A DNA stretch of 64,000 nt from positions 496,001 through 560,000 of the forward strand of contig NZ_FXLP01000005.1 in assembly GCF_900176605.1 (NCBI RefSeq). The letters are read 5' to 3'. The translations under genes and the position numbers were made by a program. Under the pieces are notes generated by a model. It ran no database searches and was not told where the DNA came from. It was given only the letters and a program-made list of their open reading frames with translations. How positions within the stretch are numbered: the first letter of the stretch is position 1; each line of letters starts with the position of its first letter. Positions 1 to 64,000 of this stretch are shown here, piece by piece. The stretch comes from Peptoniphilus vaginalis (lineage in GTDB: Bacteria; Bacillota; Clostridia; Tissierellales; Peptoniphilaceae).

Positions 1-31
1 ATCATAAATCATAGGCACTCATAAATAAAGA

Positions 32-52
32 TTATACTTGTTTTTAGTATAA
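32..52. repeat. Short inverted repeat upstream of the first gene
   Basis: Seven-base arms TTATACT (32-38) and AGTATAA (46-52) flank a T-rich 7-nt loop. It lies in the leader region of the small membrane-protein gene at 131. The right arm contains a TATAAA-like -10 candidate, so it could be a promoter/operator or the tail of a gene left of the window. Function is not known. Confidence 0.35.
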
Positions 53-76
53 AATATTCTTATTCATACTTTACCA

Positions 77-117
77 AAATATCATTGTACATTGATGAAA
101 AATGTACTATGATATTT
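77..117. repeat. Long inverted repeat just before the ribosome binding site
   Basis: Arms of 17 nt (77-93 and 101-117) pair with a single T/T mismatch around a 7-nt loop. The right arm ends three bases before the Shine-Dalgarno of the gene at 131. There is no T-run on the plus side and only a short one on the minus side, so it is a poor terminator. A translation-modulating leader hairpin or a protein-binding palindrome fits better, but neither is shown. Confidence 0.5.
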
Positions 118-130
118 ATGAGGTGATTAT

Positions 131-337
131 ATGAGCGATTATTCTAATTATTTATTTAGACAGTTTTTAATTATTCTATTACCCTTTTACCCTATCATAC
201 TCGGAAAACTAGGATTTTCTGATTTTAAAAAATCCTTCAAAAAAGAATATTATATTCTTACATACCTCTGCACTGTTATAGCTTTCATTGTTTTTGCCTA
301 TTTTGTTTGTGTATATCAGCTTGGATTATATATATAA
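131..337 (+). CDS. Small hypothetical membrane protein, 68 aa
   Basis: A 68-residue protein with no recognised family. It has two hydrophobic stretches, about residues 9-26 and 43-64, separated by a Lys-rich segment (about 31-39). This suggests two membrane passes with the basic loop in the cytoplasm. The ATG is preceded by a good Shine-Dalgarno (GAGGTGAT, 120-127), which supports real expression. A hairpin sits directly before the ribosome binding site, and a bidirectional terminator at 365-396 closes the gene, so it appears to be a monocistronic unit convergent with the zinc transporter operon. Function unknown. Confidence 0.6.
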   Translation: MSDYSNYLFRQFLIILLPFYPIILGKLGFSDFKKSFKKEYYILTYLCTVIAFIVFAYFVCVYQLGLYI

Positions 338-364
338 TTAAAATTAAAACATAAGATATTAATA

Positions 365-396
365 AAGAGTGAGGTCATATAAAAATCCTCACTCTT
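365..396. terminator. Bidirectional intrinsic terminator
   Basis: Perfect 10-bp stem, AAGAGTGAGG paired with CCTCACTCTT, with T-rich sequence on the plus side and a shorter TTTATT tract on the minus side. It lies between the convergent 68-aa gene and znuB and overlaps the znuB stop codon. Confidence 0.85.
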
Positions 397-1186
397 ATTT
401 TCTCTTTATAATTAGTAAAATTGTTAAAAATAAAACTCCAATTAATACGATGGCACCACCTGGCTTTAATCCCAAGTAAAAGGATGACACAAGTCCAAGC
501 ATGGTAAAAATAAAACCAAAGCATGAAGCAAGAATAGTGGTCTTTAAATATCCAAACTTAAACTGCATAGCGCAAGCTACTGGCACTACCATTAGGGATG
601 AAATAATTAGAATCCCAACAGTCCTTGCTGATACAGAAATTGTAACAGCTATAAGAATCATGAAAATTAAATTTATTCTATCCACGTTGACTCCAGAAAG
701 TCTTGCAGAGGACTCATCAAAGGAAATATACATTAAGTCCACGAATAAATAGGAAAACAAAAAGAATACTATTATTGAAACCCCAAGTATTAGATAGAAA
801 TCTAATTGTGGTATGGCAATTATGGATCCAAATAAATATTCTTCAAAATTTGCACTTGTCTTAACAAAGCCTGAAAAAAGTGATGCGAGACCTATTCCTG
901 TGCTCATTAATATAGCAGAAGAAATTTCTTGATAACCAGGAAATTTCGTCCTAACATACTCCAAAAATATAGAGCCAACAACACAGAGTATTAAGGCTCC
1001 TATAACAGGAGAAGTTGAAGTAATGAGACCAAGCATTACACCAGCAAGGGATACGTGGGATAGGGCATCCCCAATTACAGATATTTTTTTATTTACAACC
1101 ACAACACCCATGCAAGGGATTATTACTGATAAAAAAGCTCCAACTATTAAAGCCTTTATCATATATGAATACTGAAAAATTTCCAT
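395..1186 (-). CDS. znuB: Zinc/manganese ABC transporter permease (ZnuB family)
   Basis: Membrane permease of an ABC-3 family metal importer, 263 aa, about eight hydrophobic segments. It forms the channel for zinc (or manganese) handed over by the substrate-binding lipoprotein. The family signature is visible in the N-terminal GDALSHVSLAGV segment and the later SSARLSGVNV coupling-region segment. The ATG start overlaps the znuC stop codon by one base (TAATG), so the two are translationally coupled. Last gene of a znuA-znuC-znuB operon ending at the terminator at 365-396. Zinc is preferred over manganese because the partner lipoprotein has a His-rich loop and the divergent neighbour is a Fur/Zur regulator; that metal choice is inference. 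Confidence 0.9.
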   Translation of the reverse strand: MEIFQYSYMIKALIVGAFLSVIIPCMGVVVVNKKISVIGDALSHVSLAGVMLGLITSTSPVIGALILCVVGSIFLEYVRTKFPGYQEISSAILMSTGIGLASLFSGFVKTSANFEEYLFGSIIAIPQLDFYLILGVSIIVFFLFSYLFVDLMYISFDESSARLSGVNVDRINLIFMILIAVTISVSARTVGILIISSLMVVPVACAMQFKFGYLKTTILASCFGFIFTMLGLVSSFYLGLKPGGAIVLIGVLFLTILLIIKRK

Positions 1187-1845
1187 TATTTCACTTCCCT
1201 TATCTTCTTATCTTTTATCTCATAAACCTTGTTAACATTCTCTTCTATTTCTTCAAGGTTGTGAGTTATCATAAGAATCGTAATATTGTGTTGTTGATTT
1301 ATGTGACTTAAAAGGTGAAATAAAGATTCCTTAGACTCCTTATCTACGCCAGTCATGGGTTCATCAAGAATTAAAAATTCTGGAGTTGCAACCAAGGTCT
1401 TGGCAATTAAAATTCTCTGCCTTTGTCCACCTGATAATTCTGTGTAAAGTCTCTCCCTGTAATCATTCATGCCAACTAAATTTAAGGCATTGGTTATTTT
1501 TTCTTTATGGTAAGTTTTTAATTTTCTAAACCCCTTATTCCTTGGATAAAGAGCTAGCGACAAGAGTTCTGAAACTGTAATTGGAAACTCAAGGCTTGAT
1601 GGTACAGAAAGTTGTGGAACGTAACCAATGTTTTCTATTCCATTTTCTGTATAAAAAGAAATAGTGCCCTCTAGCGGCTTAAGTTGATTTAAAATAAGTT
1701 TAACCAAAGTCGACTTTCCAGCACCATTAGATCCTATAAGGGCGATGTAGTCGCCCCTATAGACATCAAAATTTATATCATCTAAAACTAAATCATCATT
1801 GTATTTAAATTTTAGATTTTTAATTTCTAACAATTTTTCCTTCAC
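1186..1845 (-). CDS. znuC: Zinc ABC transporter ATP-binding protein (ZnuC family)
   Basis: Cytoplasmic ATPase that powers the metal importer, 219 aa. Walker A is GSNGAGKST (residues 38-46), the Q-loop glutamine is about residue 78, the ABC signature LSGGQ is at 137-141, Walker B with catalytic Glu is FLILDE (157-162), and the switch His is about 195. All nucleotide-binding residues are intact. The start codon is GTG and overlaps the znuA stop (TAGTG) by one base; its own stop overlaps znuB. It is the middle gene of the operon and should be co-regulated with the lipoprotein gene. Confidence 0.92.
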   Translation of the reverse strand: MKEKLLEIKNLKFKYNDDLVLDDINFDVYRGDYIALIGSNGAGKSTLVKLILNQLKPLEGTISFYTENGIENIGYVPQLSVPSSLEFPITVSELLSLALYPRNKGFRKLKTYHKEKITNALNLVGMNDYRERLYTELSGGQRQRILIAKTLVATPEFLILDEPMTGVDKESKESLFHLLSHINQQHNITILMITHNLEEIEENVNKVYEIKDKKIREVK

Positions 1846-2906
1846 TATTTTAAAGCACCTACTAAATTTTCTAGATTTTCTTCCATGATGCTAAAATAAT
1901 CTTCCTTATTATCTATTTGTTCTTGGCTCAAACCTTCAATTGGTGAAAGAACCTTAACTTGGCAACCAGTTTCACTTGCAATAATGTTTGAAACCTTTGG
2001 ATCAATTAATTCTTCTGTGAAAATAGTTTTAATATTATTTTCTTTTATATAAGAAATAATTTCTGCCATCTTCTTAGCATCTGGTTCAGTTTCTGCATTT
2101 ACTCCCTTAACACCAATTTGAGTTAAGCCGTAGTCCTTGCATAGATATCCATAGGCTTCGTGACCTACAACAATTTCTTTCTTTGGAAGATTTGCTAATT
2201 TTTCCTTATATTTTGCATCAAGTTCATCTAACATTTTAGCATATTTTTCATAATTTGACTCATAATAATCTGCATTGTCTTTGTCAAGTTCCACTAGGGC
2301 ATTTTTAATATTTTCCATTTCTATTTTTGCATTCTTTGGTGACATCCATACATGTGGATCCATTGGTCCATGGTGGTGCCCTTCGTGGTCATGTTCTTCA
2401 TGATTGTGGTTGTTTTCTGCTGCTTCATGATTGTGATTGTGATTTTCTTCAGCTTCATGGTTGTGATTATCAGCTTCGTGTTCGTGGTCATGATCTTCAT
2501 CTTCGTCGTCATGACTATGAGTTGACTTAATTAGTTCTACACCTTTTGATGCTTCAACAACTTTTAGGTCTTTATTTGATAGTGAACCAATAACCTTATC
2601 TGTCCAAGATTCAAGACCAGCTCCATTGTATATAAGCATATCAGCATTTTCTAGATTTTTAATTGCGTCAGAATCTGGTTCCCATCCATGAGGCTCAGTT
2701 CCTTGTGGCATAACCATTTCAACATCTAACTTATCACCAGCAATTTTTTTTGTAAAATCATAAATAGGATATACAGAAGCGTAAACCTTTAGCTTGTTGT
2801 CTTTATTGCTAGCTTCACTAGAGTTCTTAGCTTCTCCTCCTTTAGAACATCCTGATAATAAAATAATTCCTGCTAATAAAAATATAAATTTTTTAATATT
2901 TTTCAT
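1845..2906 (-). CDS. znuA: Zinc-binding lipoprotein of the ABC importer (ZnuA/AdcA family)
   Basis: Cluster A-I solute-binding protein, 353 aa, which captures zinc at the outer face of the membrane. A lipoprotein signal with lipobox LLSGC places the lipidated Cys at residue 20. Metal-ligand histidines are expected in the PHGWEPD, DPHVW and GHEAYGY segments. Between them lies a long His/Asp/Glu-rich loop (about residues 130-180), typical of zinc-specific members and rare in manganese-specific ones. An AGGAGG ribosome binding site (2911-2916) precedes the ATG. The promoter with an overlapping palindrome (2924-2947) suggests repression by the divergent Fur-family protein. First gene of znuACB. 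Confidence 0.92.
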   Translation of the reverse strand: MKNIKKFIFLLAGIILLSGCSKGGEAKNSSEASNKDNKLKVYASVYPIYDFTKKIAGDKLDVEMVMPQGTEPHGWEPDSDAIKNLENADMLIYNGAGLESWTDKVIGSLSNKDLKVVEASKGVELIKSTHSHDDEDEDHDHEHEADNHNHEAEENHNHNHEAAENNHNHEEHDHEGHHHGPMDPHVWMSPKNAKIEMENIKNALVELDKDNADYYESNYEKYAKMLDELDAKYKEKLANLPKKEIVVGHEAYGYLCKDYGLTQIGVKGVNAETEPDAKKMAEIISYIKENNIKTIFTEELIDPKVSNIIASETGCQVKVLSPIEGLSQEQIDNKEDYFSIMEENLENLVGALK

Positions 2907-2923
2907 TTTTTCCTCCTAAACAA

Positions 2924-2947
2924 TAATGATTTGCATTAGTAATTATA
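2924..2947 (-). promoter_or_regulatory. znuA promoter with candidate metal-regulator operator
   Basis: On the minus strand an extended -10, TGTTATAAT, has its hexamer at 2942-2947. Immediately downstream, over the expected start of transcription, is the inverted repeat TAATG-N5-CATTA (2924-2938). An operator at this place would block transcription. Binding by the divergent Fur/Zur protein is an inference from position, not from a match to a published consensus. Confidence 0.5.
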
Positions 2948-2995
2948 ACAGAAAAAAATAATAATAAAAGGTGTTTTTTAAATTAACTTAAATTT

Positions 2996-3026
2996 TGTTA
3001 TAATTATCTTATTAAAGGTGGTGAGG
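2996..3026 (+). promoter_or_regulatory. Promoter and ribosome binding site of the Fur/Zur gene
   Basis: Extended -10 TGTTATAAT (hexamer 2999-3004) is followed by AAAGGTGGTGAGG (3014-3026) just before the ATG at 3029. The leader is very short (about 18 nt). It lies back-to-back with the znuA promoter in a 122-bp intergenic region. Confidence 0.55.
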
Positions 3027-3028
3027 TT

Positions 3029-3442
3029 ATGAAAATATTTGATGATATTTTAAGAAAACATAATTTGAAGGTTACTAAGGGTCGTCTTGCACTTTTAGAA
3101 GAATTAAATAAATCAAAAGTTCCTATGAATACAGAAGAAATTTTTGAATCTGCCGACAAGGATTCTATTCCCAGTCTTACTTCCCTCTATAGGATGTTAA
3201 ATGAGCTATCAGAAAAAGGAATAATAAGAAAAAATTTATACTCTAATGGTCTCTTCTATTATGAGTTTGCTGAATCTGAACATAGACATTATATAGTTTG
3301 CTCAAAGTGTGGCAAGGTGTCTCCAATAAAAGAATGTCCTATTTCGGATTTTGAAAAAATTGCTGAAGAAGAAACTGGTTTTAAAGTTATAGGTCACCTT
3401 GTTGAGCTAAAGGGTCTTTGTCCAGAATGTCAAAAGAATTAA
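3029..3442 (+). CDS. Fur-family metalloregulator, probably zinc uptake repressor Zur
   Basis: 137-aa winged-helix repressor of the Fur family. The N-terminal DNA-binding half contains SLTSLYRMLNELSEKG (recognition helix region). The C-terminal half carries the metal site HRHYIVCSKCGK and a second CPECQ near the end, giving the two CxxC pairs of the structural zinc site. Because it is divergent from znuACB with a palindrome in between, a Zur role (zinc-loaded repressor of zinc uptake) is the best reading. PerR or Fur cannot be excluded from sequence alone, so no symbol is given. Confidence 0.85.
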   Translation: MKIFDDILRKHNLKVTKGRLALLEELNKSKVPMNTEEIFESADKDSIPSLTSLYRMLNELSEKGIIRKNLYSNGLFYYEFAESEHRHYIVCSKCGKVSPIKECPISDFEKIAEEETGFKVIGHLVELKGLCPECQKN

Positions 3443-3515
3443 TTTCATAATATGGAATAGACTTCGTATGGCAAAATTTTTCTTTACTTTTTCTTGTTTA
3501 GGGTTATAATTATAT

Positions 3516-3545
3516 TAGTGAAATAATATTTGAATTATTTTACTA
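3516..3545. repeat. Hairpin downstream of the Fur/Zur gene
   Basis: TAGT/ACTA and AAATAAT/ATTATTT arms are separated by one mismatch, with a 6-nt loop. It sits in the 169-bp gap between the Fur/Zur gene and the carrier gene, before the stronger terminator at 3570-3606. Possibly a weak terminator for the regulator. The rest of the gap shows nothing recognisable. Confidence 0.35.
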
Positions 3546-3569
3546 TCCTTTACTTATATTTTGAAAATG

Positions 3570-3606
3570 AAAGAGACTTACTGTACACCCCGCAGTAAGT
3601 CTCTTT
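3570..3606. terminator. Bidirectional terminator, 14-bp stem
   Basis: AAAGAGACTTACTG (3570-3583) pairs perfectly with CAGTAAGTCTCTTT (3593-3606) around a 9-nt loop, with T-rich flanks on both sides. It ends the minus-strand carrier gene (stop at 3612) and can also stop readthrough from the Fur/Zur gene. Confidence 0.9.
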
Positions 3607-3611
3607 TATTT

Positions 3612-4910
3612 TTATATTAATGTTGTGACAAATCCACCTAATACAATTAGTGGTAATCCAAAGAATATAATCTGTGGAATGCAAGTATCCTTTATATGAT
3701 CGTGTTGACCATCCACTGAAAGACCAGATGTTGGTCCCAGAGTTGTATCTGATGCTGGTGAACCTGCATCACCACAAGCTGCTGCAATTGTAACAAGTAG
3801 GATAGTCGCCTTAAGGGAGTATCCTAAACTCATTGCTATTGGAACATAAATTGCAGAAATAATTGGAACTGTACCAAAGGAAGTTCCTATTCCAAGAGTA
3901 ATCATAAGTCCTAGCAAAATCATTACATATGAAGCTACAAGTTTTGATCCACCAAGTAGGTTTTGGGCAACTTGAACTAAGTCATCTATTGCACCTGACT
4001 TTATTACTACATTTGCATAACCAGCAGCAATTAACATAACAAAGGCTATGAAGCCCATCATGCTAATGCCACCATCAAGCATCTTTTGCATATCAGACCA
4101 CTTTATTACGCCTGTTATAACTACAAATATAAGTCCCACTAAGGCTCCCAGAGGAAGGGACTCTGTTAATATTTGTACCACAACTGTAATGAGTCCAGAA
4201 AGTAAAACTAGAATGTGTTTCTTTTCTAATTCATCTCCTACTTCAACAATTTCACCTTTTACATCCTTAGTGTCATATTCCCTATCTCTTATAAAGAATA
4301 ATAAACCAGAACATAGACCTAAAAACATAATAGCTGCAACAATCCAGTTAGTTCCTGTTACATCTTTATCTGTAATGTTAAGTCCTGATCTTCCAAAGGA
4401 ATCAATTATTAAGCCATGAAAAATTGCACCATAACCTAGAGGTATCGCAATATAGGGTGCCTTAAGTCCAAAACCAAAGGAAACAGAAAGCATCTTTCTA
4501 TTCATTTTCATCTTATTAGTAAGTGAAAGAAGAGGTGGAATCAAAATTGGAATAAAGGCTATGTGGATTGGTATAATTGTTTCTGCCATTATGGCTATTA
4601 CGATTATTATCCCACAAAGTAAAATCTTGTTTCCCTTAACTAAGGATCCAATTTTTTTTGCCATTATCGCTGCTGCACCAGTTTCTTCCATGCAATAAGC
4701 TAAAGATCCTAGCAATATATAACTCAAGGCTGTTTCAGCGTTACCTCCCATACCACCTATTAGGGTGCTCATTGTTTCAGCAATACCCATACCTGAGATA
4801 AGTCCTGCAGAAATTGCTGAGATCATTAGAGCAAAAAATACAGGAATTTTTACTAAACATAAAGCTGCCAAAATAATTACCGACAGCACTACTGCGTTTG
4901 AAAATATCAT
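3612..4910 (-). CDS. Na+/H+ antiporter-superfamily carrier (YuiF/NhaC type)
   Basis: Polytopic membrane carrier, 432 aa, with about eleven to twelve hydrophobic segments. The conserved C-terminal signature GDAGSPASDTTLGPTSGL followed by DGQHDH is characteristic of the YuiF-like branch of the Na+/H+ antiporter family, whose members include amino-acid (histidine) carriers as well as cation antiporters. Substrate therefore cannot be assigned. Monocistronic: its own terminator lies at 3570-3606 and the ftsH terminator lies upstream at 4977-5009. Length is normal for the family. Confidence 0.82.
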   Translation of the reverse strand: MIFSNAVVLSVIILAALCLVKIPVFFALMISAISAGLISGMGIAETMSTLIGGMGGNAETALSYILLGSLAYCMEETGAAAIMAKKIGSLVKGNKILLCGIIIVIAIMAETIIPIHIAFIPILIPPLLSLTNKMKMNRKMLSVSFGFGLKAPYIAIPLGYGAIFHGLIIDSFGRSGLNITDKDVTGTNWIVAAIMFLGLCSGLLFFIRDREYDTKDVKGEIVEVGDELEKKHILVLLSGLITVVVQILTESLPLGALVGLIFVVITGVIKWSDMQKMLDGGISMMGFIAFVMLIAAGYANVVIKSGAIDDLVQVAQNLLGGSKLVASYVMILLGLMITLGIGTSFGTVPIISAIYVPIAMSLGYSLKATILLVTIAAACGDAGSPASDTTLGPTSGLSVDGQHDHIKDTCIPQIIFFGLPLIVLGGFVTTLI

Positions 4911-4976
4911 TTCTTCTCCTTTTCTATTAAATTATATGCTTACAATATATATTCTATGATAAAATATACCCAAAAA

Positions 4977-5009
4977 AAAAGACTTTTCACTAAATTAGAA
5001 AAGTCTTTT
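4977..5009. terminator. Terminator after ftsH
   Basis: AAAAGACTTTTC (4977-4988) pairs with GAAAAGTCTTTT (4998-5009); flanking A and T runs make it symmetric. It ends ftsH on the minus strand and isolates the carrier gene. Confidence 0.85.
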
Positions 5010-5074
5010 ACCTTTATTTGATATTAATTAATTCCACATCAACAATTAAATTTTTTTAAATAATTATTAATTAC

Positions 5075-6979
5075 TTAATTTATTGAAGATTCATTTTTAT
5101 CTTCTTCAATTGTTTCATTCTTATCTTCTTGAGAAAGTTCTTCCTCTTCTTCATATCTTTTTAAGATATCCATAAACTCTTCACCAGTAATAGTTTCTTG
5201 ACGAAGTAGATATTCTGAAATAGCATGAAGGGCTTTTATATTTTCTCTTAAAATTTTTCTTGCTTCCTTATGAGCATCATCAATAATTTTTTGAACAGCT
5301 GCGTCAATTTCATATTGAGTTTGTGGTGAACATTGTAGAGAAGTATCTCCACCAAGATAAGCATTAGTCATAGATTCAAGTGCTACAAAACCAAATTCAT
5401 CTGTCATACCAAATCTTGTCACCATGGCCTTGGCAATCTTTGTTGCCTTTTCAATATCATTTGAAGCGCCACTTGTCCTTATGTTAAAGATTAATTCTTC
5501 TGCTGATCGTCCCCCAGTTAAGGTTACGATGTTGTTGATAGCATCTTCCTTAGTCATTAAGAATTTTTCTTCTTCATCAACCTGCATAGTGTAACCCAGA
5601 GCTCCTGAGGTCCTAGGTATAATTGTTATCTTATGAACTGGTGCAGAACCCTTTTGCTTTGCAGCTACAAGAGCATGACCTACTTCGTGATAAGCTATAA
5701 TCCTCTTTTCACGAGGAGATATAACAGCATTTTTCTTTTCATAACCAGCTAATACAACTTCAACAGATTCTTCAAGGTCTCTTTCACTCATCTTGTCCCT
5801 ACCTTGACGAACTGCACGAAGGGCCGCTTCGTTTACCATATTGGCAAGGTCTGCCCCACTTGCACCTGCAGTTGCTCTACCAATTTTTTCATAATCAATG
5901 TTCTCTTCTTTTTTAATATCCTTGACATGAACCTTTAAAATTTCAACCCTACCATTTAAGTCAGGTAATTCAACTGGAATTCTCCTATCAAACCTTCCCG
6001 GTCTTAAAAGTGCTGGGTCTAAGGAGTCTGGCCTATTAGTTGCAGCTAAAATTACTACTCCAGCCTTTGCATCGAAGCCATCCATTTCTGAAAGAAGTTG
6101 ATTTAGAGTTTGTTCTCTTTCATCATTGCCAGAAAAACCTGATCCATCTCTCTTCTTTCCAATAGTGTCAATTTCATCAATAAATATAATACAAGGAGCC
6201 TTTTCCACTGCTTGCTTAAATAAGTCTCTCACCTTGGCTGCACCAAGCCCAACAAACATTTCTACAAAGGCAGAACCTGATATAGAGAAGAAAGGTACTT
6301 CTGCTTCACTAGCAACAGCCTTAGCTAATAGGGTCTTACCTGTCCCTGGAGGTCCAACGAGTAGAGCCCCCTTTGGAAGTTTTGCCCCAATTTCTGTGTA
6401 TTTCTTTGGATTGTGTAAAAAGTCTACAAGTTCTGATAGAGCCTCCTTAGCTTCATCTTGACCTGCAACATTATCAAATTTAATACCATCAGTTGATTCC
6501 ACATAAATTTTTGCTCCACTTTTGCCAAAATTCATTGGACCAACGTCCCCCATTTTTTTGAAAATAAATTTGGAAAGTAAGAGCCAAAAAGCAATAAATA
6601 TCGCAAAGGTTGCAACAGTTGAGATGATAAAGGATAAAACTGGATTCATCTCGGGTTTATAAACTTGGGCTGACTTTACATTTTTATTTACTAATCTATC
6701 GACTAAATTAGGATCATACATCCTATTAGTTTCATATTTAATTTTCTTTCCGTCTTTTTCAACTTCAAAGGCAATAGTTCTATCTCTTACCTCTGCCTTT
6801 TTTACCTGATTCCCATTTACCATATTTACAAAGGAAACATAATCAATTTCTTTTATTTCTGAATCCTTATTAAGTCTTGGTAAGACTACTATGGCAACTG
6901 TGTAAAAAATTACAATTGCCAAGATTACGTAAATTATTGTGGGAATATATTTTTTATAATCATTATTTTTATTTGACAA
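5075..6979 (-). CDS. ftsH: ATP-dependent zinc metalloprotease FtsH
   Basis: Membrane-anchored AAA+ protease for quality control of membrane and short-lived proteins, 634 aa. Two transmembrane segments (about 12-33 and 115-136) flank an extracytoplasmic domain. Walker A is GPPGTGKT (209-216), Walker B is IIFIDEID (about 264-271), the second region of homology is NRPDSLDPALLRPGRFDR, and the zinc-binding HEVGH is at 431-435. The C-terminus is an acidic tail. The start is TTG, chosen because GAGGGGG lies six bases upstream. It stands alone between two terminators rather than next to tilS-hpt as in many Firmicutes. Confidence 0.97.
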   Translation of the reverse strand: MSNKNNDYKKYIPTIIYVILAIVIFYTVAIVVLPRLNKDSEIKEIDYVSFVNMVNGNQVKKAEVRDRTIAFEVEKDGKKIKYETNRMYDPNLVDRLVNKNVKSAQVYKPEMNPVLSFIISTVATFAIFIAFWLLLSKFIFKKMGDVGPMNFGKSGAKIYVESTDGIKFDNVAGQDEAKEALSELVDFLHNPKKYTEIGAKLPKGALLVGPPGTGKTLLAKAVASEAEVPFFSISGSAFVEMFVGLGAAKVRDLFKQAVEKAPCIIFIDEIDTIGKKRDGSGFSGNDEREQTLNQLLSEMDGFDAKAGVVILAATNRPDSLDPALLRPGRFDRRIPVELPDLNGRVEILKVHVKDIKKEENIDYEKIGRATAGASGADLANMVNEAALRAVRQGRDKMSERDLEESVEVVLAGYEKKNAVISPREKRIIAYHEVGHALVAAKQKGSAPVHKITIIPRTSGALGYTMQVDEEEKFLMTKEDAINNIVTLTGGRSAEELIFNIRTSGASNDIEKATKIAKAMVTRFGMTDEFGFVALESMTNAYLGGDTSLQCSPQTQYEIDAAVQKIIDDAHKEARKILRENIKALHAISEYLLRQETITGEEFMDILKRYEEEEELSQEDKNETIEEDKNESSIN

Positions 6980-7014
6980 ATTTTTCCCCCTCTTAAAGGT
7001 TAATAAAGAAAAAA

Positions 7015-7033
7015 TTTGGGACCAAGTCCCAAA
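7015..7033 (-). terminator. Terminator after recR
   Basis: TTTGGGAC and GTCCCAAA form an 8-bp stem with a 3-nt loop; on the minus strand it is followed by six Ts. It directly follows the recR stop codon (7035) and separates dnaX-ybaB-recR from ftsH. Confidence 0.8.
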
Positions 7034-7034
7034 A

Positions 7035-7637
7035 TTAGTCTAGTCTTCTTCTATTTTCCATTGCCGTTTGAATTGTTATCTCATCATAATACTCAAGGTC
7101 GCCGCCAACTGGAAGTCCGTAGCCAATTCTTGAGACAATAATGTCGTAATCTTCTAGGATATTTTTAATATACCTTGCTGTCGCATCTCCATCTACAGTT
7201 GGATTAGTTGCAACTATTACTTCCTTTATGTCTCCCTCTTCAATTCTTTTTATTAATTCTTTAATAGTAACATCTTCAGGAGTCTTGCCTTTAAGGGGTG
7301 AAATAACTCCGTGAAGTACATGATACTTGCCACGAAAACTTAAAGACCTTTCCATTGCGTCAACATCTTTTGGACTTTCTACAACACAAATTATTGAATC
7401 GTCCCTATTTTTGTTGGAGCAAATTTCGCAAGGATCACTATCCGCATAGTTCATACAAATTGAACATTCAACAGTGTTGTTTTTAGCAGAAATTAAAGCC
7501 TCTGCTAAGTCCCTAACTTCATTTTCTTCAAGTCCAATTATATAATAGGCTAGTCTTTGAGCAGTCTTAGAACCAATTCCCGGTAGACGATTTAATCTCT
7601 TGATTAAGTCTTCAATAGGTCCTATTTCTTTTGTCAT
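7035..7637 (-). CDS. recR: Recombination mediator RecR
   Basis: 200-aa DNA repair protein acting with RecO (encoded at 28400-29104) to load RecA onto gapped DNA. Helix-hairpin-helix region LPGIGSKTAQRLA is at about 18-30, a four-Cys zinc finger is at C58, C61, C70 and C73, and a Toprim domain begins with IICVVESPKDV. Length is standard. The ATG lies one base after the ybaB stop codon, so dnaX-ybaB-recR forms the classic compact operon. Confidence 0.97.
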   Translation of the reverse strand: MTKEIGPIEDLIKRLNRLPGIGSKTAQRLAYYIIGLEENEVRDLAEALISAKNNTVECSICMNYADSDPCEICSNKNRDDSIICVVESPKDVDAMERSLSFRGKYHVLHGVISPLKGKTPEDVTIKELIKRIEEGDIKEVIVATNPTVDGDATARYIKNILEDYDIIVSRIGYGLPVGGDLEYYDEITIQTAMENRRRLD

Positions 7638-7638
7638 A

Positions 7639-7980
7639 TTATAGCCCCGGTATGTTTAATCCACCTGTGAATTTACCCATTTGAGAGCTCATCTTGCTAT
7701 CAGCATTTCTCAATGCTTCATTAACTGCGGCAACAATTAGGTCTTCAAGCATTTCAACATCGTCAGGATCTACTGCATCCTTATCTAGCTTAATAGAAAT
7801 AAGTTCCTTGTTGCCATTCACAGTAGCAGAAACTGCTCCACCACCTGCAGTAGCAGTAATTTCTTCATTTGCTAAATTTTCTTGCATCTCTTCCATTTGT
7901 TTTTGAAGCTTTTCGATTTGCTTCATCATATTATTTCTTCCGCCTCCACCAGGGAAGCCGTTAAATCCACCTCTAGCCAT
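7639..7980 (-). CDS. Nucleoid-associated protein YbaB/EbfC
   Basis: 113-aa DNA-binding nucleoid protein. Gly-rich N-terminus (ARGGFNGFPGGGGRNNMMKQIEK), a predicted helical coiled-coil (about 17-42), then the conserved segment DPDDVEMLEDLIVAAVNEAL. The family forms dimers that grip DNA like tweezers. GGAGG precedes the ATG. It lies 8 bp after dnaX and one base before recR, the usual order. Confidence 0.93.
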   Translation of the reverse strand: MARGGFNGFPGGGGRNNMMKQIEKLQKQMEEMQENLANEEITATAGGGAVSATVNGNKELISIKLDKDAVDPDDVEMLEDLIVAAVNEALRNADSKMSSQMGKFTGGLNIPGL

Positions 7981-7988
7981 TTTTCCTC

Positions 7989-9722
7989 CTAAATATCTTC
8001 TATATTATTTTTACCAAAAATTTCTTCTAGCTTATCTATACCAGGCTTTTGCAATTTCATCCTGACATCAATATTTGTTCCATAAATATTGTTAATTAAT
8101 TCAGGTAAAATAGTTTTATGTTCTGGCATTACGCAGTAATCATAAAATAAGCTGTCTTTTTCTTCAAATACTAACTCTAAAATATTATCATGAAGACCTT
8201 CTGCTTTAGCATGACAGACAAAACCAGCAAAACCCTTATTGCCCCTAGATACAAGTTCACTTATTATCTTGTCCCAGTCTGATCTTATCCTATCAAGGCT
8301 TATATCTTTAATAGCATTATCTTCTTTACTAATATTTATTTTCTCGTCATTTTCAATTATAGCAGATTGCCCTTTTTTTTCAATTGTCGGACTACTAGCT
8401 TCTTTTATATTTTCAATTGGATTTTCTTCATTGGCACTAGTAAATTTTTTTTCTGTAGGACTTACTTCTGCCTTATAATAATCTCCAGGATTATAGTAAT
8501 TATCATCGAAATTATTGTAGCTATCTTCTATCTTATTGGCAGAATTATTAATCTGATTATTTAAAGAATTACTAAGGTTACTGCTTCCCAAATTATTAAT
8601 TCTATCTTCTAATAATTTAATTCTTCCCTCTAAATCCTTCTTGCTAGACCTGTTGCAAATTTTAATTGCATTCATTTCAAATACAACTCTCTTGTTATCT
8701 GCATATTTAATCTCAAGAGCCAATTCTTTTAAGACCTCAATAATATCTAAGATGTCTTCAAGTTCAAGGCTTCCAGCAAGATTTCGAAATTCTTTCAAAT
8801 AAGTTGTATAAACTATCTTTTTTGGATCACTTAGAGTTTTTACTAATAAGATGTCCCTAAAGTGACTTAATATTTGCGAGGACAGTGTATTAAAGTCCAC
8901 ACCCTCCCTATAAATCTCATCAATAACATTAAGAGAAGAATTTATATCTCTTTTAATCATTGCACTTGAAAGTGAAAATAATAAGTCAGAAGATGATATG
9001 CCTAAGACTTCCATAGCATCTTCTAGTTTTATGTGGTCCTTGTTCTTAGTAAGAAGTTGGTCTAAAACTGATAGGGCATCTCTCATGGCACCGTCAGCTG
9101 TCTTTGCTATTAATGTAAAGACTTCGTCATCGCAAGACTTTCCTTCAAGCTCAGTTATTCTCTTTAAATTATTTTCAATATCTTCTACAGATATTCTTTT
9201 GAAATTAAATTTTTGAGATCTTGATAAGATTGTGGCAGGAATTTTTTCAATTTCTGTTGTCGCCAAGATAAAAATCAAATGTCTCGGTGGCTCTTCTAGT
9301 ATCTTAAGTAAAGCATTAAAGGCCCCTTTTGATAACATGTGAACCTCGTCAATAATGTAGACTTTGTACTTTAGAGCTTGAGGAGGATAGATTACCTTGT
9401 CCTTTAAATCTCTAATATCATCTACACCATTGTTACTAGCTGCATCCATCTCAACAACATCTAGGACTGATTCATTTAAAATCCTCTTACAGTTTTCACA
9501 TTCATTACAAGGGTTGCCATCTACGGGGTGAAGACAGTTTACTGCACGAGATAAAATTTTTGCAGCAGATGTCTTGCCTGTTCCCCTAGTTCCTTGAAAA
9601 ATATATGCATGACTTATTTCATTATTTTTAACTTGATTTTTTAATGAAGCTATTACAGCTTCTTGACCGTAAAGTTCATCAAAGGTCTTTGACCTATACT
9701 TTCTATATAAAGCTTTATACAT
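7989..9722 (-). CDS. dnaX: DNA polymerase III subunits gamma/tau
   Basis: Clamp-loader ATPase, 577 aa. Walker A GTRGTGKTS (44-52), zinc-ligand Cys at C63, C72, C75 and C78, Walker B VYIIDEVH (121-128), and sensor-1 LATTEIEKIPATILSRSQ. Domain III runs to about residue 370. It is followed by an Asn/Ser/Glu-rich low-complexity linker and a C-terminal domain likely contacting the polymerase. Start ATG with AAGGTGAG. First gene of dnaX-ybaB-recR. No SRP RNA gene was seen upstream, although it often lies there in Firmicutes. Confidence 0.96.
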   Translation of the reverse strand: MYKALYRKYRSKTFDELYGQEAVIASLKNQVKNNEISHAYIFQGTRGTGKTSAAKILSRAVNCLHPVDGNPCNECENCKRILNESVLDVVEMDAASNNGVDDIRDLKDKVIYPPQALKYKVYIIDEVHMLSKGAFNALLKILEEPPRHLIFILATTEIEKIPATILSRSQKFNFKRISVEDIENNLKRITELEGKSCDDEVFTLIAKTADGAMRDALSVLDQLLTKNKDHIKLEDAMEVLGISSSDLLFSLSSAMIKRDINSSLNVIDEIYREGVDFNTLSSQILSHFRDILLVKTLSDPKKIVYTTYLKEFRNLAGSLELEDILDIIEVLKELALEIKYADNKRVVFEMNAIKICNRSSKKDLEGRIKLLEDRINNLGSSNLSNSLNNQINNSANKIEDSYNNFDDNYYNPGDYYKAEVSPTEKKFTSANEENPIENIKEASSPTIEKKGQSAIIENDEKINISKEDNAIKDISLDRIRSDWDKIISELVSRGNKGFAGFVCHAKAEGLHDNILELVFEEKDSLFYDYCVMPEHKTILPELINNIYGTNIDVRMKLQKPGIDKLEEIFGKNNIEDI

Positions 9723-9909
9723 TCTCTCACCTTGTAATAATTATACATTAAAAACTTTTATAATAAATTAAATTATTCCATTTATGACTAATTTATTAAA
9801 ATCTCTTCGAAAAGATTTAACATCATCTTCACATAATTTTCACATGGCAAGTATAAGATATAGACAAATTAAAGAAACAATATGTTTCAATTTAGGAGGA
9901 TTTATTAAA

Positions 9910-10203
9910 ATGAAAAATTTAAAGAAATTAGCAAGCGTTGGAATGATTTCAGTATTAATGCTAGGTATGGTAGCATGCCAAGGCGCTGACAAAAAAGCTA
10001 ACGAAGCTGCTAACGCTAAAAATGCTGCAGTAGAAGAACAAGCTAACGCTAACAAAGCAAAAGTTGAAGCTAACGCTAAAGAAGCAGAAGCTAACGCAAA
10101 AGCTGACGAAGAACAAGCTAAAGAAGGAAACAACGCTAAAGCAAACAACGCTAAATGTGATAACGCTAAAGCTGATAACGCTAAAGAAGAAAAAGCAAAA
10201 TAA
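9910..10203 (+). CDS. Small lipoprotein with Asn-Ala-Lys repeats
   Basis: 97-aa predicted lipoprotein. Basic N-terminus, hydrophobic segment and lipobox LGMVAC give a lipidated Cys at residue 23. The mature part (24-97) is almost entirely Ala, Asn, Lys and Glu, with NAK occurring seven times (for example 35-37, 55-57, 62-64, 75-77, 80-82, 85-87, 90-92), plus a single extra Cys at 83. Probably a flexible or helical, highly charged surface protein; no family recognised. The start is set by AGGAGG (9894-9899) and the signal peptide; an upstream in-frame ATG at 9784 lacks both. A strong terminator follows, so the gene is monocistronic. Confidence 0.8.
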   Translation: MKNLKKLASVGMISVLMLGMVACQGADKKANEAANAKNAAVEEQANANKAKVEANAKEAEANAKADEEQAKEGNNAKANNAKCDNAKADNAKEEKAK

Positions 10204-10218
10204 TTTAGCTTAACTTTC

Positions 10219-10242
10219 AAAGAAGCCTTTCGAGGCTTCTTT
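10219..10242 (+). terminator. Strong intrinsic terminator
   Basis: AAAGAAGCCT, loop TTCG, AGGCTTCTTT followed by further Ts to 10247. It ends the lipoprotein gene. Confidence 0.93.
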
Positions 10243-10321
10243 TTTTTATATAAAATTTTCTTAAAATCTTTTAGTAATCTTCTAATTTAGCATATAAAAG
10301 ATTAATCTAAATAAAAAAATA

Positions 10322-10330
10322 TGATATAAT
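10322..10330 (+). promoter_or_regulatory. Extended -10 promoter element of the zinc-ribbon protein gene
   Basis: TGATATAAT has the hexamer at 10325-10330 and the upstream TG of an extended -10 box. The start codon lies about 35 bp downstream. No clear -35 is seen. Confidence 0.45.
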
Positions 10331-10364
10331 TACTTCAATAGAATTTATGAAAGAAGGTGTTACA

Positions 10365-12038
10365 TTGTTTTGTCCAAAATGCGGAAACCAAGTTTCTAAA
10401 AATGATAACTTTTGTGCTTCATGTGGTCACAACTTAAAAGACGTAAAAATAAATATTACATCAAAAAACAATCAAAGCTTTGGAGACACCAACAAGGTGG
10501 AAAAAGTTAGTCAAAACACAAGAGTCTTTAATCCAAGATCTCTAGATGCAATTGACACTACTGATGAACTAAAAAATATTATTGCTGAAGTTGATAGGAC
10601 TATTTCTAAAAATATAAAAGATTATGAAAATAATAATCTTCAGACAAAAGCTTCTGAAAAAGAAAAGAAATCAAAAGCAAAGCCTGAGGAAGCTTCAGAA
10701 AAAAATAAAAATAAAAATAAAAAAGAAAAAAAGAATAAAGATAAGTCAAAAAGTATTGATTCAAATAAGTTTGATGAAAATATCTTAGATGAATTTAAAG
10801 ATCCTGATTCTTCTAACAAAATGAGCCAAAAAGAATTGGTTCGTAGGGTTCAAGAAGAACTAAAAAAATCTAGCTTTGATGAAAAGGATATAAATAAGAC
10901 TTCATCTGAAACTCCCAAGTCTTCTAACGATGAAACTGACCACCCTATAGAAGTTTTTGAAGAAGAAACGACTAAAGAGTCTCAAAAAAAATTCTCTTTA
11001 AAAGAAAAATGGAATAATTTTATAAAAGAGGATGACGATGAATATTCAATCTTTGGGGACCTAAGAGACGATACTAAGAAAAAAGAGGATACTAGAAACT
11101 TAGAAATAAGTAAATCTGTTGAAGATACTGACAGATCCTTTGAAAACACACTTAGCACACCTAAGATTGACATTGAAAATGCTATCAAAGAAGCTGAAGA
11201 AGAGAAATCTAAGGTCAAAAAAGAAAAAGTAAATAAAACTCCAGAAAATAATTCAAAAAAAGAAAAGATAGAAGTTAAAGAAGCTCCTAAAAATTCTGAA
11301 GTTAAAGAGAAATCTAAAAAGAAAAGAAATCTTAAAGACTTATTCAGCTTTGCTGATAAGGGAGAAAAACCTGTTAAGGATATAGAAGAAGTTTCTTCTG
11401 AATTTGAAAAATCCATAGAACATAATATTTCAGAAAAGGTAATGGAGGTAACTAATAAGTCTGACAAAGAAATAGATAAGCTTCTTGATTCCCTAGATAA
11501 GCTAACAGGAAAATTATCTGATTATATTGGTGACTTTGGTTCTAAGGAAAGTAAAAAAATAATTGGACTTGGTATATTATTAAATCTAATCATGCTCCTT
11601 ATTGGAAGTGGAACTTTTAAATTAATTTTAATTCCATTTTTAATTTTAAAAATAGCTTTTGATTATTTGGAGTTTTATATCCCACTAAATATTGCAACTG
11701 GCAGAGATTATATTGATACATCTTCTTCAGAAGTCAAAAAATTTGCCTTAATAAACTGGATAATTTGTAAGGCTGTATTATTTGTTGGATTTTTAATTTC
11801 ACCTTTTGGCGGTTTTTTCAAATACAACATGCTCCAAGCCTTAACCCCTATGCCTCTTGCAACATTAATTATAATTGGACTTTCACTTCTAATAGGATTA
11901 AACCAATATAAGGACAATTTCTTTGCTAGATCAAAGATAAACTTTGTAGGCTGGTATGCAATTTCCTTTACACTTTTTGAACTCCTATTTAAGATGATAT
12001 GGTTCATTATTAATTTTATATTTGTAACACTTTTTTAA
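10365..12038 (+). CDS. Zinc-ribbon protein with charged linker and C-terminal membrane domain
   Basis: 557 aa, no family recognised beyond the N-terminal zinc ribbon (CPKCG with a second CASCG; Cys 3, 6, 17, 20). Residues about 45-385 are a low-complexity Lys/Glu/Ser-rich region, probably disordered. About 390-557 hold four or five hydrophobic segments, with a conserved-looking LNIATGRDYI loop. The TTG start is preferred because AAGGTG lies seven bases upstream and the zinc ribbon then begins at MFCPKCG as in similar proteins; an in-frame ATG at 10347 gives six more residues. Topology would place the ribbon in the cytoplasm, tethered to the membrane. Monocistronic, with a terminator at 12040-12062. 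Confidence 0.75.
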   Translation: MFCPKCGNQVSKNDNFCASCGHNLKDVKINITSKNNQSFGDTNKVEKVSQNTRVFNPRSLDAIDTTDELKNIIAEVDRTISKNIKDYENNNLQTKASEKEKKSKAKPEEASEKNKNKNKKEKKNKDKSKSIDSNKFDENILDEFKDPDSSNKMSQKELVRRVQEELKKSSFDEKDINKTSSETPKSSNDETDHPIEVFEEETTKESQKKFSLKEKWNNFIKEDDDEYSIFGDLRDDTKKKEDTRNLEISKSVEDTDRSFENTLSTPKIDIENAIKEAEEEKSKVKKEKVNKTPENNSKKEKIEVKEAPKNSEVKEKSKKKRNLKDLFSFADKGEKPVKDIEEVSSEFEKSIEHNISEKVMEVTNKSDKEIDKLLDSLDKLTGKLSDYIGDFGSKESKKIIGLGILLNLIMLLIGSGTFKLILIPFLILKIAFDYLEFYIPLNIATGRDYIDTSSSEVKKFALINWIICKAVLFVGFLISPFGGFFKYNMLQALTPMPLATLIIIGLSLLIGLNQYKDNFFARSKINFVGWYAISFTLFELLFKMIWFIINFIFVTLF

Positions 12039-12039
12039 G

Positions 12040-12062
12040 AAAACCGAGTTTATCTCGGTTTT
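12040..12062 (+). terminator. Terminator of the zinc-ribbon protein gene
   Basis: AAAACCGAG and CTCGGTTTT form a 9-bp stem followed by a T-run. It begins two bases after the stop codon. Confidence 0.9.
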
Positions 12063-12088
12063 TTATTTTGCAAAATTTTTATAAAAAA

Positions 12089-12109
12089 TGGTCAGAAAAC
12101 TTCTGACCA
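12089..12109 (-). terminator. Terminator of the GNAT-like gene
   Basis: TGGTCAGAA and TTCTGACCA form a 9-bp perfect stem with a 3-nt loop. On the minus strand a run of Ts follows. It lies ten bases past the stop codon at 12120. Confidence 0.88.
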
Positions 12110-12119
12110 AGATTTAAAA

Positions 12120-12785
12120 TTATGAAATTTCTACTTCTCTAAAAAGTATATAGCCATCCTCATCCACTGCAAGACCAAAGTAGCTATCTTCGAAAGCTTT
12201 TTTAAGTTCATCAGTTTTACTTGAGTGAATAATCCTCTCCTTACCTGTCATCTTTATATCTAAGTCATCAGACTTCAATAGGATAAATCTATCATAACCA
12301 TCTTCTGAAAACTCATCTGGATATTTTTTCTTTAATGATACTAGCATATATCCAGAATCTAAAGTATTCTTATAAGATCTGTAGTTCTTAGGAGAAATAG
12401 TAGACATCTTATTTGTAAATTTTGAATTTTTATATCTTTCTTCAAGCTTTTCCCTAGTTATATTTTGTAAATTTCTTCCCCTGTATTCTTTTAAAACTAC
12501 AACTGTATCATTGACAATTACAGACTCAGGTTCAATATAGAAGTCTACATCGTGGGCAAGGTTGTCTTTATGACTTGGCACCTTTATGCTCCTATAGGCT
12601 ACAAGCTTTCCCCCATCAAATACACCGACAAAGGAGCCTCCCCCATCTATTAAAGCTTCCAATTCTTCTTTAGAGTCCTGAGAAAAAATTTCTTTGTTCT
12701 CTATGCCTTCATAGACTTCACAAGTCAAATCATAAATATCGTCAATATCTTCTTTTTCTAAAAATTTAAAAACTAATTCTTCCAT
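12120..12785 (-). CDS. GNAT-like acetyltransferase, substrate unknown
   Basis: 221-aa protein with a GNAT-like fold signature. The segment SVIVNDTVVVLKEYRGRNLQNITREKLEE (about 88-116) resembles motif A, strand plus acetyl-CoA pyrophosphate loop plus helix, although the canonical Q/RxxGxG/A is degenerate (YRGRNL). The N-terminal FLEKEDIDDIYDL is the typical first strand/helix. Substrate cannot be inferred. The ATG at 12785 is chosen because GAGG lies five bases upstream; a GTG two codons earlier has no good site. Monocistronic on the minus strand between terminators at 12089 and 12920. Confidence 0.65.
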   Translation of the reverse strand: MEELVFKFLEKEDIDDIYDLTCEVYEGIENKEIFSQDSKEELEALIDGGGSFVGVFDGGKLVAYRSIKVPSHKDNLAHDVDFYIEPESVIVNDTVVVLKEYRGRNLQNITREKLEERYKNSKFTNKMSTISPKNYRSYKNTLDSGYMLVSLKKKYPDEFSEDGYDRFILLKSDDLDIKMTGKERIIHSSKTDELKKAFEDSYFGLAVDEDGYILFREVEIS

Positions 12786-12919
12786 ACCCACCTCTTTTAT
12801 TTAAATATTCAAAAAGAAATCAACTATTAAATCCTATTAAGATTTTATAATATAATTTAAGAATAATCTAGATAGATACTTAGATAATACTTATAATAGA
12901 AAAATTCCACAAATTTAAA

Positions 12920-12945
12920 AGGACCAAGTTAAATTACTCGGTCCT
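12920..12945 (-). terminator. Terminator of the flavodoxin-DUF3793 operon
   Basis: AGGACC/GGTCCT arms, plus an inner AGT/ACT, form a hairpin. On the minus strand it is followed by TTTTAAATTT. It lies 58 bp beyond the stop codon at 13004. Confidence 0.7.
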
Positions 12946-13003
12946 CTTGGATTGAAATATGGTATAGAGTTTTATTATTAATATTAGTTAGGTATTTTTC
13001 AAA

Positions 13004-13588
13004 TTAATAAAGGCTTTGTAAAATATTTTTCATTTCAATAACCTTTACTTCATCAAACCTTTTAAAGGCTTCAAGGGAAGATTTTTCATTATTAAAGCAC
13101 TTCCAATAACCTGTGCACTTACATATCTTTTTGTCCCTATGTTTGAAGTCTATTACGTCTTTTAGGGGGTAACCTAAAAACACTCCAATTTCATCTGGAC
13201 AAGTTTCAGCAAATCTAACCCTCAATAAATTTAAGTAGTCGCCTGTGGTAAGACAAGATTCATAACCATGAGAATTTAAAAAGTCCTTAATCTTAACTTG
13301 AGAAAGTTTCTTTTCAAGTCTATCATTTTTAAAAAAATAAACTAAGACAAAGTCCTCTCCCTCTTTTAACTCATAAAAATCAAGTCCCAAGGCATCTTTT
13401 AATATAAATTTGTTCTTCATCCAATAATCCTTTAAGGGCCTTTTGGCATTTCTTAGATTCATCATGGTTCCAAGCTTCAAGTTGTTATTAGTTGGTGCAA
13501 CTGTAGACTTAATAAGAGCCAATATATAATCAAAGTCCTTAAAGTTATTGATGTAAGATAAAAATTCGATTAGAACTTTATCATACAT
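13004..13588 (-). CDS. DUF3793 family protein
   Basis: 194-aa protein matching the DUF3793 family of anaerobic Firmicutes. The recognisable core is CPDEIGVFLGYPLKDVIDF followed by CKCTGYWKCF, which supplies several conserved cysteines. The family is commonly found beside a flavodoxin, as here: its ATG overlaps the flavodoxin stop codon by one base. Biochemical function unknown; a redox or metal-linked role is inferred only from the partner and the cysteines. Soluble, no signal peptide. Confidence 0.82.
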   Translation of the reverse strand: MYDKVLIEFLSYINNFKDFDYILALIKSTVAPTNNNLKLGTMMNLRNAKRPLKDYWMKNKFILKDALGLDFYELKEGEDFVLVYFFKNDRLEKKLSQVKIKDFLNSHGYESCLTTGDYLNLLRVRFAETCPDEIGVFLGYPLKDVIDFKHRDKKICKCTGYWKCFNNEKSSLEAFKRFDEVKVIEMKNILQSLY

Positions 13589-14016
13589 TATGACCTCGCA
13601 AGATCCCTTCCTAAAGCTTCACATTCTTCTAAAGCATCTTGATCAGGGTCGTCATAAGCTGCGAAACCATCAGCAAGTAATTTTGCACCAGTTCCTTCAA
13701 CTTCTTCTTGCCAAAGTCTCATCCATTCTCCATCTGCCCATTCGTAAGATCCGAATAAAACTACATTTTTACCAGATAGAAGAGGATTAACCTTATCCAT
13801 GAAAGGTCTCATTTCAGTTTCTTCTAATTCTTCAGATCCCATTGCAGGACATCCAAAGGCTAGTCTATCAACATCTTTTACATCATCTTCAGTAGCAGAT
13901 CCAACTTGAATTAGTTTAACATCAGCACCTTCGCCTTCAGCTCCCCTAACTAGAGCTTCTGCCATTCTTTCTGTGTTACCTGTTCCTGACCAGTATATTA
14001 CATTTACTTTTTTCAT
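13588..14016 (-). CDS. Flavodoxin
   Basis: 142-aa FMN-binding electron carrier. The phosphate-binding loop is SGTGNTE (about 10-16), the second FMN loop is GCPAMGSEEL, and the third is GSYEWADGEWM with an aromatic residue to stack on the flavin. Length is typical for short-chain flavodoxins. The ATG at 14016 has GGAGGGA seven bases upstream; a TTG five codons earlier would place the ribosome binding site inside the gene. Overlaps the DUF3793 gene downstream, so they are probably co-translated. Confidence 0.93.
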   Translation of the reverse strand: MKKVNVIYWSGTGNTERMAEALVRGAEGEGADVKLIQVGSATEDDVKDVDRLAFGCPAMGSEELEETEMRPFMDKVNPLLSGKNVVLFGSYEWADGEWMRLWQEEVEGTGAKLLADGFAAYDDPDQDALEECEALGRDLARS

Positions 14017-14178
14017 TTTTATTCCCTCCAAAATTATTTTTGATATCTCTTATCAATTGATTTAATTTTAATATATTTTTAAAAGATATAATTATATAAA
14101 TTATTATAATTTTTTAAATTTTATTAATTCCTTTTTATAATGCTTTATAGAGCAATCTTTTAGACTGATAATAATTTA

Positions 14179-14207
14179 TTGTCATAAAATTACAGAAATG
14201 ATAAAAT
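14179..14207 (+). promoter_or_regulatory. gltS promoter
   Basis: TTGTCA (14179-14184), a 17-bp spacer and TAAAAT (14202-14207), with TG one base before the -10 hexamer. It lies 36 bp before the gltS start. The remaining 226-bp gap to the flavodoxin gene is AT-rich and shows no gene. Confidence 0.7.
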
Positions 14208-14242
14208 TTTAATCAGATAAAATGTTAATAAAGGAGGTAAAA

Positions 14243-15472
14243 ATGGAATTTATTAAAGAAAATGGAGTTTTGAATATAAATTTAGACTCAATATTAACTC
14301 TTGCCCTTGCTGTAATTGTATTGTTAGCTGGATATGGTATTAAAAATAGATCATTATTTTTAAGAAAATATTGTATACCTGCTCCTGTAGTAGGTGGATT
14401 TTTGTTTATGTTTATAACTTTTATAGGTTATAAAACAAACAGCTTTAATTTTACTTATGAAAATATTTTTCAACCAACTTTTATGCTTGCATTCTTTACC
14501 ACTGTTGGGCTCGGAGCAAACCTTAAGATTTTAAAATCCGGAGGAATTTTACTTATAATTTATTGGTTAGTGTGTGGATTTTGTTCACTTATTCAAAACT
14601 CAATTGGCATTGGAGTCGCAAAAATTATTGGACTTGAACCTGCATACGCAATGCTTGCATCATCTATATCAATGATTGGTGGACATGGAGCTGCTATGAG
14701 TTATGGGTCAACTTTTGCTAAGATGGGTTACGAACAAGCACCTGTTGTTGGAGCGGCTGCAGCTACATTTGGTCTTATTTTTGGTGTTGTTATTGGAGGT
14801 CCACTTGGAAGAAGACTAATTGTTAAAAATGGACTTACTCCAAATAATGATGACTTTGATTCATCAAAATTAGACGCTTTATTTACCGAAGAAAAATTTG
14901 AATTAACAAATTTAGATATTATGAAGAATGTTTCTGCAATTATCATTTCAATGGCATTAGGAACTCTCGTATCAAAATTTATTGGAACACTAATTAATAT
15001 GGATTTTCCAGATTATGTAGGAGCTATGTTTATAGCAGTTATCTTAAGAAATTTAAATGAAAAAATTAATATCTATAAGTTTAATGGTTCCTTAGTTGAT
15101 GGTATTGGAGATATTATGCTTAACTTATACCTTGCACTTGCCCTTATGACCTTAAAACTTTGGGAACTTCAAGATCTAATGGGCGGAGTTCTTGTTGTTC
15201 TAATCTGTCAAGTTATTTTTATGCTAATTTATGCATATTTTGTTGTGTTTAGAGTACTTGGTAAAAGTTATGATGCAGCAGTTATGAGTGCTGGACTTTG
15301 TGGTCACGGTCTAGGTGCAACTCCATCAGCTATTGTAAATATGACTGCTATAAATGATGAATACGGTTTAAGTAGAAGGGCTATGATGATTGTTCCAATT
15401 GTTGGTGCTTTCTTAGTAGATATAATCTATCAACCAATCGTACTTGCATTTATAAAAACTTTCGTAAAATAA
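14243..15472 (+). CDS. gltS: Sodium/glutamate symporter (GltS family)
   Basis: 409-aa inner-membrane symporter that takes up glutamate with sodium. About ten to twelve hydrophobic segments form two inverted halves. Family-typical glycine-rich stretches are visible: SMIGGHGAAMSYG in the first half and SAGLCGHGLGATPSAIVNM in the second, corresponding to the re-entrant loops. The ATG at 14243 is preceded by AAAGGAGG; the ATG at 14222 has no such site. Own promoter and terminator, so monocistronic. Confidence 0.92.
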   Translation: MEFIKENGVLNINLDSILTLALAVIVLLAGYGIKNRSLFLRKYCIPAPVVGGFLFMFITFIGYKTNSFNFTYENIFQPTFMLAFFTTVGLGANLKILKSGGILLIIYWLVCGFCSLIQNSIGIGVAKIIGLEPAYAMLASSISMIGGHGAAMSYGSTFAKMGYEQAPVVGAAAATFGLIFGVVIGGPLGRRLIVKNGLTPNNDDFDSSKLDALFTEEKFELTNLDIMKNVSAIIISMALGTLVSKFIGTLINMDFPDYVGAMFIAVILRNLNEKINIYKFNGSLVDGIGDIMLNLYLALALMTLKLWELQDLMGGVLVVLICQVIFMLIYAYFVVFRVLGKSYDAAVMSAGLCGHGLGATPSAIVNMTAINDEYGLSRRAMMIVPIVGAFLVDIIYQPIVLAFIKTFVK

Positions 15473-15502
15473 GAATCAATAATTAATCATTTTATCTACG
15501 TA

Positions 15503-15531
15503 AAAACCCAGGCTTAATAATCCTGGGTTTT
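15503..15531. terminator. Terminator between gltS and the DAACS symporter
   Basis: AAAACCCAGG (15503-15512) pairs with CCTGGGTTTT (15522-15531), followed by Ts on the plus strand and As on the left, so it can serve both convergent genes. Confidence 0.92.
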
Positions 15532-15548
15532 TCGATCTAATAAATTTT

Positions 15549-16742
15549 TTAATTCTTCATACTTTCTTTATTTTTTCCAGGTACCTTATTAAAAATACCT
15601 GTTACCATTAATACAACTGCACCATCAGATGTTACGTTGCAAGCAGTACCAAAGCTATCTTGCAATGCAAATATAGAAAGCATAAGTGCTGTTCCTGTGT
15701 CGTTAAATCCTAGGACTGATGTTATTAAACCGAGAGATGCTACTACTGTTCCTCCAGGCACTCCTGGAGCTGCTATGGCAAAGATTCCTAGTAAAAGTAT
15801 GAAAACTATCATATTAGCTGTCTCCGGAAGCTGACCTGTTAAAATTTTAGAAACTGTCATTACAAAGAATACTTCTGTCAAAACTGATCCACAAAGGTGG
15901 GTGTTGGAACATAGTGGAATCCCAAAGTCCCTTATCTTTGGATCAAGTGTAGAAGATTTTCTAGCACATTCAATTGCAACTGGAAGAGTTGCGGCAGATG
16001 ACATAGTTCCTACTGCTGTTAAGTAAGCTGGTAGGTAGTGTTTGAAGACCTCTTTAGGATTTGTTTTTGAAATTAAACCTGCAAAAGAATACATAACAGT
16101 CATCCAGATAAAGTGACCCACAATTACAATTATGATAATCTTCAAGAATACAGGCAACTCAGAAATAATTACACCTTCGTAAGATAAAACTGCAAAAGTA
16201 GTTGCTATATAAACCGGTAGAATTCTTATAACAACATTGTTTACTATTGATAGGACAATCTTATTTAATTCAATAAGCATTTTCTCCCATGTTTCAGAAT
16301 TTGTAACAATAACTGCTATACCAAATAGTATTGAAGTCACAAGAGCTGTCATAACAGGCATAATAGGATCAATTGATAGTTTAAATATGGATTCTGGTAT
16401 GGCATTACCCGCATCTACATTTGAAGCTATATTAAGGTTTGGTATAATTGCTCTTCCTGCCAAGAATGACATTGTGGCAGCTCCAACAGTAGACAAGTAA
16501 CAAATTATAAGTGTAACGCTTAGAATTTTACCTGCACTTTCCTTTAAGGAAACTATAGCTGGAGTAATAAATCCCAAAATAATTAGGGGTACTATGTAGC
16601 CTATTAAATCACCGATAACTCTTTTAACTGAATCAATGGCAACAATTGCACCTTCGTTGGAAATTCTACCAACAAATATTCCTATAATAATTCCTAATAT
16701 TAGTTTAAAAACCAAAGAATTAAAAAAATTATTTTTTTTCAT
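15549..16742 (-). CDS. Dicarboxylate/amino acid:cation symporter (DAACS/SLC1 family)
   Basis: 397-aa membrane carrier of the glutamate/aspartate/serine transporter family. The first half has about six transmembrane helices. The transport core is visible in the Ser-rich re-entrant loop GTMSSAATLPV (HP1), the second hairpin GVPGGTVVASLG (HP2), and the TM8-like segment DSFGTACNVTSDGA, which carries the Asp and Asn used for substrate and sodium. The exact amino acid is not deducible; serine/threonine or acidic substrates are both known in the family. A GGAGG site precedes the ATG. Probably monocistronic; convergent with gltS. Confidence 0.9.
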   Translation of the reverse strand: MKKNNFFNSLVFKLILGIIIGIFVGRISNEGAIVAIDSVKRVIGDLIGYIVPLIILGFITPAIVSLKESAGKILSVTLIICYLSTVGAATMSFLAGRAIIPNLNIASNVDAGNAIPESIFKLSIDPIMPVMTALVTSILFGIAVIVTNSETWEKMLIELNKIVLSIVNNVVIRILPVYIATTFAVLSYEGVIISELPVFLKIIIIVIVGHFIWMTVMYSFAGLISKTNPKEVFKHYLPAYLTAVGTMSSAATLPVAIECARKSSTLDPKIRDFGIPLCSNTHLCGSVLTEVFFVMTVSKILTGQLPETANMIVFILLLGIFAIAAPGVPGGTVVASLGLITSVLGFNDTGTALMLSIFALQDSFGTACNVTSDGAVVLMVTGIFNKVPGKNKESMKN

Positions 16743-16951
16743 TTCTCCTCCTTATAAAATTTGTTTTAACAATATTACTCTTAACATTTTACCATTGAAT
16801 TCTAATAAATATAGTAAAATTTTGCTTTAATTATTTATAAAAATAAATTTGTTTTGATTATAATTTTTTCGTGAATTTAGCTTCAAGTATTTATTTCTAC
16901 AAAGGTGGCTATACAACAAAGCCTTCTTTTACAAAAATCCATATAAAAAAA

Positions 16952-16969
16952 AAGAGCCAATAGGCTCTT
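16952..16969 (-). terminator. Terminator of the NlpC/P60 gene
   Basis: AAGAGCC and GGCTCTT arms with a 4-nt loop are followed on the minus strand by nine Ts. It lies 14 bp after the stop at 16984. The rest of the gap to 16742 (about 240 bp) is AT-rich with no recognisable gene. Confidence 0.9.
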
Positions 16970-16983
16970 AATTTAAAATTTAA

Positions 16984-18114
16984 TTATAATATACGTGTTG
17001 CGTTTACATATCTGTCTTGGTAGTATGCCTCAGATAAAGAAGAAGTCATAACTTTTCCTTGTCCTGATGAAGCGTGGATGAATTTTCCATCGCCAACATA
17101 AATACCAACGTGACTAACGCCATTACCTGTTGTGTTAAAGAATACTAAATCTCCTTCTTGTAAGTCTGATTTATCAACTTGTTTTCCAAAAGTTGATTGT
17201 GATCTAGAAGATCTTGGAATTGAAATACCAAGCTCGTCATTATAAATTGAATAAACAAGACCTGAACAGTCAAATCCTGCCTTACCAGTATCTCCATATA
17301 CATATGTAGATCCAAGTTTGCTTTCTGCAGAAGTGATAACCTTATTTGCTATTGATGCATTTGGTCCTGCAACTTTCTTTGCAGCGTAGTTAACCTTTAT
17401 AGCTTCTTTATTTTTTATAACTTCTTGAATTTCTTTTTCGTCATTAGATACAATGGTTGCTTCATTGTTGTCTAAAGATCTATCTATCTTATTGCCAGAA
17501 GCAATATTAAGATCCTTAGCTGGAACATTGTAGTTAGATCCGTTGTCTTCAATAATGAAGAAACCTTCTACAAAGTCAACAACATTTACAACTTGTTTCT
17601 TATTTAGATTTAATTTCTTTCCATTTTGATTTGTAGCTACTGTTTTGTTTCTAACTTCAACATTAGTTACATTATTTCTTTTATCAGCAATCTTTTTAAG
17701 TGCTTTTACATCTACATTACCAACAGTTCCATCGTTACATTTAACCTTAACTTTGTCGTTACTAGATGAAACTCCAATTACATATTCATCGATAAATAAG
17801 CTTCTTATAATTTTGCCATTATCGTCTAAGATTGGACTAGCCTTTATAACCTTATATGTTGGAACTTTAACTTCTGTAAGTAATAATTTATCTTGTGGAA
17901 TAGTAACCTTAGCCTTGCCCTTTTGAACAAAGTAGTCATTACCCTTCTTTTCAAGAACTTCAACTTTTTCTCCAATAGAAAAGTCTATTTCATTGCCACT
18001 GTATGTCTTCTGTACATGTTCGTTAATAAATACCCCTGTATCTTTCATGCCCACTATTGAAACTGCACATAGTGCAAATAGTCCTAGTGGCAATTTATTT
18101 TTTAAGGAAACCAA
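16984..18114 (-). CDS. Secreted NlpC/P60 peptidoglycan endopeptidase with SH3-like repeats
   Basis: 376-aa cell-wall hydrolase. An N-terminal signal peptide (basic LKNK, then a hydrophobic stretch to about residue 23) is followed by two or three SH3b-like repeats (about 25-230), which bind wall polymers, and a C-terminal NlpC/P60 domain (about 265-376). Catalytic Cys is in FDCSGLVYSIY and His in SHVGIYVGDGKFIHASS. It likely cleaves the D-gamma-Glu to diamino-acid bond during wall turnover. The TTG at 18114 is chosen because GGAG lies nine bases upstream; an earlier TTG abuts the ribosome binding site. Confidence 0.9.
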   Translation of the reverse strand: MVSLKNKLPLGLFALCAVSIVGMKDTGVFINEHVQKTYSGNEIDFSIGEKVEVLEKKGNDYFVQKGKAKVTIPQDKLLLTEVKVPTYKVIKASPILDDNGKIIRSLFIDEYVIGVSSSNDKVKVKCNDGTVGNVDVKALKKIADKRNNVTNVEVRNKTVATNQNGKKLNLNKKQVVNVVDFVEGFFIIEDNGSNYNVPAKDLNIASGNKIDRSLDNNEATIVSNDEKEIQEVIKNKEAIKVNYAAKKVAGPNASIANKVITSAESKLGSTYVYGDTGKAGFDCSGLVYSIYNDELGISIPRSSRSQSTFGKQVDKSDLQEGDLVFFNTTGNGVSHVGIYVGDGKFIHASSGQGKVMTSSLSEAYYQDRYVNATRIL

Positions 18115-18180
18115 TACTAACAACTCCTATACTTTGTATTTTTATAATAATTATATTCGTACTATTTTGGTTACTGTTTA

Positions 18181-18209
18181 AGTATAACAAAGTAATTACA
18201 GAAAAACAA
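18181..18209 (-). promoter_or_regulatory. Promoter of the NlpC/P60 gene
   Basis: Minus strand TTGTTT (18204-18209), a 17-bp spacer and TATACT (18181-18186) with a TG extension. It gives a leader of about 60 nt and lies just downstream of the rnpB terminator. Confidence 0.55.
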
Positions 18210-18211
18210 CA

Positions 18212-18258
18212 AAAAGTTACAAAATTGTTAAAATAATTTTAACTTTTTTGTAACTTTT
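18212..18258 (-). terminator. Probable rnpB terminator, two-part hairpin
   Basis: Outer arms AAAAGTTACAAAA (18212-18224) and TTTTGTAACTTTT (18246-18258) are perfect. Inside them GTTAAAAT and ATTTTAAC form a second stem, separated by a 2-nt internal loop. On the minus strand a T-rich stretch follows. It lies about 27 nt past the mature 3' end of RNase P RNA. Confidence 0.7.
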
Positions 18259-18284
18259 GTTTAAATTTGTATTTATTTGTATGT

Positions 18285-18608
18285 AGTAAGCAAATCTATA
18301 AGCCGCGTTCTGTTTTGTCAACTATCAATCTTGAATTATAGTTACCTATAATTTCTAGCAACCTACCTACCGGCAGATGCGAGCAACATCTGTTATTCCT
18401 ATTTGGTTTTGCTCCGAATGGGGTTTACATAGCATCATTATCACTAATGACCTGGTGAGCTCTTACCTCGCCTTTCCAACCTTACCCTAGGGCGGTATAT
18501 TTCTGTTGCACTAGCCTTGGGGTCACCCCCACTGGCCGTTAGCCAGCATCCCTGCTCTGTGGAGCGCGGACTTTCCTCACATATGTGCAGTTGACCAATT
18601 TACTTACC
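18285..18608 (-). ncRNA. rnpB: RNase P RNA
   Basis: Catalytic RNA of RNase P, which matures the 5' ends of tRNAs. On the minus strand the 5' conserved block GAGGAAAGTCCGCGCTCC is present, the central GGCGAGGTAAGAGCTCACC block follows, and the 3' conserved block CAGAACGCGGCTTA closes the P4 pairing. The ends pair as helix P1: GTAAGTAAAT near 18598-18607 with ATTTGCTTAC at 18286-18295 (nine Watson-Crick pairs, one wobble). The layout resembles the ancestral class A type seen in clostridia rather than the Bacillus class B; that class call is inference. Confidence 0.95.
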
Positions 18609-18613
18609 AGATA

Positions 18614-18642
18614 ATCTTACCACTTAAGTCCTTAAATATCAA
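18614..18642 (-). promoter_or_regulatory. rnpB promoter inside the end of the NIF3 gene
   Basis: Minus strand TTGATA (18637-18642), exactly 17 bp, then TAAGAT (18614-18619) with a TG extension. The predicted start falls at the 5' end of RNase P helix P1. The -35 box overlaps the last codons and stop codon of the NIF3-family gene. Confidence 0.8.
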
Positions 18643-19408
18643 GCTCAAAGCTTGATGTCTCTTGGATATAAAAATTTAAATCTTTAAAGTTTTCTTCAAG
18701 CTTCTTCTTAATCTTTGGAAGAATTATTCTTTCAGAAAAAAAATGTCCCACATCTATTAAAATTAAATCGTCTTCATAGGCTCTTTGTCCGTCATGGTAC
18801 TTGATATCAGAAGTAATGTAGGCATCTACTCCTGCCTCCTTAGCCTGACTAATAAAGTCTGATCCACTTCCTCCAAGGATTGCAACTTTTTTAATACTTT
18901 TTTCTTCTCTTCCATAATATTTAATTTTACTAACTTGTAGTTTATCTTTTAAGAACTTGTCTAAATCTTTAAGCGGCAATTCTGTTTCAAATTCACCAAT
19001 AAGACCCATCGGTTTGTCTTCTTCATAAGTTAATACAGACTTATTCTTTAAATATAATTTCTCAAATAAAGTATCATTAACTCCATCCTCAGCTATATCC
19101 ATTGAAGTGTGATAAGAAAAAACAGAAATATTATTTTTTATGAGTCTTATTATCTTGTCGCCAAGATAAGTTCCTTCAACAATATTTTTTGAGCCAGTGA
19201 AAAACATTGGGTGATGGCTTATAATTAATTTTGCATCCATCTCTATAGCCTTGTCTACAACTTTATCTGTTACATCCATAGCGAGAACTACTGCTCCAGT
19301 TTCTTCTTTAAGTTCAATTTGACTACCAGAGTTGTCCCAAGAAAGTTGGTATTCATTTTTTGCCCAAGCTTCCATAAAATTTTTTATTTCTTCAACTTGA
19401 TATTTCAT
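18632..19408 (-). CDS. NIF3-like GTP cyclohydrolase I type 2 family protein (YqfO)
   Basis: 258-aa protein of the NIF3/YqfO family, toroidal hexamers with a dinuclear metal centre. Metal ligands are visible in LIISHHPMFF (about 58-67), SYHTSMDIAEDGVND and the C-terminal DVGHFFSE. The molecular function of the family is unsettled despite the cyclohydrolase label. This member lacks the extra internal domain found in longer Bacillus YqfO proteins. The ATG at 19408 is six bases after GGAGG and lies inside the 3' end of trmK, as in the conserved trmK-yqfO pair. Confidence 0.9.
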   Translation of the reverse strand: MKYQVEEIKNFMEAWAKNEYQLSWDNSGSQIELKEETGAVVLAMDVTDKVVDKAIEMDAKLIISHHPMFFTGSKNIVEGTYLGDKIIRLIKNNISVFSYHTSMDIAEDGVNDTLFEKLYLKNKSVLTYEEDKPMGLIGEFETELPLKDLDKFLKDKLQVSKIKYYGREEKSIKKVAILGGSGSDFISQAKEAGVDAYITSDIKYHDGQRAYEDDLILIDVGHFFSERIILPKIKKKLEENFKDLNFYIQETSSFELDI

Positions 19409-20084
19409 CAATTGCCTCCTCCACTTTTTTTAGTAAACTATTTAATTCTTGATTCCTCTTCTTTGACCTTTGGCTATTTGGATCAAAGCTTTTTATAATA
19501 GACCTTAAATAATCTTTCTTCTCCTTAAGATATTCAAGATAAATCTTATCTTTCTTTTCAATTAATTTTTTTGAAAAATAAAAGTCCTCTTCTTTTAAGT
19601 CCTCATTTTTATAGTTTAAAAATTTAGCAAGTATTATCTCAAAGTATCTTTCATCTTCATAGATAATTTCTTCATCAAAAATTTCAAAACCCATATTATT
19701 TAATTCACGACGCAAGATGTTAGTCTTTTGCATGGGCTGCAAAATTAATTTTTTTGAATACTTTGCAATGTCAATGGACTTAGCGATTATCTCAGCAATT
19801 TGAATTCCACCAAGACCTGCAATAATTATATTGTCCCTCTCTTCATTTACAATTCCATTTGCCAAAATGTTTCTAATTTCTTTCTCGTTCCCTAATTCTC
19901 TTGTGAGTTCTATAGATTTTTCCAGAGAATTTTTTGAAATATCTGTTGCAATAACGTCCCTTGAGATTTTATTTTCGCATAAAAAATTGGGCACATATCC
20001 ATGATCTGTGCCCACATCAATTACCGAAGCTCCAAAATCAACAAGTTCTGCAATTTTATTAAGCCTCTTTGATAATTTTATCAT
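19392..20084 (-). CDS. trmK: tRNA (adenine(22)-N1)-methyltransferase TrmK
   Basis: 230-aa SAM-dependent methyltransferase that modifies A22 of tRNA. The N-terminal [28 protein letters not shown] contains the SAM-binding loop (VGTDHGY). [10 protein letters not shown] follows as the family motif IV region. The C-terminal part is a Lys/Glu-rich coiled coil. Its ATG overlaps the rpoD stop (ATGA), and the nif3 gene overlaps its 3' end, giving the conserved rpoD-trmK-nif3 order of Firmicutes. Confidence 0.93.
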
Positions 20085-21169
20085 TCTAAATAATCCTTTA
20101 ATTTCTTTGACCTTGATGGATGACGAAGCTTTCTAAGAGCCTTCGCCTCAATCTGTCTAATTCTTTCACGAGTAACATCAAACTCTTTGCCAACTTCTTC
20201 AAGTGTCCTAGCTCTACCATCATCAAGTCCAAACCTAAGTGTTAGAACTTTCTTTTCCCTATCAGTTAAAGTTTCTAACACCGTGTTAAGTTGTTCTTTT
20301 AAAAGAGTAAAGGTAGCAGCATCTTGTGGAGAAAGAATTTCATCATCTGGTATAAAGTCTCCCAAGTGGGAGTCTTCTTCTTCTCCAATTGGAGTTTCTA
20401 GTGAAACTGGTTCTTGAGCAATCTTTTGAATTTCACGAACTCTCTCAACGTCTAAATTCATTTCAGCTGCAATTTCTTCTGGAAGAGGATCACGTCCCAG
20501 ATCTTGCACTAATTGTCTTTGAACTCTTACAAGCTTATTTATAGTTTCTACCATGTGAACTGGTATCCTAATAGTTCTTGCTTGATCTGCAATGGCTCTT
20601 GTAATAGCTTGTCTAATCCACCAAGTAGCATATGTTGAAAACTTAAAACCCTTTGTGTAGTCAAACTTATCTACCGCCTTCATAAGTCCAAGGTTGCCTT
20701 CTTGAATTAAATCCAAGAAGCTCATACCCCTACCAACATATCTCTTAGCAATAGAAACTACAAGTCTTAAATTGGCTTCTGCAAGTTCCTTCTTAGCCAA
20801 TTCGTCGCCTTCTTCCATTCTTTTTGCTATTTCAACTTCTTCTTCAGCAGTTAAAAGGGAAATTTTCCCAATTTCTTTAAGATACATCCTTACAGGGTCG
20901 TCTACTGTAACACCCTTAGGAACAGATAAATCCTCTTTAGTAACATCTACCTCATCGTCATCATCTTTTGAATCTTTTTTATCAACTAAATTAATGCCTT
21001 CTTTTTCAAAGACCTTGTATAGTTCATCTATATCATCAGAATCAATCTCATATTTTTCGAAGGCATCACCTATTTCTTCATAGGTAAGTTTACCATCCTT
21101 TTTACCATCCTTTAAGAGCTGGTCCTTTATTTCCTCTATTGATTCATTGTTTTTTACATTTTCACTCAT
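20081..21169 (-). CDS. rpoD: RNA polymerase primary sigma factor (SigA/RpoD)
   Basis: Housekeeping sigma factor, 362 aa, close to the Bacillus SigA length. An acidic N-terminal region 1.1-like part (about 1-75) precedes region 1.2 with [11 protein letters not shown]. Regions 2.1-2.4 include [20 protein letters not shown] and [17 protein letters not shown] (-10 recognition). Region 4.2, [20 protein letters not shown], is the -35 recognition helix. The ATG overlaps dnaG by eight bases, with AGGAGGG upstream. Consistent with the TTGACA/TATAAT-type promoters seen across the window. Confidence 0.97.
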
Positions 21170-22952
21170 ACTTGCCCTCCTCTTTCAACTCGTTTAGCTT
21201 CAAATTAATTTCTTGCAATTCTTTTAAAGCCTCGAGTAGAAGATTTTTATTCTCTTCGCCTTGAAGTTTTTCGATATTTTCGAGAATTTTGTTTTTTCGA
21301 TCTCGGAGATAATTTCCCTCAATAGTTCTTATTAATTCATCAACTATCTTGTCATCAACATGAATTTCACTAATAATACTAAGTATATTCCCAACAAATT
21401 CTATATCTACAAGTCTGTTGGACTCTAAAAGTGATAGAAAGTCCTTAACTTCCATCTCTTCTTTATAAAGCCTAGGTATCTCTTCGAATACTGCCCTTGT
21501 CATTGCATTTGTAAAATAAAAAACCTCAATTTTATTCTTGATATACTTGTAAATGTCATTGTCTAGTAAAGAATAAGATAATAATTCCTCTTGTGCTCTA
21601 GCCTTGTTAGATTTCACAACATTTGTATTTTTCTTTACCTTCAATTTTTCTCTCTTCGTTTCCTTTAGCTTATTTCTATTTAAATAATTAATATAATTTT
21701 CAATTGCTGCAAAGGAAATATTATACTTTCTCGAAAAGTCTTTTACAAAAATATCTCTTTCAATAGGATTGATGATACTTGAAAGAATCTTAGCTGATTC
21801 AATAGTAAAATTGCTAAGCCCTTCACTATCTTCTAAATTAAAATTCTCTTTGAGCTTTTTTATTTTAAATTCAATATAAGAAATGGCAGACTTTATTTTA
21901 TTTTCAAAGCCTTCCATTCCATATTTTTTAATAAAATCATCGGGATCAAGACCGCCCTCAAGTTCTATTATTTTTGGTTTTACAGAGGCTTCTAAAAATA
22001 TATCTATAGCTCTTGAAGTCGCATTAATACCTGCATTGTCACTGTCATAACAAATGTAAATATCCTTTGCCATTTTCTTTATAATATTGGCCTGGTCTAT
22101 AGTGAGTGACGTACCAAGACTTGCTACACTATAATTTATACCACTATTATAAAGAGAAATAACATCCATGTAGCCCTCTACCAAGATTATTCTTTCTCTA
22201 GTGGATTCTCTTGAAATAATATTCATATTAAAAACATTATTTCCCTTGTGAAATATTGGAGTTTCTCTTGAGTTTAAGTACTTTGGTTTTTCATCTCCAA
22301 AAGCTCTTGCTCCAAAACCTATTATCCTATTATTCCTATTGATTATTGGAAACATAACTCTATCGCGAAATCTATCTATATAGTTGCCATTTTTACTTTT
22401 TGAAATTAGATTAAGTTCTAAAAGCTCCTCTTCCTTGTAACCCAATTTTGTCAAGTGATCGTAGAGATCTGTCCATGAATCTTTTGAGTATCCAATTCCA
22501 TAAGACCTTATAGTCTTATCATTTAACATCCTATTTTTTAAATATAATTGCGTTTTTTGTGATGTCTGATAATTTTTTAAAAAGTGAAGTCCAGCTTCCC
22601 TATTAATTTCATATAATCTATCTCTTTTGTCACGGGCTTCTTTATTTTCATCTTTATAAACTTCTAGTCTAACACTATACTTGTCTGCTAAAAATTCTAC
22701 AGCCTCAGGGAAACTAAGATTTTCTCTTTTCATTACAAAGGTAATTACATCTCCACCTACTCCACATCCAAAGCATTTAAAAATTCCTTTGGAAGGTGAA
22801 ACAGAAAAAGAGGGCGTTTTTTCAGAATGAAAAGGGCAGAGTCCCATATAATTGGATCCTGACCTTTTAAGGTCAACATACTCTCCAATTAAATCAACAA
22901 TATCTGCCCTATCTCTAATCTCATCAAGAACATTGTCATTTATTACATACAA
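21162..22952 (-). CDS. dnaG: DNA primase DnaG
   Basis: 596-aa primase that lays RNA primers for replication. Zinc-binding CHC2 domain near the N-terminus has Cys39, His42, Cys60 and Cys63. The RNA polymerase/Toprim core follows, with ILVEGYMDV and the later YDSDNAG acidic motif. The C-terminal helicase-binding region is Lys/Glu-rich. The start is TTG at 22952, immediately after the dgt stop, with GGAG seven bases upstream; no in-frame ATG lies near. Part of the dgt-dnaG-rpoD-trmK-nif3 run. Confidence 0.96.
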
Positions 22953-23966
22953 TTAAATGCTCCATCCCTTCGGTATAAAAATATTTTTTAGCTGTTTTTT
23001 AGCATAAGTGTCAGTCATACCTGCAATATAATCTGACACAATATCTTCATCATTGTGAGTTCTATCATCATAAAGACTTAAGTGATTTTCTGGAATCCTG
23101 CTTAAATCTTCCATATAAAAATTATAAAGTTCTGTTAATAACCTCTTAATTTTTATTTCTTCACTCTTTACTACAGAATCCATATAAACATTCTTAAACA
23201 TATACTGTCTAAGTTCCATTGTAGCTTGATAAACTTCCTCTTCCATTTCAACAATTGCTTTGCCATAAGAGTTTTCAACTAAGGCATTAATCATTTTGTT
23301 AATTCTTTTCGAAGAAGTATTGCCAAGGACTTTTGTCAACTCCTTAGGCAATGAAGCTTCAGAAATAATACCTGCCCTAATGGCATCGTCAATATCGTGA
23401 TTTATATAGGCAATCCTATCTGCAAACTTAATAATTTTTCCTTCAAGGGTTTTTGCATTTCCACTGCCTGAATGATTTACTATACCATCACGAACTTCAT
23501 CTGTTAAATTCAATCCAATTCTTTGATCAGATCTTTCCAAAAAGTCTACTACCTTTAAAGACTGCTCTCCATGAATAAAACCAGATGACTTTAATTCATT
23601 TAAAACAGCTTCACCTGAGTGGCCAAAAGGTGTGTGACCAAGATCATGACCAAGAGCAATAGCCTCTACTAGGTCTTCATTCAACCTTAAAGCTCTTGCT
23701 ATTGTCCTGCCTATTTGACTAACTTCTAGAGTGTGAGTGAGTCTCGTCCTAAAATGATCTCCTTCAGGAGAAATAAAGACTTGAGTCTTATGTTTTAGCC
23801 TTCTAAAACTCTTTGAGTGAATTATCCTATCCCTATCTCTTTGAAAGTCAGTCCTAAGATTACATTTTTCTTCTTCCGTTTTTCTCCCCAAAGTTGAATC
23901 TGCAAAAGTGGCATATTCAAATAACATCTTATGTTCAAGTTTTTCTCTCTCAACTCGAAGATTCAT
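22953..23966 (-). CDS. dgt: dNTP triphosphohydrolase (Dgt family)
   Basis: 337-aa HD-domain enzyme that splits dNTPs into deoxynucleoside and triphosphate. The HD metal site is spread over FRTRLTHTLEVSQIGR (first His), ALGHDLGHTPFGHSGE (His-Asp) and a downstream YINHDIDDAIRAG Asp. The N-terminal NLRTDFQRDRDRIIHSKSFRRLKHKTQV block is the typical Dgt lead-in. Ends one base before dnaG and starts five bases after ppsR, so it is embedded in the operon and may tune the dNTP pool next to the primase. Confidence 0.92.
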   Translation of the reverse strand: MNLRVEREKLEHKMLFEYATFADSTLGRKTEEEKCNLRTDFQRDRDRIIHSKSFRRLKHKTQVFISPEGDHFRTRLTHTLEVSQIGRTIARALRLNEDLVEAIALGHDLGHTPFGHSGEAVLNELKSSGFIHGEQSLKVVDFLERSDQRIGLNLTDEVRDGIVNHSGSGNAKTLEGKIIKFADRIAYINHDIDDAIRAGIISEASLPKELTKVLGNTSSKRINKMINALVENSYGKAIVEMEEEVYQATMELRQYMFKNVYMDSVVKSEEIKIKRLLTELYNFYMEDLSRIPENHLSLYDDRTHNDEDIVSDYIAGMTDTYAKKQLKNIFIPKGWSI

Positions 23967-23970
23967 CTAA

Positions 23971-24792
23971 TCACTTCCTGGATTCCATGTGGTTAATAAT
24001 AATTTCCGCTGTTTCTTCTATTGCCTTGTCAGATACATCTATAACAAAACATCCAAGCTCTTCCATAACTTGTTTTGAATAATTTAATTCTTCTCTTATC
24101 CTATCGTAGTTTGCATACTTTGCACCAGAAGTTAGCCCAAGAGACTTTAACCTTTGTTCTCTAACAGATATAATCTTTTCTGGATTAGCTGTAAGACCAA
24201 TTATCTTGTCTACATCTTTTTCATATACTTCTTTTGGCACAGGAACTTCTGGAACTAGAGGAATATTTGCCACTTTATATAATTTATTTGCAAGATACAT
24301 AGAGAGAGGTGTCTTTGAAGTTCTTGAAATTCCAACTAGACAGATGTCGGCTTTTTTTGCACCACGAGGATCTTTACCGTCATCGTATTTAACTGCAAAC
24401 TCAACACACTCAACTTTCTTGAAATAATTTTCGTCAAGCCTTCTTATAAGACCAGGTTCTCTTAGAGGTTCATAGCCTAAAATATCTTGTATTTGAAGTA
24501 GTGGCTCACCCATAACATCGACTGTGTGAAGCTTTAACTCATGAGTTTTTTCTTCAATAAAGTCTCTAGTTTCTTTAACAACATTTGTATAAACAATAAG
24601 ACTATTTTTGATTTCAGATGCCTTTTCCAGCACTGGTTTTATTTGTTCAATACTATTGTGGTAAGGATATCTAATAATCTCATAATTCTCTTTTTCAAAT
24701 TGTCTTGCAGAAGATTTTGCAATTAACTCTCCAGTTTCTCCAATTGAATCAGAAATTACAAAAATAGTGAGTTGATTATCGTCTTTATTCAT
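23971..24792 (-). CDS. Pyruvate phosphate dikinase regulatory protein (PpsR/YqfL, DUF299)
   Basis: 273-aa bifunctional serine/threonine kinase and phosphorylase that switches pyruvate,phosphate dikinase (or PEP synthase) off and on using ADP and Pi. N-terminal FVISDSIGETGELIAKSS is the family signature; a P-loop-like GISRTSKTPLS (about residue 150) is the nucleotide site. Bacterial families use either dikinase or synthase as target, so the target is inferred from clostridial relatives. The ATG at 24792 sits after GGAGGAG; ten more codons upstream would enclose this site. Directly follows the CcpN-type regulator, as in Bacillus. Confidence 0.92.
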   Translation of the reverse strand: MNKDDNQLTIFVISDSIGETGELIAKSSARQFEKENYEIIRYPYHNSIEQIKPVLEKASEIKNSLIVYTNVVKETRDFIEEKTHELKLHTVDVMGEPLLQIQDILGYEPLREPGLIRRLDENYFKKVECVEFAVKYDDGKDPRGAKKADICLVGISRTSKTPLSMYLANKLYKVANIPLVPEVPVPKEVYEKDVDKIIGLTANPEKIISVREQRLKSLGLTSGAKYANYDRIREELNYSKQVMEELGCFVIDVSDKAIEETAEIIINHMESRK

Positions 24793-24800
24793 TTCTCCTC

Positions 24801-25430
24801 CTATACGATCTCTTGGTCGCATACATCTACAAAAAGCCTTGTAACATTGGTCTTCGTAAATCTACCTACAACCTCAAGATCCTTTTCATTTTTTACTTTA
24901 ACAACAGGAAGGGAGTCAATACCCTTTGTCACAATTAAATTGGCAGCCTTATAGACACTATCTTCAATGTTTACATAAAAAACATTAGGCATCCTTGTCA
25001 TAATTACACTGACAGGAGTCTTTTTTATATCAGCATCCCCTATCATAAACCTAATTAAATCTTTTCTAGATACGATTCCAGCAAGATAACCACCTTCCGT
25101 AATAAACATAGAAGATAGGTCTTCCATAAAAAGGTCTACTACTACATCATACACCGAAGTCTTTTGGTCACAGGAAAAAGGAAGTGACATATAGTCTTTA
25201 ACATTTAAACTTTTAAGATCTTTTGACAATTGAGAAAAAATGGATTTACCTGTATAAAAATATCCAAATTTTGGTCGTGCACCTAATATATTAATCATAG
25301 TGAGAACAGAAAGGTCTGATCTTATTGTAGCCCTTGATAGCCCAAGAATTTCTGCAATATCATCGCCAGTAATAGGTCCCTTTTCTTTTACAATTTCAAT
25401 TATTTCAGTCTGCCTATCGCTGAATTTCAT
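24801..25430 (-). CDS. ccpN: CcpN-like HTH plus CBS-domain transcriptional regulator
   Basis: 209-aa regulator with an N-terminal winged helix (about 1-60; GDDIAEILGLSRATIRSDLSVL is the DNA-binding part) and two CBS domains (about 75-200) that bind nucleotides or metabolites. In Bacillus the orthologue CcpN represses gluconeogenic genes and is followed by yqfL, the same gene pair seen here. Control of central carbon flow near pyruvate/PEP is therefore the likely role (inference from synteny). Its stop lies eight bases before the ppsR start. Confidence 0.9.
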   Translation of the reverse strand: MKFSDRQTEIIEIVKEKGPITGDDIAEILGLSRATIRSDLSVLTMINILGARPKFGYFYTGKSIFSQLSKDLKSLNVKDYMSLPFSCDQKTSVYDVVVDLFMEDLSSMFITEGGYLAGIVSRKDLIRFMIGDADIKKTPVSVIMTRMPNVFYVNIEDSVYKAANLIVTKGIDSLPVVKVKNEKDLEVVGRFTKTNVTRLFVDVCDQEIV

Positions 25431-25442
25431 TTACTCACCGAC

Positions 25443-27512
25443 CTATTCTACAATATTTTCGATTTTTAATATATTTTGAATATTTTCCTCAATCCTATTG
25501 ATTAGTCCAAGTCTATTTTCTCTAATCTTATCGTCATCAACCATTACCATAACATTATCAAAGAATTTATCAATTGATGGTACAAGGTCATTTAATAAGT
25601 CCATAGCATCCATGTAATTTTCTTCTGCTAGGGCTTCCTTAAAGCTACCATCAATTTCTACAAATTTTTTGTATAAATCTTTTTCTGCTTCTTCCTCAAA
25701 TAAATCTTCATTTACTTCAAGTAAATCAACATTCTTAGTCAAGTTATTAATTCTATTATAGGCATCAACAAACTTGCTTCTATCTTCCTTAAACCATTCA
25801 TTTAATTCTTTAGCTTTATCAAAGATATTATGGATTTCACTTTCAGGAATTAAAACAGAATCAATAATATCGTATCTTATACCTTCATCTTGAAGCATAG
25901 TCTTAATTCTTCCAAAGAAGAAATCTCTTACATTAGAAATAACTTCCTCATGGTTAAATGTTAGACCAAGATCATTAATATATTCATATAAACTTGTTTC
26001 CACAGCTTCGTCTAAATCAAACTTCCAAGAATTATTTCTAATAATATTTATTATTCCTATGGCAGACCTTCTAAGTGCAAATGGATCTGCTGAACCAGTA
26101 GGAATTTCTCCAATAGCAAAAAGTCCAGCAATAGTATCAATTTTATCTGCAAGAGAGAATATTGAACCAACACTTGATTCTGGAAGTTTATCCCCTGCAA
26201 ACTTAGGTAGATATTGTTCTCTTATTGCAGTTGCAACAATTTCTTTTTCTTCGGACTTTAAAGCGTAAATTTCACCAATTACACCTTGTAGTTCTGTAAA
26301 CTCAATTACCATTTTTGTAGTTAAGTCAGCTTTTGAGAGGTGGGCTACCCTTTTTATTGCATCAATAGCTTCATCTGCAAAGGAAAGAGATTCTGCTATT
26401 TTATTTGCAACTACACCATCTCTTTTTTCTTTTTCAAGCATTGTTCCTAACTTATCGTGGAAAAGAACTCCATTTAGATTTTCAACATAATCTTCAAGAG
26501 GTTTTGAAATATCATCATCATAGAAGAATTTAGCATCTTCTAGTCTTGCTCCAAGAACTTTTTCATTTCCAGCAATAACTATATCTTCGTAATCCCTTGT
26601 ACCATTCCTTACAGTAATAAAATATGGCAAAAGTCCCCCATCTTGGGCATAGATTGGTGTAAATCTTAAGTGATCAATCATAGTTGTTGTTACAACTTCC
26701 TTTGGAAGACTTAGGTATTTTTCCTTGATGCTTCCCTTAATTGGGGTAGGATACTCAACAATGTAAGTAAGTTCTTCTAGTAGATCTTCATTCTCATGAA
26801 TTTCTCCACCTAATGATTTTGCAATCTTAGTAGATTCATATTTAATAATTTCACGTCTCTTATTTTGATCTAGTATTATATAGTTGTCTTTAAGCAATTT
26901 TTCGTAATTTTCTACCTTGTCAATTTTTATTTCTGATGAACCTAAAAATCTGTGGCCCTTTGTTATGTTGCTAACTTGAATTCCTTCAAAATCAAATTTA
27001 ACAATCTTATCATTTAAAAGTGAAACAACCCATCTTATTGGTCTAGCAAATCTAATATTTTTTCCGCCCCAACGCATATTCTTAGGAAAATTTATATCTT
27101 TAATAAGACCAGGAATTATTTCTTTTAAAATTTCTGCAGAGTCTCTACCTATTGATGAAATGTGTGCAAAAACATAGTCAGTACCCTTTACTTCTTTAAT
27201 AACAATATCTTCTTCAGTGATTTTTTGTGAATTCATAAAGCCTAAAAGAGGTTTTGTAGGATTTTTTTCATCATCATAAGCGATCTTAAGGGCAGGTCCC
27301 TTTACTTCCTTTGTAATATCCCTTTGCTTTTCATCTAGCCCTTCAATAATAAGACTAAGCCTTCTTGGAGTTGCATAAACTTTCACATCTTCAAATCCAA
27401 GTTCATTTTCAACCAATAACTTTTGTGATTTTTCTTTGAGTTGTTCTATTGCCATATTGACAAATCTTGATGGTAACTCTTCAACTCCAATTTCAAGTAA
27501 GTAATTATTCAT
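25443..27512 (-). CDS. glyS: Glycyl-tRNA synthetase beta subunit
   Basis: 689-aa beta subunit of the tetrameric bacterial glycyl-tRNA synthetase. It carries tRNA recognition and an HD-like domain. N-terminal [15 protein letters not shown] is diagnostic. The central [16 protein letters not shown] block and the C-terminal anticodon-binding region (about 560-680) are present. Its ATG overlaps the glyQ stop by eight bases. Length fits the family. Confidence 0.97.
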
Positions 27513-28389
27513 TTATTTCACCTCTATTTAGAAGGGGATAATTCATTTCTTCCCTGTGTTTTAAATGAGTTTTTGCTACAATTCTAGCAAGGTTTCTAAC
27601 CCTTTGAATGTAACTTGTCCTTTCAGAAACAGAAAGAGCTCCTCTAGCGTCTAATAAGTTAAAGGCATGTGAACACTTAAGAGTGTAGTCGTAGGCATCT
27701 ATAACAATGCCTTCATCTATAGTTCTTTGAGCTTCAGCTTCATACATATCAAAAAGTTTTCTCAACATATCAATATCAGCTGTTTCAAAGGCATATTTAG
27801 AGTGTTCATACTCATTTCTTTTAAATACTTCTCCGTAAGTTATATTTTCATTGTATTGAATGTCATATACTGACTCAACATTTTGAAGATACATAGCAAT
27901 TCTTTCAAGTCCATAAGTAAGTTCTGCACTTTCAAGATCAAGGTTTACTCCACCTACTTGTTGGAAATAAGTGAATTGTGTTACTTCCATTCCATCAAGC
28001 CAGACTTCCCAACCAAGACCCCACGCGCCAAGTGTAGGAGACTCCCAATTGTCTTCAACAAATCTAATATCGTGTTTTTTTGGATCGATTCCAATTGCAA
28101 AAAGAGAATCTAGATAAAGTTGTTGAACATCTTCTGGAGATGGTTTTAAAATAACTTGCAATTGGTGATGTTGGTAAAGCCTATTTGGATTTTCACCATA
28201 TCTACCATCTGCTGGTCTTCTTGAAGGTTCAACGTAAACTACCTTCCATTCTTCAGGTCCAAGAGACCTTAGGAATGTATTAGGATTCATTGTTCCCGCA
28301 CCCTTTTCAATGTCGTAAGGTTGCATGATTATTGCTCCCTTTTCCTTCCAATAATTTTCCAATGTCATTATTAAATCTTGGAAATACAT
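27505..28389 (-). CDS. glyQ: Glycyl-tRNA synthetase alpha subunit
   Basis: 294-aa catalytic class II synthetase subunit that activates glycine. Family motifs are [13 protein letters not shown] near the N-terminus, [19 protein letters not shown], and [23 protein letters not shown] (motif 3 with its Arg). GGAGG precedes the ATG. No T-box leader fits in the 10-bp gap to recO, so expression follows the era-recO transcription unit. Confidence 0.97.
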
Positions 28390-28399
28390 TTTTTCCTCC

Positions 28400-29104
28400 T
28401 TAATTAAACAGCTTGTCAGACTTAAAACTGCTTATATCTAAATTGTATTTTATATACTTTATTATAATATTATGCAGGTATTTTTTTCTGCTTTTTTCAA
28501 AATCTTCTATGTTTTCTAATTCTTCAAGCTTGCCATAAAGAATTGAATTTAAAAAATGCAAATCTCTTCTTGTTAGTGAAAAGGAATAAGGATCTTGAAA
28601 ATCAATTATTCCTTCCCTAATTGAAAAGTAAGATTTTTCATTAATATCAAGTTTTGGTCTGTAACCTATAAAGCTAAGATATTTTAATTCAAAGGCAAGA
28701 GCAAGTCCTATTGGATCTGTGGTAAAATTAAAAAATTTTAAGGTTTTTCTTAAGAGATCAAAGGCTTTTTTGTTAGCCTCACCACTTATAGATGATTTAT
28801 CTATAATCTCTAATAATAGGGATGCATGAATTAGATTATCGTAATTTTCCCTAATTTTAAAGTTTGACTCTAAGATTTTTGAATCACTAATATAGAAAAA
28901 ACTTTGTCCCTTTTTTAAGAGATATTCATTTAGACCAAATATTTGTGAAACACTTAAATTTCTGGACTTAGGGCTCATAGCTCCCTTTACCATAATGGAA
29001 ATTTTCCCATACTCCTTGGTGAAAACCTTAATTATCTTAGAAGATTCACCAAATTCCATTTCATTTATGACTATACCTAGAGTGTAATTATTTGTCGTAA
29101 CCAA
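28400..29104 (-). CDS. recO: DNA repair protein RecO
   Basis: 234-aa recombination mediator that works with RecR (encoded at 7035-7637). OB-fold N-terminus ([35 protein letters not shown]) followed by an all-helical C-terminal half. The Cys4 zinc finger present in some RecO proteins is not seen here. The start is TTG at 29104, overlapping the end of era; no ATG is better placed. Gene order era-recO-glyQ-glyS matches Bacillus. Confidence 0.9.
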
Positions 29105-29993
29105 ATCTCTTTACCAAATTATCTCTGTCTCTCCAGTTTTTCTCAACCTTAACCCAAATTTGAAGATTTACCTTGGCGTCTAAAAGTCTCTCAGCGTCTT
29201 CTCTTGCTTCGGTCCCAATTCTCTTTAACATAGAACCATTTTTTCCAATAAGAATTCCCTTGTGAGTATCCCTTTCAACATAGATGTTTGCATCAATATC
29301 ATACATATTTTTATCTTCTCTTTTTTTGAATTTTTCAATTGAGATTGCAAGACCATGGGGAACTTCTTCATTTAAGTACATAAGTCCTTTTTCTCTTATG
29401 ATTTCTGCGACAATAAATCTCTCATTTTTGTCAGTAATCATGTCTTCTGGATAGTACATCGGTCCTGCTTTTAAATATTTTTTAAGACTTCCTAAGTAAA
29501 TATCTACTCCATCATTTTTCATAGCAGAAATAGGAATTATTTCGTCAAAAATATCTTCTTCTGCGTACATTGAAATAATTTCTAAGAGTTCATCTTTTCT
29601 TATTGTATCAACCTTATTTATTAAAAGTATAATAGGTAGCTTCCCCTTGTATTCTTTTAAGATATCTATAATTGATCTTTCAGCTCTACCAATTTTTTTT
29701 GAAGTGTCAACTATATAGGTAATCACATCTGAATCTTCTATACCCTCTTTTGATTCAGTTAGCATGAACTCTCCCAACTTATTTTTTGGTTTTTGTATTC
29801 CAGGTGTATCTAAAAATATTATTTGTGCATCTTCATCTGTGTGGATAAAGGTAATATTTTGCCTGGTTGTTTGGGGTTTTGAAGAAATAGCTGAAATTTT
29901 CTCTCCAATTATTGCATTTAATAAGGTAGACTTCCCAACATTGGGCCTCCCTATTACTGATACATAGCCCGATTTAAAAATTTTATCTATCAT
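29088..29993 (-). CDS. era: GTPase Era
   Basis: 301-aa GTPase that checks 16S rRNA 3'-end maturation and 30S assembly. G1 GRPNVGKST is near residues 13-21, the switch region has PQTTRQN, G3 is DTPG, G4 is NKVD, and a C-terminal KH domain carries VERDTHKGILIGKNGSMLK. The third ATG in a cluster (29993) is preferred because GGAG lies six bases upstream; earlier ATGs would add four residues. It overlaps the 3' end of cdd by eleven bases. Confidence 0.96.
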   Translation of the reverse strand: MIDKIFKSGYVSVIGRPNVGKSTLLNAIIGEKISAISSKPQTTRQNITFIHTDEDAQIIFLDTPGIQKPKNKLGEFMLTESKEGIEDSDVITYIVDTSKKIGRAERSIIDILKEYKGKLPIILLINKVDTIRKDELLEIISMYAEEDIFDEIIPISAMKNDGVDIYLGSLKKYLKAGPMYYPEDMITDKNERFIVAEIIREKGLMYLNEEVPHGLAISIEKFKKREDKNMYDIDANIYVERDTHKGILIGKNGSMLKRIGTEAREDAERLLDAKVNLQIWVKVEKNWRDRDNLVKRFGYDK

Positions 29994-30393
29994 TTTCATC
30001 TCCATCTAGGTCTTCTGGACCAAAGGAATGAGGCAAAATTTCCTCCATTCCAAATATTTTATAGTCTTCAGTAGAACTTGCTATTATTATTTCTGGATTT
30101 TTTGAAAATTCACGAATAACCTGTCTACAAACTCCACAAGGGAATGTATAATCACTGTCCCCAACTATAGCTATTTTTTTAATTTCTCTCTTACCTTCAG
30201 ATACTGCTTTAAATATTGCAGTTCTCTCTGCACAATTAGTTGGAGAATAAGAAGCTATTTCAATATTGCCGCCAACATAAACTGATCCATCTTCCATCTC
30301 AACTGCACACCCCACATTAAAGTGTGAGTAAGGTGTATATGTCATATTATCTCTTGCATCAAGTGCAAGTTCAATCAATTTTTTATATTCCAT
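29983..30393 (-). CDS. cdd: Cytidine deaminase
   Basis: 136-aa homotetrameric zinc enzyme converting cytidine and deoxycytidine to uridine forms. Catalytic motif CAERTAIF (Cys and Glu) and the second zinc motif PCGVCRQ are intact. N-terminal YTPYSHFNVGCAVEMEDG is the substrate-binding signature. The ATG at 30393 gives the usual N-terminus; an upstream TTG (30402) would overlap the dgkA-PAP2 stop. Position between dgkA and era is conserved in Firmicutes. Confidence 0.95.
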   Translation of the reverse strand: MEYKKLIELALDARDNMTYTPYSHFNVGCAVEMEDGSVYVGGNIEIASYSPTNCAERTAIFKAVSEGKREIKKIAIVGDSDYTFPCGVCRQVIREFSKNPEIIIASSTEDYKIFGMEEILPHSFGPEDLDGDENDR

Positions 30394-30394
30394 T

Positions 30395-31102
30395 TTAACC
30401 AACTACCTTAAATACAAATATTGCAACGCAAACTCCCAAGATTGCTCCAACGACAACTTCAGAAACCTTATGAATTTTTCCTTCAACACGACTTTCTGCA
30501 ACGAGAAAGGCCAGTCCAAAGGAGCAAAGTGTCACAAGAGAGTTTTCTGCTATCATAGTTATAATTGTGGCTGCACAAAAAGAAATTGCAGAGTGTCCAC
30601 TTAGACCTCCTCCTTGAAAATAAGTGCCTCCACTTTTCTTAGCCATTATAAGCTTGGCTCCAACTGTTGCTATGATAATTATTAGCAAGGATACAAAGGC
30701 CAAGTGATTTGGCATATTTTTTATCTTAAATAAAAGCAAGTCTCCAAAGGATGCAAACTTGTCATAAAATACTAAATAAGCTACAACGGCAGCATTTAGC
30801 GCCGTAATTAAAACTGCTCCAGCCGATACGTCCTTTATATACTTAGCAATAGGGTTATATTCCTGTACTACTAAATCAACAGTTCTCTCTATTGCAGTGT
30901 TAATCATTTCTGCAAATACAACTAGTGTAATGGCAAATAACATTAATAGAAATTCTGTAGATGATATATCAAAGAAAAGTGATAAAATTATAACTCCGAG
31001 AGCAGCAAGATAATGAAACTTCATATTTCTCTCAGTCTTTAAAACAGAAATAATTCCCTGGACTGCGTAATTAAATGATGAAATAAAGCGTCCTTTTTTC
31101 AT
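30395..31102 (-). CDS. Diacylglycerol/undecaprenol kinase fused to a PAP2-type phosphatase domain
   Basis: 235-aa membrane protein with two enzyme-like halves. Residues 1-115 are a DgkA-type lipid kinase with active-site segment EMINTAIERTVD (65-76). Residues 130-235 form a short PAP2 phosphatase-like domain with SGHSA (168-172) and SRx5HxxxE (204-215; His211), where the usual final Asp is Glu. Gram-positive DgkA homologues phosphorylate undecaprenol, so one chain may interconvert undecaprenol and its phosphate for wall recycling; this is inference. The ATG at 31102 follows AGGTGA, better than an upstream start seven codons earlier. Confidence 0.88.
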   Translation of the reverse strand: MKKGRFISSFNYAVQGIISVLKTERNMKFHYLAALGVIILSLFFDISSTEFLLMLFAITLVVFAEMINTAIERTVDLVVQEYNPIAKYIKDVSAGAVLITALNAAVVAYLVFYDKFASFGDLLLFKIKNMPNHLAFVSLLIIIIATVGAKLIMAKKSGGTYFQGGGLSGHSAISFCAATIITMIAENSLVTLCSFGLAFLVAESRVEGKIHKVSEVVVGAILGVCVAIFVFKVVG

Positions 31103-31106
31103 AAAA

Positions 31107-31553
31107 TCACCTATAAATTTCAAGTTCCTTCATGGCTAACTTTTCTCTTTCTCTCATTTCTCTTTTGTCTTCTTCTTCCATGTGGTCGTATCCTAAAAGG
31201 TGGAGAATACTGTGTACTGTTAAATAAGAAAGTTCTCTCTCATGAGAATGACCAAGCTCCTCTGCTTGCTCCATTACTCTTCTTGTATTTATTATAACAT
31301 CTCCAAGAATCCTCTTGTCTATAATAAATTCATCATCCATAGGAAAAGATAAAACATCTGTAGATTTATCTACTCCCCTGTAATCCCTGTTTAAATTTTT
31401 AATTTCTTCATCTCCAACAAAGGAAACAGATACTTCAACTTCATCATCAAGACCTTCAACTTTTAAAACAGAAGCAATAGATTTTTCAACTAAAGATTTT
31501 ATTTCATCAGTTATTTCTATATCATCTTGTCTGTCATCGTAATAAACTTCCAT
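31107..31553 (-). CDS. ybeY: Endoribonuclease YbeY
   Basis: 148-aa zinc-dependent RNase for 16S rRNA 3' maturation and ribosome quality control. The metal-binding HSILHLLGYDHMEEEDKREM carries the three conserved His. It overlaps the phoH stop codon by one base and is followed by dgkA-PAP2, cdd and era, the last a functional partner in 30S maturation. Confidence 0.96.
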   Translation of the reverse strand: MEVYYDDRQDDIEITDEIKSLVEKSIASVLKVEGLDDEVEVSVSFVGDEEIKNLNRDYRGVDKSTDVLSFPMDDEFIIDKRILGDVIINTRRVMEQAEELGHSHERELSYLTVHSILHLLGYDHMEEEDKREMREREKLAMKELEIYR

Positions 31554-32566
31554 TACTTTCTCCAGTTCTTTGACTTCTTAGCCTCAATTACCTTTTTAGC
31601 CTTTTCATTTGTCTTTTCATATTTTTCATAAGCATCTATTATCCTTTGAACAAGGGCGTGACGAACAATATCATTTTTATTGAGATAAGTTATCCCAATT
31701 CCCTTTACTCCATCAAGAATTTTCAACACAGTCTTTAGACCAGATTGCTTACCTTTTGGTAGGTCTATTTGTGTAACATCGCCAGTGACAATAGCCTTAG
31801 ATCCATATCCAAGTCTTGTCAAAAACATTTTCATTTGCTCATTAGTTGTATTTTGTGCCTCATCCAGGATAACAAAGGCTGAATCAAGAGTTCTACCCCT
31901 CATATAAGCAAGTGGTGCAACCTCAATAAGTCCCTTTTCAAATAAATTGTTATAGGTGTCGTGTCCAAGTATCTCGAACAATGCATCATAAAGGGGTCTT
32001 AAATAAGGATCTACTTTATTTTGTAAATCTCCAGGAAGAAAACCCAAGTTTTCTCCAGCTTCTACAGCAGGCCTTGTCAAAATAATTCTGTTAACTTCCT
32101 TTGCCTTAAAGGCACGAACTGCTGCTGCCATAGCAAGGTATGTTTTTCCAGTACCAGCTGGTCCGATTCCAAAAACAATGTCATTATTATTTATATTATC
32201 AATATATCTCTTTTGACCAAGAGTCTTAGCTCTTATGGGCTTGCCCATAGATGTATAAACCAAGGTATCCTTTAAGAGCTCTGCTACTGGTCTCTTTTCA
32301 TTATTTTTAATAAGTGAAATCGCATATCTTACATCTGATAAGCTTAAAGAATTTTGTTGCCTAGCAGTTTCAACTAAGTTTGTCAAAAGAACTGCCCCAT
32401 CTCCAACTACATCTTCTTCCCCACTTATAAAAATCTTGTCTGCTTTGGATTTAATACTAAGCCCAAGTTCTTTTTCTATAAGAGCAATATTTTCATCTAG
32501 CTTGCCAAATAAAATTGACATTAAGTTTATATCATTAATTTCAATGGATTTTTCCATTTTAGTCAA
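31553..32566 (-). CDS. PhoH-family ATPase
   Basis: 337-aa PhoH-like protein with a KH-like N-terminal part and a P-loop NTPase domain. Walker A GPAGTGKTYLA (about 140-150), Walker B FVILDEAQNTT, and DLPKGKQSGL near the end. The family is linked to RNA metabolism together with YbeY. The start is probably TTG at 32566 because AAGGGGG lies eight bases upstream; the ATG three codons later is 17 bases away. A minus-strand extended -10 (TGGTATTAT) upstream suggests the phoH-to-glyS unit starts here. Confidence 0.93.
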   Translation of the reverse strand: MTKMEKSIEINDINLMSILFGKLDENIALIEKELGLSIKSKADKIFISGEEDVVGDGAVLLTNLVETARQQNSLSLSDVRYAISLIKNNEKRPVAELLKDTLVYTSMGKPIRAKTLGQKRYIDNINNNDIVFGIGPAGTGKTYLAMAAAVRAFKAKEVNRIILTRPAVEAGENLGFLPGDLQNKVDPYLRPLYDALFEILGHDTYNNLFEKGLIEVAPLAYMRGRTLDSAFVILDEAQNTTNEQMKMFLTRLGYGSKAIVTGDVTQIDLPKGKQSGLKTVLKILDGVKGIGITYLNKNDIVRHALVQRIIDAYEKYEKTNEKAKKVIEAKKSKNWRK

Positions 32567-32607
32567 AAAATATACCCCCTTAAACGTGACTTTAATAATA
32601 CCATAAA

Positions 32608-32645
32608 AAGGCTTACTTTTCCATAGATTATGGAAAGCAAGCCTT
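32608..32645 (-). terminator. Terminator after the floA operon
   Basis: AAGGCTT/AAGCCTT outer arms and TTTCCATA/TATGGAAA inner arms form a long stem with a central loop. On the minus strand it is followed by TTTTTA. It begins four bases after the stop at 32649 and separates nfeD-floA from phoH. Confidence 0.9.
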
Positions 32646-32648
32646 GAT

Positions 32649-33317
32649 TTATCTTAGACTTAAAGGTTTATCAAAAATCTCTTTATAAATTTGAATTTTA
32701 GGTAAGTCTTCTTCGTTAAAGTTTAAGAAAGCATCAATAAAGTTTTCGCCCTCTTCATCTTCATAAATAACCCTGTCTGATTCACATTCTTTTATGAATT
32801 CACTTTCAAAAATCTTCTCGGGTATCTTTTCTAGATTAATGGATCCTTCCAAAACCTCTTTGTTATTCTCATCTTTGGATTTTCCTGAGTCTTTATCCAG
32901 TGAAGGTTTCTTTTCCAAAGAATTTTTCTTAAGTTCTTTTTGAGCGTGGATAGGATCTTTATCGATTAGTTTTCTATCACTTTTTTCTTTTACTTTATTT
33001 TTAGATTTATCCTTTTCTTCTTTAAAGATTTCTTTAAAACTTTTACCTAAAGTTTCCTTTTTATCTTTTTCTTTCTCTTTTTCCCTTTCTTCTTTGATTA
33101 TTTTTTTTATTTCATCAATTAAACTTTCTGAATCTGATTTCACATCGCCATGAATATTTTTAGAGTTTGGATTATTTCTCTCAGCTTCATAAAAATCCTC
33201 CGTCATTTTCTTTTTACCTCTGCTAAGAATAGTTAAAAGGACTTTGAAAATAACAATGAATATTATGGCTGGCATGAGAGAAATAATAGCAATTACAAGA
33301 CTAAAAATAGATCCCAT
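32649..33317 (-). CDS. Hypothetical protein with N-terminal membrane anchor and charged tail
   Basis: 222 aa, unrecognised. One hydrophobic segment (about 4-31) is followed by a very Lys/Glu/Asp-rich region (35-175), probably disordered or coiled. A C-terminal stretch with ENFIDAFLNFNEEDLPKIQIYKEIFDKPLSLR looks more conserved and could be a short binding motif. The ATG overlaps the floA stop by one base, so it is translated with flotillin. Bacillus has a small unknown gene (yqfB) at this place, but it is much shorter and no similarity is claimed. A membrane-microdomain partner of FloA is a reasonable guess. Confidence 0.65.
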   Translation of the reverse strand: MGSIFSLVIAIISLMPAIIFIVIFKVLLTILSRGKKKMTEDFYEAERNNPNSKNIHGDVKSDSESLIDEIKKIIKEEREKEKEKDKKETLGKSFKEIFKEEKDKSKNKVKEKSDRKLIDKDPIHAQKELKKNSLEKKPSLDKDSGKSKDENNKEVLEGSINLEKIPEKIFESEFIKECESDRVIYEDEEGENFIDAFLNFNEEDLPKIQIYKEIFDKPLSLR

Positions 33318-34309
33318 TATTTATTTTCCTTTTTGTGATTTTTTTCAGGGATTTTTGAAATTGACTTTCTCATATCAGTATCAGAGTTTATATTTTGCAT
33401 CTTATAATAATCAAAGACTCCAAGATTTCCACTTTTTAGAGCTTCTGCCATAGCAATTGGAACTTGAGACTCTGCTTCTACAACCTTTGCCCTCATAGCT
33501 TCTACTTCAGCCTTCATTTCTTGTTCACGAGCAAGGGCCATAGCACGTCTTTCTGATGCCTTAGCTTCAGATATCCTCTTATCAGCTTCAGCTTGATCAG
33601 TTTGTAGTCTTGCGCCAATATTTCTTGCAACGTCCACATCTGCTATATCAATTGATAAAATTTCGTAAGCTGTACCTGAGTCAAGTCCCTTATCTAGAAC
33701 AACTCTTGAAATTGAATCTGGATTTTCTAGAACTGACTTATAACTCTTTGATGAACCCACTGTTGTTACAATACCTTCTCCAACTCTTGCAATAATAGTC
33801 TGCTCTCCAGCACCACCAACAAGTCTTTCTATGTTGGCCCTAACAGTTACCTTTGCCTTAACTATGACTTCAATACCGTCTTGGGCAACAGCAGAAATAT
33901 TTGGTGTTTCAATTACCTTAGGGTTTACTGAAACTTGAACTGCTTCAAGCACATCTCTACCTGCTAGATCAATGGCAGCTGCCCTTTCAAATTGTAGGGG
34001 TATATTTGCTCTTTGTGCTGCTATTAGTGCATCTACAAGTGTATTAACATTACCACCTGCAAGGTAGTGAGCTTCAAGACTAGATATTTCAAGATTAAGT
34101 CCAGCCTTAGTTGCCTTTATAGCTGGTCTAACAATTCTTGAAGGTTTTACTCTTCTAAGTTTCATTCCAATAAGCTCTGATATTTTTATTTTAACACCAG
34201 AGAAAAATGCAGTTACCCATAGTCCAACGGGCACGAAGGACAAGAACATGGAAACTACTATGATGATTACTGCAATTATAAAAATACTTCCAATTGGATA
34301 ATATGACAT
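33317..34309 (-). CDS. floA: Flotillin-like protein FloA
   Basis: 330-aa membrane scaffold of lipid microdomains. An N-terminal hydrophobic hairpin (about 8-38) is followed by the SPFH-like domain with [15 protein letters not shown] and the Ala/Glu-rich coiled-coil C-terminus [25 protein letters not shown]. Length and motifs fit the FloA/YqfA subfamily. AGGAGG precedes the ATG. It follows nfeD by eight bases, the standard NfeD-flotillin pair. Confidence 0.95.
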
Positions 34310-34317
34310 AAATCCTC

Positions 34318-35040
34318 CTATTTATTTTCGACGTAAACTATTGCGCCGCTAATTTTAACAACAACTACTGATTCATCTTTTCCGATAAATCCAGTATTTG
34401 AAACTACTTCTATCTTTCTATCTCCTAATATAGCATAACCTGTTGGCCTAAGGGGAGTTTTTGTTATTAATATATCTCCTGGAGAAACTTCTGCAGCCTT
34501 AACACTAACATAACCCTTGTCGGTGGAACTTTCTTTAAAAAGTCTAAGCCTATTAATTGCTTCAGATTTAATTCCTCTTTTTACTAACCCGTATCCAAGA
34601 ATTAATGCAATAACTAGGGCAAGTGCTAGTGAAAACAAGGCAAAATAAATATCACTCATTGACAAGACTAAACCAGCAGAAACTGCAATAATTCCACTGA
34701 CCCCAGCAACGCCAAAGCCTGGTATCATCATTTCAAATCCTAATAAGAGCAAGCCTATAACAAATAAGGAGATTTCAAAAATATTTGTATTTCCCATTCT
34801 TATAGATCCCCAGAAAAAGGTAAAAAAGCAGGTTATTGAAAGGATTCCAGATATACCAAATCCTGGAGTTAAAACTTCAAAAACGGCTGTAACAATTGCC
34901 ACAATAAGTAAAATAGAAAAAATATAATCATTAGAAAAGATACTTTCTAAAGATCCTGTCCCCTCAGCTTTTGCATAAACAAAATTTATTAAAAACATCA
35001 AAAGTGGGAGACTGTAAAATAAATTTTTATGTTTCTTCAA
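34318..35040 (-). CDS. NfeD-family membrane protein
   Basis: 240-aa partner of flotillin. Signal-like N-terminus, four to five hydrophobic segments (about 35-165), and a C-terminal OB-fold domain (about 180-240) with [19 protein letters not shown]. It lacks the N-terminal serine protease domain of long NfeD proteins. The start is TTG at 35040: AGGAGG at 35046-35051 is five bases upstream. The in-frame start nine codons further up lies before this site. First gene of the nfeD-floA-hypothetical unit. Confidence 0.9.
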
Positions 35041-35136
35041 TTTAACCTCCTTTGCACTTATTACCATTTTACCCCAAAGATTTTATGAATAATCTAAATC
35101 TTATTTAAGATTAGGTATTGACATTATTAAAATTTT

Positions 35137-36021
35137 TTAAGATTCCATAGCTTCTTTAAAGCAATTGTAGTGTCGTGATTCTAACTTTTCATTAAAGACT
35201 GTTCGTTCTATAATATTTTTTATTAAAAGATCTAGCTCTTTGTTTTCTCTATAGTCTGCAGGAGCAAAATATTTAATTCGGTTGTCCTTGATCATCTTAT
35301 AAACCTTGTCTTTAGTTTGCGCTGGATTGTAAACTCCAACAGAAAATCCCCCATAAGTGTTCACTAATTTCATACATGGGATGTCAGTATCACTATCTCC
35401 AATATAAACAATATTTCTGAAGGGAACCCTTATCTCATCAGGTGGAAAATAATCATTAATACCTGGGTCGTTAATATCTAAAGTTCCCTTCTGAATTCTA
35501 AAAAGAAACTGAGTTTTGTTAGTGTAATTAACAACTTGTGCTGGCCATCTTGCTATGCCCTTGTCATCAAAATAAAAGGAACTTGCATAAATTTTTTCAA
35601 ACTCACCCTTTTTAGCAATTTCTGTGCCTTCAATCATTTCTTTGATTCCAGAGGAAATTATATAATGTTCTACAAGAACTCCCCTCTCTAATCCATACTC
35701 TCTTATACGTCTAAACCAATCATCAACACCTAAAAACAATTTTACTTCAGCTCCATAAGCCTCTAAAGTTTTTCTATCTAACTTATGATGATCCTTAAAC
35801 TCGTTTACCATCATATACATATAAGACAAGTTCTCATCCATATCATTATCTTCTGCTATTCCATTTGATTTATTCCAAAATTCATTGGCTTCATAACCCA
35901 AAGATTGAATGTAGCCTTGTGCCTGCATCTCATTTGGTGTCAGTGTCTTATCAAAATCATAACAAATAGCAATCACAGGAAGCCTTTCCTTATGTTTTCT
36001 TAAATAATTCCTCTCACTCAT
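35137..36021 (-). CDS. HAD-superfamily phosphatase
   Basis: 294-aa cytoplasmic hydrolase. Motif I YDFDKTLT (nucleophile Asp and acid/base Asp), motif II ISSG, Lys in TNKTQF (motif III candidate), and motif IV GDSDTD are all present. The long helical cap lies between motifs I and II. Best read as a phosphoserine-phosphatase-like HAD with unknown substrate. AAGGAGA precedes the ATG. Monocistronic: the yqeY terminator lies upstream and a weak hairpin (about 35092-35113) lies downstream. An inverted repeat AAGTTTT-N7-AAAACTT (36063-36083) lies in its promoter region. Confidence 0.85.
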   Translation of the reverse strand: MSERNYLRKHKERLPVIAICYDFDKTLTPNEMQAQGYIQSLGYEANEFWNKSNGIAEDNDMDENLSYMYMMVNEFKDHHKLDRKTLEAYGAEVKLFLGVDDWFRRIREYGLERGVLVEHYIISSGIKEMIEGTEIAKKGEFEKIYASSFYFDDKGIARWPAQVVNYTNKTQFLFRIQKGTLDINDPGINDYFPPDEIRVPFRNIVYIGDSDTDIPCMKLVNTYGGFSVGVYNPAQTKDKVYKMIKDNRIKYFAPADYRENKELDLLIKNIIERTVFNEKLESRHYNCFKEAMES

Positions 36022-36108
36022 ATAAGTCTCCTTATTAATGAAATATAAAAAATTAATACTTTAAGTTTTTCTATCTAAAACTTGCAAGATAAAAAATTGT
36101 AAAAAAAA

Positions 36109-36131
36109 AACCCAGGGAAATTCCCCGAGTT
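36109..36131 (-). terminator. Terminator after rpsU-yqeY
   Basis: AACCCAGGGA and TCCCCGAGTT-type arms (with G-T pairs on the RNA) form a hairpin. On the minus strand it is followed by nine or more Ts. It begins one base after the yqeY stop. Confidence 0.85.
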
Positions 36132-36575
36132 TTAATTTAATAATTCTTTGGCAATAGCATTAACTTGCTTGCCATCTGCCTTGCCCTTAATTAAAGGCAT
36201 GACATTTTTCATTAATTTTCCAATATCCTTCATTGATGTTATTTCATTTTCGTCAATTACTTTTTGTATGATTTCTTTTAATTCTTCATCTGATAATTGC
36301 TCAGGTAAGTAATCAAGTAATATTTCCATTTCTTGATTTGTATGTTCAACCAAGTCTTCTCTATTACCTTTTTTAAACTCTTCAATTGACGACTTTTTTT
36401 CTTTTAGCTGCTTGCCAATGATATTTTCAATATCACTGTCGTCAAGCTCAACTCGTTCATCTACTTCTTTTTGTTTAATAGCTGCACGAACCATGGTGAT
36501 AACATCTTTGCGAAGTTTATCTTTATTTTTCATAGCATCCTTTAAATCAGCCATGAGTCTCTCTTTTAGAGACAT
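36132..36575 (-). CDS. GatB/YqeY domain protein
   Basis: 147-aa protein of the YqeY family, resembling the tail domain of GatB that binds tRNA; function not settled. Helical throughout, with DVITMVRAAIKQKEVDER, LLDYLPEQLSDEEL and GKLMKNVMPLIKGKADGKQV as family blocks. The ATG at 36575 has AGAGGGTG upstream; the longer reading frame would overlap rpsU. Lies 13 bp after rpsU, the conserved rpsU-yqeY pair. Confidence 0.92.
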   Translation of the reverse strand: MSLKERLMADLKDAMKNKDKLRKDVITMVRAAIKQKEVDERVELDDSDIENIIGKQLKEKKSSIEEFKKGNREDLVEHTNQEMEILLDYLPEQLSDEELKEIIQKVIDENEITSMKDIGKLMKNVMPLIKGKADGKQVNAIAKELLN

Positions 36576-36588
36576 AAGAACACCCTCT

Positions 36589-36768
36589 TTAATATCTGTG
36601 TTTTTTTCTGCGTGCCTCTTCGGATTTTTTCTTCCTTCTAACACTTGGTTTTTCGTAATGTTCTCTTTTTCTTACTTCTTTGAGAACTCCACTAGTGGCA
36701 CATTGTCTTTTGAATCTTTTTAGCGCATTGTCTAAAGATTCATTTTCACCAACCCTGATTTCGGACAT
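36589..36768 (-). CDS. rpsU: 30S ribosomal protein S21
   Basis: 59-aa basic protein of the small subunit, read directly from the minus strand: it starts [18 protein letters not shown], contains [24 protein letters not shown], and ends with an Arg/Lys cluster (RRKKHRY). AGGAGG (36776-36781) is seven bases before the ATG. A good promoter lies about 55-80 bp upstream. First gene of rpsU-yqeY. Confidence 0.96.
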
Positions 36769-36821
36769 TTTTTAACCTCCTCTCGTAGAAAAGAGTATGA
36801 CCTTCCGGCCAATTTAGGTTT

Positions 36822-36850
36822 ATTATACTCTATAAGTCCCAAAACTTCAA
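36822..36850 (-). promoter_or_regulatory. rpsU promoter
   Basis: Minus strand TTGAAG (36845-36850), 17-bp spacer, TATAAT (36822-36827). The leader contains a small GGCC-GGAA-GGTC hairpin. The remaining part of the 300-bp gap up to 37043 is AT-rich, with no gene or repeat recognised. Confidence 0.75.
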
Positions 36851-37043
36851 TAATATTTTTCTTATTTAAATTTTAATTTTTATTTTTACTAATCAAATTT
36901 AAAAGTAAAATCTTCTAGAAAAATTAAAAATTTTATTTGTCTTCGTCTCTCTTAAATTATTTTTCGCATCCACAAAATAAATATAAACCAGTTCATCACT
37001 TTGACTTTTTTAATTTCTTATTAAAAATTAAAAAGACATAAAA

Positions 37044-37069
37044 AAAGCCAGGACATTTATCCCAGCTTT
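37044..37069 (-). terminator. Terminator of the prmA-to-hinT unit
   Basis: AAAGCCAGGA and TCCCAGCTTT arms (two G-T pairs in the RNA) have a 6-nt loop and are followed by seven Ts on the minus strand. Fourteen bases past the hinT stop. Confidence 0.85.
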
Positions 37070-37083
37070 AGTAAAAATTTTTA

Positions 37084-37422
37084 TCAACCTGGTGGCCAAT
37101 TTAAACTTCTTCCTCCAAGTACATGGAAGTGAAGGTGATCTACAGTTTGACCTCCGTCTTCTTTGCAATTGTTTACGATCCTATAACCCTTAGTAAGACC
37201 TTCTTCAGCACAAAGTTTCTTTGCAACTAAGAAGATGTGACCTATTAGGTCTTTGTGGTTTTCATCAAGATCATCTGCTGATGTTATGTGTTCCTTTGGA
37301 ACAATTAAAAAATGAGTAGGTGCTTGTGGGTCTATGTCTCTAAAGGCATACACAAGTTCATCTTCATAAAGTTTTGTTGAAGGAATTTCTCCCTTTATTA
37401 TTTTACAAAATAAACAGTCCAT
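37084..37422 (-). CDS. HIT-family purine nucleoside phosphoramidase (HinT)
   Basis: 112-aa dimeric hydrolase of AMP-linked substrates. N-terminal CLFCKIIKGEIPSTKLYED, helix ITSADDL, and the histidine triad HLHFHVLGG near the C-terminus are complete. The strong site AAGGAGG precedes the ATG. Last gene of the prmA-rsmE-mtaB-DUF1284-hinT run, two bases after the DUF1284 gene. Confidence 0.94.
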   Translation of the reverse strand: MDCLFCKIIKGEIPSTKLYEDELVYAFRDIDPQAPTHFLIVPKEHITSADDLDENHKDLIGHIFLVAKKLCAEEGLTKGYRIVNNCKEDGGQTVDHLHFHVLGGRSLNWPPG

Positions 37423-37424
37423 CC

Positions 37425-37808
37425 TTACCTCCTTTTGGCTTCAACTTCTTTGCAGAGTTCATTCCATTGACATTCTCTACAAATTTCTTCTCGCCTATTC
37501 TTTGAAAATATTATATCACAGGCAAGCTTTTTTATGTCCTCCCAGGAATAAATTTCATCTTGAGTTAGGTTTAAAAAATCTAAAACTCTTTTGTCGTATG
37601 ACTTAACTAAGTCGTCATTCTTGCACTTATATCCAAGGTTTTCTGGACAAGGACCACAAATATCATCAAGGTCAGCTAGTAGCTTAACCTCTGGGTTCTC
37701 TTCTAGTTCCTTAATAAGCCTTGTCATATTTTTTGAAAAATCATCACTGTAACCCTGACCAACAAAATTTTTTGTGCACAAGAGATGGTGAGCTCTTATA
37801 TTTAACAT
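37425..37808 (-). CDS. DUF1284 family protein, Cys-rich
   Basis: 127-aa protein matching DUF1284: N-terminal IRAHHLLCTKNFVGQGYS, then CGPCPENLGYKC and the C-terminal CRECQWNELC. Eight cysteines in paired arrangement suggest a bound metal or iron-sulfur cluster (inference). Position directly after the iron-sulfur enzyme MtaB is noted. The ATG follows the mtaB stop with no gap. Confidence 0.8.
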   Translation of the reverse strand: MLNIRAHHLLCTKNFVGQGYSDDFSKNMTRLIKELEENPEVKLLADLDDICGPCPENLGYKCKNDDLVKSYDKRVLDFLNLTQDEIYSWEDIKKLACDIIFSKNRREEICRECQWNELCKEVEAKRR

Positions 37809-39107
37809 TTAATCACCAAGAACTTCACAATTTGCAATTTCGCCCGTATCTAAAATTTTCACTTTCTTAATTTTATTTGTAAGCTCTTCCTTAGATTTTG
37901 TCTTAACCCTAATGTAGTTAGTAGTGTACCCATAATAAACTCCATCATGTTCTTCTTCAAATAAAACAGACTGTGGTGTCTTCATATTTTCTCTTTCAAA
38001 AATTTCTTGATATTCTTCTCCAAGATCAATTAATTTTTCAGACCTTTCCTTCTTAACATTTCCATCAATTTGATTTTTCATGACAGCGGCCTTTGTGTTT
38101 TTCCTCTTAGAATATTTGAAGACGTGAATCCTTGAAAAGCCAACTTCTCTTACAATATTCATTGAATCTTTAAAGTCCTCATCACTTTCTCCAGGGAAAC
38201 CAACAATTATATCTGTTGTAAGTCCTGCATGAGGCATATACTTCCTGATAATATTTGCCTTTTCAATATACTCTTCACGAGTGTATCGCCTATTCATAGC
38301 TTTAAGAATATTGTTTGATCCACTTTGAAGAGATAGATGGAAGTGGTCGCATAACTTTCCAGTCTTAAGTCCCCTTTCCATAAAGTCATCACTTATAATA
38401 AGTGGTTCAACAGATGAAAGTCTTATCCTTTCAATTCCATCCACCTCAGCTATGGCTTCTATTAAATCTATTAATCTCATATCCCCAAGGTCCTTGCCAA
38501 AAGAACCAATATGAATTCCTGTTAGAACAATTTCTTTAAAACCCCTATCAGCGAGGGCCCTCGCCTCTCTAACTGAGTCTTCAATTGTTCTTGACCTAAT
38601 TGGTCCTCTTGCAAAGGGAATGATGCAATAGGTACAAAATCTGTTGCAACCATCCTGGACCTTCATATAGGCACGAGTTCTGTTGTTGCTATCAAAATTT
38701 GTTGTATTGGCAAATTCACGGACATTTTTTAAGTCCTTAACAATATTTATCTTTTCATTGTTTTTCTTGGACTCTTCTATTAAGTCTACAATCCTATTTC
38801 TTTCTGTTGTGCCAACAACAACATCAACTCCCTCGATGCTTTTCACTTCCTCAGGAGAAACTTGTGAATAACATCCCACAACTGCAACAACTGAGTCTGG
38901 ATTAATCTTCTTGGATTTTCTAATAAACTGCCTTGATTTTCTGTCTGATAAGTTTGTAACTGTACAAGTATTAACTATATAAACATCACTAAAGTCATCA
39001 TTTTCAACTTGTCTATATCCCCTACTTTCAAAGAGTTCGCTCATGGCTTCTGATTCGTATTGATTAACCTTGCAGCCAAGAGTTAAAATTGAAAAAGTTT
39101 TTTCCAT
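37809..39107 (-). CDS. mtaB: tRNA t6A37 methylthiotransferase MtaB
   Basis: 432-aa radical SAM enzyme that adds a methylthio group to t6A37 of tRNA. N-terminal UPF0004 domain has the auxiliary-cluster cysteines C12, C48 and C79. The radical SAM motif CNRFCTYC is at C154, C158 and C161. A C-terminal TRAM domain (about 370-432) binds tRNA. N-terminal SILTLGCKVNQYESE is typical of MtaB rather than MiaB. Its ATG overlaps the rsmE stop codon by one base. Confidence 0.95.
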   Translation of the reverse strand: MEKTFSILTLGCKVNQYESEAMSELFESRGYRQVENDDFSDVYIVNTCTVTNLSDRKSRQFIRKSKKINPDSVVAVVGCYSQVSPEEVKSIEGVDVVVGTTERNRIVDLIEESKKNNEKINIVKDLKNVREFANTTNFDSNNRTRAYMKVQDGCNRFCTYCIIPFARGPIRSRTIEDSVREARALADRGFKEIVLTGIHIGSFGKDLGDMRLIDLIEAIAEVDGIERIRLSSVEPLIISDDFMERGLKTGKLCDHFHLSLQSGSNNILKAMNRRYTREEYIEKANIIRKYMPHAGLTTDIIVGFPGESDEDFKDSMNIVREVGFSRIHVFKYSKRKNTKAAVMKNQIDGNVKKERSEKLIDLGEEYQEIFERENMKTPQSVLFEEEHDGVYYGYTTNYIRVKTKSKEELTNKIKKVKILDTGEIANCEVLGD

Positions 39108-39796
39108 TACTCACACTCCTTTGCGTGTATTATATAAAAAGAAGCTGTAATAGCTGCAGTCTCTGCTCGAAGGATTCTCCTTCCAAGTCCGACCTTTTTT
39201 GCTTCACTTAATATTTCAAGTTCTCTTTCTGAAATACCACCTTCTGGTCCGATAACAAGTCCTACATTATTGCTTAAAGACTTTGTTACATCGCCCAATT
39301 GCGTCTTGCTTTCATCTTCATAACATAAAACTAAATCGCCAGAAAAATTTAAAATATCTTCTGTCTTTATTATGTCATGGACTATAGGTATTACATCTCG
39401 CTTTGATTGTTTTGCAGCTGACTCCACAATTTTTTGAAATCTTTCAATTTTCTTTTCTTTTTTCTTGGAAATATCTGAGATAGACCTATCCATTATAAGA
39501 GGATAAAAGTCACTAACTCCAATTTCTGTGGCATGCCTTAAAACATCTTCAGACTTATTATTTTTTAAAACTCCAAAAAATAAGGAAAGTCTAACCTTAG
39601 ATTCATTAGATTCTTTGACTTCCCCAAGATTTTTTACTTTTTCGCCTTCATAAGCAAAGGAAAAAATCCCATCTTCAAAAACAACTTGAAAGACTTCTCC
39701 ATCATTTATCCTTATTACATTTTTTAAGTGATGAAGAGTTTCCTCCTTTAAATTCGTATTGCCTTGAAACTCTCTATCTTCAAAAAATCTATACAT
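39107..39796 (-). CDS. rsmE: 16S rRNA m3U1498 methyltransferase RsmE
   Basis: 229-aa SPOUT-class methyltransferase. N-terminal PUA-like part (about 1-70), then the knotted domain with GVSDFYPLIMDRSIS, VIGPEGGISERELEIL (SAM-binding knot) and LGRRILRAETAAITA at the C-terminus. All key family motifs are intact. Overlaps the prmA 3' end by eight bases. Confidence 0.95.
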   Translation of the reverse strand: MYRFFEDREFQGNTNLKEETLHHLKNVIRINDGEVFQVVFEDGIFSFAYEGEKVKNLGEVKESNESKVRLSLFFGVLKNNKSEDVLRHATEIGVSDFYPLIMDRSISDISKKKEKKIERFQKIVESAAKQSKRDVIPIVHDIIKTEDILNFSGDLVLCYEDESKTQLGDVTKSLSNNVGLVIGPEGGISERELEILSEAKKVGLGRRILRAETAAITASFYIIHAKECE

Positions 39797-40700
39797 TTAA
39801 TCTTCCTACAATAGCAACCCAATTGTTTTTTTCCAACTCGTCAATAATTTCGAATCCATTTTCTTCTAGGGCATCAATTACCATTTGTCTTCTCTCTTTT
39901 ATAATTCCTGAAGTTATAAAAATTCCACCCTTATCCATGTGGTTCTTTAGATTTTTAATTTCATCTACAATTATTTCTGCAATAATATTTGAAACTATTA
40001 GGTCTGCTCTACCCTTTACCACGTCAAGAAGGTTTCCCTTTTTGATATCCATCTTGTCTTCGATATTATTTAGACTTGCATTTTCATGAGAAGCATCAAT
40101 GCACTTGTCATCAATATCAACTGCAAGGGCTCTCTTTGCTCCAAGCTTTAAAGCCGCTATGGCAAGGATACCTGACCCGCAACCTATATCAAAGGTTTCG
40201 TCATCTCTTTTTACATATCTCTCTAAAAGTTCAAGGCACATATATGTTGACTCATGAGTTCCTGTTCCAAAAGCCATACCTGGATTTATTTTTATAACTA
40301 TTCTATTTTCATTTTCATTTTCATAAGCTTCCCACTCAGGAACAATGGCAATCTTCTCACCAATTTCTAGTGGTTTGTAATATTTTTTCCAATTGTTAGC
40401 CCAGTCTTCGTCATCCTTTTCTTCAATAAGACATTGACCAAGATTTTTTTCACTCAAGTCATCTTTTAAACTCTTTGCATCTTCCATATTTTCAGGATAA
40501 ACTCTAAGTGCAAAAACACCTTCCTTTGAGTTTAAAAGAGGATAATCTATAAAGTCCCAATCCTTTTCGTTTTGTTCTAACTCTTCAACTATGTCGCTAG
40601 AAATTTCTTCTGTTGTATAAATTCCATAATCAAATAGAATTCCTTCAATGATATCTTTTTTATCCTTTGAAGTATTTATTGTCATTTCAATGTATTTCAT
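39789..40700 (-). CDS. prmA: Ribosomal protein L11 methyltransferase PrmA
   Basis: 303-aa SAM-dependent enzyme that trimethylates ribosomal protein L11. An N-terminal L11-recognition domain (about 1-100) is linked to a Rossmann methyltransferase domain with FDIGCGSGILAIAALKLGA and a NPGMAFGTGTHEST loop. The substrate-binding DLIVSNIIAEII segment follows. First gene of its unit: a promoter lies just upstream and the dnaJ terminator separates it from the chaperone genes. Confidence 0.95.
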   Translation of the reverse strand: MKYIEMTINTSKDKKDIIEGILFDYGIYTTEEISSDIVEELEQNEKDWDFIDYPLLNSKEGVFALRVYPENMEDAKSLKDDLSEKNLGQCLIEEKDDEDWANNWKKYYKPLEIGEKIAIVPEWEAYENENENRIVIKINPGMAFGTGTHESTYMCLELLERYVKRDDETFDIGCGSGILAIAALKLGAKRALAVDIDDKCIDASHENASLNNIEDKMDIKKGNLLDVVKGRADLIVSNIIAEIIVDEIKNLKNHMDKGGIFITSGIIKERRQMVIDALEENGFEIIDELEKNNWVAIVGRLNV

Positions 40701-40716
40701 CTAATCACCTTGTTTC

Positions 40717-40745
40717 ATTATATTATAGATAATTTCTTTATACAA
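40717..40745 (-). promoter_or_regulatory. prmA promoter
   Basis: Minus strand TTGTAT (40740-40745), 17-bp spacer, TATAAT (40717-40722), directly after the dnaJ terminator. The prmA start is 17 bp downstream of the -10, so the leader is about 10 nt. Confidence 0.65.
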
Positions 40746-40752
40746 ATTAAAA

Positions 40753-40775
40753 AATGCGAATCAGTGATTCGCATT
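40753..40775 (-). terminator. Terminator of dnaJ
   Basis: AATGCGAATCA and TGATTCGCATT form an 11-bp perfect stem around one base (about 3-4 nt loop in practice), followed by Ts on the minus strand. It overlaps the dnaJ stop codon. Confidence 0.88.
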
Positions 40776-41904
40776 AATCAAATAAGTTCTTTAATTTATC
40801 TAAAAATGATTTTTTATTCTCTGCAACTTCTGGCTCAGTTTCTCTTAATTCTTCAAGAAGTTTCTTTTGTTCGTCGCTAACCTTTTTAGGAATAATAATA
40901 TCAACTTTGAAGAAGAGGTCTCCTCTTTGTTTTTCTCTATTGACATAAGGGACTCCTTCTCCCTTTAACCTAAAAATTGTTCCACCTGTAGTTCCCTTAG
41001 GGATATCATAGTCTACGATTTTCTTAAGAGTTGGGACTTTAATCTTTGCTCCAAGAACTGCATCTGAGTAAGAAATCGGAATATTTAAGTAGATGTCGTT
41101 GCCTTCTCTTTTAAAGACTGCATCTGATCTAACCCTAATATAGACGAAGATGTCTCCATTCTCGCCACCATTCTCTCCAACAGAACCTTGGTTCCTAAGT
41201 GAAATTATATTTCCTGTGTCAACTCCCTTAGGAATGTTTACTTTTAACTTCTTAGTTCTTAGCTTGCTTCCTCTTCCACCACATTCTTTACATGGTTTTT
41301 CTATAACTTCTCCTGTTCCCTTACAGTCTTCACAAGCTGAAGTCCTTACGAACCTTCCGAATGGTGTGTTTTGTTCTGAAGTAACTTGACCTGTACCATG
41401 ACAAGTTTCACAAGTATGTTTTTCACTACCCGGTTCCATCTTGCTGCCATGACAGTGGGAGCACTCTTCCCTAACCTTAACAGAAATTTCTTTTTCCACT
41501 CCAAATATTGCTTCAAAGAAATCAAGAGTTACGTCTACTCTTGCATCAGGTCCTTTCTTAGGCATATCTTTTCTGTTTGCATATTCATATCTATTTGATC
41601 TTGAGCCGCCAAAAATATCAAAGATGTCATCAAAGATATCAGAGAAACCTCCAAAGCCACTTCCTCCTGATCCACCCATGTTGCCCTTAAGTCCTTCTTC
41701 ACCATAGGCATCATAAATTTGTCTCTTTTCATCATCAGCTAAGACTTCATAGGCATAGGATATTTCTTTGAACTTTGCCTCAGCAACTTCATCTCCTGGA
41801 TTTAAGTCGGGGTGATACTTTTTAGCAAGCTTCTTATAAGATTTCTTTAACTCTTCTTTACTTACATTTTTTTCAACTTCAAGAATTTCATAAAAATTTC
41901 TCAT
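40774..41904 (-). CDS. dnaJ: Chaperone protein DnaJ (Hsp40)
   Basis: 376-aa co-chaperone that stimulates DnaK. J domain (1-70) with HPD in YHPDLN, Gly/Phe-rich linker, and four zinc-finger repeats (CSHCHGSK, CETCHGTG, CEDCKGTG, CKECGGRG). The C-terminal substrate-binding domain follows. The ATG at 41904 lies six bases after GAGG; an upstream TTG has no better site. A terminator separates it from dnaK, so it needs its own promoter. Confidence 0.97.
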   Translation of the reverse strand: MRNFYEILEVEKNVSKEELKKSYKKLAKKYHPDLNPGDEVAEAKFKEISYAYEVLADDEKRQIYDAYGEEGLKGNMGGSGGSGFGGFSDIFDDIFDIFGGSRSNRYEYANRKDMPKKGPDARVDVTLDFFEAIFGVEKEISVKVREECSHCHGSKMEPGSEKHTCETCHGTGQVTSEQNTPFGRFVRTSACEDCKGTGEVIEKPCKECGGRGSKLRTKKLKVNIPKGVDTGNIISLRNQGSVGENGGENGDIFVYIRVRSDAVFKREGNDIYLNIPISYSDAVLGAKIKVPTLKKIVDYDIPKGTTGGTIFRLKGEGVPYVNREKQRGDLFFKVDIIIPKKVSDEQKKLLEELRETEPEVAENKKSFLDKLKNLFD

Positions 41905-42031
41905 CTTCCACCTCAATAGTTCTATATTCTAATATAAAAACTAGAAAAAATAAAGTTTATTTAAACTTTTATAATTTAATTTTAAAAAGTAAATTTATAA
42001 GAATTCCAAAAAAATTTTCTACATAAAAAAA

Positions 42032-42051
42032 GTTGCAGCCGAAACTGCAAC
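42032..42051 (-). terminator. Terminator between dnaK and dnaJ
   Basis: GTTGCAG and CTGCAAC arms with a 6-nt loop are followed on the minus strand by seven Ts. It begins 16 bases after the dnaK stop and cuts hrcA-grpE-dnaK from dnaJ. Confidence 0.88.
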
Positions 42052-42066
42052 ATTTTTATTTAATTA

Positions 42067-43893
42067 TTATTCTTCGTCTTCATCTACAACTTCATAGTCA
42101 GCGTCAACTACATCGTCATCAGCTTGTGCTTGTGAGCCACCAGCTTGACCTTGACCAGCTTGTTGTTTATAAATTTCTTCTGAAATTGCGTAGAAAGCTT
42201 GAGTTAATTCTTCAGTCTTAGACTTAATAGCCTCAAGATCTTCACCATCTTTTACATCCTTAAGTCCCTTGATTGCTTCTTCAATCTTAGTCTTATCTGC
42301 ATCAGAAATCTTTCCTTCTACATCCTTAAGTGTGTTTTCAGATTGATAAATCATTGAGTCAGCGTTATTTCTAGCTTCAATTAAGTCTTTCTTCTTAGCA
42401 TCTTCTTGAGCATACATTTCTGCTTCCTTAACTTTCTTTTCGATTTCTTCTTCGTTTAAGTTAGTTGAAGATGTAATTGTGATGTGTTGTTCTTTACCAG
42501 TACCCATGTCCTTAGCGCTTACATTTACAATACCATTTGCATCAATATCAAAAGTTACTTCGATTTGTGGCACTCCTCTTCTTGCTGGTGCAATACCATC
42601 AAGTGTAAATCTACCAAGAGTTACGTTGTCTTTTGCCATTTGTCTTTCACCTTGAAGTACGTGAATTTCTACAGAAGTTTGATTGTCTGCTGCAGTTGTA
42701 AATATTTGTGACTTCTTTGTTGGGATAGTTGTATTTCTTTCAATAAGTCTTGTTGTAATGTTACCCATTGTTTCAATTCCTAGAGAAAGTGGTGTTACGT
42801 CAAGAAGAAGTAGATCCTTAACATCTCCAGAAAGAACTCCACCTTGGATAGCTGCACCAAGAGCTACACATTCGTCTGGGTTAATATCCTTTTGAGGATT
42901 CTTTCCAGTTAACTTTCTAATACATTCTTGAACTGCTGGAATTCTTGTAGAACCACCAACTAGAAGAACTTTATCTATTTCATTTGCAGAAAGTCCTGCG
43001 TCTTTTAAAGCATCCTTAACAGGTTCTTCAGTCATTTTAACAAGGTCTGCTGTAAGTTCGTCGAACTTAGCACGAGTAATATCCATATTTAAGTGAAGTG
43101 GACCAGCTTGAGAAGCTGTGATAAATGGAAGGTTAACATTTGTTGACATTGTAGAAGAAAGTTCCTTCTTTGCCTTTTCAGCTGCTTCCTTTAATCTTTG
43201 TAGGCTCATTTTGTCAGCCTTAAGGTCAATTCCATTTTCTTTTTTGAATTCTTCAGCAATATAATCAATTAGTCTATTGTCGAAGTCATCTCCACCAAGT
43301 TTATTGTTACCACGAGTTGCGTGTACTTCAAAGACACCATCAGAAAGTTCTAGGATAGATACATCAAATGTACCACCTCCAAGGTCATAAACCATAACAG
43401 TTTGTGCATCCTTGTCCTTGTCTTCTCCATAAGCAAGTGCTGCTGCAGTTGGTTCGTTTACAATTCTCTTTACATCAAGTCCTGCAATTCTTCCTGCATC
43501 CTTAGTTGCTTGTCTTTGAGCATCTGTAAAGTAAGCTGGAACAGTAATAACAGCTTCTGTAATTTTTTCGCCAAGATAAGATTCAGCATCAGCTTTTAAT
43601 TTTTGTAAAATCATAGCTGAAATATCTTGTGGAGTGTAAGTTTTTCCATCAATCTTTACTGTAAAATCAGAACCCATATGTCTCTTAATAGATGAGATTG
43701 TTCTATCAGGGTTTGTGATTGCTTGTCTCTTAGCAGTTTCACCTACTAATCTTTCTCCGTCTTTTGTGAAAGCTACTACTGATGGAGTAGTTCTGTTACC
43801 TTCAATGTTAGGAATTATTACAGATTCTCCACCTTCCATTACTGCTACTGCAGAGTTAGTTGTACCTAAATCAATTCCAATTATTTTTCCCAT
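42067..43893 (-). CDS. dnaK: Molecular chaperone DnaK (Hsp70)
   Basis: 608-aa ATP-dependent chaperone. Nucleotide-binding domain with [31 protein letters not shown] and [13 protein letters not shown]. The linker region [15 protein letters not shown] and substrate-binding domain follow, then a helical lid. The Gly/Gln-rich tail [11 protein letters not shown] ends in the acidic EEVD-like DEDEE. Gram-positive length. AGGAGG precedes the ATG. Controlled by the CIRCE upstream of hrcA. Confidence 0.98.
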
Positions 43894-43913
43894 AAATATT
43901 TCCTCCTAAATCC

Positions 43914-44438
43914 TTATTGTGAAACTTTGACCATTGCAGGTCTTAGTGTTTTATCGTCAATTAAATAACCCTTTTGCAATACTTCTATAACATAACCACT
44001 GTCATATTCATCAGAATCTTCAGTGAGTACTGCGTGATGATACATTGGATCAAATTCTTTTCCCAATGCATCCATTTCAACTATGCCGTCCTTTGCAAGT
44101 ACGTCAGTAAGTTGTTTTTTTATCATTAATATTCCCTCATAGGTTGAATCCTTATCTACAATTGAGTCCAAGGCTCTTTCAAAGTTATCTATGACAGGAA
44201 GTAAGTCATTTGCAATTTTCTTTACTCCAAGCTCAACATACTCAGACTTTTGTCCCTCAGTCCTTCTCTTGTAGTTGGAGAAGTCTGCTTGAAGTCTCAT
44301 AAACTTATCCATTAAACCTTGATACTTTTCATCATCAGAAGCGTCTACTTCAGCTTCATCATTCACATCAAGATTTTCTTCTTTCATATCTATATCATCA
44401 TTTTGTAAATTATCTTTTTTTATATCTTCATTCGTCAT
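43914..44438 (-). CDS. grpE: Nucleotide exchange factor GrpE
   Basis: 174-aa homodimeric exchange factor for DnaK. An acidic N-terminus is followed by the long helix (about 35-90) with RLQADFSNYKRRT and then the beta domain with the conserved PMYHHAVL and VIEVLQKGYLIDDKTLRPAMVKVS. The ATG at 44438 is six bases after GAGG; the longer frame from a GTG at 44450 overlaps hrcA. Middle gene of hrcA-grpE-dnaK. Confidence 0.96.
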   Translation of the reverse strand: MTNEDIKKDNLQNDDIDMKEENLDVNDEAEVDASDDEKYQGLMDKFMRLQADFSNYKRRTEGQKSEYVELGVKKIANDLLPVIDNFERALDSIVDKDSTYEGILMIKKQLTDVLAKDGIVEMDALGKEFDPMYHHAVLTEDSDEYDSGYVIEVLQKGYLIDDKTLRPAMVKVSQ

Positions 44439-44446
44439 GTACTCCC

Positions 44447-45469
44447 TCACATTTCTTTCAATCCACTTTTCACTGCGTCGCTAAAAGTTTTAACGACCTT
44501 GACCAATCTAATGTAATCAATTCTAACTGGTCCAATGATTCCAATACTTCCATAGACTCCATGTTCCTTAGCGAAGGGAGCTCTTATAATAGTATTTTCC
44601 TTCATGAGACTTGCGCTATTTTCTGATCCAATAATAACTTCAACATCACTGGTGAACTTATCATTTTTTAGGATTTGGAATAAGCTGTCCCGATCTTCTA
44701 CTAAGCTCATAAAATCTCTAGCCTTGTCTAGGTCCTTATATTCATCAAAGTTTAAAATATTTGTAAGACCGTCATAATAAATGTCAATGGAAGACACCTT
44801 TTTATTAAATTGACTAGCAATTTTTACAACATCAGAAATAAACTTGCCATGTCTTATCATGTCCTCTGAAAGTGAAATCTTAAGTGATTCAATTTCATTA
44901 AAATCAATTCCTGATATTTTTTCATTTAAGACCTTCTCTATTAGATGAAAATCTTCGTCAGAAATATTTTCTATCTCTAAAAAATACTTCTCAATAACTC
45001 CCTTGTCCCCTATGAGAACTAAAAGAGCTGTGAAATCATCAAGTTTAACTAGAGTAAGTCTTTTGATTTTTGTATCAGCCTTCTGTGGTGTTATGAGAAA
45101 AGCCGTACAAGAACTTAAATTGGCTAGGAGATTGACTGCATTTTTATAAAAGTCTTCGTGATTTCTCGAAGTTAATAAGAGTCGCTCCATGATTTTTCCA
45201 GAGGCATCTGTGTCGTGAAAACTATTAAAGTTTTTAAAGAGTTCATCAACATAGAAGCGGTAAGCCTGCTCAGATGGAATTCTTCCTGCTGACTGATGTG
45301 GCTTATTCAAAAAACCAAGATCTTCAAGATCTGCCATTTCATTTCTTATAGTCGCTGAACTAACTCCAAGGTCGTAATCTTTGGAAAGGGTTCGCGAACC
45401 AACTGGAGTTGGCATATCTATATACGCCTCAATTATGGCATTTAAAATATTAATTTTTCTAGTATCCAT
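44447..45469 (-). CDS. hrcA: Heat-inducible transcription repressor HrcA
   Basis: 340-aa repressor of class I heat-shock genes, kept active by GroEL in other Firmicutes. N-terminal winged helix with PVGSRTLSKDYDLGVSSATIRNEMADLEDLGFL, then GAF-like and insertion domains. C-terminal GSIGIIGPVRIDYIRLVKVV is typical. AAAGGAGGAG precedes the ATG. A perfect CIRCE operator lies 14 bp upstream of the start, showing autoregulation. Confidence 0.97.
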   Translation of the reverse strand: MDTRKINILNAIIEAYIDMPTPVGSRTLSKDYDLGVSSATIRNEMADLEDLGFLNKPHQSAGRIPSEQAYRFYVDELFKNFNSFHDTDASGKIMERLLLTSRNHEDFYKNAVNLLANLSSCTAFLITPQKADTKIKRLTLVKLDDFTALLVLIGDKGVIEKYFLEIENISDEDFHLIEKVLNEKISGIDFNEIESLKISLSEDMIRHGKFISDVVKIASQFNKKVSSIDIYYDGLTNILNFDEYKDLDKARDFMSLVEDRDSLFQILKNDKFTSDVEVIIGSENSASLMKENTIIRAPFAKEHGVYGSIGIIGPVRIDYIRLVKVVKTFSDAVKSGLKEM

Positions 45470-45482
45470 AACTCCTCCTTTG

Positions 45483-45509
45483 TTAGCACTCCTTATCCCC
45501 GAGTGCTAA
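45483..45509 (-). promoter_or_regulatory. CIRCE operator (HrcA binding site)
   Basis: TTAGCACTC-N9-GAGTGCTAA, a perfect match to the CIRCE consensus. It lies between the hrcA promoter and the ribosome binding site, where bound HrcA blocks hrcA-grpE-dnaK. Confidence 0.97.
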
Positions 45510-45518
45510 TCTGTTTAT

Positions 45519-45547
45519 ATAATACTTCACACCTAATGCTTTGTCAA
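45519..45547 (-). promoter_or_regulatory. hrcA operon promoter
   Basis: Minus strand TTGACA (45542-45547), exactly 17 bp, TATTAT (45519-45524). The strongest vegetative promoter seen in the window. Transcription would start within about ten bases of the CIRCE element. Confidence 0.88.
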
Positions 45548-46100
45548 GGATATTTATAAATAATCTTGACTTTTTTTGACTTTCTTTAATTTATTTATTT
45601 TATCTAAGAAGTTTTTAGAACTTTAAATTTTAAAATGTCTTCGGTTAATAAATTTTCATAAGGTTATTACACTTAATTTGTTTTGTTTTTTACTTTAGTT
45701 TCCCTCAACAAAGTTGCAAAAAATTTTTTTCAAAAATTTGTGTGCTCATAAGATAATATAACTTTAAAATTTTTTATAAAGTCATCCCTTCCTAAAATTG
45801 TTTTTCTTTAACTAATTTTTAACTAATAAAATAAAAAAAATTTTTAAACCCTGCAGGCTCCTTTGACCCTCTTGATACAAATTTATATGATATAATTTTT
45901 ATTTTTTATAGTCTCTATGTCTATAGAGACCCTCCACAACATAAACTTATAAAAATTTTTGCACAATTTGTGAAAAAAAATTTACTTCACTTCTCTATTT
46001 AAAATTTTATAAGTTGATTTAACGTATAAGTTTTATTTTATTTTGTAACAACATTCCTTCAACTTATAAGAGAAATAGTTATCCAATCTTTTGCCTATTT
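45548..46100. other. Long AT-rich intergenic region between hrcA and lepB
   Basis: No open reading frame with a ribosome binding site on either strand. It contains a plus-strand extended -10 TGATATAAT (about 45888-45896). A hairpin GTCTCTAT-GTCT-ATAGAGAC (45911-45930) lies just after the predicted start. A widely spaced inverted repeat, AACTTATAAAAATTTT near 45944 against AAAATTTTATAAGTT near 46001-46015, follows. A small RNA or a long lepB leader is possible. The rest is featureless A/T runs. Confidence 0.5.
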
Positions 46101-46101
46101 A

Positions 46102-46110
46102 TGATAAAAT
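46102..46110 (+). promoter_or_regulatory. Probable lepB promoter, extended -10
   Basis: TGATAAAAT has the hexamer at 46105-46110. It lies about 20 bp before the lepB ATG; no convincing -35. The upstream extended -10 near 45890 is an alternative. Confidence 0.4.
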
Positions 46111-46130
46111 TAGAAATTGGAGATGATCAC

Positions 46131-46640
46131 ATGAAAAAAAATGAAACCCTATCTTTTGTTCTTACAATTGTAGCTGCAGTTCTAATTGCACTTTTTGTGA
46201 GAAATTTTATTTTTAATATAGCTGTAGTTAATGGAGAGTCCATGCACCCCACTTTAAACGAAAGAGATAAGTTGATTTGTCTTTCTTATAAAAGATACAC
46301 TGACCTTCCTCGTGGAGAAATTGTGGTAATAGATGCGCCAAATGACAATAGAAATTATATTAAGAGATTAATTGGAAAGCCTGGCGACACAATAGAATTT
46401 AAAGATGGAAAAGTTATATTAAATGGAAAAGTTTTGGAAGAAGCTTATACTTCATCAGACTATACAGAGTCTGATGTTGAATGCTTTAAATTAAAAGATG
46501 ATGAGTATTTTGTAATGGGAGACAACAGACTTCCAGGAATGAGTATTGACTCCAGATACTTTGGACCAATTGAAAAGAAAAGAATAAAATCAGCAGCAGT
46601 ATATAGGATTTTACCTCTAAGTACTAGAGGAAAAATTTAA
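46131..46640 (+). CDS. lepB: Signal peptidase I
   Basis: 169-aa membrane protease that removes Sec signal peptides. One N-terminal transmembrane segment (about 8-28). The catalytic Ser37 is in NGESMHPTL, the catalytic Lys78 in [11 protein letters not shown], and the C-terminal box GDNR with SIDSRYFG is present. Single-span, Gram-positive type. The ATG at 46131 has GGAG eight bases upstream; an ATG ten codons earlier overlaps the putative -10. Followed by lepA after 34 bp. Confidence 0.94.
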
Positions 46641-46674
46641 AATATTTAATCCCCTTGAATTCGGAGGTAAAAAT

Positions 46675-48486
46675 TTGAGAAATCAGAAAAATATAAGAAA
46701 TTTTTCAATAATAGCACACATTGATCACGGAAAATCTACTCTTGCCGACAGATTAATCGAATCAACAGGCATGCTTACGAAGAGAGAAATGGAACAACAA
46801 GTCCTTGACTCCATGGACCTTGAACGTGAGAGAGGAATTACAATTAAATTAAAGGCAGTAAGGTTAATCTATAAAGACGACAGAGATGGTCAAGAGTACA
46901 TCTTAAATCTTATTGACACTCCAGGTCACGTAGACTTTAATTATGAAGTTTCTCGTTCTCTTGCAGCTTGTGAAGGTGCCATTGTTGTTGTTGATGCTGC
47001 CCAAGGTGTTGAAGCTCAAACCCTTGCCAATGTTTATCTAGCAATTGACCAAGATCTTGAACTTGTACCAGTAATAAACAAAATCGACCTACCGAGTGCT
47101 AGACCAGAAGAGATTAAAGAAGAAATCGAAGATATTATTGGAATTGATACTGAAGGAATTCCTCTTATCTCTGCAAAGGAAGGCATTGGTATTGATGATG
47201 TTCTTCACGCAATTATTGATAAAGTTCCTGCCCCACGTGGAGACCATAATGCTCCCCTTAAGGCTTTAATCTTTGACTCCTTCTACGATTCTTACAAGGG
47301 AGTAATTTGTGATGTGAGAGTTGTTGATGGATCAGTTAAACCTGGCGACGAAATAATTATGATGGCAACAGGTAAGTCCTTTGAAGTTGTTGAAGTTGGA
47401 GTTACTTCAAATGGTCACATACCTCTTGATTCTTTAAGTGCTGGTGAAGTTGGATACATAACTGCTTCTATTAAAAATGTTAAAGACGCAAGAGTTGGTG
47501 ACACCATTACCCTTAAGAATAATAGGGCTGATGAACCAATGCCTGGTTACAAAAAAGTTGTGCCTATGGTCTTCTGTGGGGTTTACCCTGGCGAAGGTGA
47601 AGAATACAACAACGTTCGTGAAGCCTTAGAAAAGCTACAGGTAAATGATGCTGCCCTTGACTTTGAAGCTGAAACTTCTGTTGCTCTTGGCTTTGGTTTT
47701 AGATGTGGCTTCTTAGGTCTTCTTCACATGGAAATAATTCAAGAAAGACTTGAGAGAGAGTTTAACTTAAATATTGTCACTACTGCTCCATCAGTTATAT
47801 ACAATGTAATGAAAAAAAATGGTGAGATGATTTCAATTCAAAATCCATCTAACCTTCCTGATCAAACTGAAATTGACTACATGGAAGAACCAATTGTTAA
47901 GGCAGAAATTATGACCCCAACAGATTACGTTGGTCAAGTTATGGAACTTTGTCAAAACAGACGTGGCGTCTTTAAGAATATGGAATATTTAGAAGAAACT
48001 AGAGCCCTTATCACCTACCACATGCCACTTAATGAAGTTATCTATGATTTCTTTGATGCCTTAAAGTCAAAAACTCGTGGCTATGCATCTTATGACTACG
48101 AATTAATTGGTTATGAAAAATCTGACCTTGTTAAGTTAGATATCCTTATTAATGAAGAGCTTGTTGATGCCTTCTCCTTAATTGTTCACGAATCTTCTGC
48201 CTACAATCGTGCTAGAAATGTTTGTGAAAAATTAAAGGATGTAATCCCTAGACACCAATTTGCAGTGCCAATCCAAGCTGCAATTGGAAATAAAATAATT
48301 GCAAGAGAAACTATTCGTGCCCTTAGAAAGGACGTACTTGCAAAATGTTATGGTGGAGATATTACGAGAAAGAGAAAGCTTCTTGAAAAGCAAAAAGAAG
48401 GAAAGAAGAGAATGCGTACTGTGGGTAGCGTAGAAATTCCACAAGATGCCTTCTTATCTGTTTTAAAATATGATGAAGACAAATAA
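46675..48486 (+). CDS. lepA: Elongation factor 4 (LepA)
   Basis: 603-aa translational GTPase that affects ribosome biogenesis and back-translocation. G1 [10 protein letters not shown]2 region [11 protein letters not shown]3 DTPGHVDF and G4 NKID are intact. The LepA-specific C-terminal domain ends with [29 protein letters not shown]. The start is TTG at 46675, with GGAGG eight bases upstream. Forms lepB-lepA-hemW; its last 17 bases overlap hemW. Confidence 0.97.
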
Positions 48487-49612
48487 GATTTCAATTTATA
48501 TTCATATACCCTTTTGTGAGAGTAGATGTCACTATTGTGACTTCTGCTCTTCTCTTTTACCTGGGTCTAATGTAGAAAAATATTTTAAATATTTGAGAAA
48601 AGAAATTAAACTTCACGAGGACTTTTTAAAAGATAGGGTCATTGACACAGTCTTTATTGGAGGAGGAACTCCCTCTTCAGTTAACTCTAGCTTTATAAAA
48701 GAAATTATGAAAGACTTATCTGATTTTGAGTTTTCTAATGACAGAGAGATAAGTATAGAGTCCAACCCAAACTCTCTAACTAGAGAAAAGGCAGAAGCAT
48801 ATTTTTCTTCTGGCATAAATAGAATTTCCCTCGGTGCCCAATCTTTTAACGAAGAAATCTTAAAAAGAATTGGACGAATTCATAAAAAAGATGATATTTA
48901 TAGGGCCCTCGAGAATGCCAGATCAGCAGGTTTTAAAAATATAAATTTAGATTTAATGCTTGCCCTACCTGGTCAAAAATTTTCTGATATTGAAGAGTCT
49001 ATAAAGGAAGTGAAAGAATTAAATCTTCCACATATTTCTTATTACTCACTTATATTAGAAGAAGGGACTAAACTTTTTAAAAATCATGAGAAGTCTCCTT
49101 TATCCTTTCCTACTGAAGATGAAGACAGAATTATGTATCACTATGTAGTAGATGAGCTTAAAAATATTGGTCTCAAGCAATATGAAATTTCCAATTTTGC
49201 CAAGGAAGGCTATGAGTGTCGACACAACATAACCTATTGGAAGTTAAGAAATTATATTTCCTTTGGCCTTTCTGCGTCATCAAATATTGATAACTTGAGA
49301 TACACAAATTATTATAACTTTAAAGATTATTATGAGGCTCTTGATAAAAATGAAAAACCTATAGGCTTCTTAGAAAACTTAAGTAAAACTAACAGGATGA
49401 ATGAGTTTATAATGATGGGTCTGAGACTTAACTCTGGTGTGGACATAGATGAGTTCGATAAAAAATTTAATGAAGACTTTTTAAAAATTTATGATAAAGA
49501 AATAGAAACAAATTTAAAATCAAATTTAATTTTATTAGAAGATAATAATCTAAGACTTACTGAAAAGGGTCGTGACCTTTCCAACCAAGTTGAATTAGAT
49601 TTCTTTAAATAA
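48470..49612 (+). CDS. hemW: Radical SAM protein HemW (heme chaperone/HemN-like)
   Basis: 380-aa radical SAM protein with the [11 protein letters not shown] motif binding the 4Fe-4S cluster near residue 17. GGGTPSSV (SAM-contacting) and the HemN C-terminal domain with [21 protein letters not shown] follow. It belongs to the HemW branch (often mislabelled coproporphyrinogen III oxidase), whose members bind heme rather than oxidise the porphyrinogen. It starts inside the end of lepA in another frame, without a strong ribosome binding site, suggesting translational coupling. Confidence 0.92.
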
Positions 49613-49621
49613 GCACGCACA

Positions 49622-49654
49622 AAAAAGAGGTAGACCCTTGATCTACCTCTTTTT
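49622..49654 (+). terminator. Terminator of lepB-lepA-hemW
   Basis: AAAAAGAGGTAGA and TCTACCTCTTTTT form a 13-bp stem with a 7-nt loop, ten bases past the hemW stop. Confidence 0.93.
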
Positions 49655-49705
49655 CTCATTCTCTTTTTTATTTTATTAGAATTTATTTACCACTTTTAAA
49701 TAAAA

Positions 49706-49735
49706 AAGAGAAACTTTCCCGGGAAAATTTCTCTT
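49706..49735 (-). terminator. Terminator of rpsT
   Basis: AAGAGAAA-C-TTTCCC and GGGAAA-A-TTTCTCTT arms form a long stem with one internal mismatch; six Ts follow on the minus strand. It overlaps the rpsT stop codon. Confidence 0.88.
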
Positions 49736-50003
49736 AGCCAGCGATCTTGCTGTTAAGTTCCTTAGCTAGTCGACTTAGCTTTCTGGAAGCTTGATTTTTG
49801 TGGATTATATTTTTATTTGCAGCCTTCTTTAACTTTTTATCTGCAACAATAAGAAGTTCTTTAGCATCGTCAATTCTATCTTCATTAAGAGCTGCTCTAA
49901 AATTTTTAACTGCATTTTTCATTTCAGTTCTAATTGGTTTGTTTTGTTCAGAATTTCTTCTAGCAACATCAATTCTCTTGATAGCTGATTTAATATTTGC
50001 CAT
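49734..50003 (-). CDS. rpsT: 30S ribosomal protein S20
   Basis: 89-aa basic helical protein of the small subunit that binds 16S rRNA. N-terminal MANIKSAIKRIDVARRNSEQNK and C-terminal IHKNQASRKLSRLAKELN are family hallmarks. TTGGAGGTGA precedes the ATG. Monocistronic with its own promoter and terminator. Confidence 0.97.
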   Translation of the reverse strand: MANIKSAIKRIDVARRNSEQNKPIRTEMKNAVKNFRAALNEDRIDDAKELLIVADKKLKKAANKNIIHKNQASRKLSRLAKELNSKIAG

Positions 50004-50034
50004 TATTTCACCTCCAATATTTAACGCTTTTGCT

Positions 50035-50063
50035 ATTTTACCACGAATTACAAATCATTGCAA
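50035..50063 (-). promoter_or_regulatory. rpsT promoter
   Basis: Minus strand TTGCAA (50058-50063), 17-bp spacer, TAAAAT (50035-50040) with a TG extension. Confidence 0.75.
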
Positions 50064-50089
50064 GTGATTTTCAAGAAGTCTTGCAAATT

Positions 50090-51100
50090 CTAATTCTTAT
50101 TACAATATTTAACAATTAAAGTTTCCATAATTAATTTTTCATCAATGGAGGAAGTTTTAAAAAGCTCGTCAGTTTTTATTAATTCCTCATAAAAATTAAT
50201 TAAAAATTCCTTAGAAAAGTTTCTCTCAAAGTCTCTTATTTTTTTTAACTCGAAATTTTTTACTTCCATCTTATTCATTATGTCATTTTGACTTATGTTT
50301 TTTGTAGATAAAATCTTATATGATAATAAGTTTTTAACCTGTCTAATTACCATGGTAAAAATCTTAAGAGAAGGCTCTCCAAGCTTGTAGAGATTGTGAA
50401 GTTCCTTTAAAGATTCTTCTCTACTTCTCCCCATCATGGCATCTAAAAACTTAAAAATATTTGTATCAATATTTTCTGTGATTGTGCTAGATATATCTTT
50501 TCTTGAAATTTTTTTATTTTTAGCGTGAGAAGCAATCTTATCCATTTCTGTCTTGAGGTCCAGAAGGCTTACATCTTCATTTTTTGAATTATAACCACTC
50601 TCTCCTATAAATAGAGAAACTTCACTTTGACTAATTTCCTTTCCCTTCCTAATGAAGTAGCCTTTAACAAAGTTGTTTAGGTCCACAGGGTTTAACTTTG
50701 CAAAGTCCATGTCCCTATCTTTCTTCTTAAAAGCCTTGTAAAATTTTGTCGTCTTTTTGATGTTTGCAGTATCCCAAAAAATTAAAATTACAAAGTCAGA
50801 TAAGTTGTCCAAAAAATCATAAAAGGAATCCTTTAAGTCATTTTCGCTTAAAAAGTCTACTAGGTCACGAACAAGGACAATTTTTTTGTCATTCATCACT
50901 GGATAGGTCTCGCAAGCTGAGATAATATCCTCCGGTTTGGCTTCGCTTCCCTTTAACTTAGTATAGTTAAAGACCTCAGTACCCTTTACATATTTATTTA
51001 TTAAATAGCCCACTGCATTTTCCATTAAATATTTTTCTTGTCCAAAAAATAAGTAGGCTCCTGAGTGGTCGCTATCTCTGTAGATTTTCTTGTAGTTCAT
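50090..51100 (-). CDS. holA: DNA polymerase III subunit delta
   Basis: 336-aa clamp-loader subunit that opens the sliding clamp. AAA+-fold without a working ATP site. N-terminal GAYLFFGQEKYLMENAVGYLI is typical. The middle lid region and C-terminal collar domain (about 210-336) with REESLKELHNLYKLGEPSLKIFTMVIRQ follow. The ATG at 51100 follows GAGG and overlaps the comEC 3' end by 29 bases. comEC-holA-rpsT order is conserved in Firmicutes. Confidence 0.93.
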   Translation of the reverse strand: MNYKKIYRDSDHSGAYLFFGQEKYLMENAVGYLINKYVKGTEVFNYTKLKGSEAKPEDIISACETYPVMNDKKIVLVRDLVDFLSENDLKDSFYDFLDNLSDFVILIFWDTANIKKTTKFYKAFKKKDRDMDFAKLNPVDLNNFVKGYFIRKGKEISQSEVSLFIGESGYNSKNEDVSLLDLKTEMDKIASHAKNKKISRKDISSTITENIDTNIFKFLDAMMGRSREESLKELHNLYKLGEPSLKIFTMVIRQVKNLLSYKILSTKNISQNDIMNKMEVKNFELKKIRDFERNFSKEFLINFYEELIKTDELFKTSSIDEKLIMETLIVKYCNKN

Positions 51101-53345
51101 AATTTTTCCTCGCCACAATATATAATAAGCTAGTGTTTAAAATAATCAAAATTAAATCAAGCTTATAATCTTGCTCCTTATTGTTCACTTCTATCCTTAG
51201 TTGATTTCCTAAAATTCTAAAATCAACTTCCCCATCTCTTGAAGTAACATAGTATATGATACCATGTTTTTCTAAATTCTCCAGACTCTCTTTATGGGGA
51301 TGACCATAAGAATTTTCATAGCCTGCAGAAATCACTGCAAGTTTTGGTTTTGTCTTTTCTAAAAATTCATCACAAGTTGAAGTCCTAGATCCATGGTGAG
51401 CAACTTTTAACAAGTCTATCTTTGAATTAATTTCTCTCTCAATCTCTGCTGATATATCTCCTGTGAAAAGAGTCTTAAAACCCTTGTGGTCTAAGAGTAA
51501 GACCATGGACTTGTCGTTTTCTTCTTCCTTCTTTTCATTATCTAGCAAGACTTCCATGCTTGTGTCCTTAAAAAGTTTTACCTTATCTCCCCTAGAAAGT
51601 TTTATAATTTTTGAATATTTTTCTCCTTCTTCTAAGATACTTGGGTCTTCTGGAAGATGATTTATAAAAATATTTTTTACCTTGTAGTTTTCTAATATTT
51701 TATTTAAGTTGCCAAAGTGATCCTCATCAAAGTGAGAAATAAAAATCCCATCTATTGTAGAAACACCTCTTAGCTTTAGACTTGGAAATAAATATTTTTC
51801 TGCAATCTTATTTTCAAACCTAGCCCCGCCAGTATCAATGAGATAATTCCTTCCCTTATAAGAAATCAAAGCACAGTCCCCCTGGTCTATATAAAGTTGA
51901 CTTATCTCAAAGGTAATAAGGTCTCTGTATATGCCATAGCCCATTAGGATAAATGCAAGAGCCCCATAGATTTCTATTATTCTTAAGTTAAGTTTAATGA
52001 TTTCATCTAATTTACTCCTGTTTAGAATTACAAGAAGTAAGAGGTAGTAGATGAAAATATACTCGAACTTAAAGGCCTTTATTGTTAAAAATATTGACCC
52101 CTTGGAAAGCAGGAGACTTTCTAGTCCATAAGTAGCATTCATTAGTAAATTTAAAAATCTTCCAAGTAAGCCTGGAAATATTCCCAAGCCCATAAGAAAA
52201 CCTAAGGAGATGATAAGAGAATAAATCGGAACTATTATTAAGTTTGCAAGAAAAACTAAAATGGAAAAACCTGAAAAATAATAATTTATTAATGGGAAAA
52301 CTGAAATTATTACTGACAAGGTCCCAACAAACGACTTGCTAATTAGGCTCCTACTCGAAACTCTTTCAATGAGGTTTGGATAGACAAAAATCAAACCAAA
52401 AATTGCCCCGTATGACAACAATAGAGAGATGGAATAAATTGCCATGGGATTTATTAAAAGAATTATTGATAGACTTAAGAAGAAAATATCCTTATTATCA
52501 ATGTCCTCTTCCAAATAAGTGTTGCCCTTGTAAAGGATGTAAAACAAGTAGGCACGTAGAGCTGAAATTCGAAAGCCAATTGCCATTATGTAAAAGAATA
52601 AAATAATCACAAGGGCCAAGTCCGTAAATTTTTTATTCTTGATCAACTTTTTAATTATAAATTCTAAAAAGAGAGCTAGAACTCCAATGTGAAGTCCAGA
52701 CACAGCTAAGATATGACTCATACCAAGAGAGTCAAACCTATCTCTATCCAAAGAATCAACTAAGGACTTGTCAGCTAAGATTAAAGACCCAAGCAAACCA
52801 GCGTTTCTTTCATCTAAATATTTATTAAAAAAATATTTTGCCCTATCGAGAAAAAGATTTGAAAATTTGTAGAGCCCCCTTGGGTCAGAAATTTTTTCAT
52901 ATCTACTAATCTTTCCAAGGAGATAAATTCCCTGAGACTTATTATTCTTCTCGTAGTCAAAGGTCCCCTTGTTCATTGCAGGAAGAGGCGGATAAAATTT
53001 CCCCTGAATTTTATACCTTCCTCCTCTTTCCAACTTTTCATAAACTAAGACCTTAGTCTTAAATTTTTTTCTGTTGATAGTCTCTGTCTTAATAATAGAT
53101 TTATTTTCATTAGATAAGATAACCTTACCCATGACTTGTCCATCAAAGGTCTTTAAGCTGTAATCCCTGAAGTTAAAATTTATAAAAACAAAGAGGATTA
53201 CAAGAGGTAAGTATAAAAATTTATTTCTATCTTTCAAGGATAAAATATATGCACTGGTAATAAGTAAAATTATTCCCACAAGAAGATAGGATTTTATGTA
53301 AATTGAAAGTATAATTCCAAAGATTACTCCTGCGAATAAGTACAT
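51072..53345 (-). CDS. comEC: DNA internalization channel ComEC/Rec2
   Basis: 757-aa membrane protein for transport of single-stranded DNA during natural transformation. An N-terminal OB-like DUF4131 part has early hydrophobic segments. The central ComEC/Rec2 channel domain (about 190-470) contains MSHILAVSGLHIGVL. A C-terminal metallo-beta-lactamase-like nuclease domain (about 495-757) carries FISHFDEDHFGNL and later VAHHGSRTS. Complete, no frameshift. The ATG at 53345 is five bases after GAGGGG. No comEA or comEB lies next to it. Confidence 0.93.
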   Translation of the reverse strand: MYLFAGVIFGIILSIYIKSYLLVGIILLITSAYILSLKDRNKFLYLPLVILFVFINFNFRDYSLKTFDGQVMGKVILSNENKSIIKTETINRKKFKTKVLVYEKLERGGRYKIQGKFYPPLPAMNKGTFDYEKNNKSQGIYLLGKISRYEKISDPRGLYKFSNLFLDRAKYFFNKYLDERNAGLLGSLILADKSLVDSLDRDRFDSLGMSHILAVSGLHIGVLALFLEFIIKKLIKNKKFTDLALVIILFFYIMAIGFRISALRAYLFYILYKGNTYLEEDIDNKDIFFLSLSIILLINPMAIYSISLLLSYGAIFGLIFVYPNLIERVSSRSLISKSFVGTLSVIISVFPLINYYFSGFSILVFLANLIIVPIYSLIISLGFLMGLGIFPGLLGRFLNLLMNATYGLESLLLSKGSIFLTIKAFKFEYIFIYYLLLLVILNRSKLDEIIKLNLRIIEIYGALAFILMGYGIYRDLITFEISQLYIDQGDCALISYKGRNYLIDTGGARFENKIAEKYLFPSLKLRGVSTIDGIFISHFDEDHFGNLNKILENYKVKNIFINHLPEDPSILEEGEKYSKIIKLSRGDKVKLFKDTSMEVLLDNEKKEEENDKSMVLLLDHKGFKTLFTGDISAEIEREINSKIDLLKVAHHGSRTSTCDEFLEKTKPKLAVISAGYENSYGHPHKESLENLEKHGIIYYVTSRDGEVDFRILGNQLRIEVNNKEQDYKLDLILIILNTSLLYIVARKNYELQENLQR

Positions 53346-53420
53346 AGGCACCCCTCTTCATTATATATCTTTTTAAGGTCATGGACCATGAAATATGTTA
53401 ATATATTAGAGGAGGTAATT

Positions 53421-55106
53421 ATGAATTTAGTTTACAAAAACCCTTACAAGACAAAATACAAATTAGAAATAATTGATAAAATAAATCGCAACGGAATTAC
53501 TTATGGGAAGCTTGCAAATCCTCCCTACTTCTTAGGTAGTGAAAGAGTTTCAGCTGACCAAATTATAATAAATGGAGAAGAGCCTAAGTTTTTATCGGGC
53601 AACAAGTCCTATTTTAAAATTGATGAAGATGCAAAAAATGTAGAAATTGAAATTGGATGGAAGAATAGACTCCTTCTTATGCAAGAAAATCTTGGCAACG
53701 CCCTTGTAAGACATTTCTTAACAGCCAACACAAACATAGAAATTATTGGCTACAAGGTTGAGAATTCTTCGTCCTATATTGATGTGTCTGCAAAAGATTT
53801 TAAGTTTATGACTGCAAAAAATATTGAGTCTCTTGCCAACTACGCAGTCTTCTCCAACCTCGCCATCGAAAGTTTTGACGACCACATTTCTATCGAAAGA
53901 CTTGCAGACATCCCTTATGAAGGTCCAGCCCTATCTAGAACTGGTGAAATTGGAATGATTTTTATTTCTTCTGTTGAGAAGCTAAATTCACTAATTAGGC
54001 TTACAATCACATCAGGAGAAAATGCCTACAAGTTAGCCCGCAACTCTTTAAATATCTTAGACAATATGAAGATGTATCTAAATAGCGATAGCATTAACTC
54101 AGTCTTTTCTGATGTTAAAAAGTTAAGAGCTAATATGAGTTCATCAAAAAATCCTCATAAGCTTGTTGAAGATGATGAGGTTAAAAGATTTAATAAAGAT
54201 TTTGAAAAAGATAAGTCTGTTAATTCTAATAAATCAACAGAAACTATGGACGATAAGAATATTGATATGGATAAAAAACTTTTAGATGACAGTGAATGTA
54301 CTGTAAATAAAAAATCAGATAAAATTTTAGAAATTAAAAAAGAAGCCGCAAAAGAATTAGATATTAAAACCAAAGAAGAGAAAGAAAAGTATGATGCAGA
54401 CTTCTTCCACAAAAAGTATAAGCTTGAATCCTTCAAGGACTTAAATAAATTTACAAGTCCTAACAAAGCCAAGGGGTCAATTGAAACTAATAAAAAAGAA
54501 ATTAGTAATGAAGAAGAAAGAAATGCTAAGGTTGAAAATGAAGAAAAATACGATGCAAAATTCTTCCACGAAAAATACAAACTTGAATCCTTCAAAGACT
54601 TAAATAAATTTACAAGTCCTAATAAAGGTGACAACACAGAAAAAGTTACATTGAAGAAGGATAAGTTAGAAAATAATAATTCAAACGAAAAAGATGCCTC
54701 TTCTATAAAACTTAGCAACAAAGAAGATGATGAAAGAACTTCCCTCTTCTATCAAGCAGTAGAAAGCTTTAAAAACTTTTCCACTGAATTTTCTGGTCTA
54801 AATTATATATACAAGGTCCTTCAAGATATAAACTTAAAAGAACTTCGTGAAATTTCAAATTACATTTTAAAAGAAGATAACTTTATACAAATTTATGGCC
54901 TTAAAAATGGATCAAAATCAAAAATTATAATCCTAAGATCACAAAATCTAAACTTTGATCTTAAAAAGATTTTTGAAAAATTAAAAGACCACTTCAGCTT
55001 CACTGGAACAGGCAACATGTACACCCTAGACATTCAATGTAAAGAGGATGACTTAACAAGAATTATGGAATCCTTCCTAATCGAAATAAGAAGAAAAGCA
55101 AAATAA
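53421..55106 (+). CDS. Degenerate AlaX-L-like protein lacking the editing zinc site, with internal repeats
   Basis: 561 aa. Residues 1-225 align by eye with the alanyl-tRNA editing (AlaX/AlaRS) domain: YKNPYKTKYKLEIIDK start, GWKNRLLLMQENLGNAL, SSSYIDV, SRTGEIG and TSGENAY. The catalytic HxxxH becomes N90 and A94, and the CxxxH of CGGTH becomes Y166 and A170, so all four zinc ligands are gone. Residues 240-440 are a charged linker with two 26-residue copies (324-349, 377-402). Residues 445-561 resemble the DHHA1 end of AlaX-L (SKIIILRS, FTGTGNMY). Probably a non-catalytic RNA-binding or scaffold descendant. The ATG is five bases after GGAGG. Divergent from comEC. Confidence 0.7.
   Translation: MNLVYKNPYKTKYKLEIIDKINRNGITYGKLANPPYFLGSERVSADQIIINGEEPKFLSGNKSYFKIDEDAKNVEIEIGWKNRLLLMQENLGNALVRHFLTANTNIEIIGYKVENSSSYIDVSAKDFKFMTAKNIESLANYAVFSNLAIESFDDHISIERLADIPYEGPALSRTGEIGMIFISSVEKLNSLIRLTITSGENAYKLARNSLNILDNMKMYLNSDSINSVFSDVKKLRANMSSSKNPHKLVEDDEVKRFNKDFEKDKSVNSNKSTETMDDKNIDMDKKLLDDSECTVNKKSDKILEIKKEAAKELDIKTKEEKEKYDADFFHKKYKLESFKDLNKFTSPNKAKGSIETNKKEISNEEERNAKVENEEKYDAKFFHEKYKLESFKDLNKFTSPNKGDNTEKVTLKKDKLENNNSNEKDASSIKLSNKEDDERTSLFYQAVESFKNFSTEFSGLNYIYKVLQDINLKELREISNYILKEDNFIQIYGLKNGSKSKIIILRSQNLNFDLKKIFEKLKDHFSFTGTGNMYTLDIQCKEDDLTRIMESFLIEIRRKAK
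54390..54626 (+). repeat. Two-copy tandem repeat inside the AlaX-like gene
   Basis: Copies at about 54390-54467 and 54549-54626 (period 159 bp) encode YDA-x-FFH-x-KYKLESFKDLNKF-TSPNK, identical at 24 of 26 residues. High identity within a low-complexity linker implies recent duplication or selection for a two-site binding motif. Confidence 0.85.
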
Positions 55107-55123
55107 ATTTTATATTATATTGT

Positions 55124-55147
55124 ATGCCAACTAAAATTAGTTGGCAT
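55124..55147 (+). terminator. Terminator of the AlaX-like gene
   Basis: ATGCCAACTA and TAGTTGGCAT arms with a 4-nt loop are followed by TTTTTT, 17 bp after the stop codon. Confidence 0.88.
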
Positions 55148-55201
55148 TTTTTGTAATTAGAATACCCCCGGTTGGACCGAGGGCATTCTAATTACAAAAA
55201 A
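55147..55201. repeat. Long imperfect hairpin repeat
   Basis: Arms of 17 bp, from six Ts plus GTAATTAGAAT (55147-55163) to its complement (55185-55201), are perfect. After an A/C mismatch come CCC/GGG and CGGT/ACCG with a 3-nt loop, giving 24 pairs in all. It lies between convergent genes and could serve as a two-way terminator or be a miniature mobile repeat. Confidence 0.75.
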
Positions 55202-55282
55202 CTGAATCAGAAAGTGAACTGACCCCATAAAGTTGGTTTTTAATTCCAACTTTATGGGGTCACCACAAATTTCTGTTTCAGT
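55201..55282. repeat. Nested inverted repeats resembling paired IS3-family ends
   Basis: Inner arms of 17 bp (TGACCCCATAAAGTTGG 55220-55236 and its complement 55246-55262) flank a 9-nt loop. Outer arms ACTGAATCAGAAA (55201-55213) and TTTCTGTTTCAGT (55270-55282) pair with one mismatch. The inner arm resembles terminal repeats of IS3/IS150-type elements, but no transposase lies between. Possibly a MITE or a collapsed insertion scar. Confidence 0.6.
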
Positions 55283-55290
55283 CTTTCTAT

Positions 55291-55845
55291 TTAATAATAT
55301 TTTTCATTGATATAGTGATCTATTATGGAAGTCTTAATTCTATCATCAAAAATATTTTCTTCTTGAAGGACCTTCAAAAGCCAGTCGGCCTTTGAATGAA
55401 AGATTGCCTCTTTCTTGTCCTCTAGGACTATTTCATAAAGCTCATTTCTCAATGCCTTTGATTGGCACTTTATATAATAAGCTTTCATATTTCTAAAGTC
55501 TTGAATCTTTAAAATATTTAAGACAGATTTGTCCTTAAGCTCGTAGTATTTATTTGTTAAATTCAGATAATAGTTGTAGTACTTTGAATGTTTTTTTGTA
55601 TTTCTTACGTCCTTTGAAAGAGATCTATAATACTTTGCCATCACATTGTAGTATTGGTAGTTGTACATTCCCTTTTCATAGGAGTCAACCTTTATATAAG
55701 GTCTAGCATTCCTCATTGCAAAATAATCAAAATTTTTTTGCAAAAACTCCCTCTTGGTTAGATCGCCATTTGTGTATTGGCTTATGAGAAAGGACCTGTG
55801 TTCAAAAAAATCTTCAAATACTCCTCTTTTTTTATTTAAAACCAC
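55291..55845 (-). CDS. Hypothetical protein rich in Tyr, Lys and Asn
   Basis: 184-aa soluble protein, family not recognised. Mostly helical character with many Tyr residues (YYNVMAKYYRSL, SKYYNYYLNLTNKYYELKD). No signal peptide, membrane segment or catalytic motif is visible. The start is GTG at 55845, with GGTGA upstream, three bases after the stop of a 29-residue membrane peptide. Last gene of the minus-strand run from about 61237; the repeat cluster at 55147-55282 lies downstream and may end transcription. Confidence 0.6.
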   Translation of the reverse strand: MVLNKKRGVFEDFFEHRSFLISQYTNGDLTKREFLQKNFDYFAMRNARPYIKVDSYEKGMYNYQYYNVMAKYYRSLSKDVRNTKKHSKYYNYYLNLTNKYYELKDKSVLNILKIQDFRNMKAYYIKCQSKALRNELYEIVLEDKKEAIFHSKADWLLKVLQEENIFDDRIKTSIIDHYINEKYY

Positions 55846-55848
55846 GAA

Positions 55849-55938
55849 TCACCAATTAATCACACTAAGAAATACTGGGATTACCATTGCTATAACAAGT
55901 AAAATCGCAATAATTCTAACCATCGTTTTTCTATCCAC
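55849..55938 (-). CDS. 29-residue single-span membrane peptide
   Basis: Reads MDRKTMVRIIAILLVIAM, then VIPVFLSVINW: a short basic start and one hydrophobic helix (about 7-27). The start is GTG (55936-55938), with AAGGTG six bases upstream overlapping the stop of the P-loop gene. The stop lies three bases before the next gene, so spacing fits an operon member. Size and pattern recall the Prli42 or DUF4044 small membrane peptides of Firmicutes, but identity is not established. Confidence 0.6.
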   Translation of the reverse strand: MDRKTMVRIIAILLVIAMVIPVFLSVINW

Positions 55939-55948
55939 TTACAACACC

Positions 55949-56374
55949 TTATTTACCAGTAACTTCTAGACATTTATCCTTTAATGATTCAGGCATGTCT
56001 TCCTTTAAATAATCAACGTTAATAAAAATTTCTTTGTTTTCAGCATCAGGAATTTTAGCAATCTTGTTGTATAGGTGTTCTAGGTCCTCAACGTTAAGTT
56101 TAAGAACTTTATAAATTCCATCAACATAAATCTTGTGTAGGTCATAATCCATTGCAAGAAGTCCACAGATAAAACCGTAGAAACTATCAATTGAGTTTAA
56201 TCTGTATTCAGTAGCATTAATAAGTCTTACATTATAATCAAGACTAAAAATGTGATCGTCATCAACTTCTACAAAAGCAATATTTCCATCGCCTTGCTTC
56301 ATATCTTCATTAGCATTGTCGATTAACCATCTTGTTTTTCCAGAGCCTTTGCTTCCTAAAATATACTTTATCAT
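55949..56374 (-). CDS. Small P-loop ATP-binding protein
   Basis: 141-aa protein with an N-terminal Walker A, GSKGSGKT (7-14), and a Walker-B-like HKIYVDGIY (80-88). It lacks an obvious second half of an AAA or kinase domain. Conserved-looking VDDDHIFSLDYNVRLINATEY follows the P-loop. Nucleotide binding is well supported; the reaction is unknown. Its ATG overlaps the radical SAM gene stop (ATGA), so the two are translationally coupled. Confidence 0.75.
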   Translation of the reverse strand: MIKYILGSKGSGKTRWLIDNANEDMKQGDGNIAFVEVDDDHIFSLDYNVRLINATEYRLNSIDSFYGFICGLLAMDYDLHKIYVDGIYKVLKLNVEDLEHLYNKIAKIPDAENKEIFINVDYLKEDMPESLKDKCLEVTGK

Positions 56375-57279
56375 AGTAATTCTCCTTTCACTAGATCACC
56401 TTGGGTGTATCCGTTTTCTTGCATCTCATTAATAATGTCGTCTCTAATTTTCCACCAGGAAGTATTCCAATTGCAGAAGAGAGAATCTTCATAAGGTGCT
56501 CTTCCAATTATTCTTTCAACTATTATATCATCTTTAAGATTTCTTAAAAAGAGTATAACTTTTTTCTTGTAGTCCTCTAAAGAAATAGGTTCTACCTCTC
56601 CCCTTTCATACATTCTTCCAAGGGCAGTGCCTTTTAAGATGTAAAGGGCGTGGAGCTTTACTTCATCAACACCAAGGACATTTAATATCTTTGCCCCTTC
56701 AACAATGTCTAAGTCGTCATCCCAAGGTAAGCCAATAATCATGTGAGTGCAAATATTTAAATTCCTATTTTTTAACTTAATAGCTGCATCAATAAACTCT
56801 GCAAGTCCGTGTCCCCTATTTAATTTCTTCAAGCTGTGATAATTTGAAGTTTGAAGACCAATTTCAAGAGTTACGAAGTATTTCTTATTTAATTCTTCTA
56901 AGTAGTCTAGGTGTCTCTTGGGAAGATAATCAGGTCTAGTTGATATACTGACCCCAACAACATCTTCAATAAGAGACTCCTCTATTACCCTTTTAAAATC
57001 TTCAAAGGGCATGTAGGTGTTTGTAAAATTTTGAAAATAGGCTATAAATTTTTTGGCCTTGTATTTCTTTTTTATGTGATCCATATTTTTTAAAAGTTGC
57101 TCTCTTACACTTCCTTCACTGTTTTCGAAAGAGCCACCTTCTTCACCACAAAAAATACATCCACCTCTTCCACAAGTTCCATCCCTGTTGGGACAAGTTA
57201 AGTCAAGTTTGACTGGAAGCTTATAAACTTTCTCGCCAAACTTATCTCTTAAAAAGTCCGAGTATTTTCTATAAGCCAT
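56371..57279 (-). CDS. TIGR01212-type radical SAM protein (YtqA/YhcC-like)
   Basis: 302-aa radical SAM protein. The N-terminal cluster motif is CPNRDGTCGRGGCIFC (Cys 29, 36, 41, 44), followed by YFQNFTNTYMPFEDFK, SISTRPDYLP and THMIIGLPWDD. These match the YtqA/YhcC family, related to the Elp3 radical SAM domain but without the acetyltransferase part. RNA modification is suspected for the family, not shown here. Starts eight bases after the DUF1292 stop. Confidence 0.88.
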   Translation of the reverse strand: MAYRKYSDFLRDKFGEKVYKLPVKLDLTCPNRDGTCGRGGCIFCGEEGGSFENSEGSVREQLLKNMDHIKKKYKAKKFIAYFQNFTNTYMPFEDFKRVIEESLIEDVVGVSISTRPDYLPKRHLDYLEELNKKYFVTLEIGLQTSNYHSLKKLNRGHGLAEFIDAAIKLKNRNLNICTHMIIGLPWDDDLDIVEGAKILNVLGVDEVKLHALYILKGTALGRMYERGEVEPISLEDYKKKVILFLRNLKDDIIVERIIGRAPYEDSLFCNWNTSWWKIRDDIINEMQENGYTQGDLVKGELL

Positions 57280-57287
57280 ATAGAAAA

Positions 57288-57632
57288 TTATTCTTCGTCT
57301 TCGTCGTCAAAAATTTCTTCGAAAGTCTTTGAAACTTTTTCAAATTCTTCTTCAGTTTCAATAGTATCAAGTTCAACTTCTTCTTCGTTGATTTCTTTGT
57401 ACTTGTAAATAAATACATCTTCGCCATCTTCTTCATTTTCAGGAAGTAGGGCAATGTATTCTTGATCTTCACATTCAAAAATTCCAAGAACTATACATAC
57501 CATTTCACTTTCATCTTCTAGTGTAAGGGTGATAGTTTGGTAGCCATCTTCATGATCATGGTCGTGTCCACAACCACAGTCGCATCCACAATCTTCGTCG
57601 TGTTGGTGTAGGTTTTTTTCTTCGTTATTCAT
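57288..57632 (-). CDS. DUF1292 family protein with His/Cys-rich N-terminus
   Basis: 114-aa acidic protein. Residues 30-110 match DUF1292 (ITLTLEDESEMVCIVLGIFE, YIALLPE, VFIYKYKE). Ahead of it is an unusual segment with alternating Cys (15, 17, 19, 21) and His (9, 11, 23, 25, 27) that looks like a metal-binding tag. The C-terminus is very acidic. TTTGGAGG precedes the ATG. The family is of unknown function. Confidence 0.82.
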   Translation of the reverse strand: MNNEEKNLHQHDEDCGCDCGCGHDHDHEDGYQTITLTLEDESEMVCIVLGIFECEDQEYIALLPENEEDGEDVFIYKYKEINEEEVELDTIETEEEFEKVSKTFEEIFDDEDEE

Positions 57633-57645
57633 ATTTCCTCCAAAT

Positions 57646-59100
57646 TTATTTTAATTTTTCTAATATCTTTATTAAGAAGTCAAATACTCTTTCAGTTGAT
57701 GAAATAGAAAGGTGCTCGCCAGGTGCGTGCACTCCCTTCATATTTGGACCAATAGAAAGCATATCTATATCTCCAATTGTTTCAACAAAAATGCCGCATT
57801 CTAGACCTGCGTGAATTGCTTCAAGCTTAAATTCTTTTCCACTTACTTCCTTGTAAGCTTCCTTTGCCACTTCTCTAAGAGGTGACACTTCTTTATATTC
57901 CCAAGCAGGATATTTTGTAATAATTTCTACTTCTGCTCCAAGATTTTTTGCAGCAATTTTGTTTACACTGCCAATGTATTCCTTAGCAGATGATACAGAA
58001 GATCTTATATTTGAAATAATGTGAATTTCATCTTCATGATTTTCAATTACTCCAACATTTACAGAAGTTTCTACTAAGCCTTCGATGTTCTTGCTCATTG
58101 CAATAACACCATTAGGTAGTAGGTTAATAAGATCAACTATCCTATTCTTTAAATCATCTTTAAAAGCCTTGTCACAAGTTTCTTTTGATTTTTCAAAGTT
58201 AAGTCTTACATCAGGATCAACTTTTCCAAGTTCAGTTACAAATTCAGAATTTAATTCCACAATAACATCTTGAATTTTTTTTATGTCTTCATCTTTTACT
58301 GCCACAAGAGCTCTTGCATATCTTGGGATTGCATTTGGTTTTGCTCCACCTTCGATTTCAATTAAATCTCCGTCAACCTTTTGGAATAGTGTATAAAGAC
58401 TTCTTCCTAAAATTTTAACTGCGTTGCCAAGACCAACTTGGATTTCTTGACCTGAGTGGCCACCCTTTAGTCCATTAACAATAACTTCATAAAAAGTCTT
58501 GTCCTTATCTATATCTTTAAATTCTTTTTTAAGTTTTAATAGGTCCCTTTCTGCACCTGCACAAGAGATGCATCCAACTCCTTCAGTTTCGGAGTCAATG
58601 TTTAAAAGTCTCTTAGATGTTACCATTCCCTTTTCAAGATTTCCTGCACCTGTCATTCCACTTTCTTCGTTAACAGTGAAGAGGGCTTCAATCTTAGGAT
58701 GTTTGTATTCTTCTGACTCTAATAGAGCAAGTGTCATTGCGACAGCAATACCATTGTCGGCACCTAGTGTTGTTTCACGTGCAATAATTAAGTCTCCATC
58801 AATTTCATACTTTATTGAGTCTTTAGAAAAATCAATTGTACATTCTGGAGTCTTTTCACAAACCATATCCATGTGGCCTTGCAAGATAATGCTATCCACA
58901 TCTTCATAGCCCTTTGTGGCTTCTTTAACTATTACAACGTTTCCAATTGTATCAGTCCTATATTCCAAATTGTGGTCTTTTGCAAAAGAAATCAAATAAT
59001 CTCTTATCTTTTCTTCTTCATAGGAACATCTTGGAATTTTTGTCAATTTATCAAAATAATAAAACGTTCTGTTCTCTAATAAGGTATCTTTAGTTTTCAT
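57646..59100 (-). CDS. pepD: Aminoacyl-histidine dipeptidase (PepD family)
   Basis: 484-aa cytoplasmic M20 metallopeptidase that splits Xaa-His and other dipeptides. Zinc ligands are visible in ILQGHMDMV (His76, Asp78), TLGADNGIAVAM (bridging Asp), NEESGMTGA (catalytic Glu-Glu), and late IHAGLECG and SIGPNMKGVHAPGE. A lid/dimerisation domain lies between about 200 and 390. GGAGG precedes the ATG. Peptide use fits the amino-acid symporters elsewhere in the window. Confidence 0.93.
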   Translation of the reverse strand: MKTKDTLLENRTFYYFDKLTKIPRCSYEEEKIRDYLISFAKDHNLEYRTDTIGNVVIVKEATKGYEDVDSIILQGHMDMVCEKTPECTIDFSKDSIKYEIDGDLIIARETTLGADNGIAVAMTLALLESEEYKHPKIEALFTVNEESGMTGAGNLEKGMVTSKRLLNIDSETEGVGCISCAGAERDLLKLKKEFKDIDKDKTFYEVIVNGLKGGHSGQEIQVGLGNAVKILGRSLYTLFQKVDGDLIEIEGGAKPNAIPRYARALVAVKDEDIKKIQDVIVELNSEFVTELGKVDPDVRLNFEKSKETCDKAFKDDLKNRIVDLINLLPNGVIAMSKNIEGLVETSVNVGVIENHEDEIHIISNIRSSVSSAKEYIGSVNKIAAKNLGAEVEIITKYPAWEYKEVSPLREVAKEAYKEVSGKEFKLEAIHAGLECGIFVETIGDIDMLSIGPNMKGVHAPGEHLSISSTERVFDFLIKILEKLK

Positions 59101-59148
59101 TTAAACCTCCTAGGTCTATTATACATAAGAAGCATTAAGAATTACAGA

Positions 59149-60480
59149 TTAAAAAGTATAATTGTCTTTAAATATTTTAAGCATTCTGCCCCTTGATTTG
59201 CTTTCAGATTCATTTATTTCACAAAGTACGTTTCTAAACTTATTGAGAGATTTATCCATTAAAAACTCAAGAGTGGGTGTCTTATTAAACTCTTCTAAAA
59301 CAAGAGATAAAACTTCTTTTTCAAATTCTTGAGACTTTTCTCGTGGGAGTTCTTTGTCTTCGTAAAGTTTTTTTAGCTCACAAGTATATTCATATCTAAC
59401 GAAAATAATAAACTCAGTTAATATATCACTATATGATTCTTGCAACAATCTCTGTAAAATCTTGAAGAAAATATTCCAATCGAGATCATTGTTTAATACC
59501 TTGCTAAAAACTTCTATTAGTCCCTTGGAAAAATTGTCATAATATCTTGGCTTGTTCTTAAATACAATGTACTCTTCGAAATCCATTTCATTTCCAGAGA
59601 CAGAGTTCACCTTATTAATTAAATTTATAAAATTTTCTCCATAACTTAGGTCCTTATTCCTCGATGACTTCATAAAGAGAAAATCAACAACTATGTCTGT
59701 TATAATTTTTATATTTAAGTATAGTCCCAACTCTTCGTGAATTTTTGTAGTGAAAACATCGTGAAGAATCTTCGACAAAAGTTTCTTTAGCTGGTACTCA
59801 GCAGAAATAGTTACGGAAGCGTCTTGCTTCTTTACATGATCGTAAAGTATCATAAGCTGCTTATCAATCATCTTTAAGTTGTCATTAATGGAATTCATGA
59901 TTTCCCTAAAGAAACCTTCAGTCACAATGTAGTTATAGTTTTTATAAAGTAGTTTGTGGTCAATTTCGCCCCAAAATACATTTACAAAGGACTTTATCTG
60001 AAGCTCAAAACAATAGATATAAGACCCAGTATCATATTCACCGTCAAGTTTAAACATCTTGAAACCATTTGCAAGAGTTTGAGGTTGTGGGTCATCTAGC
60101 TTAAGCCTAACCTTTCTATTTTTATTAGACCTATAATAACCCCTGTCTGATTTTATAGTAAAGTCCTTGATAATCTTTTTGTAGAGGTCTTCCTCATCCT
60201 TGATGAAACGACACTCAATTCTAATACCAACTAAATCTTGAATGTACTTAAATCCACTAACAGGATCGGGAAACCTCATGAAAAAATTTCTTCTAATGAG
60301 TTTTTCTCGTAAGGATTCCTGAGTTTTCATTCTTGTGGTGATATTTGTAAGCCTATCATCATCTAAAAATAAATCTGTAAAATACTTTTTAAGCTCTTTA
60401 TTAACTCCTGCAAGTTCAATTTTATGGTAGTCAAAAAGATCCATTACATCATCAATGTAATTAAAAAGCTCAAGTTTCAT
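59149..60480 (-). CDS. RelA/SpoT-domain protein with long unrecognised C-terminus
   Basis: 443 aa. Residues 45-185 resemble the (p)ppGpp synthetase fold of small alarmone synthetases: TRMKTQESLREKL (Arg50, Lys52), IQDLVGIRIECRF (Asp82), NGFKMFKL (138-145) and FELQIKSFVNVFWGEIDHKLLYK (Glu159, His175). Asp82 and Glu159, expected for catalysis, are kept, but the tyrosine that stacks on GTP in NGYxS is Phe140 and the loop is altered. No HD hydrolase, TGS or ACT domain. Residues 190-443 are helical and unrecognised. Starts seven bases after the parvulin gene. Could be an alarmone synthetase or a different pyrophosphotransferase. Confidence 0.72.
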   Translation of the reverse strand: MKLELFNYIDDVMDLFDYHKIELAGVNKELKKYFTDLFLDDDRLTNITTRMKTQESLREKLIRRNFFMRFPDPVSGFKYIQDLVGIRIECRFIKDEEDLYKKIIKDFTIKSDRGYYRSNKNRKVRLKLDDPQPQTLANGFKMFKLDGEYDTGSYIYCFELQIKSFVNVFWGEIDHKLLYKNYNYIVTEGFFREIMNSINDNLKMIDKQLMILYDHVKKQDASVTISAEYQLKKLLSKILHDVFTTKIHEELGLYLNIKIITDIVVDFLFMKSSRNKDLSYGENFINLINKVNSVSGNEMDFEEYIVFKNKPRYYDNFSKGLIEVFSKVLNNDLDWNIFFKILQRLLQESYSDILTEFIIFVRYEYTCELKKLYEDKELPREKSQEFEKEVLSLVLEEFNKTPTLEFLMDKSLNKFRNVLCEINESESKSRGRMLKIFKDNYTF

Positions 60481-60487
60481 AGTTCAC

Positions 60488-61237
60488 CTAGATATTCATC
60501 TTCACTTCGTATTTATCTTTTAATTCTGTAATCTTTTTGTTGTAAATTTCTTGTTCCTTTTGTCTTCTAACTTGTTCCACAATCTTATCTTTTACTTCGT
60601 CAAAAGAAAGTTCCCTTGCAGGATTCTTTTTATTGATTTTTATAATGTGGTAACCAAATTGAGTCTTAACTGGTTCAGTGATAGTTCCAACTTCGTTTTC
60701 AAAAACTGCATCTTCAAATTCTTTTACCATTTGTCCCCTAGTAAAAGTTCCAAGGTCTCCACCCTTTTCCTTTGATGGGCAAGTTGAAAATTCCTTTGCA
60801 AGTTCTTCAAAGTCTCCGCCATTTTTAATTTTTTCATATATTTCTCTTGCCTTGTCTTCTTCTTCAACTAAGATGTGAGAAGCATCAGCAGATTCTGCTT
60901 GCTTAAAGGCATCTTTATTGTCTTCATAGAATCTTTTAATATCTTCATCTTTAACTTCAGCAGTGGCAAGAAGCTTTCCAAGGGCGTAGGTCTTTAACAT
61001 ACTTTCCTTTGTCTTTTCAACAACTTGTATGAACTCATCTTCCTTGTCCATACCCTTTTCCATTGCATCTTCATATAAAAGAGTTTGGTAAACTAATTCA
61101 TTTACTACGTCTTTATTTAATTCTTCTCTGCCAAAATATTGTTTTAATTGTGGGTTAAGTGAATCAATGAATAAGTTGTAGTCAACTCCTGTTATTTTCT
61201 TGCCATTTACTTCTGCTAAAACTTTATCTTTATCCAT
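60488..61237 (-). CDS. Parvulin-type peptidyl-prolyl isomerase (cytoplasmic PrsA-like)
   Basis: 249-aa protein with a SurA/PrsA-like helical N-terminal part (about 1-100), a rotamase domain (about 115-215) and a helical tail. Parvulin motifs include ASHILVEEEDKA, FSTCPSKEKGGDLGTFTRGQMV and TQFGYHIIKI. No signal peptide or lipobox is present, so unlike PrsA it should act in the cytoplasm. GGAGGTAA precedes the ATG. A perfect palindrome lies in its promoter region at 61284-61297. Confidence 0.9.
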   Translation of the reverse strand: MDKDKVLAEVNGKKITGVDYNLFIDSLNPQLKQYFGREELNKDVVNELVYQTLLYEDAMEKGMDKEDEFIQVVEKTKESMLKTYALGKLLATAEVKDEDIKRFYEDNKDAFKQAESADASHILVEEEDKAREIYEKIKNGGDFEELAKEFSTCPSKEKGGDLGTFTRGQMVKEFEDAVFENEVGTITEPVKTQFGYHIIKINKKNPARELSFDEVKDKIVEQVRRQKEQEIYNKKITELKDKYEVKMNI

Positions 61238-61283
61238 TATTACCTCCGTAATTTTATTTCTTATTTAGTATCTTTTCTATAAG

Positions 61284-61297
61284 TAATGTTAACATTA
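61284..61297. promoter_or_regulatory. Perfect 14-bp palindrome upstream of the parvulin gene
   Basis: TAATGTTAACATTA lies 47-60 bp before the parvulin ATG. On the minus strand it overlaps a weak -35-like TTAACA. Its half site TAATG is the same as in the znuA palindrome, with a one-base shorter centre. Operator function is a guess. Confidence 0.4.
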
Positions 61298-61310
61298 GAA
61301 AATTATTTTT

Positions 61311-62046
61311 TCAACTTATTGGGGTCGCAGATACGCCACAAATCCTTGCATAAATTTGACTCTCGTCCTTGCTCTTGAAGAAGAAATAAAACTTGTCTTC
61401 CTCCTTATAAAAATCAATTACAATCTCATAGCCAAACTTCAATTCATTAACATAGTTTACGCTTATGTCTTTAAACTTCACACGAGAGTACTCTTCAGTT
61501 AGAGCTTCATAAATAAGTTCAAGATAGACGGCGTTATTGACGTGGTTATTAAAGTCAAGGTCACGTCTTAAAATTTTATAAGAAATCCTATTTGCTCTCT
61601 CCACTTCACTTGGCTCATTGACTCTATCTATACTTTTAAAAATTCTTCTGCCATTATCTCCATAAATTTTTGCAACTTCTTCAGGAATTTTTATAGGCTT
61701 TCTCTTCTCAATATCAACTAACAAAAGTACAGCCGAAGCTTCGAGAATTTTTTCACCTTGACAATAAACTTCAAACTCACGAAAGGCATTTATATTTTTA
61801 AATCCGCTCGCCCAAGTTTTTAATTTTTATTTCTTCATGACTTCTTGGGTAGCTCTTAATTTTTATATTCCACTTATAAATCATCCAAGTGTAACCCATG
61901 TCTAATAACTTTTCATTACTAAGGCCAAGATTAATTGATTGATAGTTTGAAGTCTCTATTAAATAACTCACAAGCTGATTGAGCTTTAACTCTCCATCAC
62001 TTGATAAAAAATTCATAGCTTCGTAATCTTTACAAAAAATTTTCAT
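61311..62046 (-). pseudogene. Acyl-ACP thioesterase, frameshifted
   Basis: Acyl-ACP thioesterase family (FatA-like) hot-dog protein that releases fatty acids from ACP. The first part (62046 to about 61798) reads well up to KSYPRSHEEIKIK, then stops early. The second part continues in another frame: TWASGFKNINAFREFEV, then a second hot-dog domain with DLDFNNHVNNAVYLELI. A run of five Ts on the plus strand (61817-61821) is the likely site; removing one base restores IKTWASGF and a single frame of about 244 aa. GGAGG precedes the ATG. True pseudogene, phase switch or sequencing error are all possible. Confidence 0.8.
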
Positions 62047-62118
62047 AAGAACCTCCAAATTTATTTTAACATAATTTTACTAATTCATAGGTACAAGAGG
62101 CCTCGCAACCTTATTAAG

Positions 62119-62147
62119 TTTACTTTAAATATTCCTTATGGTAAAAT
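62119..62147 (+). promoter_or_regulatory. glmS promoter
   Basis: TTTACT (62119-62124), 17-bp spacer, TAAAAT (62142-62147) with a TG extension. Predicted start is about 20 nt before the ribozyme cleavage site. Confidence 0.6.
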
Positions 62148-62173
62148 TTACAGAAAGAGATAAAAATTTATTA

Positions 62174-62300
62174 AGCGCCTGAGCCCTAGTGGCTGACGAG
62201 GTATGAGGTTATCGAAAATCGGCGGATGCCTCAAAGGTTTCACAGCCTAAACATTTTACAAAAAATAAAAGTAATTTTATAACAAAATAAATGTAGTGAG
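62174..62300 (+). ncRNA. glmS ribozyme/riboswitch
   Basis: Self-cleaving RNA that uses glucosamine-6-phosphate as cofactor and lowers glmS expression when it is plentiful. The cleavage-site AGCGCC (between A62174 and G62175), TGACGAGG, GAGGTTATCGAAAATCGGCG and GATGCCTC are the conserved P1/P2/P2.1/P2.2 core. GGTT/AGCC forms P3, and ACATTT with AAATGT can close P4. It lies directly upstream of glmS. The 3' boundary is approximate. Confidence 0.95.
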
Positions 62301-62326
62301 TCTCTAATAAAATTGGAGGTAGAAAT

Positions 62327-64000
62327 ATGTGCGGTATAGTTGGATATATCGGAAAAAATAATGCAACGAAATTAGTACTAGAAGGTCTAAAAAAATTAGA
62401 ATACAGAGGCTATGACTCTGCAGGACTTTCCTTTATAAAAGATGATAAGTTAGTAACATTTAAGAAGAAGGGGCGTATTAAGGTTCTTGAAGAATCCTTT
62501 GATCTTGATAAGTACCCATCTAATGTATGTATTGGTCACACAAGATGGGCAACTCATGGCGAGCCAAATGAAATTAATGCTCACCCCCACTTAAGTTCAG
62601 ACAAAAAAGTTTCTGTTGTTCACAACGGAATCGTAGAAAACTACTTAGAGCTTAGAAATATGTTAGTAGATAAGGGACACACTTTCTTTTCACAAACAGA
62701 TACAGAAGTTATCCCTAACTTAATTTCAGAAGTATATGATGGCGACATCTTAAACGCTGTTTTTAAATCAACTGACATCTTAAAGGGAGCCTACAGTCTG
62801 GGAATCATTGATGAAAATGAACCTAATAGGCTTATAGCTGTCAGAAATTCTTCTCCCCTTCTCTTTGCTATTTGTGAAGATGGTTACTTCATAGCAAGTG
62901 ATATTACATCTGTAATTGAACACACGAATAAGATTGTTTATCTTGAAGATGGCGATGTTGTTGATATGAGAGAAGATTCTTACACAATCTATGACAAGGA
63001 CCACAATAAAGTTGAAAGAGAAATTTCTGAAGTTGAAATTTCTGCATCAGATGCATCAAAAGAAGGCTACGACCACTTCCTTATTAAGGAAATTTTCGAA
63101 CAGCCAGACATCTTAAAAGAAGTTATCTCAATTAAACACAAGGACTACAAGATAAATCTTCCAGCAGAAGGAAGTCTTTCTCTTGAAGAACTTAAAAATA
63201 TAAATAAGATTTATATAACTGCTTGTGGAACTGCCTTCCACGCAGGCGAAGCTGGCAAGTATGCAATGGAAAATCTTGCAGGTATTCCAGTAATTTCAGA
63301 AATTGCATCTGAATTTAGATACAAGAATATGTTCCTAGATGACAAGTCTCTTGTAATTTTTGTTTCTCAGTCTGGTGAAACTGCTGACACCCTAGCAGCT
63401 CTTAGAGAAGCAAAAGCGATTGGAGCAAAGACTCTTGCTATTACAAATGTTTTGGGTTCATCTATTGCAAGAGAAGCTGACAAGGTTGTCTATTGCTATG
63501 CAGGACCAGAAATTTCTGTTGCATCTACTAAGGCTTACACAACACAAGTTATTTCACTTTACTTCTTGGCTATGGATATTGCCCTTAAGTTAAATAAAAT
63601 TTCTCAAGATGAAGTTAAAAATATAATTGAAAATATGGAAAAACTTCCATCACAAATTGAAGAAATCTTAAAGCACAAGGAAGACTTTAAAAAAATTGCA
63701 GACTCAATCAAAAATTCAAAGTCAATTTTCTACACTGGTAGATCTCTTGATTATGTAACAGCAAAAGAAGGAGCCCTAAAGTTAAAGGAAATTTCCTACA
63801 TTCACACAGAAGCCTTCCCTTCTGGAGAACTTAAACACGGCTCAATTGCCCTTATAGAAGAAGGCACACCTGTTATCTCAGTTGCACTTTATAGCAAAAT
63901 TCTTGATAAGACTGTTTCAAATAACCAAGAGCTTATTGCCAGAGGAGCAAAAGTTATTTCCATTGCAGAAGAAGGAAACGAATTTGTTAAGGATTCTTCA
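62327..64000 (+). CDS. glmS: Glutamine-fructose-6-phosphate aminotransferase, cut by window end
   Basis: First 558 codons; about 45-50 C-terminal residues lie outside the window. Makes glucosamine-6-phosphate from fructose-6-phosphate and glutamine for wall and surface sugars. After Met, the nucleophile Cys2 begins CGIVGYIG. The glutaminase domain shows GHTRWATHGEPNEINAHPH and VVHNGIVENY. Two SIS domains follow, with ITACGTAFHAGEAGKY and SQSGETADTLAALREAK, then the start of the catalytic tail. TTGGAGGT precedes the ATG. Controlled by the ribozyme upstream. Confidence 0.97.
   Translation, partial: MCGIVGYIGKNNATKLVLEGLKKLEYRGYDSAGLSFIKDDKLVTFKKKGRIKVLEESFDLDKYPSNVCIGHTRWATHGEPNEINAHPHLSSDKKVSVVHNGIVENYLELRNMLVDKGHTFFSQTDTEVIPNLISEVYDGDILNAVFKSTDILKGAYSLGIIDENEPNRLIAVRNSSPLLFAICEDGYFIASDITSVIEHTNKIVYLEDGDVVDMREDSYTIYDKDHNKVEREISEVEISASDASKEGYDHFLIKEIFEQPDILKEVISIKHKDYKINLPAEGSLSLEELKNINKIYITACGTAFHAGEAGKYAMENLAGIPVISEIASEFRYKNMFLDDKSLVIFVSQSGETADTLAALREAKAIGAKTLAITNVLGSSIAREADKVVYCYAGPEISVASTKAYTTQVISLYFLAMDIALKLNKISQDEVKNIIENMEKLPSQIEEILKHKEDFKKIADSIKNSKSIFYTGRSLDYVTAKEGALKLKEISYIHTEAFPSGELKHGSIALIEEGTPVISVALYSKILDKTVSNNQELIARGAKVISIAEEGNEFVKDSS

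Follow-up and report, generated by a model that had tools for sequence, protein, structure and literature searches.

Editing domains are usually studied as hydrolases, and the locus described here raises the question of what keeps such a domain in a genome after its metal site has been lost. The gene lies in the window, that is, the whole 64,000-nt stretch of Peptoniphilus vaginalis DNA that was analysed (genome of 1.88 Mb in 5 contigs). It encodes a 561-aa orthologue of the alanyl-tRNA editing protein AlaX-L without metal ligands (53421..55106, + strand), assigned by its open frame, profile-profile homology and dN/dS. The start at 53421 is located downstream of a ribosome binding site AGGAGGT (53410..53416, +), which was read in the sequence and is like the site before the aligned start of near relatives, and it agrees with the starts of relatives; an alternative ATG upstream, at 53388, has no AGGAGGT-type site. 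The gene is followed by a terminator-like hairpin with a T tail (55124..55147, +; 2 such hairpins found versus 0.9 expected from shuffles). A preliminary description of this DNA had listed a good ribosome binding site, a terminator and an intact 1.7-kb frame, and AGGAGGT, hairpin and 561 open codons were all confirmed. The closest named relative found is the protein of P. genitalis, with 83% identity over the aligned protein.

The fold is barely recognisable from the single sequence of the window protein. As a single query it matched no Pfam family at E values up to 10. NCBIfam AlaXM was matched with an E value of 8.1e-6, but with 25.7 bits versus a cut-off of 300, and the protein alone matched PDB entry 3kew with an E value of 8.7e-4. 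With profiles the homology is firm. An alignment of 21 metal-less relatives from the same bacterial family was compared with an alignment of 13 intact proteins from other families of the order, which resulted in a probability of 100 and an E value of 4.8e-48 for a match spanning both domains. The last 130 residues alone, compared profile to profile (hhalign, 18 versus 13 sequences), gave 99.6% and an E value of 5.7e-24, and it is by this comparison with the intact C-domains that the C-terminal C-Ala/DHHA1-like domain characteristic of the AlaX-L subtype was found in the window protein. Homology to tRNA_SAD-type editing domains was likewise found between profiles, and the metal-less family profile retrieved 3kew (5.7e-20), AlaRS 3wqy (2.4e-8) and 2e1b (3e-5) from the PDB. 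Entry 3kew ('DHHA1 domain protein', 241 aa) is the closest solved relative of the N-terminal domain and matches this domain only; a C-domain profile gave only chance-like matches in the PDB (best E value 0.017). Pfam detected tRNA_SAD in 13/13 and DHHA1 in 12/13 proteins of the intact set, compared to tRNA_SAD in 7/21 metal-less proteins (E up to 1, best 0.015) and DHHA1 in 4/18 metal-less C-domains (E up to 1, best 0.1). An N-terminal editing-domain frame and a DHHA1-like end had both been proposed from the single sequence, and the profile searches show both homologies. Intact AlaX-L, which consists of an editing domain and C-Ala/DHHA1 and occurs in other families of the order, is thus homologous to the window protein from end to end; it has about 400 aa, and the window protein has about that length plus a linker.

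Three parts can be delimited on the + strand. The dead editing domain comprises residues 1-238 (53421..54134), as defined by alignment to intact relatives and to the genome's own AlaRS, and its end was set at the point where relatives with only the N-terminal domain stop. A charged linker of 191 aa follows (residues 239-429; 54135..54707), recognised by composition and dN/dS, and the DHHA1/C-Ala-like domain forms the C-terminus (residues 430-561; 54708..55103), as supported by hhalign against the C-domains of intact AlaX-L and by conservation.

AlaXp-S, -M and -L are described as deacylases in a passage of PMC11295145. In order to locate the zinc ligands, the ligand columns were fixed on intact AlaX-L and on the AlaRS of the same genome, where they read H, H, C, H. 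The window protein has none of the HxxxH/CxxxH ligands of an AlaX deacylase: the former HxxxH (53688..53702, +) reads N90 (53688-53690) and A94 (53700-53702), and the former CxxxH (53916..53930, +) reads Y166 (53916-53918) and A170 (53928-53930). These are the same four residues that the preliminary description had named as replacing HxxxH and the Cys and His of CGGTH. Its suggestion to check the ligands in related cocci was followed: the orthologues also lack them, with all four absent in 14/14 genomes of the genus Peptoniphilus.

Besides AlaRS, the ligand table contains 80 homologues, of which 64 belong to the family and 16 were taken from other families. Among the 64 family proteins, 51 are metal-less (a lower bound for the genomes read), 6 are intact and 7 belong to a separate class. 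In other families all 16 tabulated proteins and 20 further loci of the order are intact (36/36); outside the family 91 genomes match the profile, at least a few perhaps via AlaRS only, and 36 of these 91 were read. The idea that all four ligands were lost at once had to be rejected, because some family rows keep single ligands: G024 keeps the first His and the Cys, and the last His is kept by G030, G152 and G153 and likewise by G016 and G117. Judged from these alignment columns, the loss is piecemeal. Only one ligand, the second His of HxxxH, is absent from every one of the 51 metal-less rows; the 10 further ORFs described below lack it as well. The G024 protein (locus L029), with both second-position His residues replaced by Leu, is a possible intermediate. 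The separate class (G133, G135, G087, G125, G132, G019 and G027; loci L110, L111 and L115-L119) has frames of 374-411 aa, reads Q, H, C, H with Gln at the first His of HxxxH, and forms its own branch (100/99).

A search of the window genome for a second AlaX, with intact ligands, was negative. Besides AlaRS, the only tRNA_SAD protein detected in this genome is a 639-aa ORF, presumably ThrRS, and each of the 14 Peptoniphilus genomes gave two tRNA_SAD matches.

A tree of 81 rows, calculated without the ligand columns, placed 50 of the 51 metal-less proteins on one branch (support 97/90) that includes a core of 39 metal-less proteins (100/98); the ligands were lost, as is expected for a pseudoenzyme, in a clade of orthologues. 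The remaining protein, G113, is a long metal-less branch lying outside the main one, and an AU test did not reject its placement inside (p 0.37), which is no proof of membership. In the tree, the six intact proteins found in this family cluster with their intact counterparts from other families. A single origin of the metal-less branch is likely from this topology, with the qualification that fast-evolving rows may attract each other.

The position of the gene supports orthology to AlaX-L. In the window its divergent neighbour is comEC (51072..53351, - strand; NCBIfam ComEC_Rec2 E 3e-82, Pfam Competence), and holA is the next gene past comEC (50090..51118, -; NCBIfam holA E 1.9e-71). These two genes were named by NCBIfam and Pfam in the window and by BLAST clusters in relatives. 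The AlaX-L-like gene is divergent to comEC in 28 of 32 neighbourhoods, 6 with intact AlaX-L and 22 with metal-less proteins, and holA is beside comEC in 26 of those 28. Intact AlaX-L in these 6 neighbourhoods, seen in several neighbouring families, occupies the same comEC-holA locus as the window gene. The four exceptions are G045 and G047 (intact, located elsewhere), G101 and G009; in the latter the gene caller had dropped the gene, whose frame overlaps comEC. At 15 further metal-less loci comEC was detected nearby in 14, the exception being G113, and in the stretches read at seven loci of the Q, H, C, H class it was found in 0/7. A gene of about 90 aa, probably rpsT, is often present past holA. 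No co-directional partner gene stands out across the 32 neighbourhoods.

Not all members of the family have the complete protein. The stretch upstream of comEC was read in 20 family genomes that had yielded no AlaX-like protein in an earlier search (one of them AlaRS only). In ten of the 20, an ORF of 203-248 codons with a match to the dead editing domain lies divergent to comEC, and in none of these ten ORFs are H, H, C, H present at the ligand columns. No AlaX-like gene was found at the comEC locus of the other ten; in 3 of them the gene pair there looks like a ThrE-type exporter. In the 21-row metal-less alignment three rows (G001, G007 and G021) consist of the N-terminal domain only. Interrupted copies were seen in G013, G030, G146 and G148. 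In the first of these, P. timonensis (loci L009 / L164), the frame is broken in the linker into open stretches of 356 and 201 codons; this genome is 87% complete with 5% contamination, and the break is possibly a sequencing error. Lineages that have kept only the dead editing domain are evidence against a function residing in the C-domain alone, and this retention suits docking or scaffolding.

The preliminary description had proposed dN/dS as a check, and the values (Nei-Gojobori) reveal strong purifying selection in near relatives after the ligands were lost, as expected for a pseudoenzyme. In seven close Peptoniphilus pairs (G000-G003, G000-G012, G000-G002, G002-G013, G006-G009, G004-G008 and G006-G010) dN/dS of the N-domain was 0.05-0.12; in the six close pairs of full-length proteins the C-domain gave 0.06-0.10, and the linker, at 0.26-1.06, is relaxed. 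Both domains are similar in this respect to comEC (0.11, 0.13 and 0.17) and holA (0.05, 0.06 and 0.13) in three Peptoniphilus pairs. Wider pairs, with high or saturated dS, gave 0.10 (G011-G006), 0.18 for the N-domain and 0.27 for the C-domain (G000-G005), and 0.33 (G001-G007). The N-terminal part of four metal-less pairs from other genera gave 0.05-0.18, and one pair of intact proteins gave 0.09, a second one being saturated. Among the short forms, values were 0.05 for G068-G077, 0.06 for G068-G073 and 0.26 for G118-G119; short G021 versus full-length G101 gave 0.35.

The two domains have changed places with regard to conservation. In separate alignments of 18 intact proteins, the N-domain was more alike than the C-domain in 153/153 pairs (means 0.47 and 0.26), while in 32 proteins of the metal-less core the C-domain was more alike in 429/496 pairs (means 0.35 for N and 0.41 for C). 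A joint alignment restricted to pairs with 20-70% N identity led to the same picture, with N above C in 150/150 intact pairs and C above N in 422/464 core pairs; the pairs share history and are not independent tests. At the level of these identities, constraint has moved from the editing domain to the C-Ala/DHHA1-like domain in the metal-less core. Compared to intact AlaX-L, the window lineage is without the four ligands and the YPxxxGGQP loop and has its constraint shifted to the C-domain. The core has also gained residues that are fixed at 100% (P169, D126, Y464, G493 and F552) or nearly so (K233 97%, R506 94%, N215 92% and L171 92%). Invariant in 18 C-domains are, in window numbering, I463, Y464, I491, G493, R506, S507, L514, K515, G531, N532 and F552. 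The N-domain is not basic: its mean net charge is -2.8 in the core and -0.5 in intact proteins, compared to +1.6 in the genus.

The linker consists of K (22%), E (13%), D (10%), N (10%) and S (9%) to a large part, and includes two copies of a repeat on the + strand: the 94-nt reference copy (54375..54468) and a second copy with 86% identity (54534..54627), spaced 159 nt start to start. A charged linker of about 200 residues with a duplicated motif had been described before, and this held up; the picture of an insertion with a duplicated motif needs correction in that most intact relatives, of about 400 aa, have no long linker and that the motif is present in 9/15 rows. The motif, KYDAKFFHEKYKLESFKDLNK or close variants, occurs in 0 to 3 copies per row in these 15 rows: three each in P. 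genitalis and P. harei, two in the window protein and in P. phoceensis, and one in P. faecalis, P. senegalensis, P. grossensis, P. gorbachii and the N-terminal piece of P. timonensis. Since six rows lack it, the motif is not needed for the basic function. Elsewhere in the window genome it was not found; it is present only in the AlaX-L-like gene. An origin of the motif by copying from the C-domain was rejected (local score 23 versus a shuffled mean of 26).

Taken together, purifying selection, the common ligand loss and both domain homologies strongly support the view that the window gene is a retained pseudoenzyme, a conclusion in which we have high confidence. A retained non-editing function had already been favoured in the preliminary description, and neither of the two outcomes it named as contradicting this view, absence of an editing fold by profile and orthologues with intact ligands in related cocci, was found. 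Without the metal, the protein should be unable to hydrolyse Ser- or Gly-tRNA(Ala). Our full reading, to which we assign a probability of roughly 0.4, is that it represents a positional orthologue of AlaX-L that would have stopped editing early in the family and been kept for another job, RNA binding included.

What this job may be is suggested by C-Ala of AlaRS. According to passages of PMC3158927, C-Ala binds the tRNA corner about equally with or without the editing domain, and it is described as carrying the editing domain to the tRNA. C-Ala is the homologue of the more conserved part of the window protein, recognisable by profile via intact AlaX-L. In AlaRS it is tied to an active editing domain, and tRNA binding by the C-domain of the window protein is putative. 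If the carrier is conserved and the cargo is dead, RNA binding would be the simplest surviving activity, and the full-length protein may be a non-catalytic RNA-binding protein. Homology and conservation suggest tRNA-elbow binding of the C-Ala kind. An L-shaped RNA would be held by the C-terminal domain, in the simplest case at the elbow of a tRNA, which is what C-Ala binds. The editing domain, now empty, would offer a surface on which the acceptor end or a partner docks. The long flexible linker with its repeated motif might recruit something more in part of Peptoniphilus, and what persists in lineages with the dead domain alone would be the part that docks. In the most specific form of this reading, which we put forward only tentatively, a redundant proofreading enzyme would have become a free-standing protein that binds tRNA or another L-shaped RNA without catalysis, with the C-Ala-like module as the working part and the dead domain and repeat linker as the docking device, and might serve as a tRNA regulator or chaperone.

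A domain of comparable state is known from a eukaryote. In the AlaX-like domain (AXD) of Plasmodium falciparum TrpRS all four zinc ligands are replaced, as stated in passages of PMC3680381; TrpRS without AXD showed no aminoacylation, AXD alone did not shift tRNA, and the authors proposed that the domain assists tRNA binding and aminoacylation (PMC3680381). The likeness consists in an AlaX domain with four replaced zinc ligands and a proposed non-editing role. By that account AXD is AlaX-S-like, fused to TrpRS and without a C-Ala-like domain (PMC3680381), whereas the window protein is free-standing and found across a bacterial family. The failure of AXD alone to shift tRNA (PMC3680381) counts against our full reading, as do the non-basic N-domain and the weaker constraint seen in wider pairs (G001-G007, G021-G101 and G118-G119). 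A free-standing metal-less bacterial AlaX was not found in a literature search of open-licence papers by title and start of abstract. A ligand-less AlaX domain is known from Plasmodium TrpRS, and a free-standing one was not found in the open-licence literature searched.

The same observations can be read without any RNA. The protein could be a scaffold or partner subunit, with the dead domain as the binding site for some protein, be it AlaRS, another synthetase or a different one, and the C-domain as a dimer or protein interface. The retention of N-only forms in several lineages, with the low dN/dS of G068-G073 and G068-G077, fits this, as does a conserved motif in 0-3 copies within otherwise relaxed linker sequence, and according to passages of PMC3680381 part of the role of the Plasmodium TrpRS domain is believed to be structural. 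Gene order names no partner, however, as the gene stands alone with oppositely oriented neighbours in most loci, and a scaffold by itself leaves unexplained why the C-domain, the homologue of an RNA-binding module, became the more conserved part. We regard this explanation as possible but doubtful.

Changed chemistry, with a pocket that is either catalytic in the absence of the zinc site or a sensor for a small ligand, would account for N90 and Y166, which do not vary among 15 rows comprising the window protein and 14 named relatives from Peptoniphilus (A94 at least 90%), and for newly fixed core residues near the old site in sequence (P169, L171 and R173). It is unlikely, since the same four positions vary freely in other genera (NISL, IASV, VAFI, YILV) and the conserved YPxxxGGQP loop is gone. 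We consider it very improbable that the gene is redundant and slowly decaying, with AlaRS doing the editing and the protein doing nothing. Trans-editing is indeed backed by AlaRS, the C-domain was lost in several lineages, 10/20 genomes read have no AlaX-like gene at the locus, and interrupted copies exist; but dN/dS of the domains is on a par with comEC and holA, and the metal-less proteins, most of them with uninterrupted frames, make up one old branch on which residues have been newly fixed. These three lines of evidence disfavour simple decay.

If our full reading of the window gene as an AlaX-L orthologue kept for another job is true, the half of a proofreading enzyme that binds RNA or protein can be under selection in its own right, and the metal-less branch would be a natural experiment on a C-Ala-type domain without editing. 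The name 'alanyl-tRNA editing protein' would then be wrong for the metal-less genes. In the Peptoniphilus genomes searched, AlaRS would be the sole tRNA_SAD-type protein clearing mischarged tRNA(Ala); deacylases such as DTD were outside this search.

The region just 3' of the gene shows some further features. A hairpin-like repeat at positions 55195-55275 matches 27 sites of the genome (its own and both orientations counted), and several pairs of matches are about 1.5 kb apart, like two insertion-sequence ends. The convergent downstream gene (55291-55845) encodes a DUF6648 protein with dN/dS of 0.07, 0.04 and 0.01 in three Peptoniphilus pairs. It is followed by a 141-aa ORF (55949-56374) that gave no NCBIfam or Pfam match at E 1e-4 and whose relatives occupy the corresponding position in 6 other neighbourhoods.
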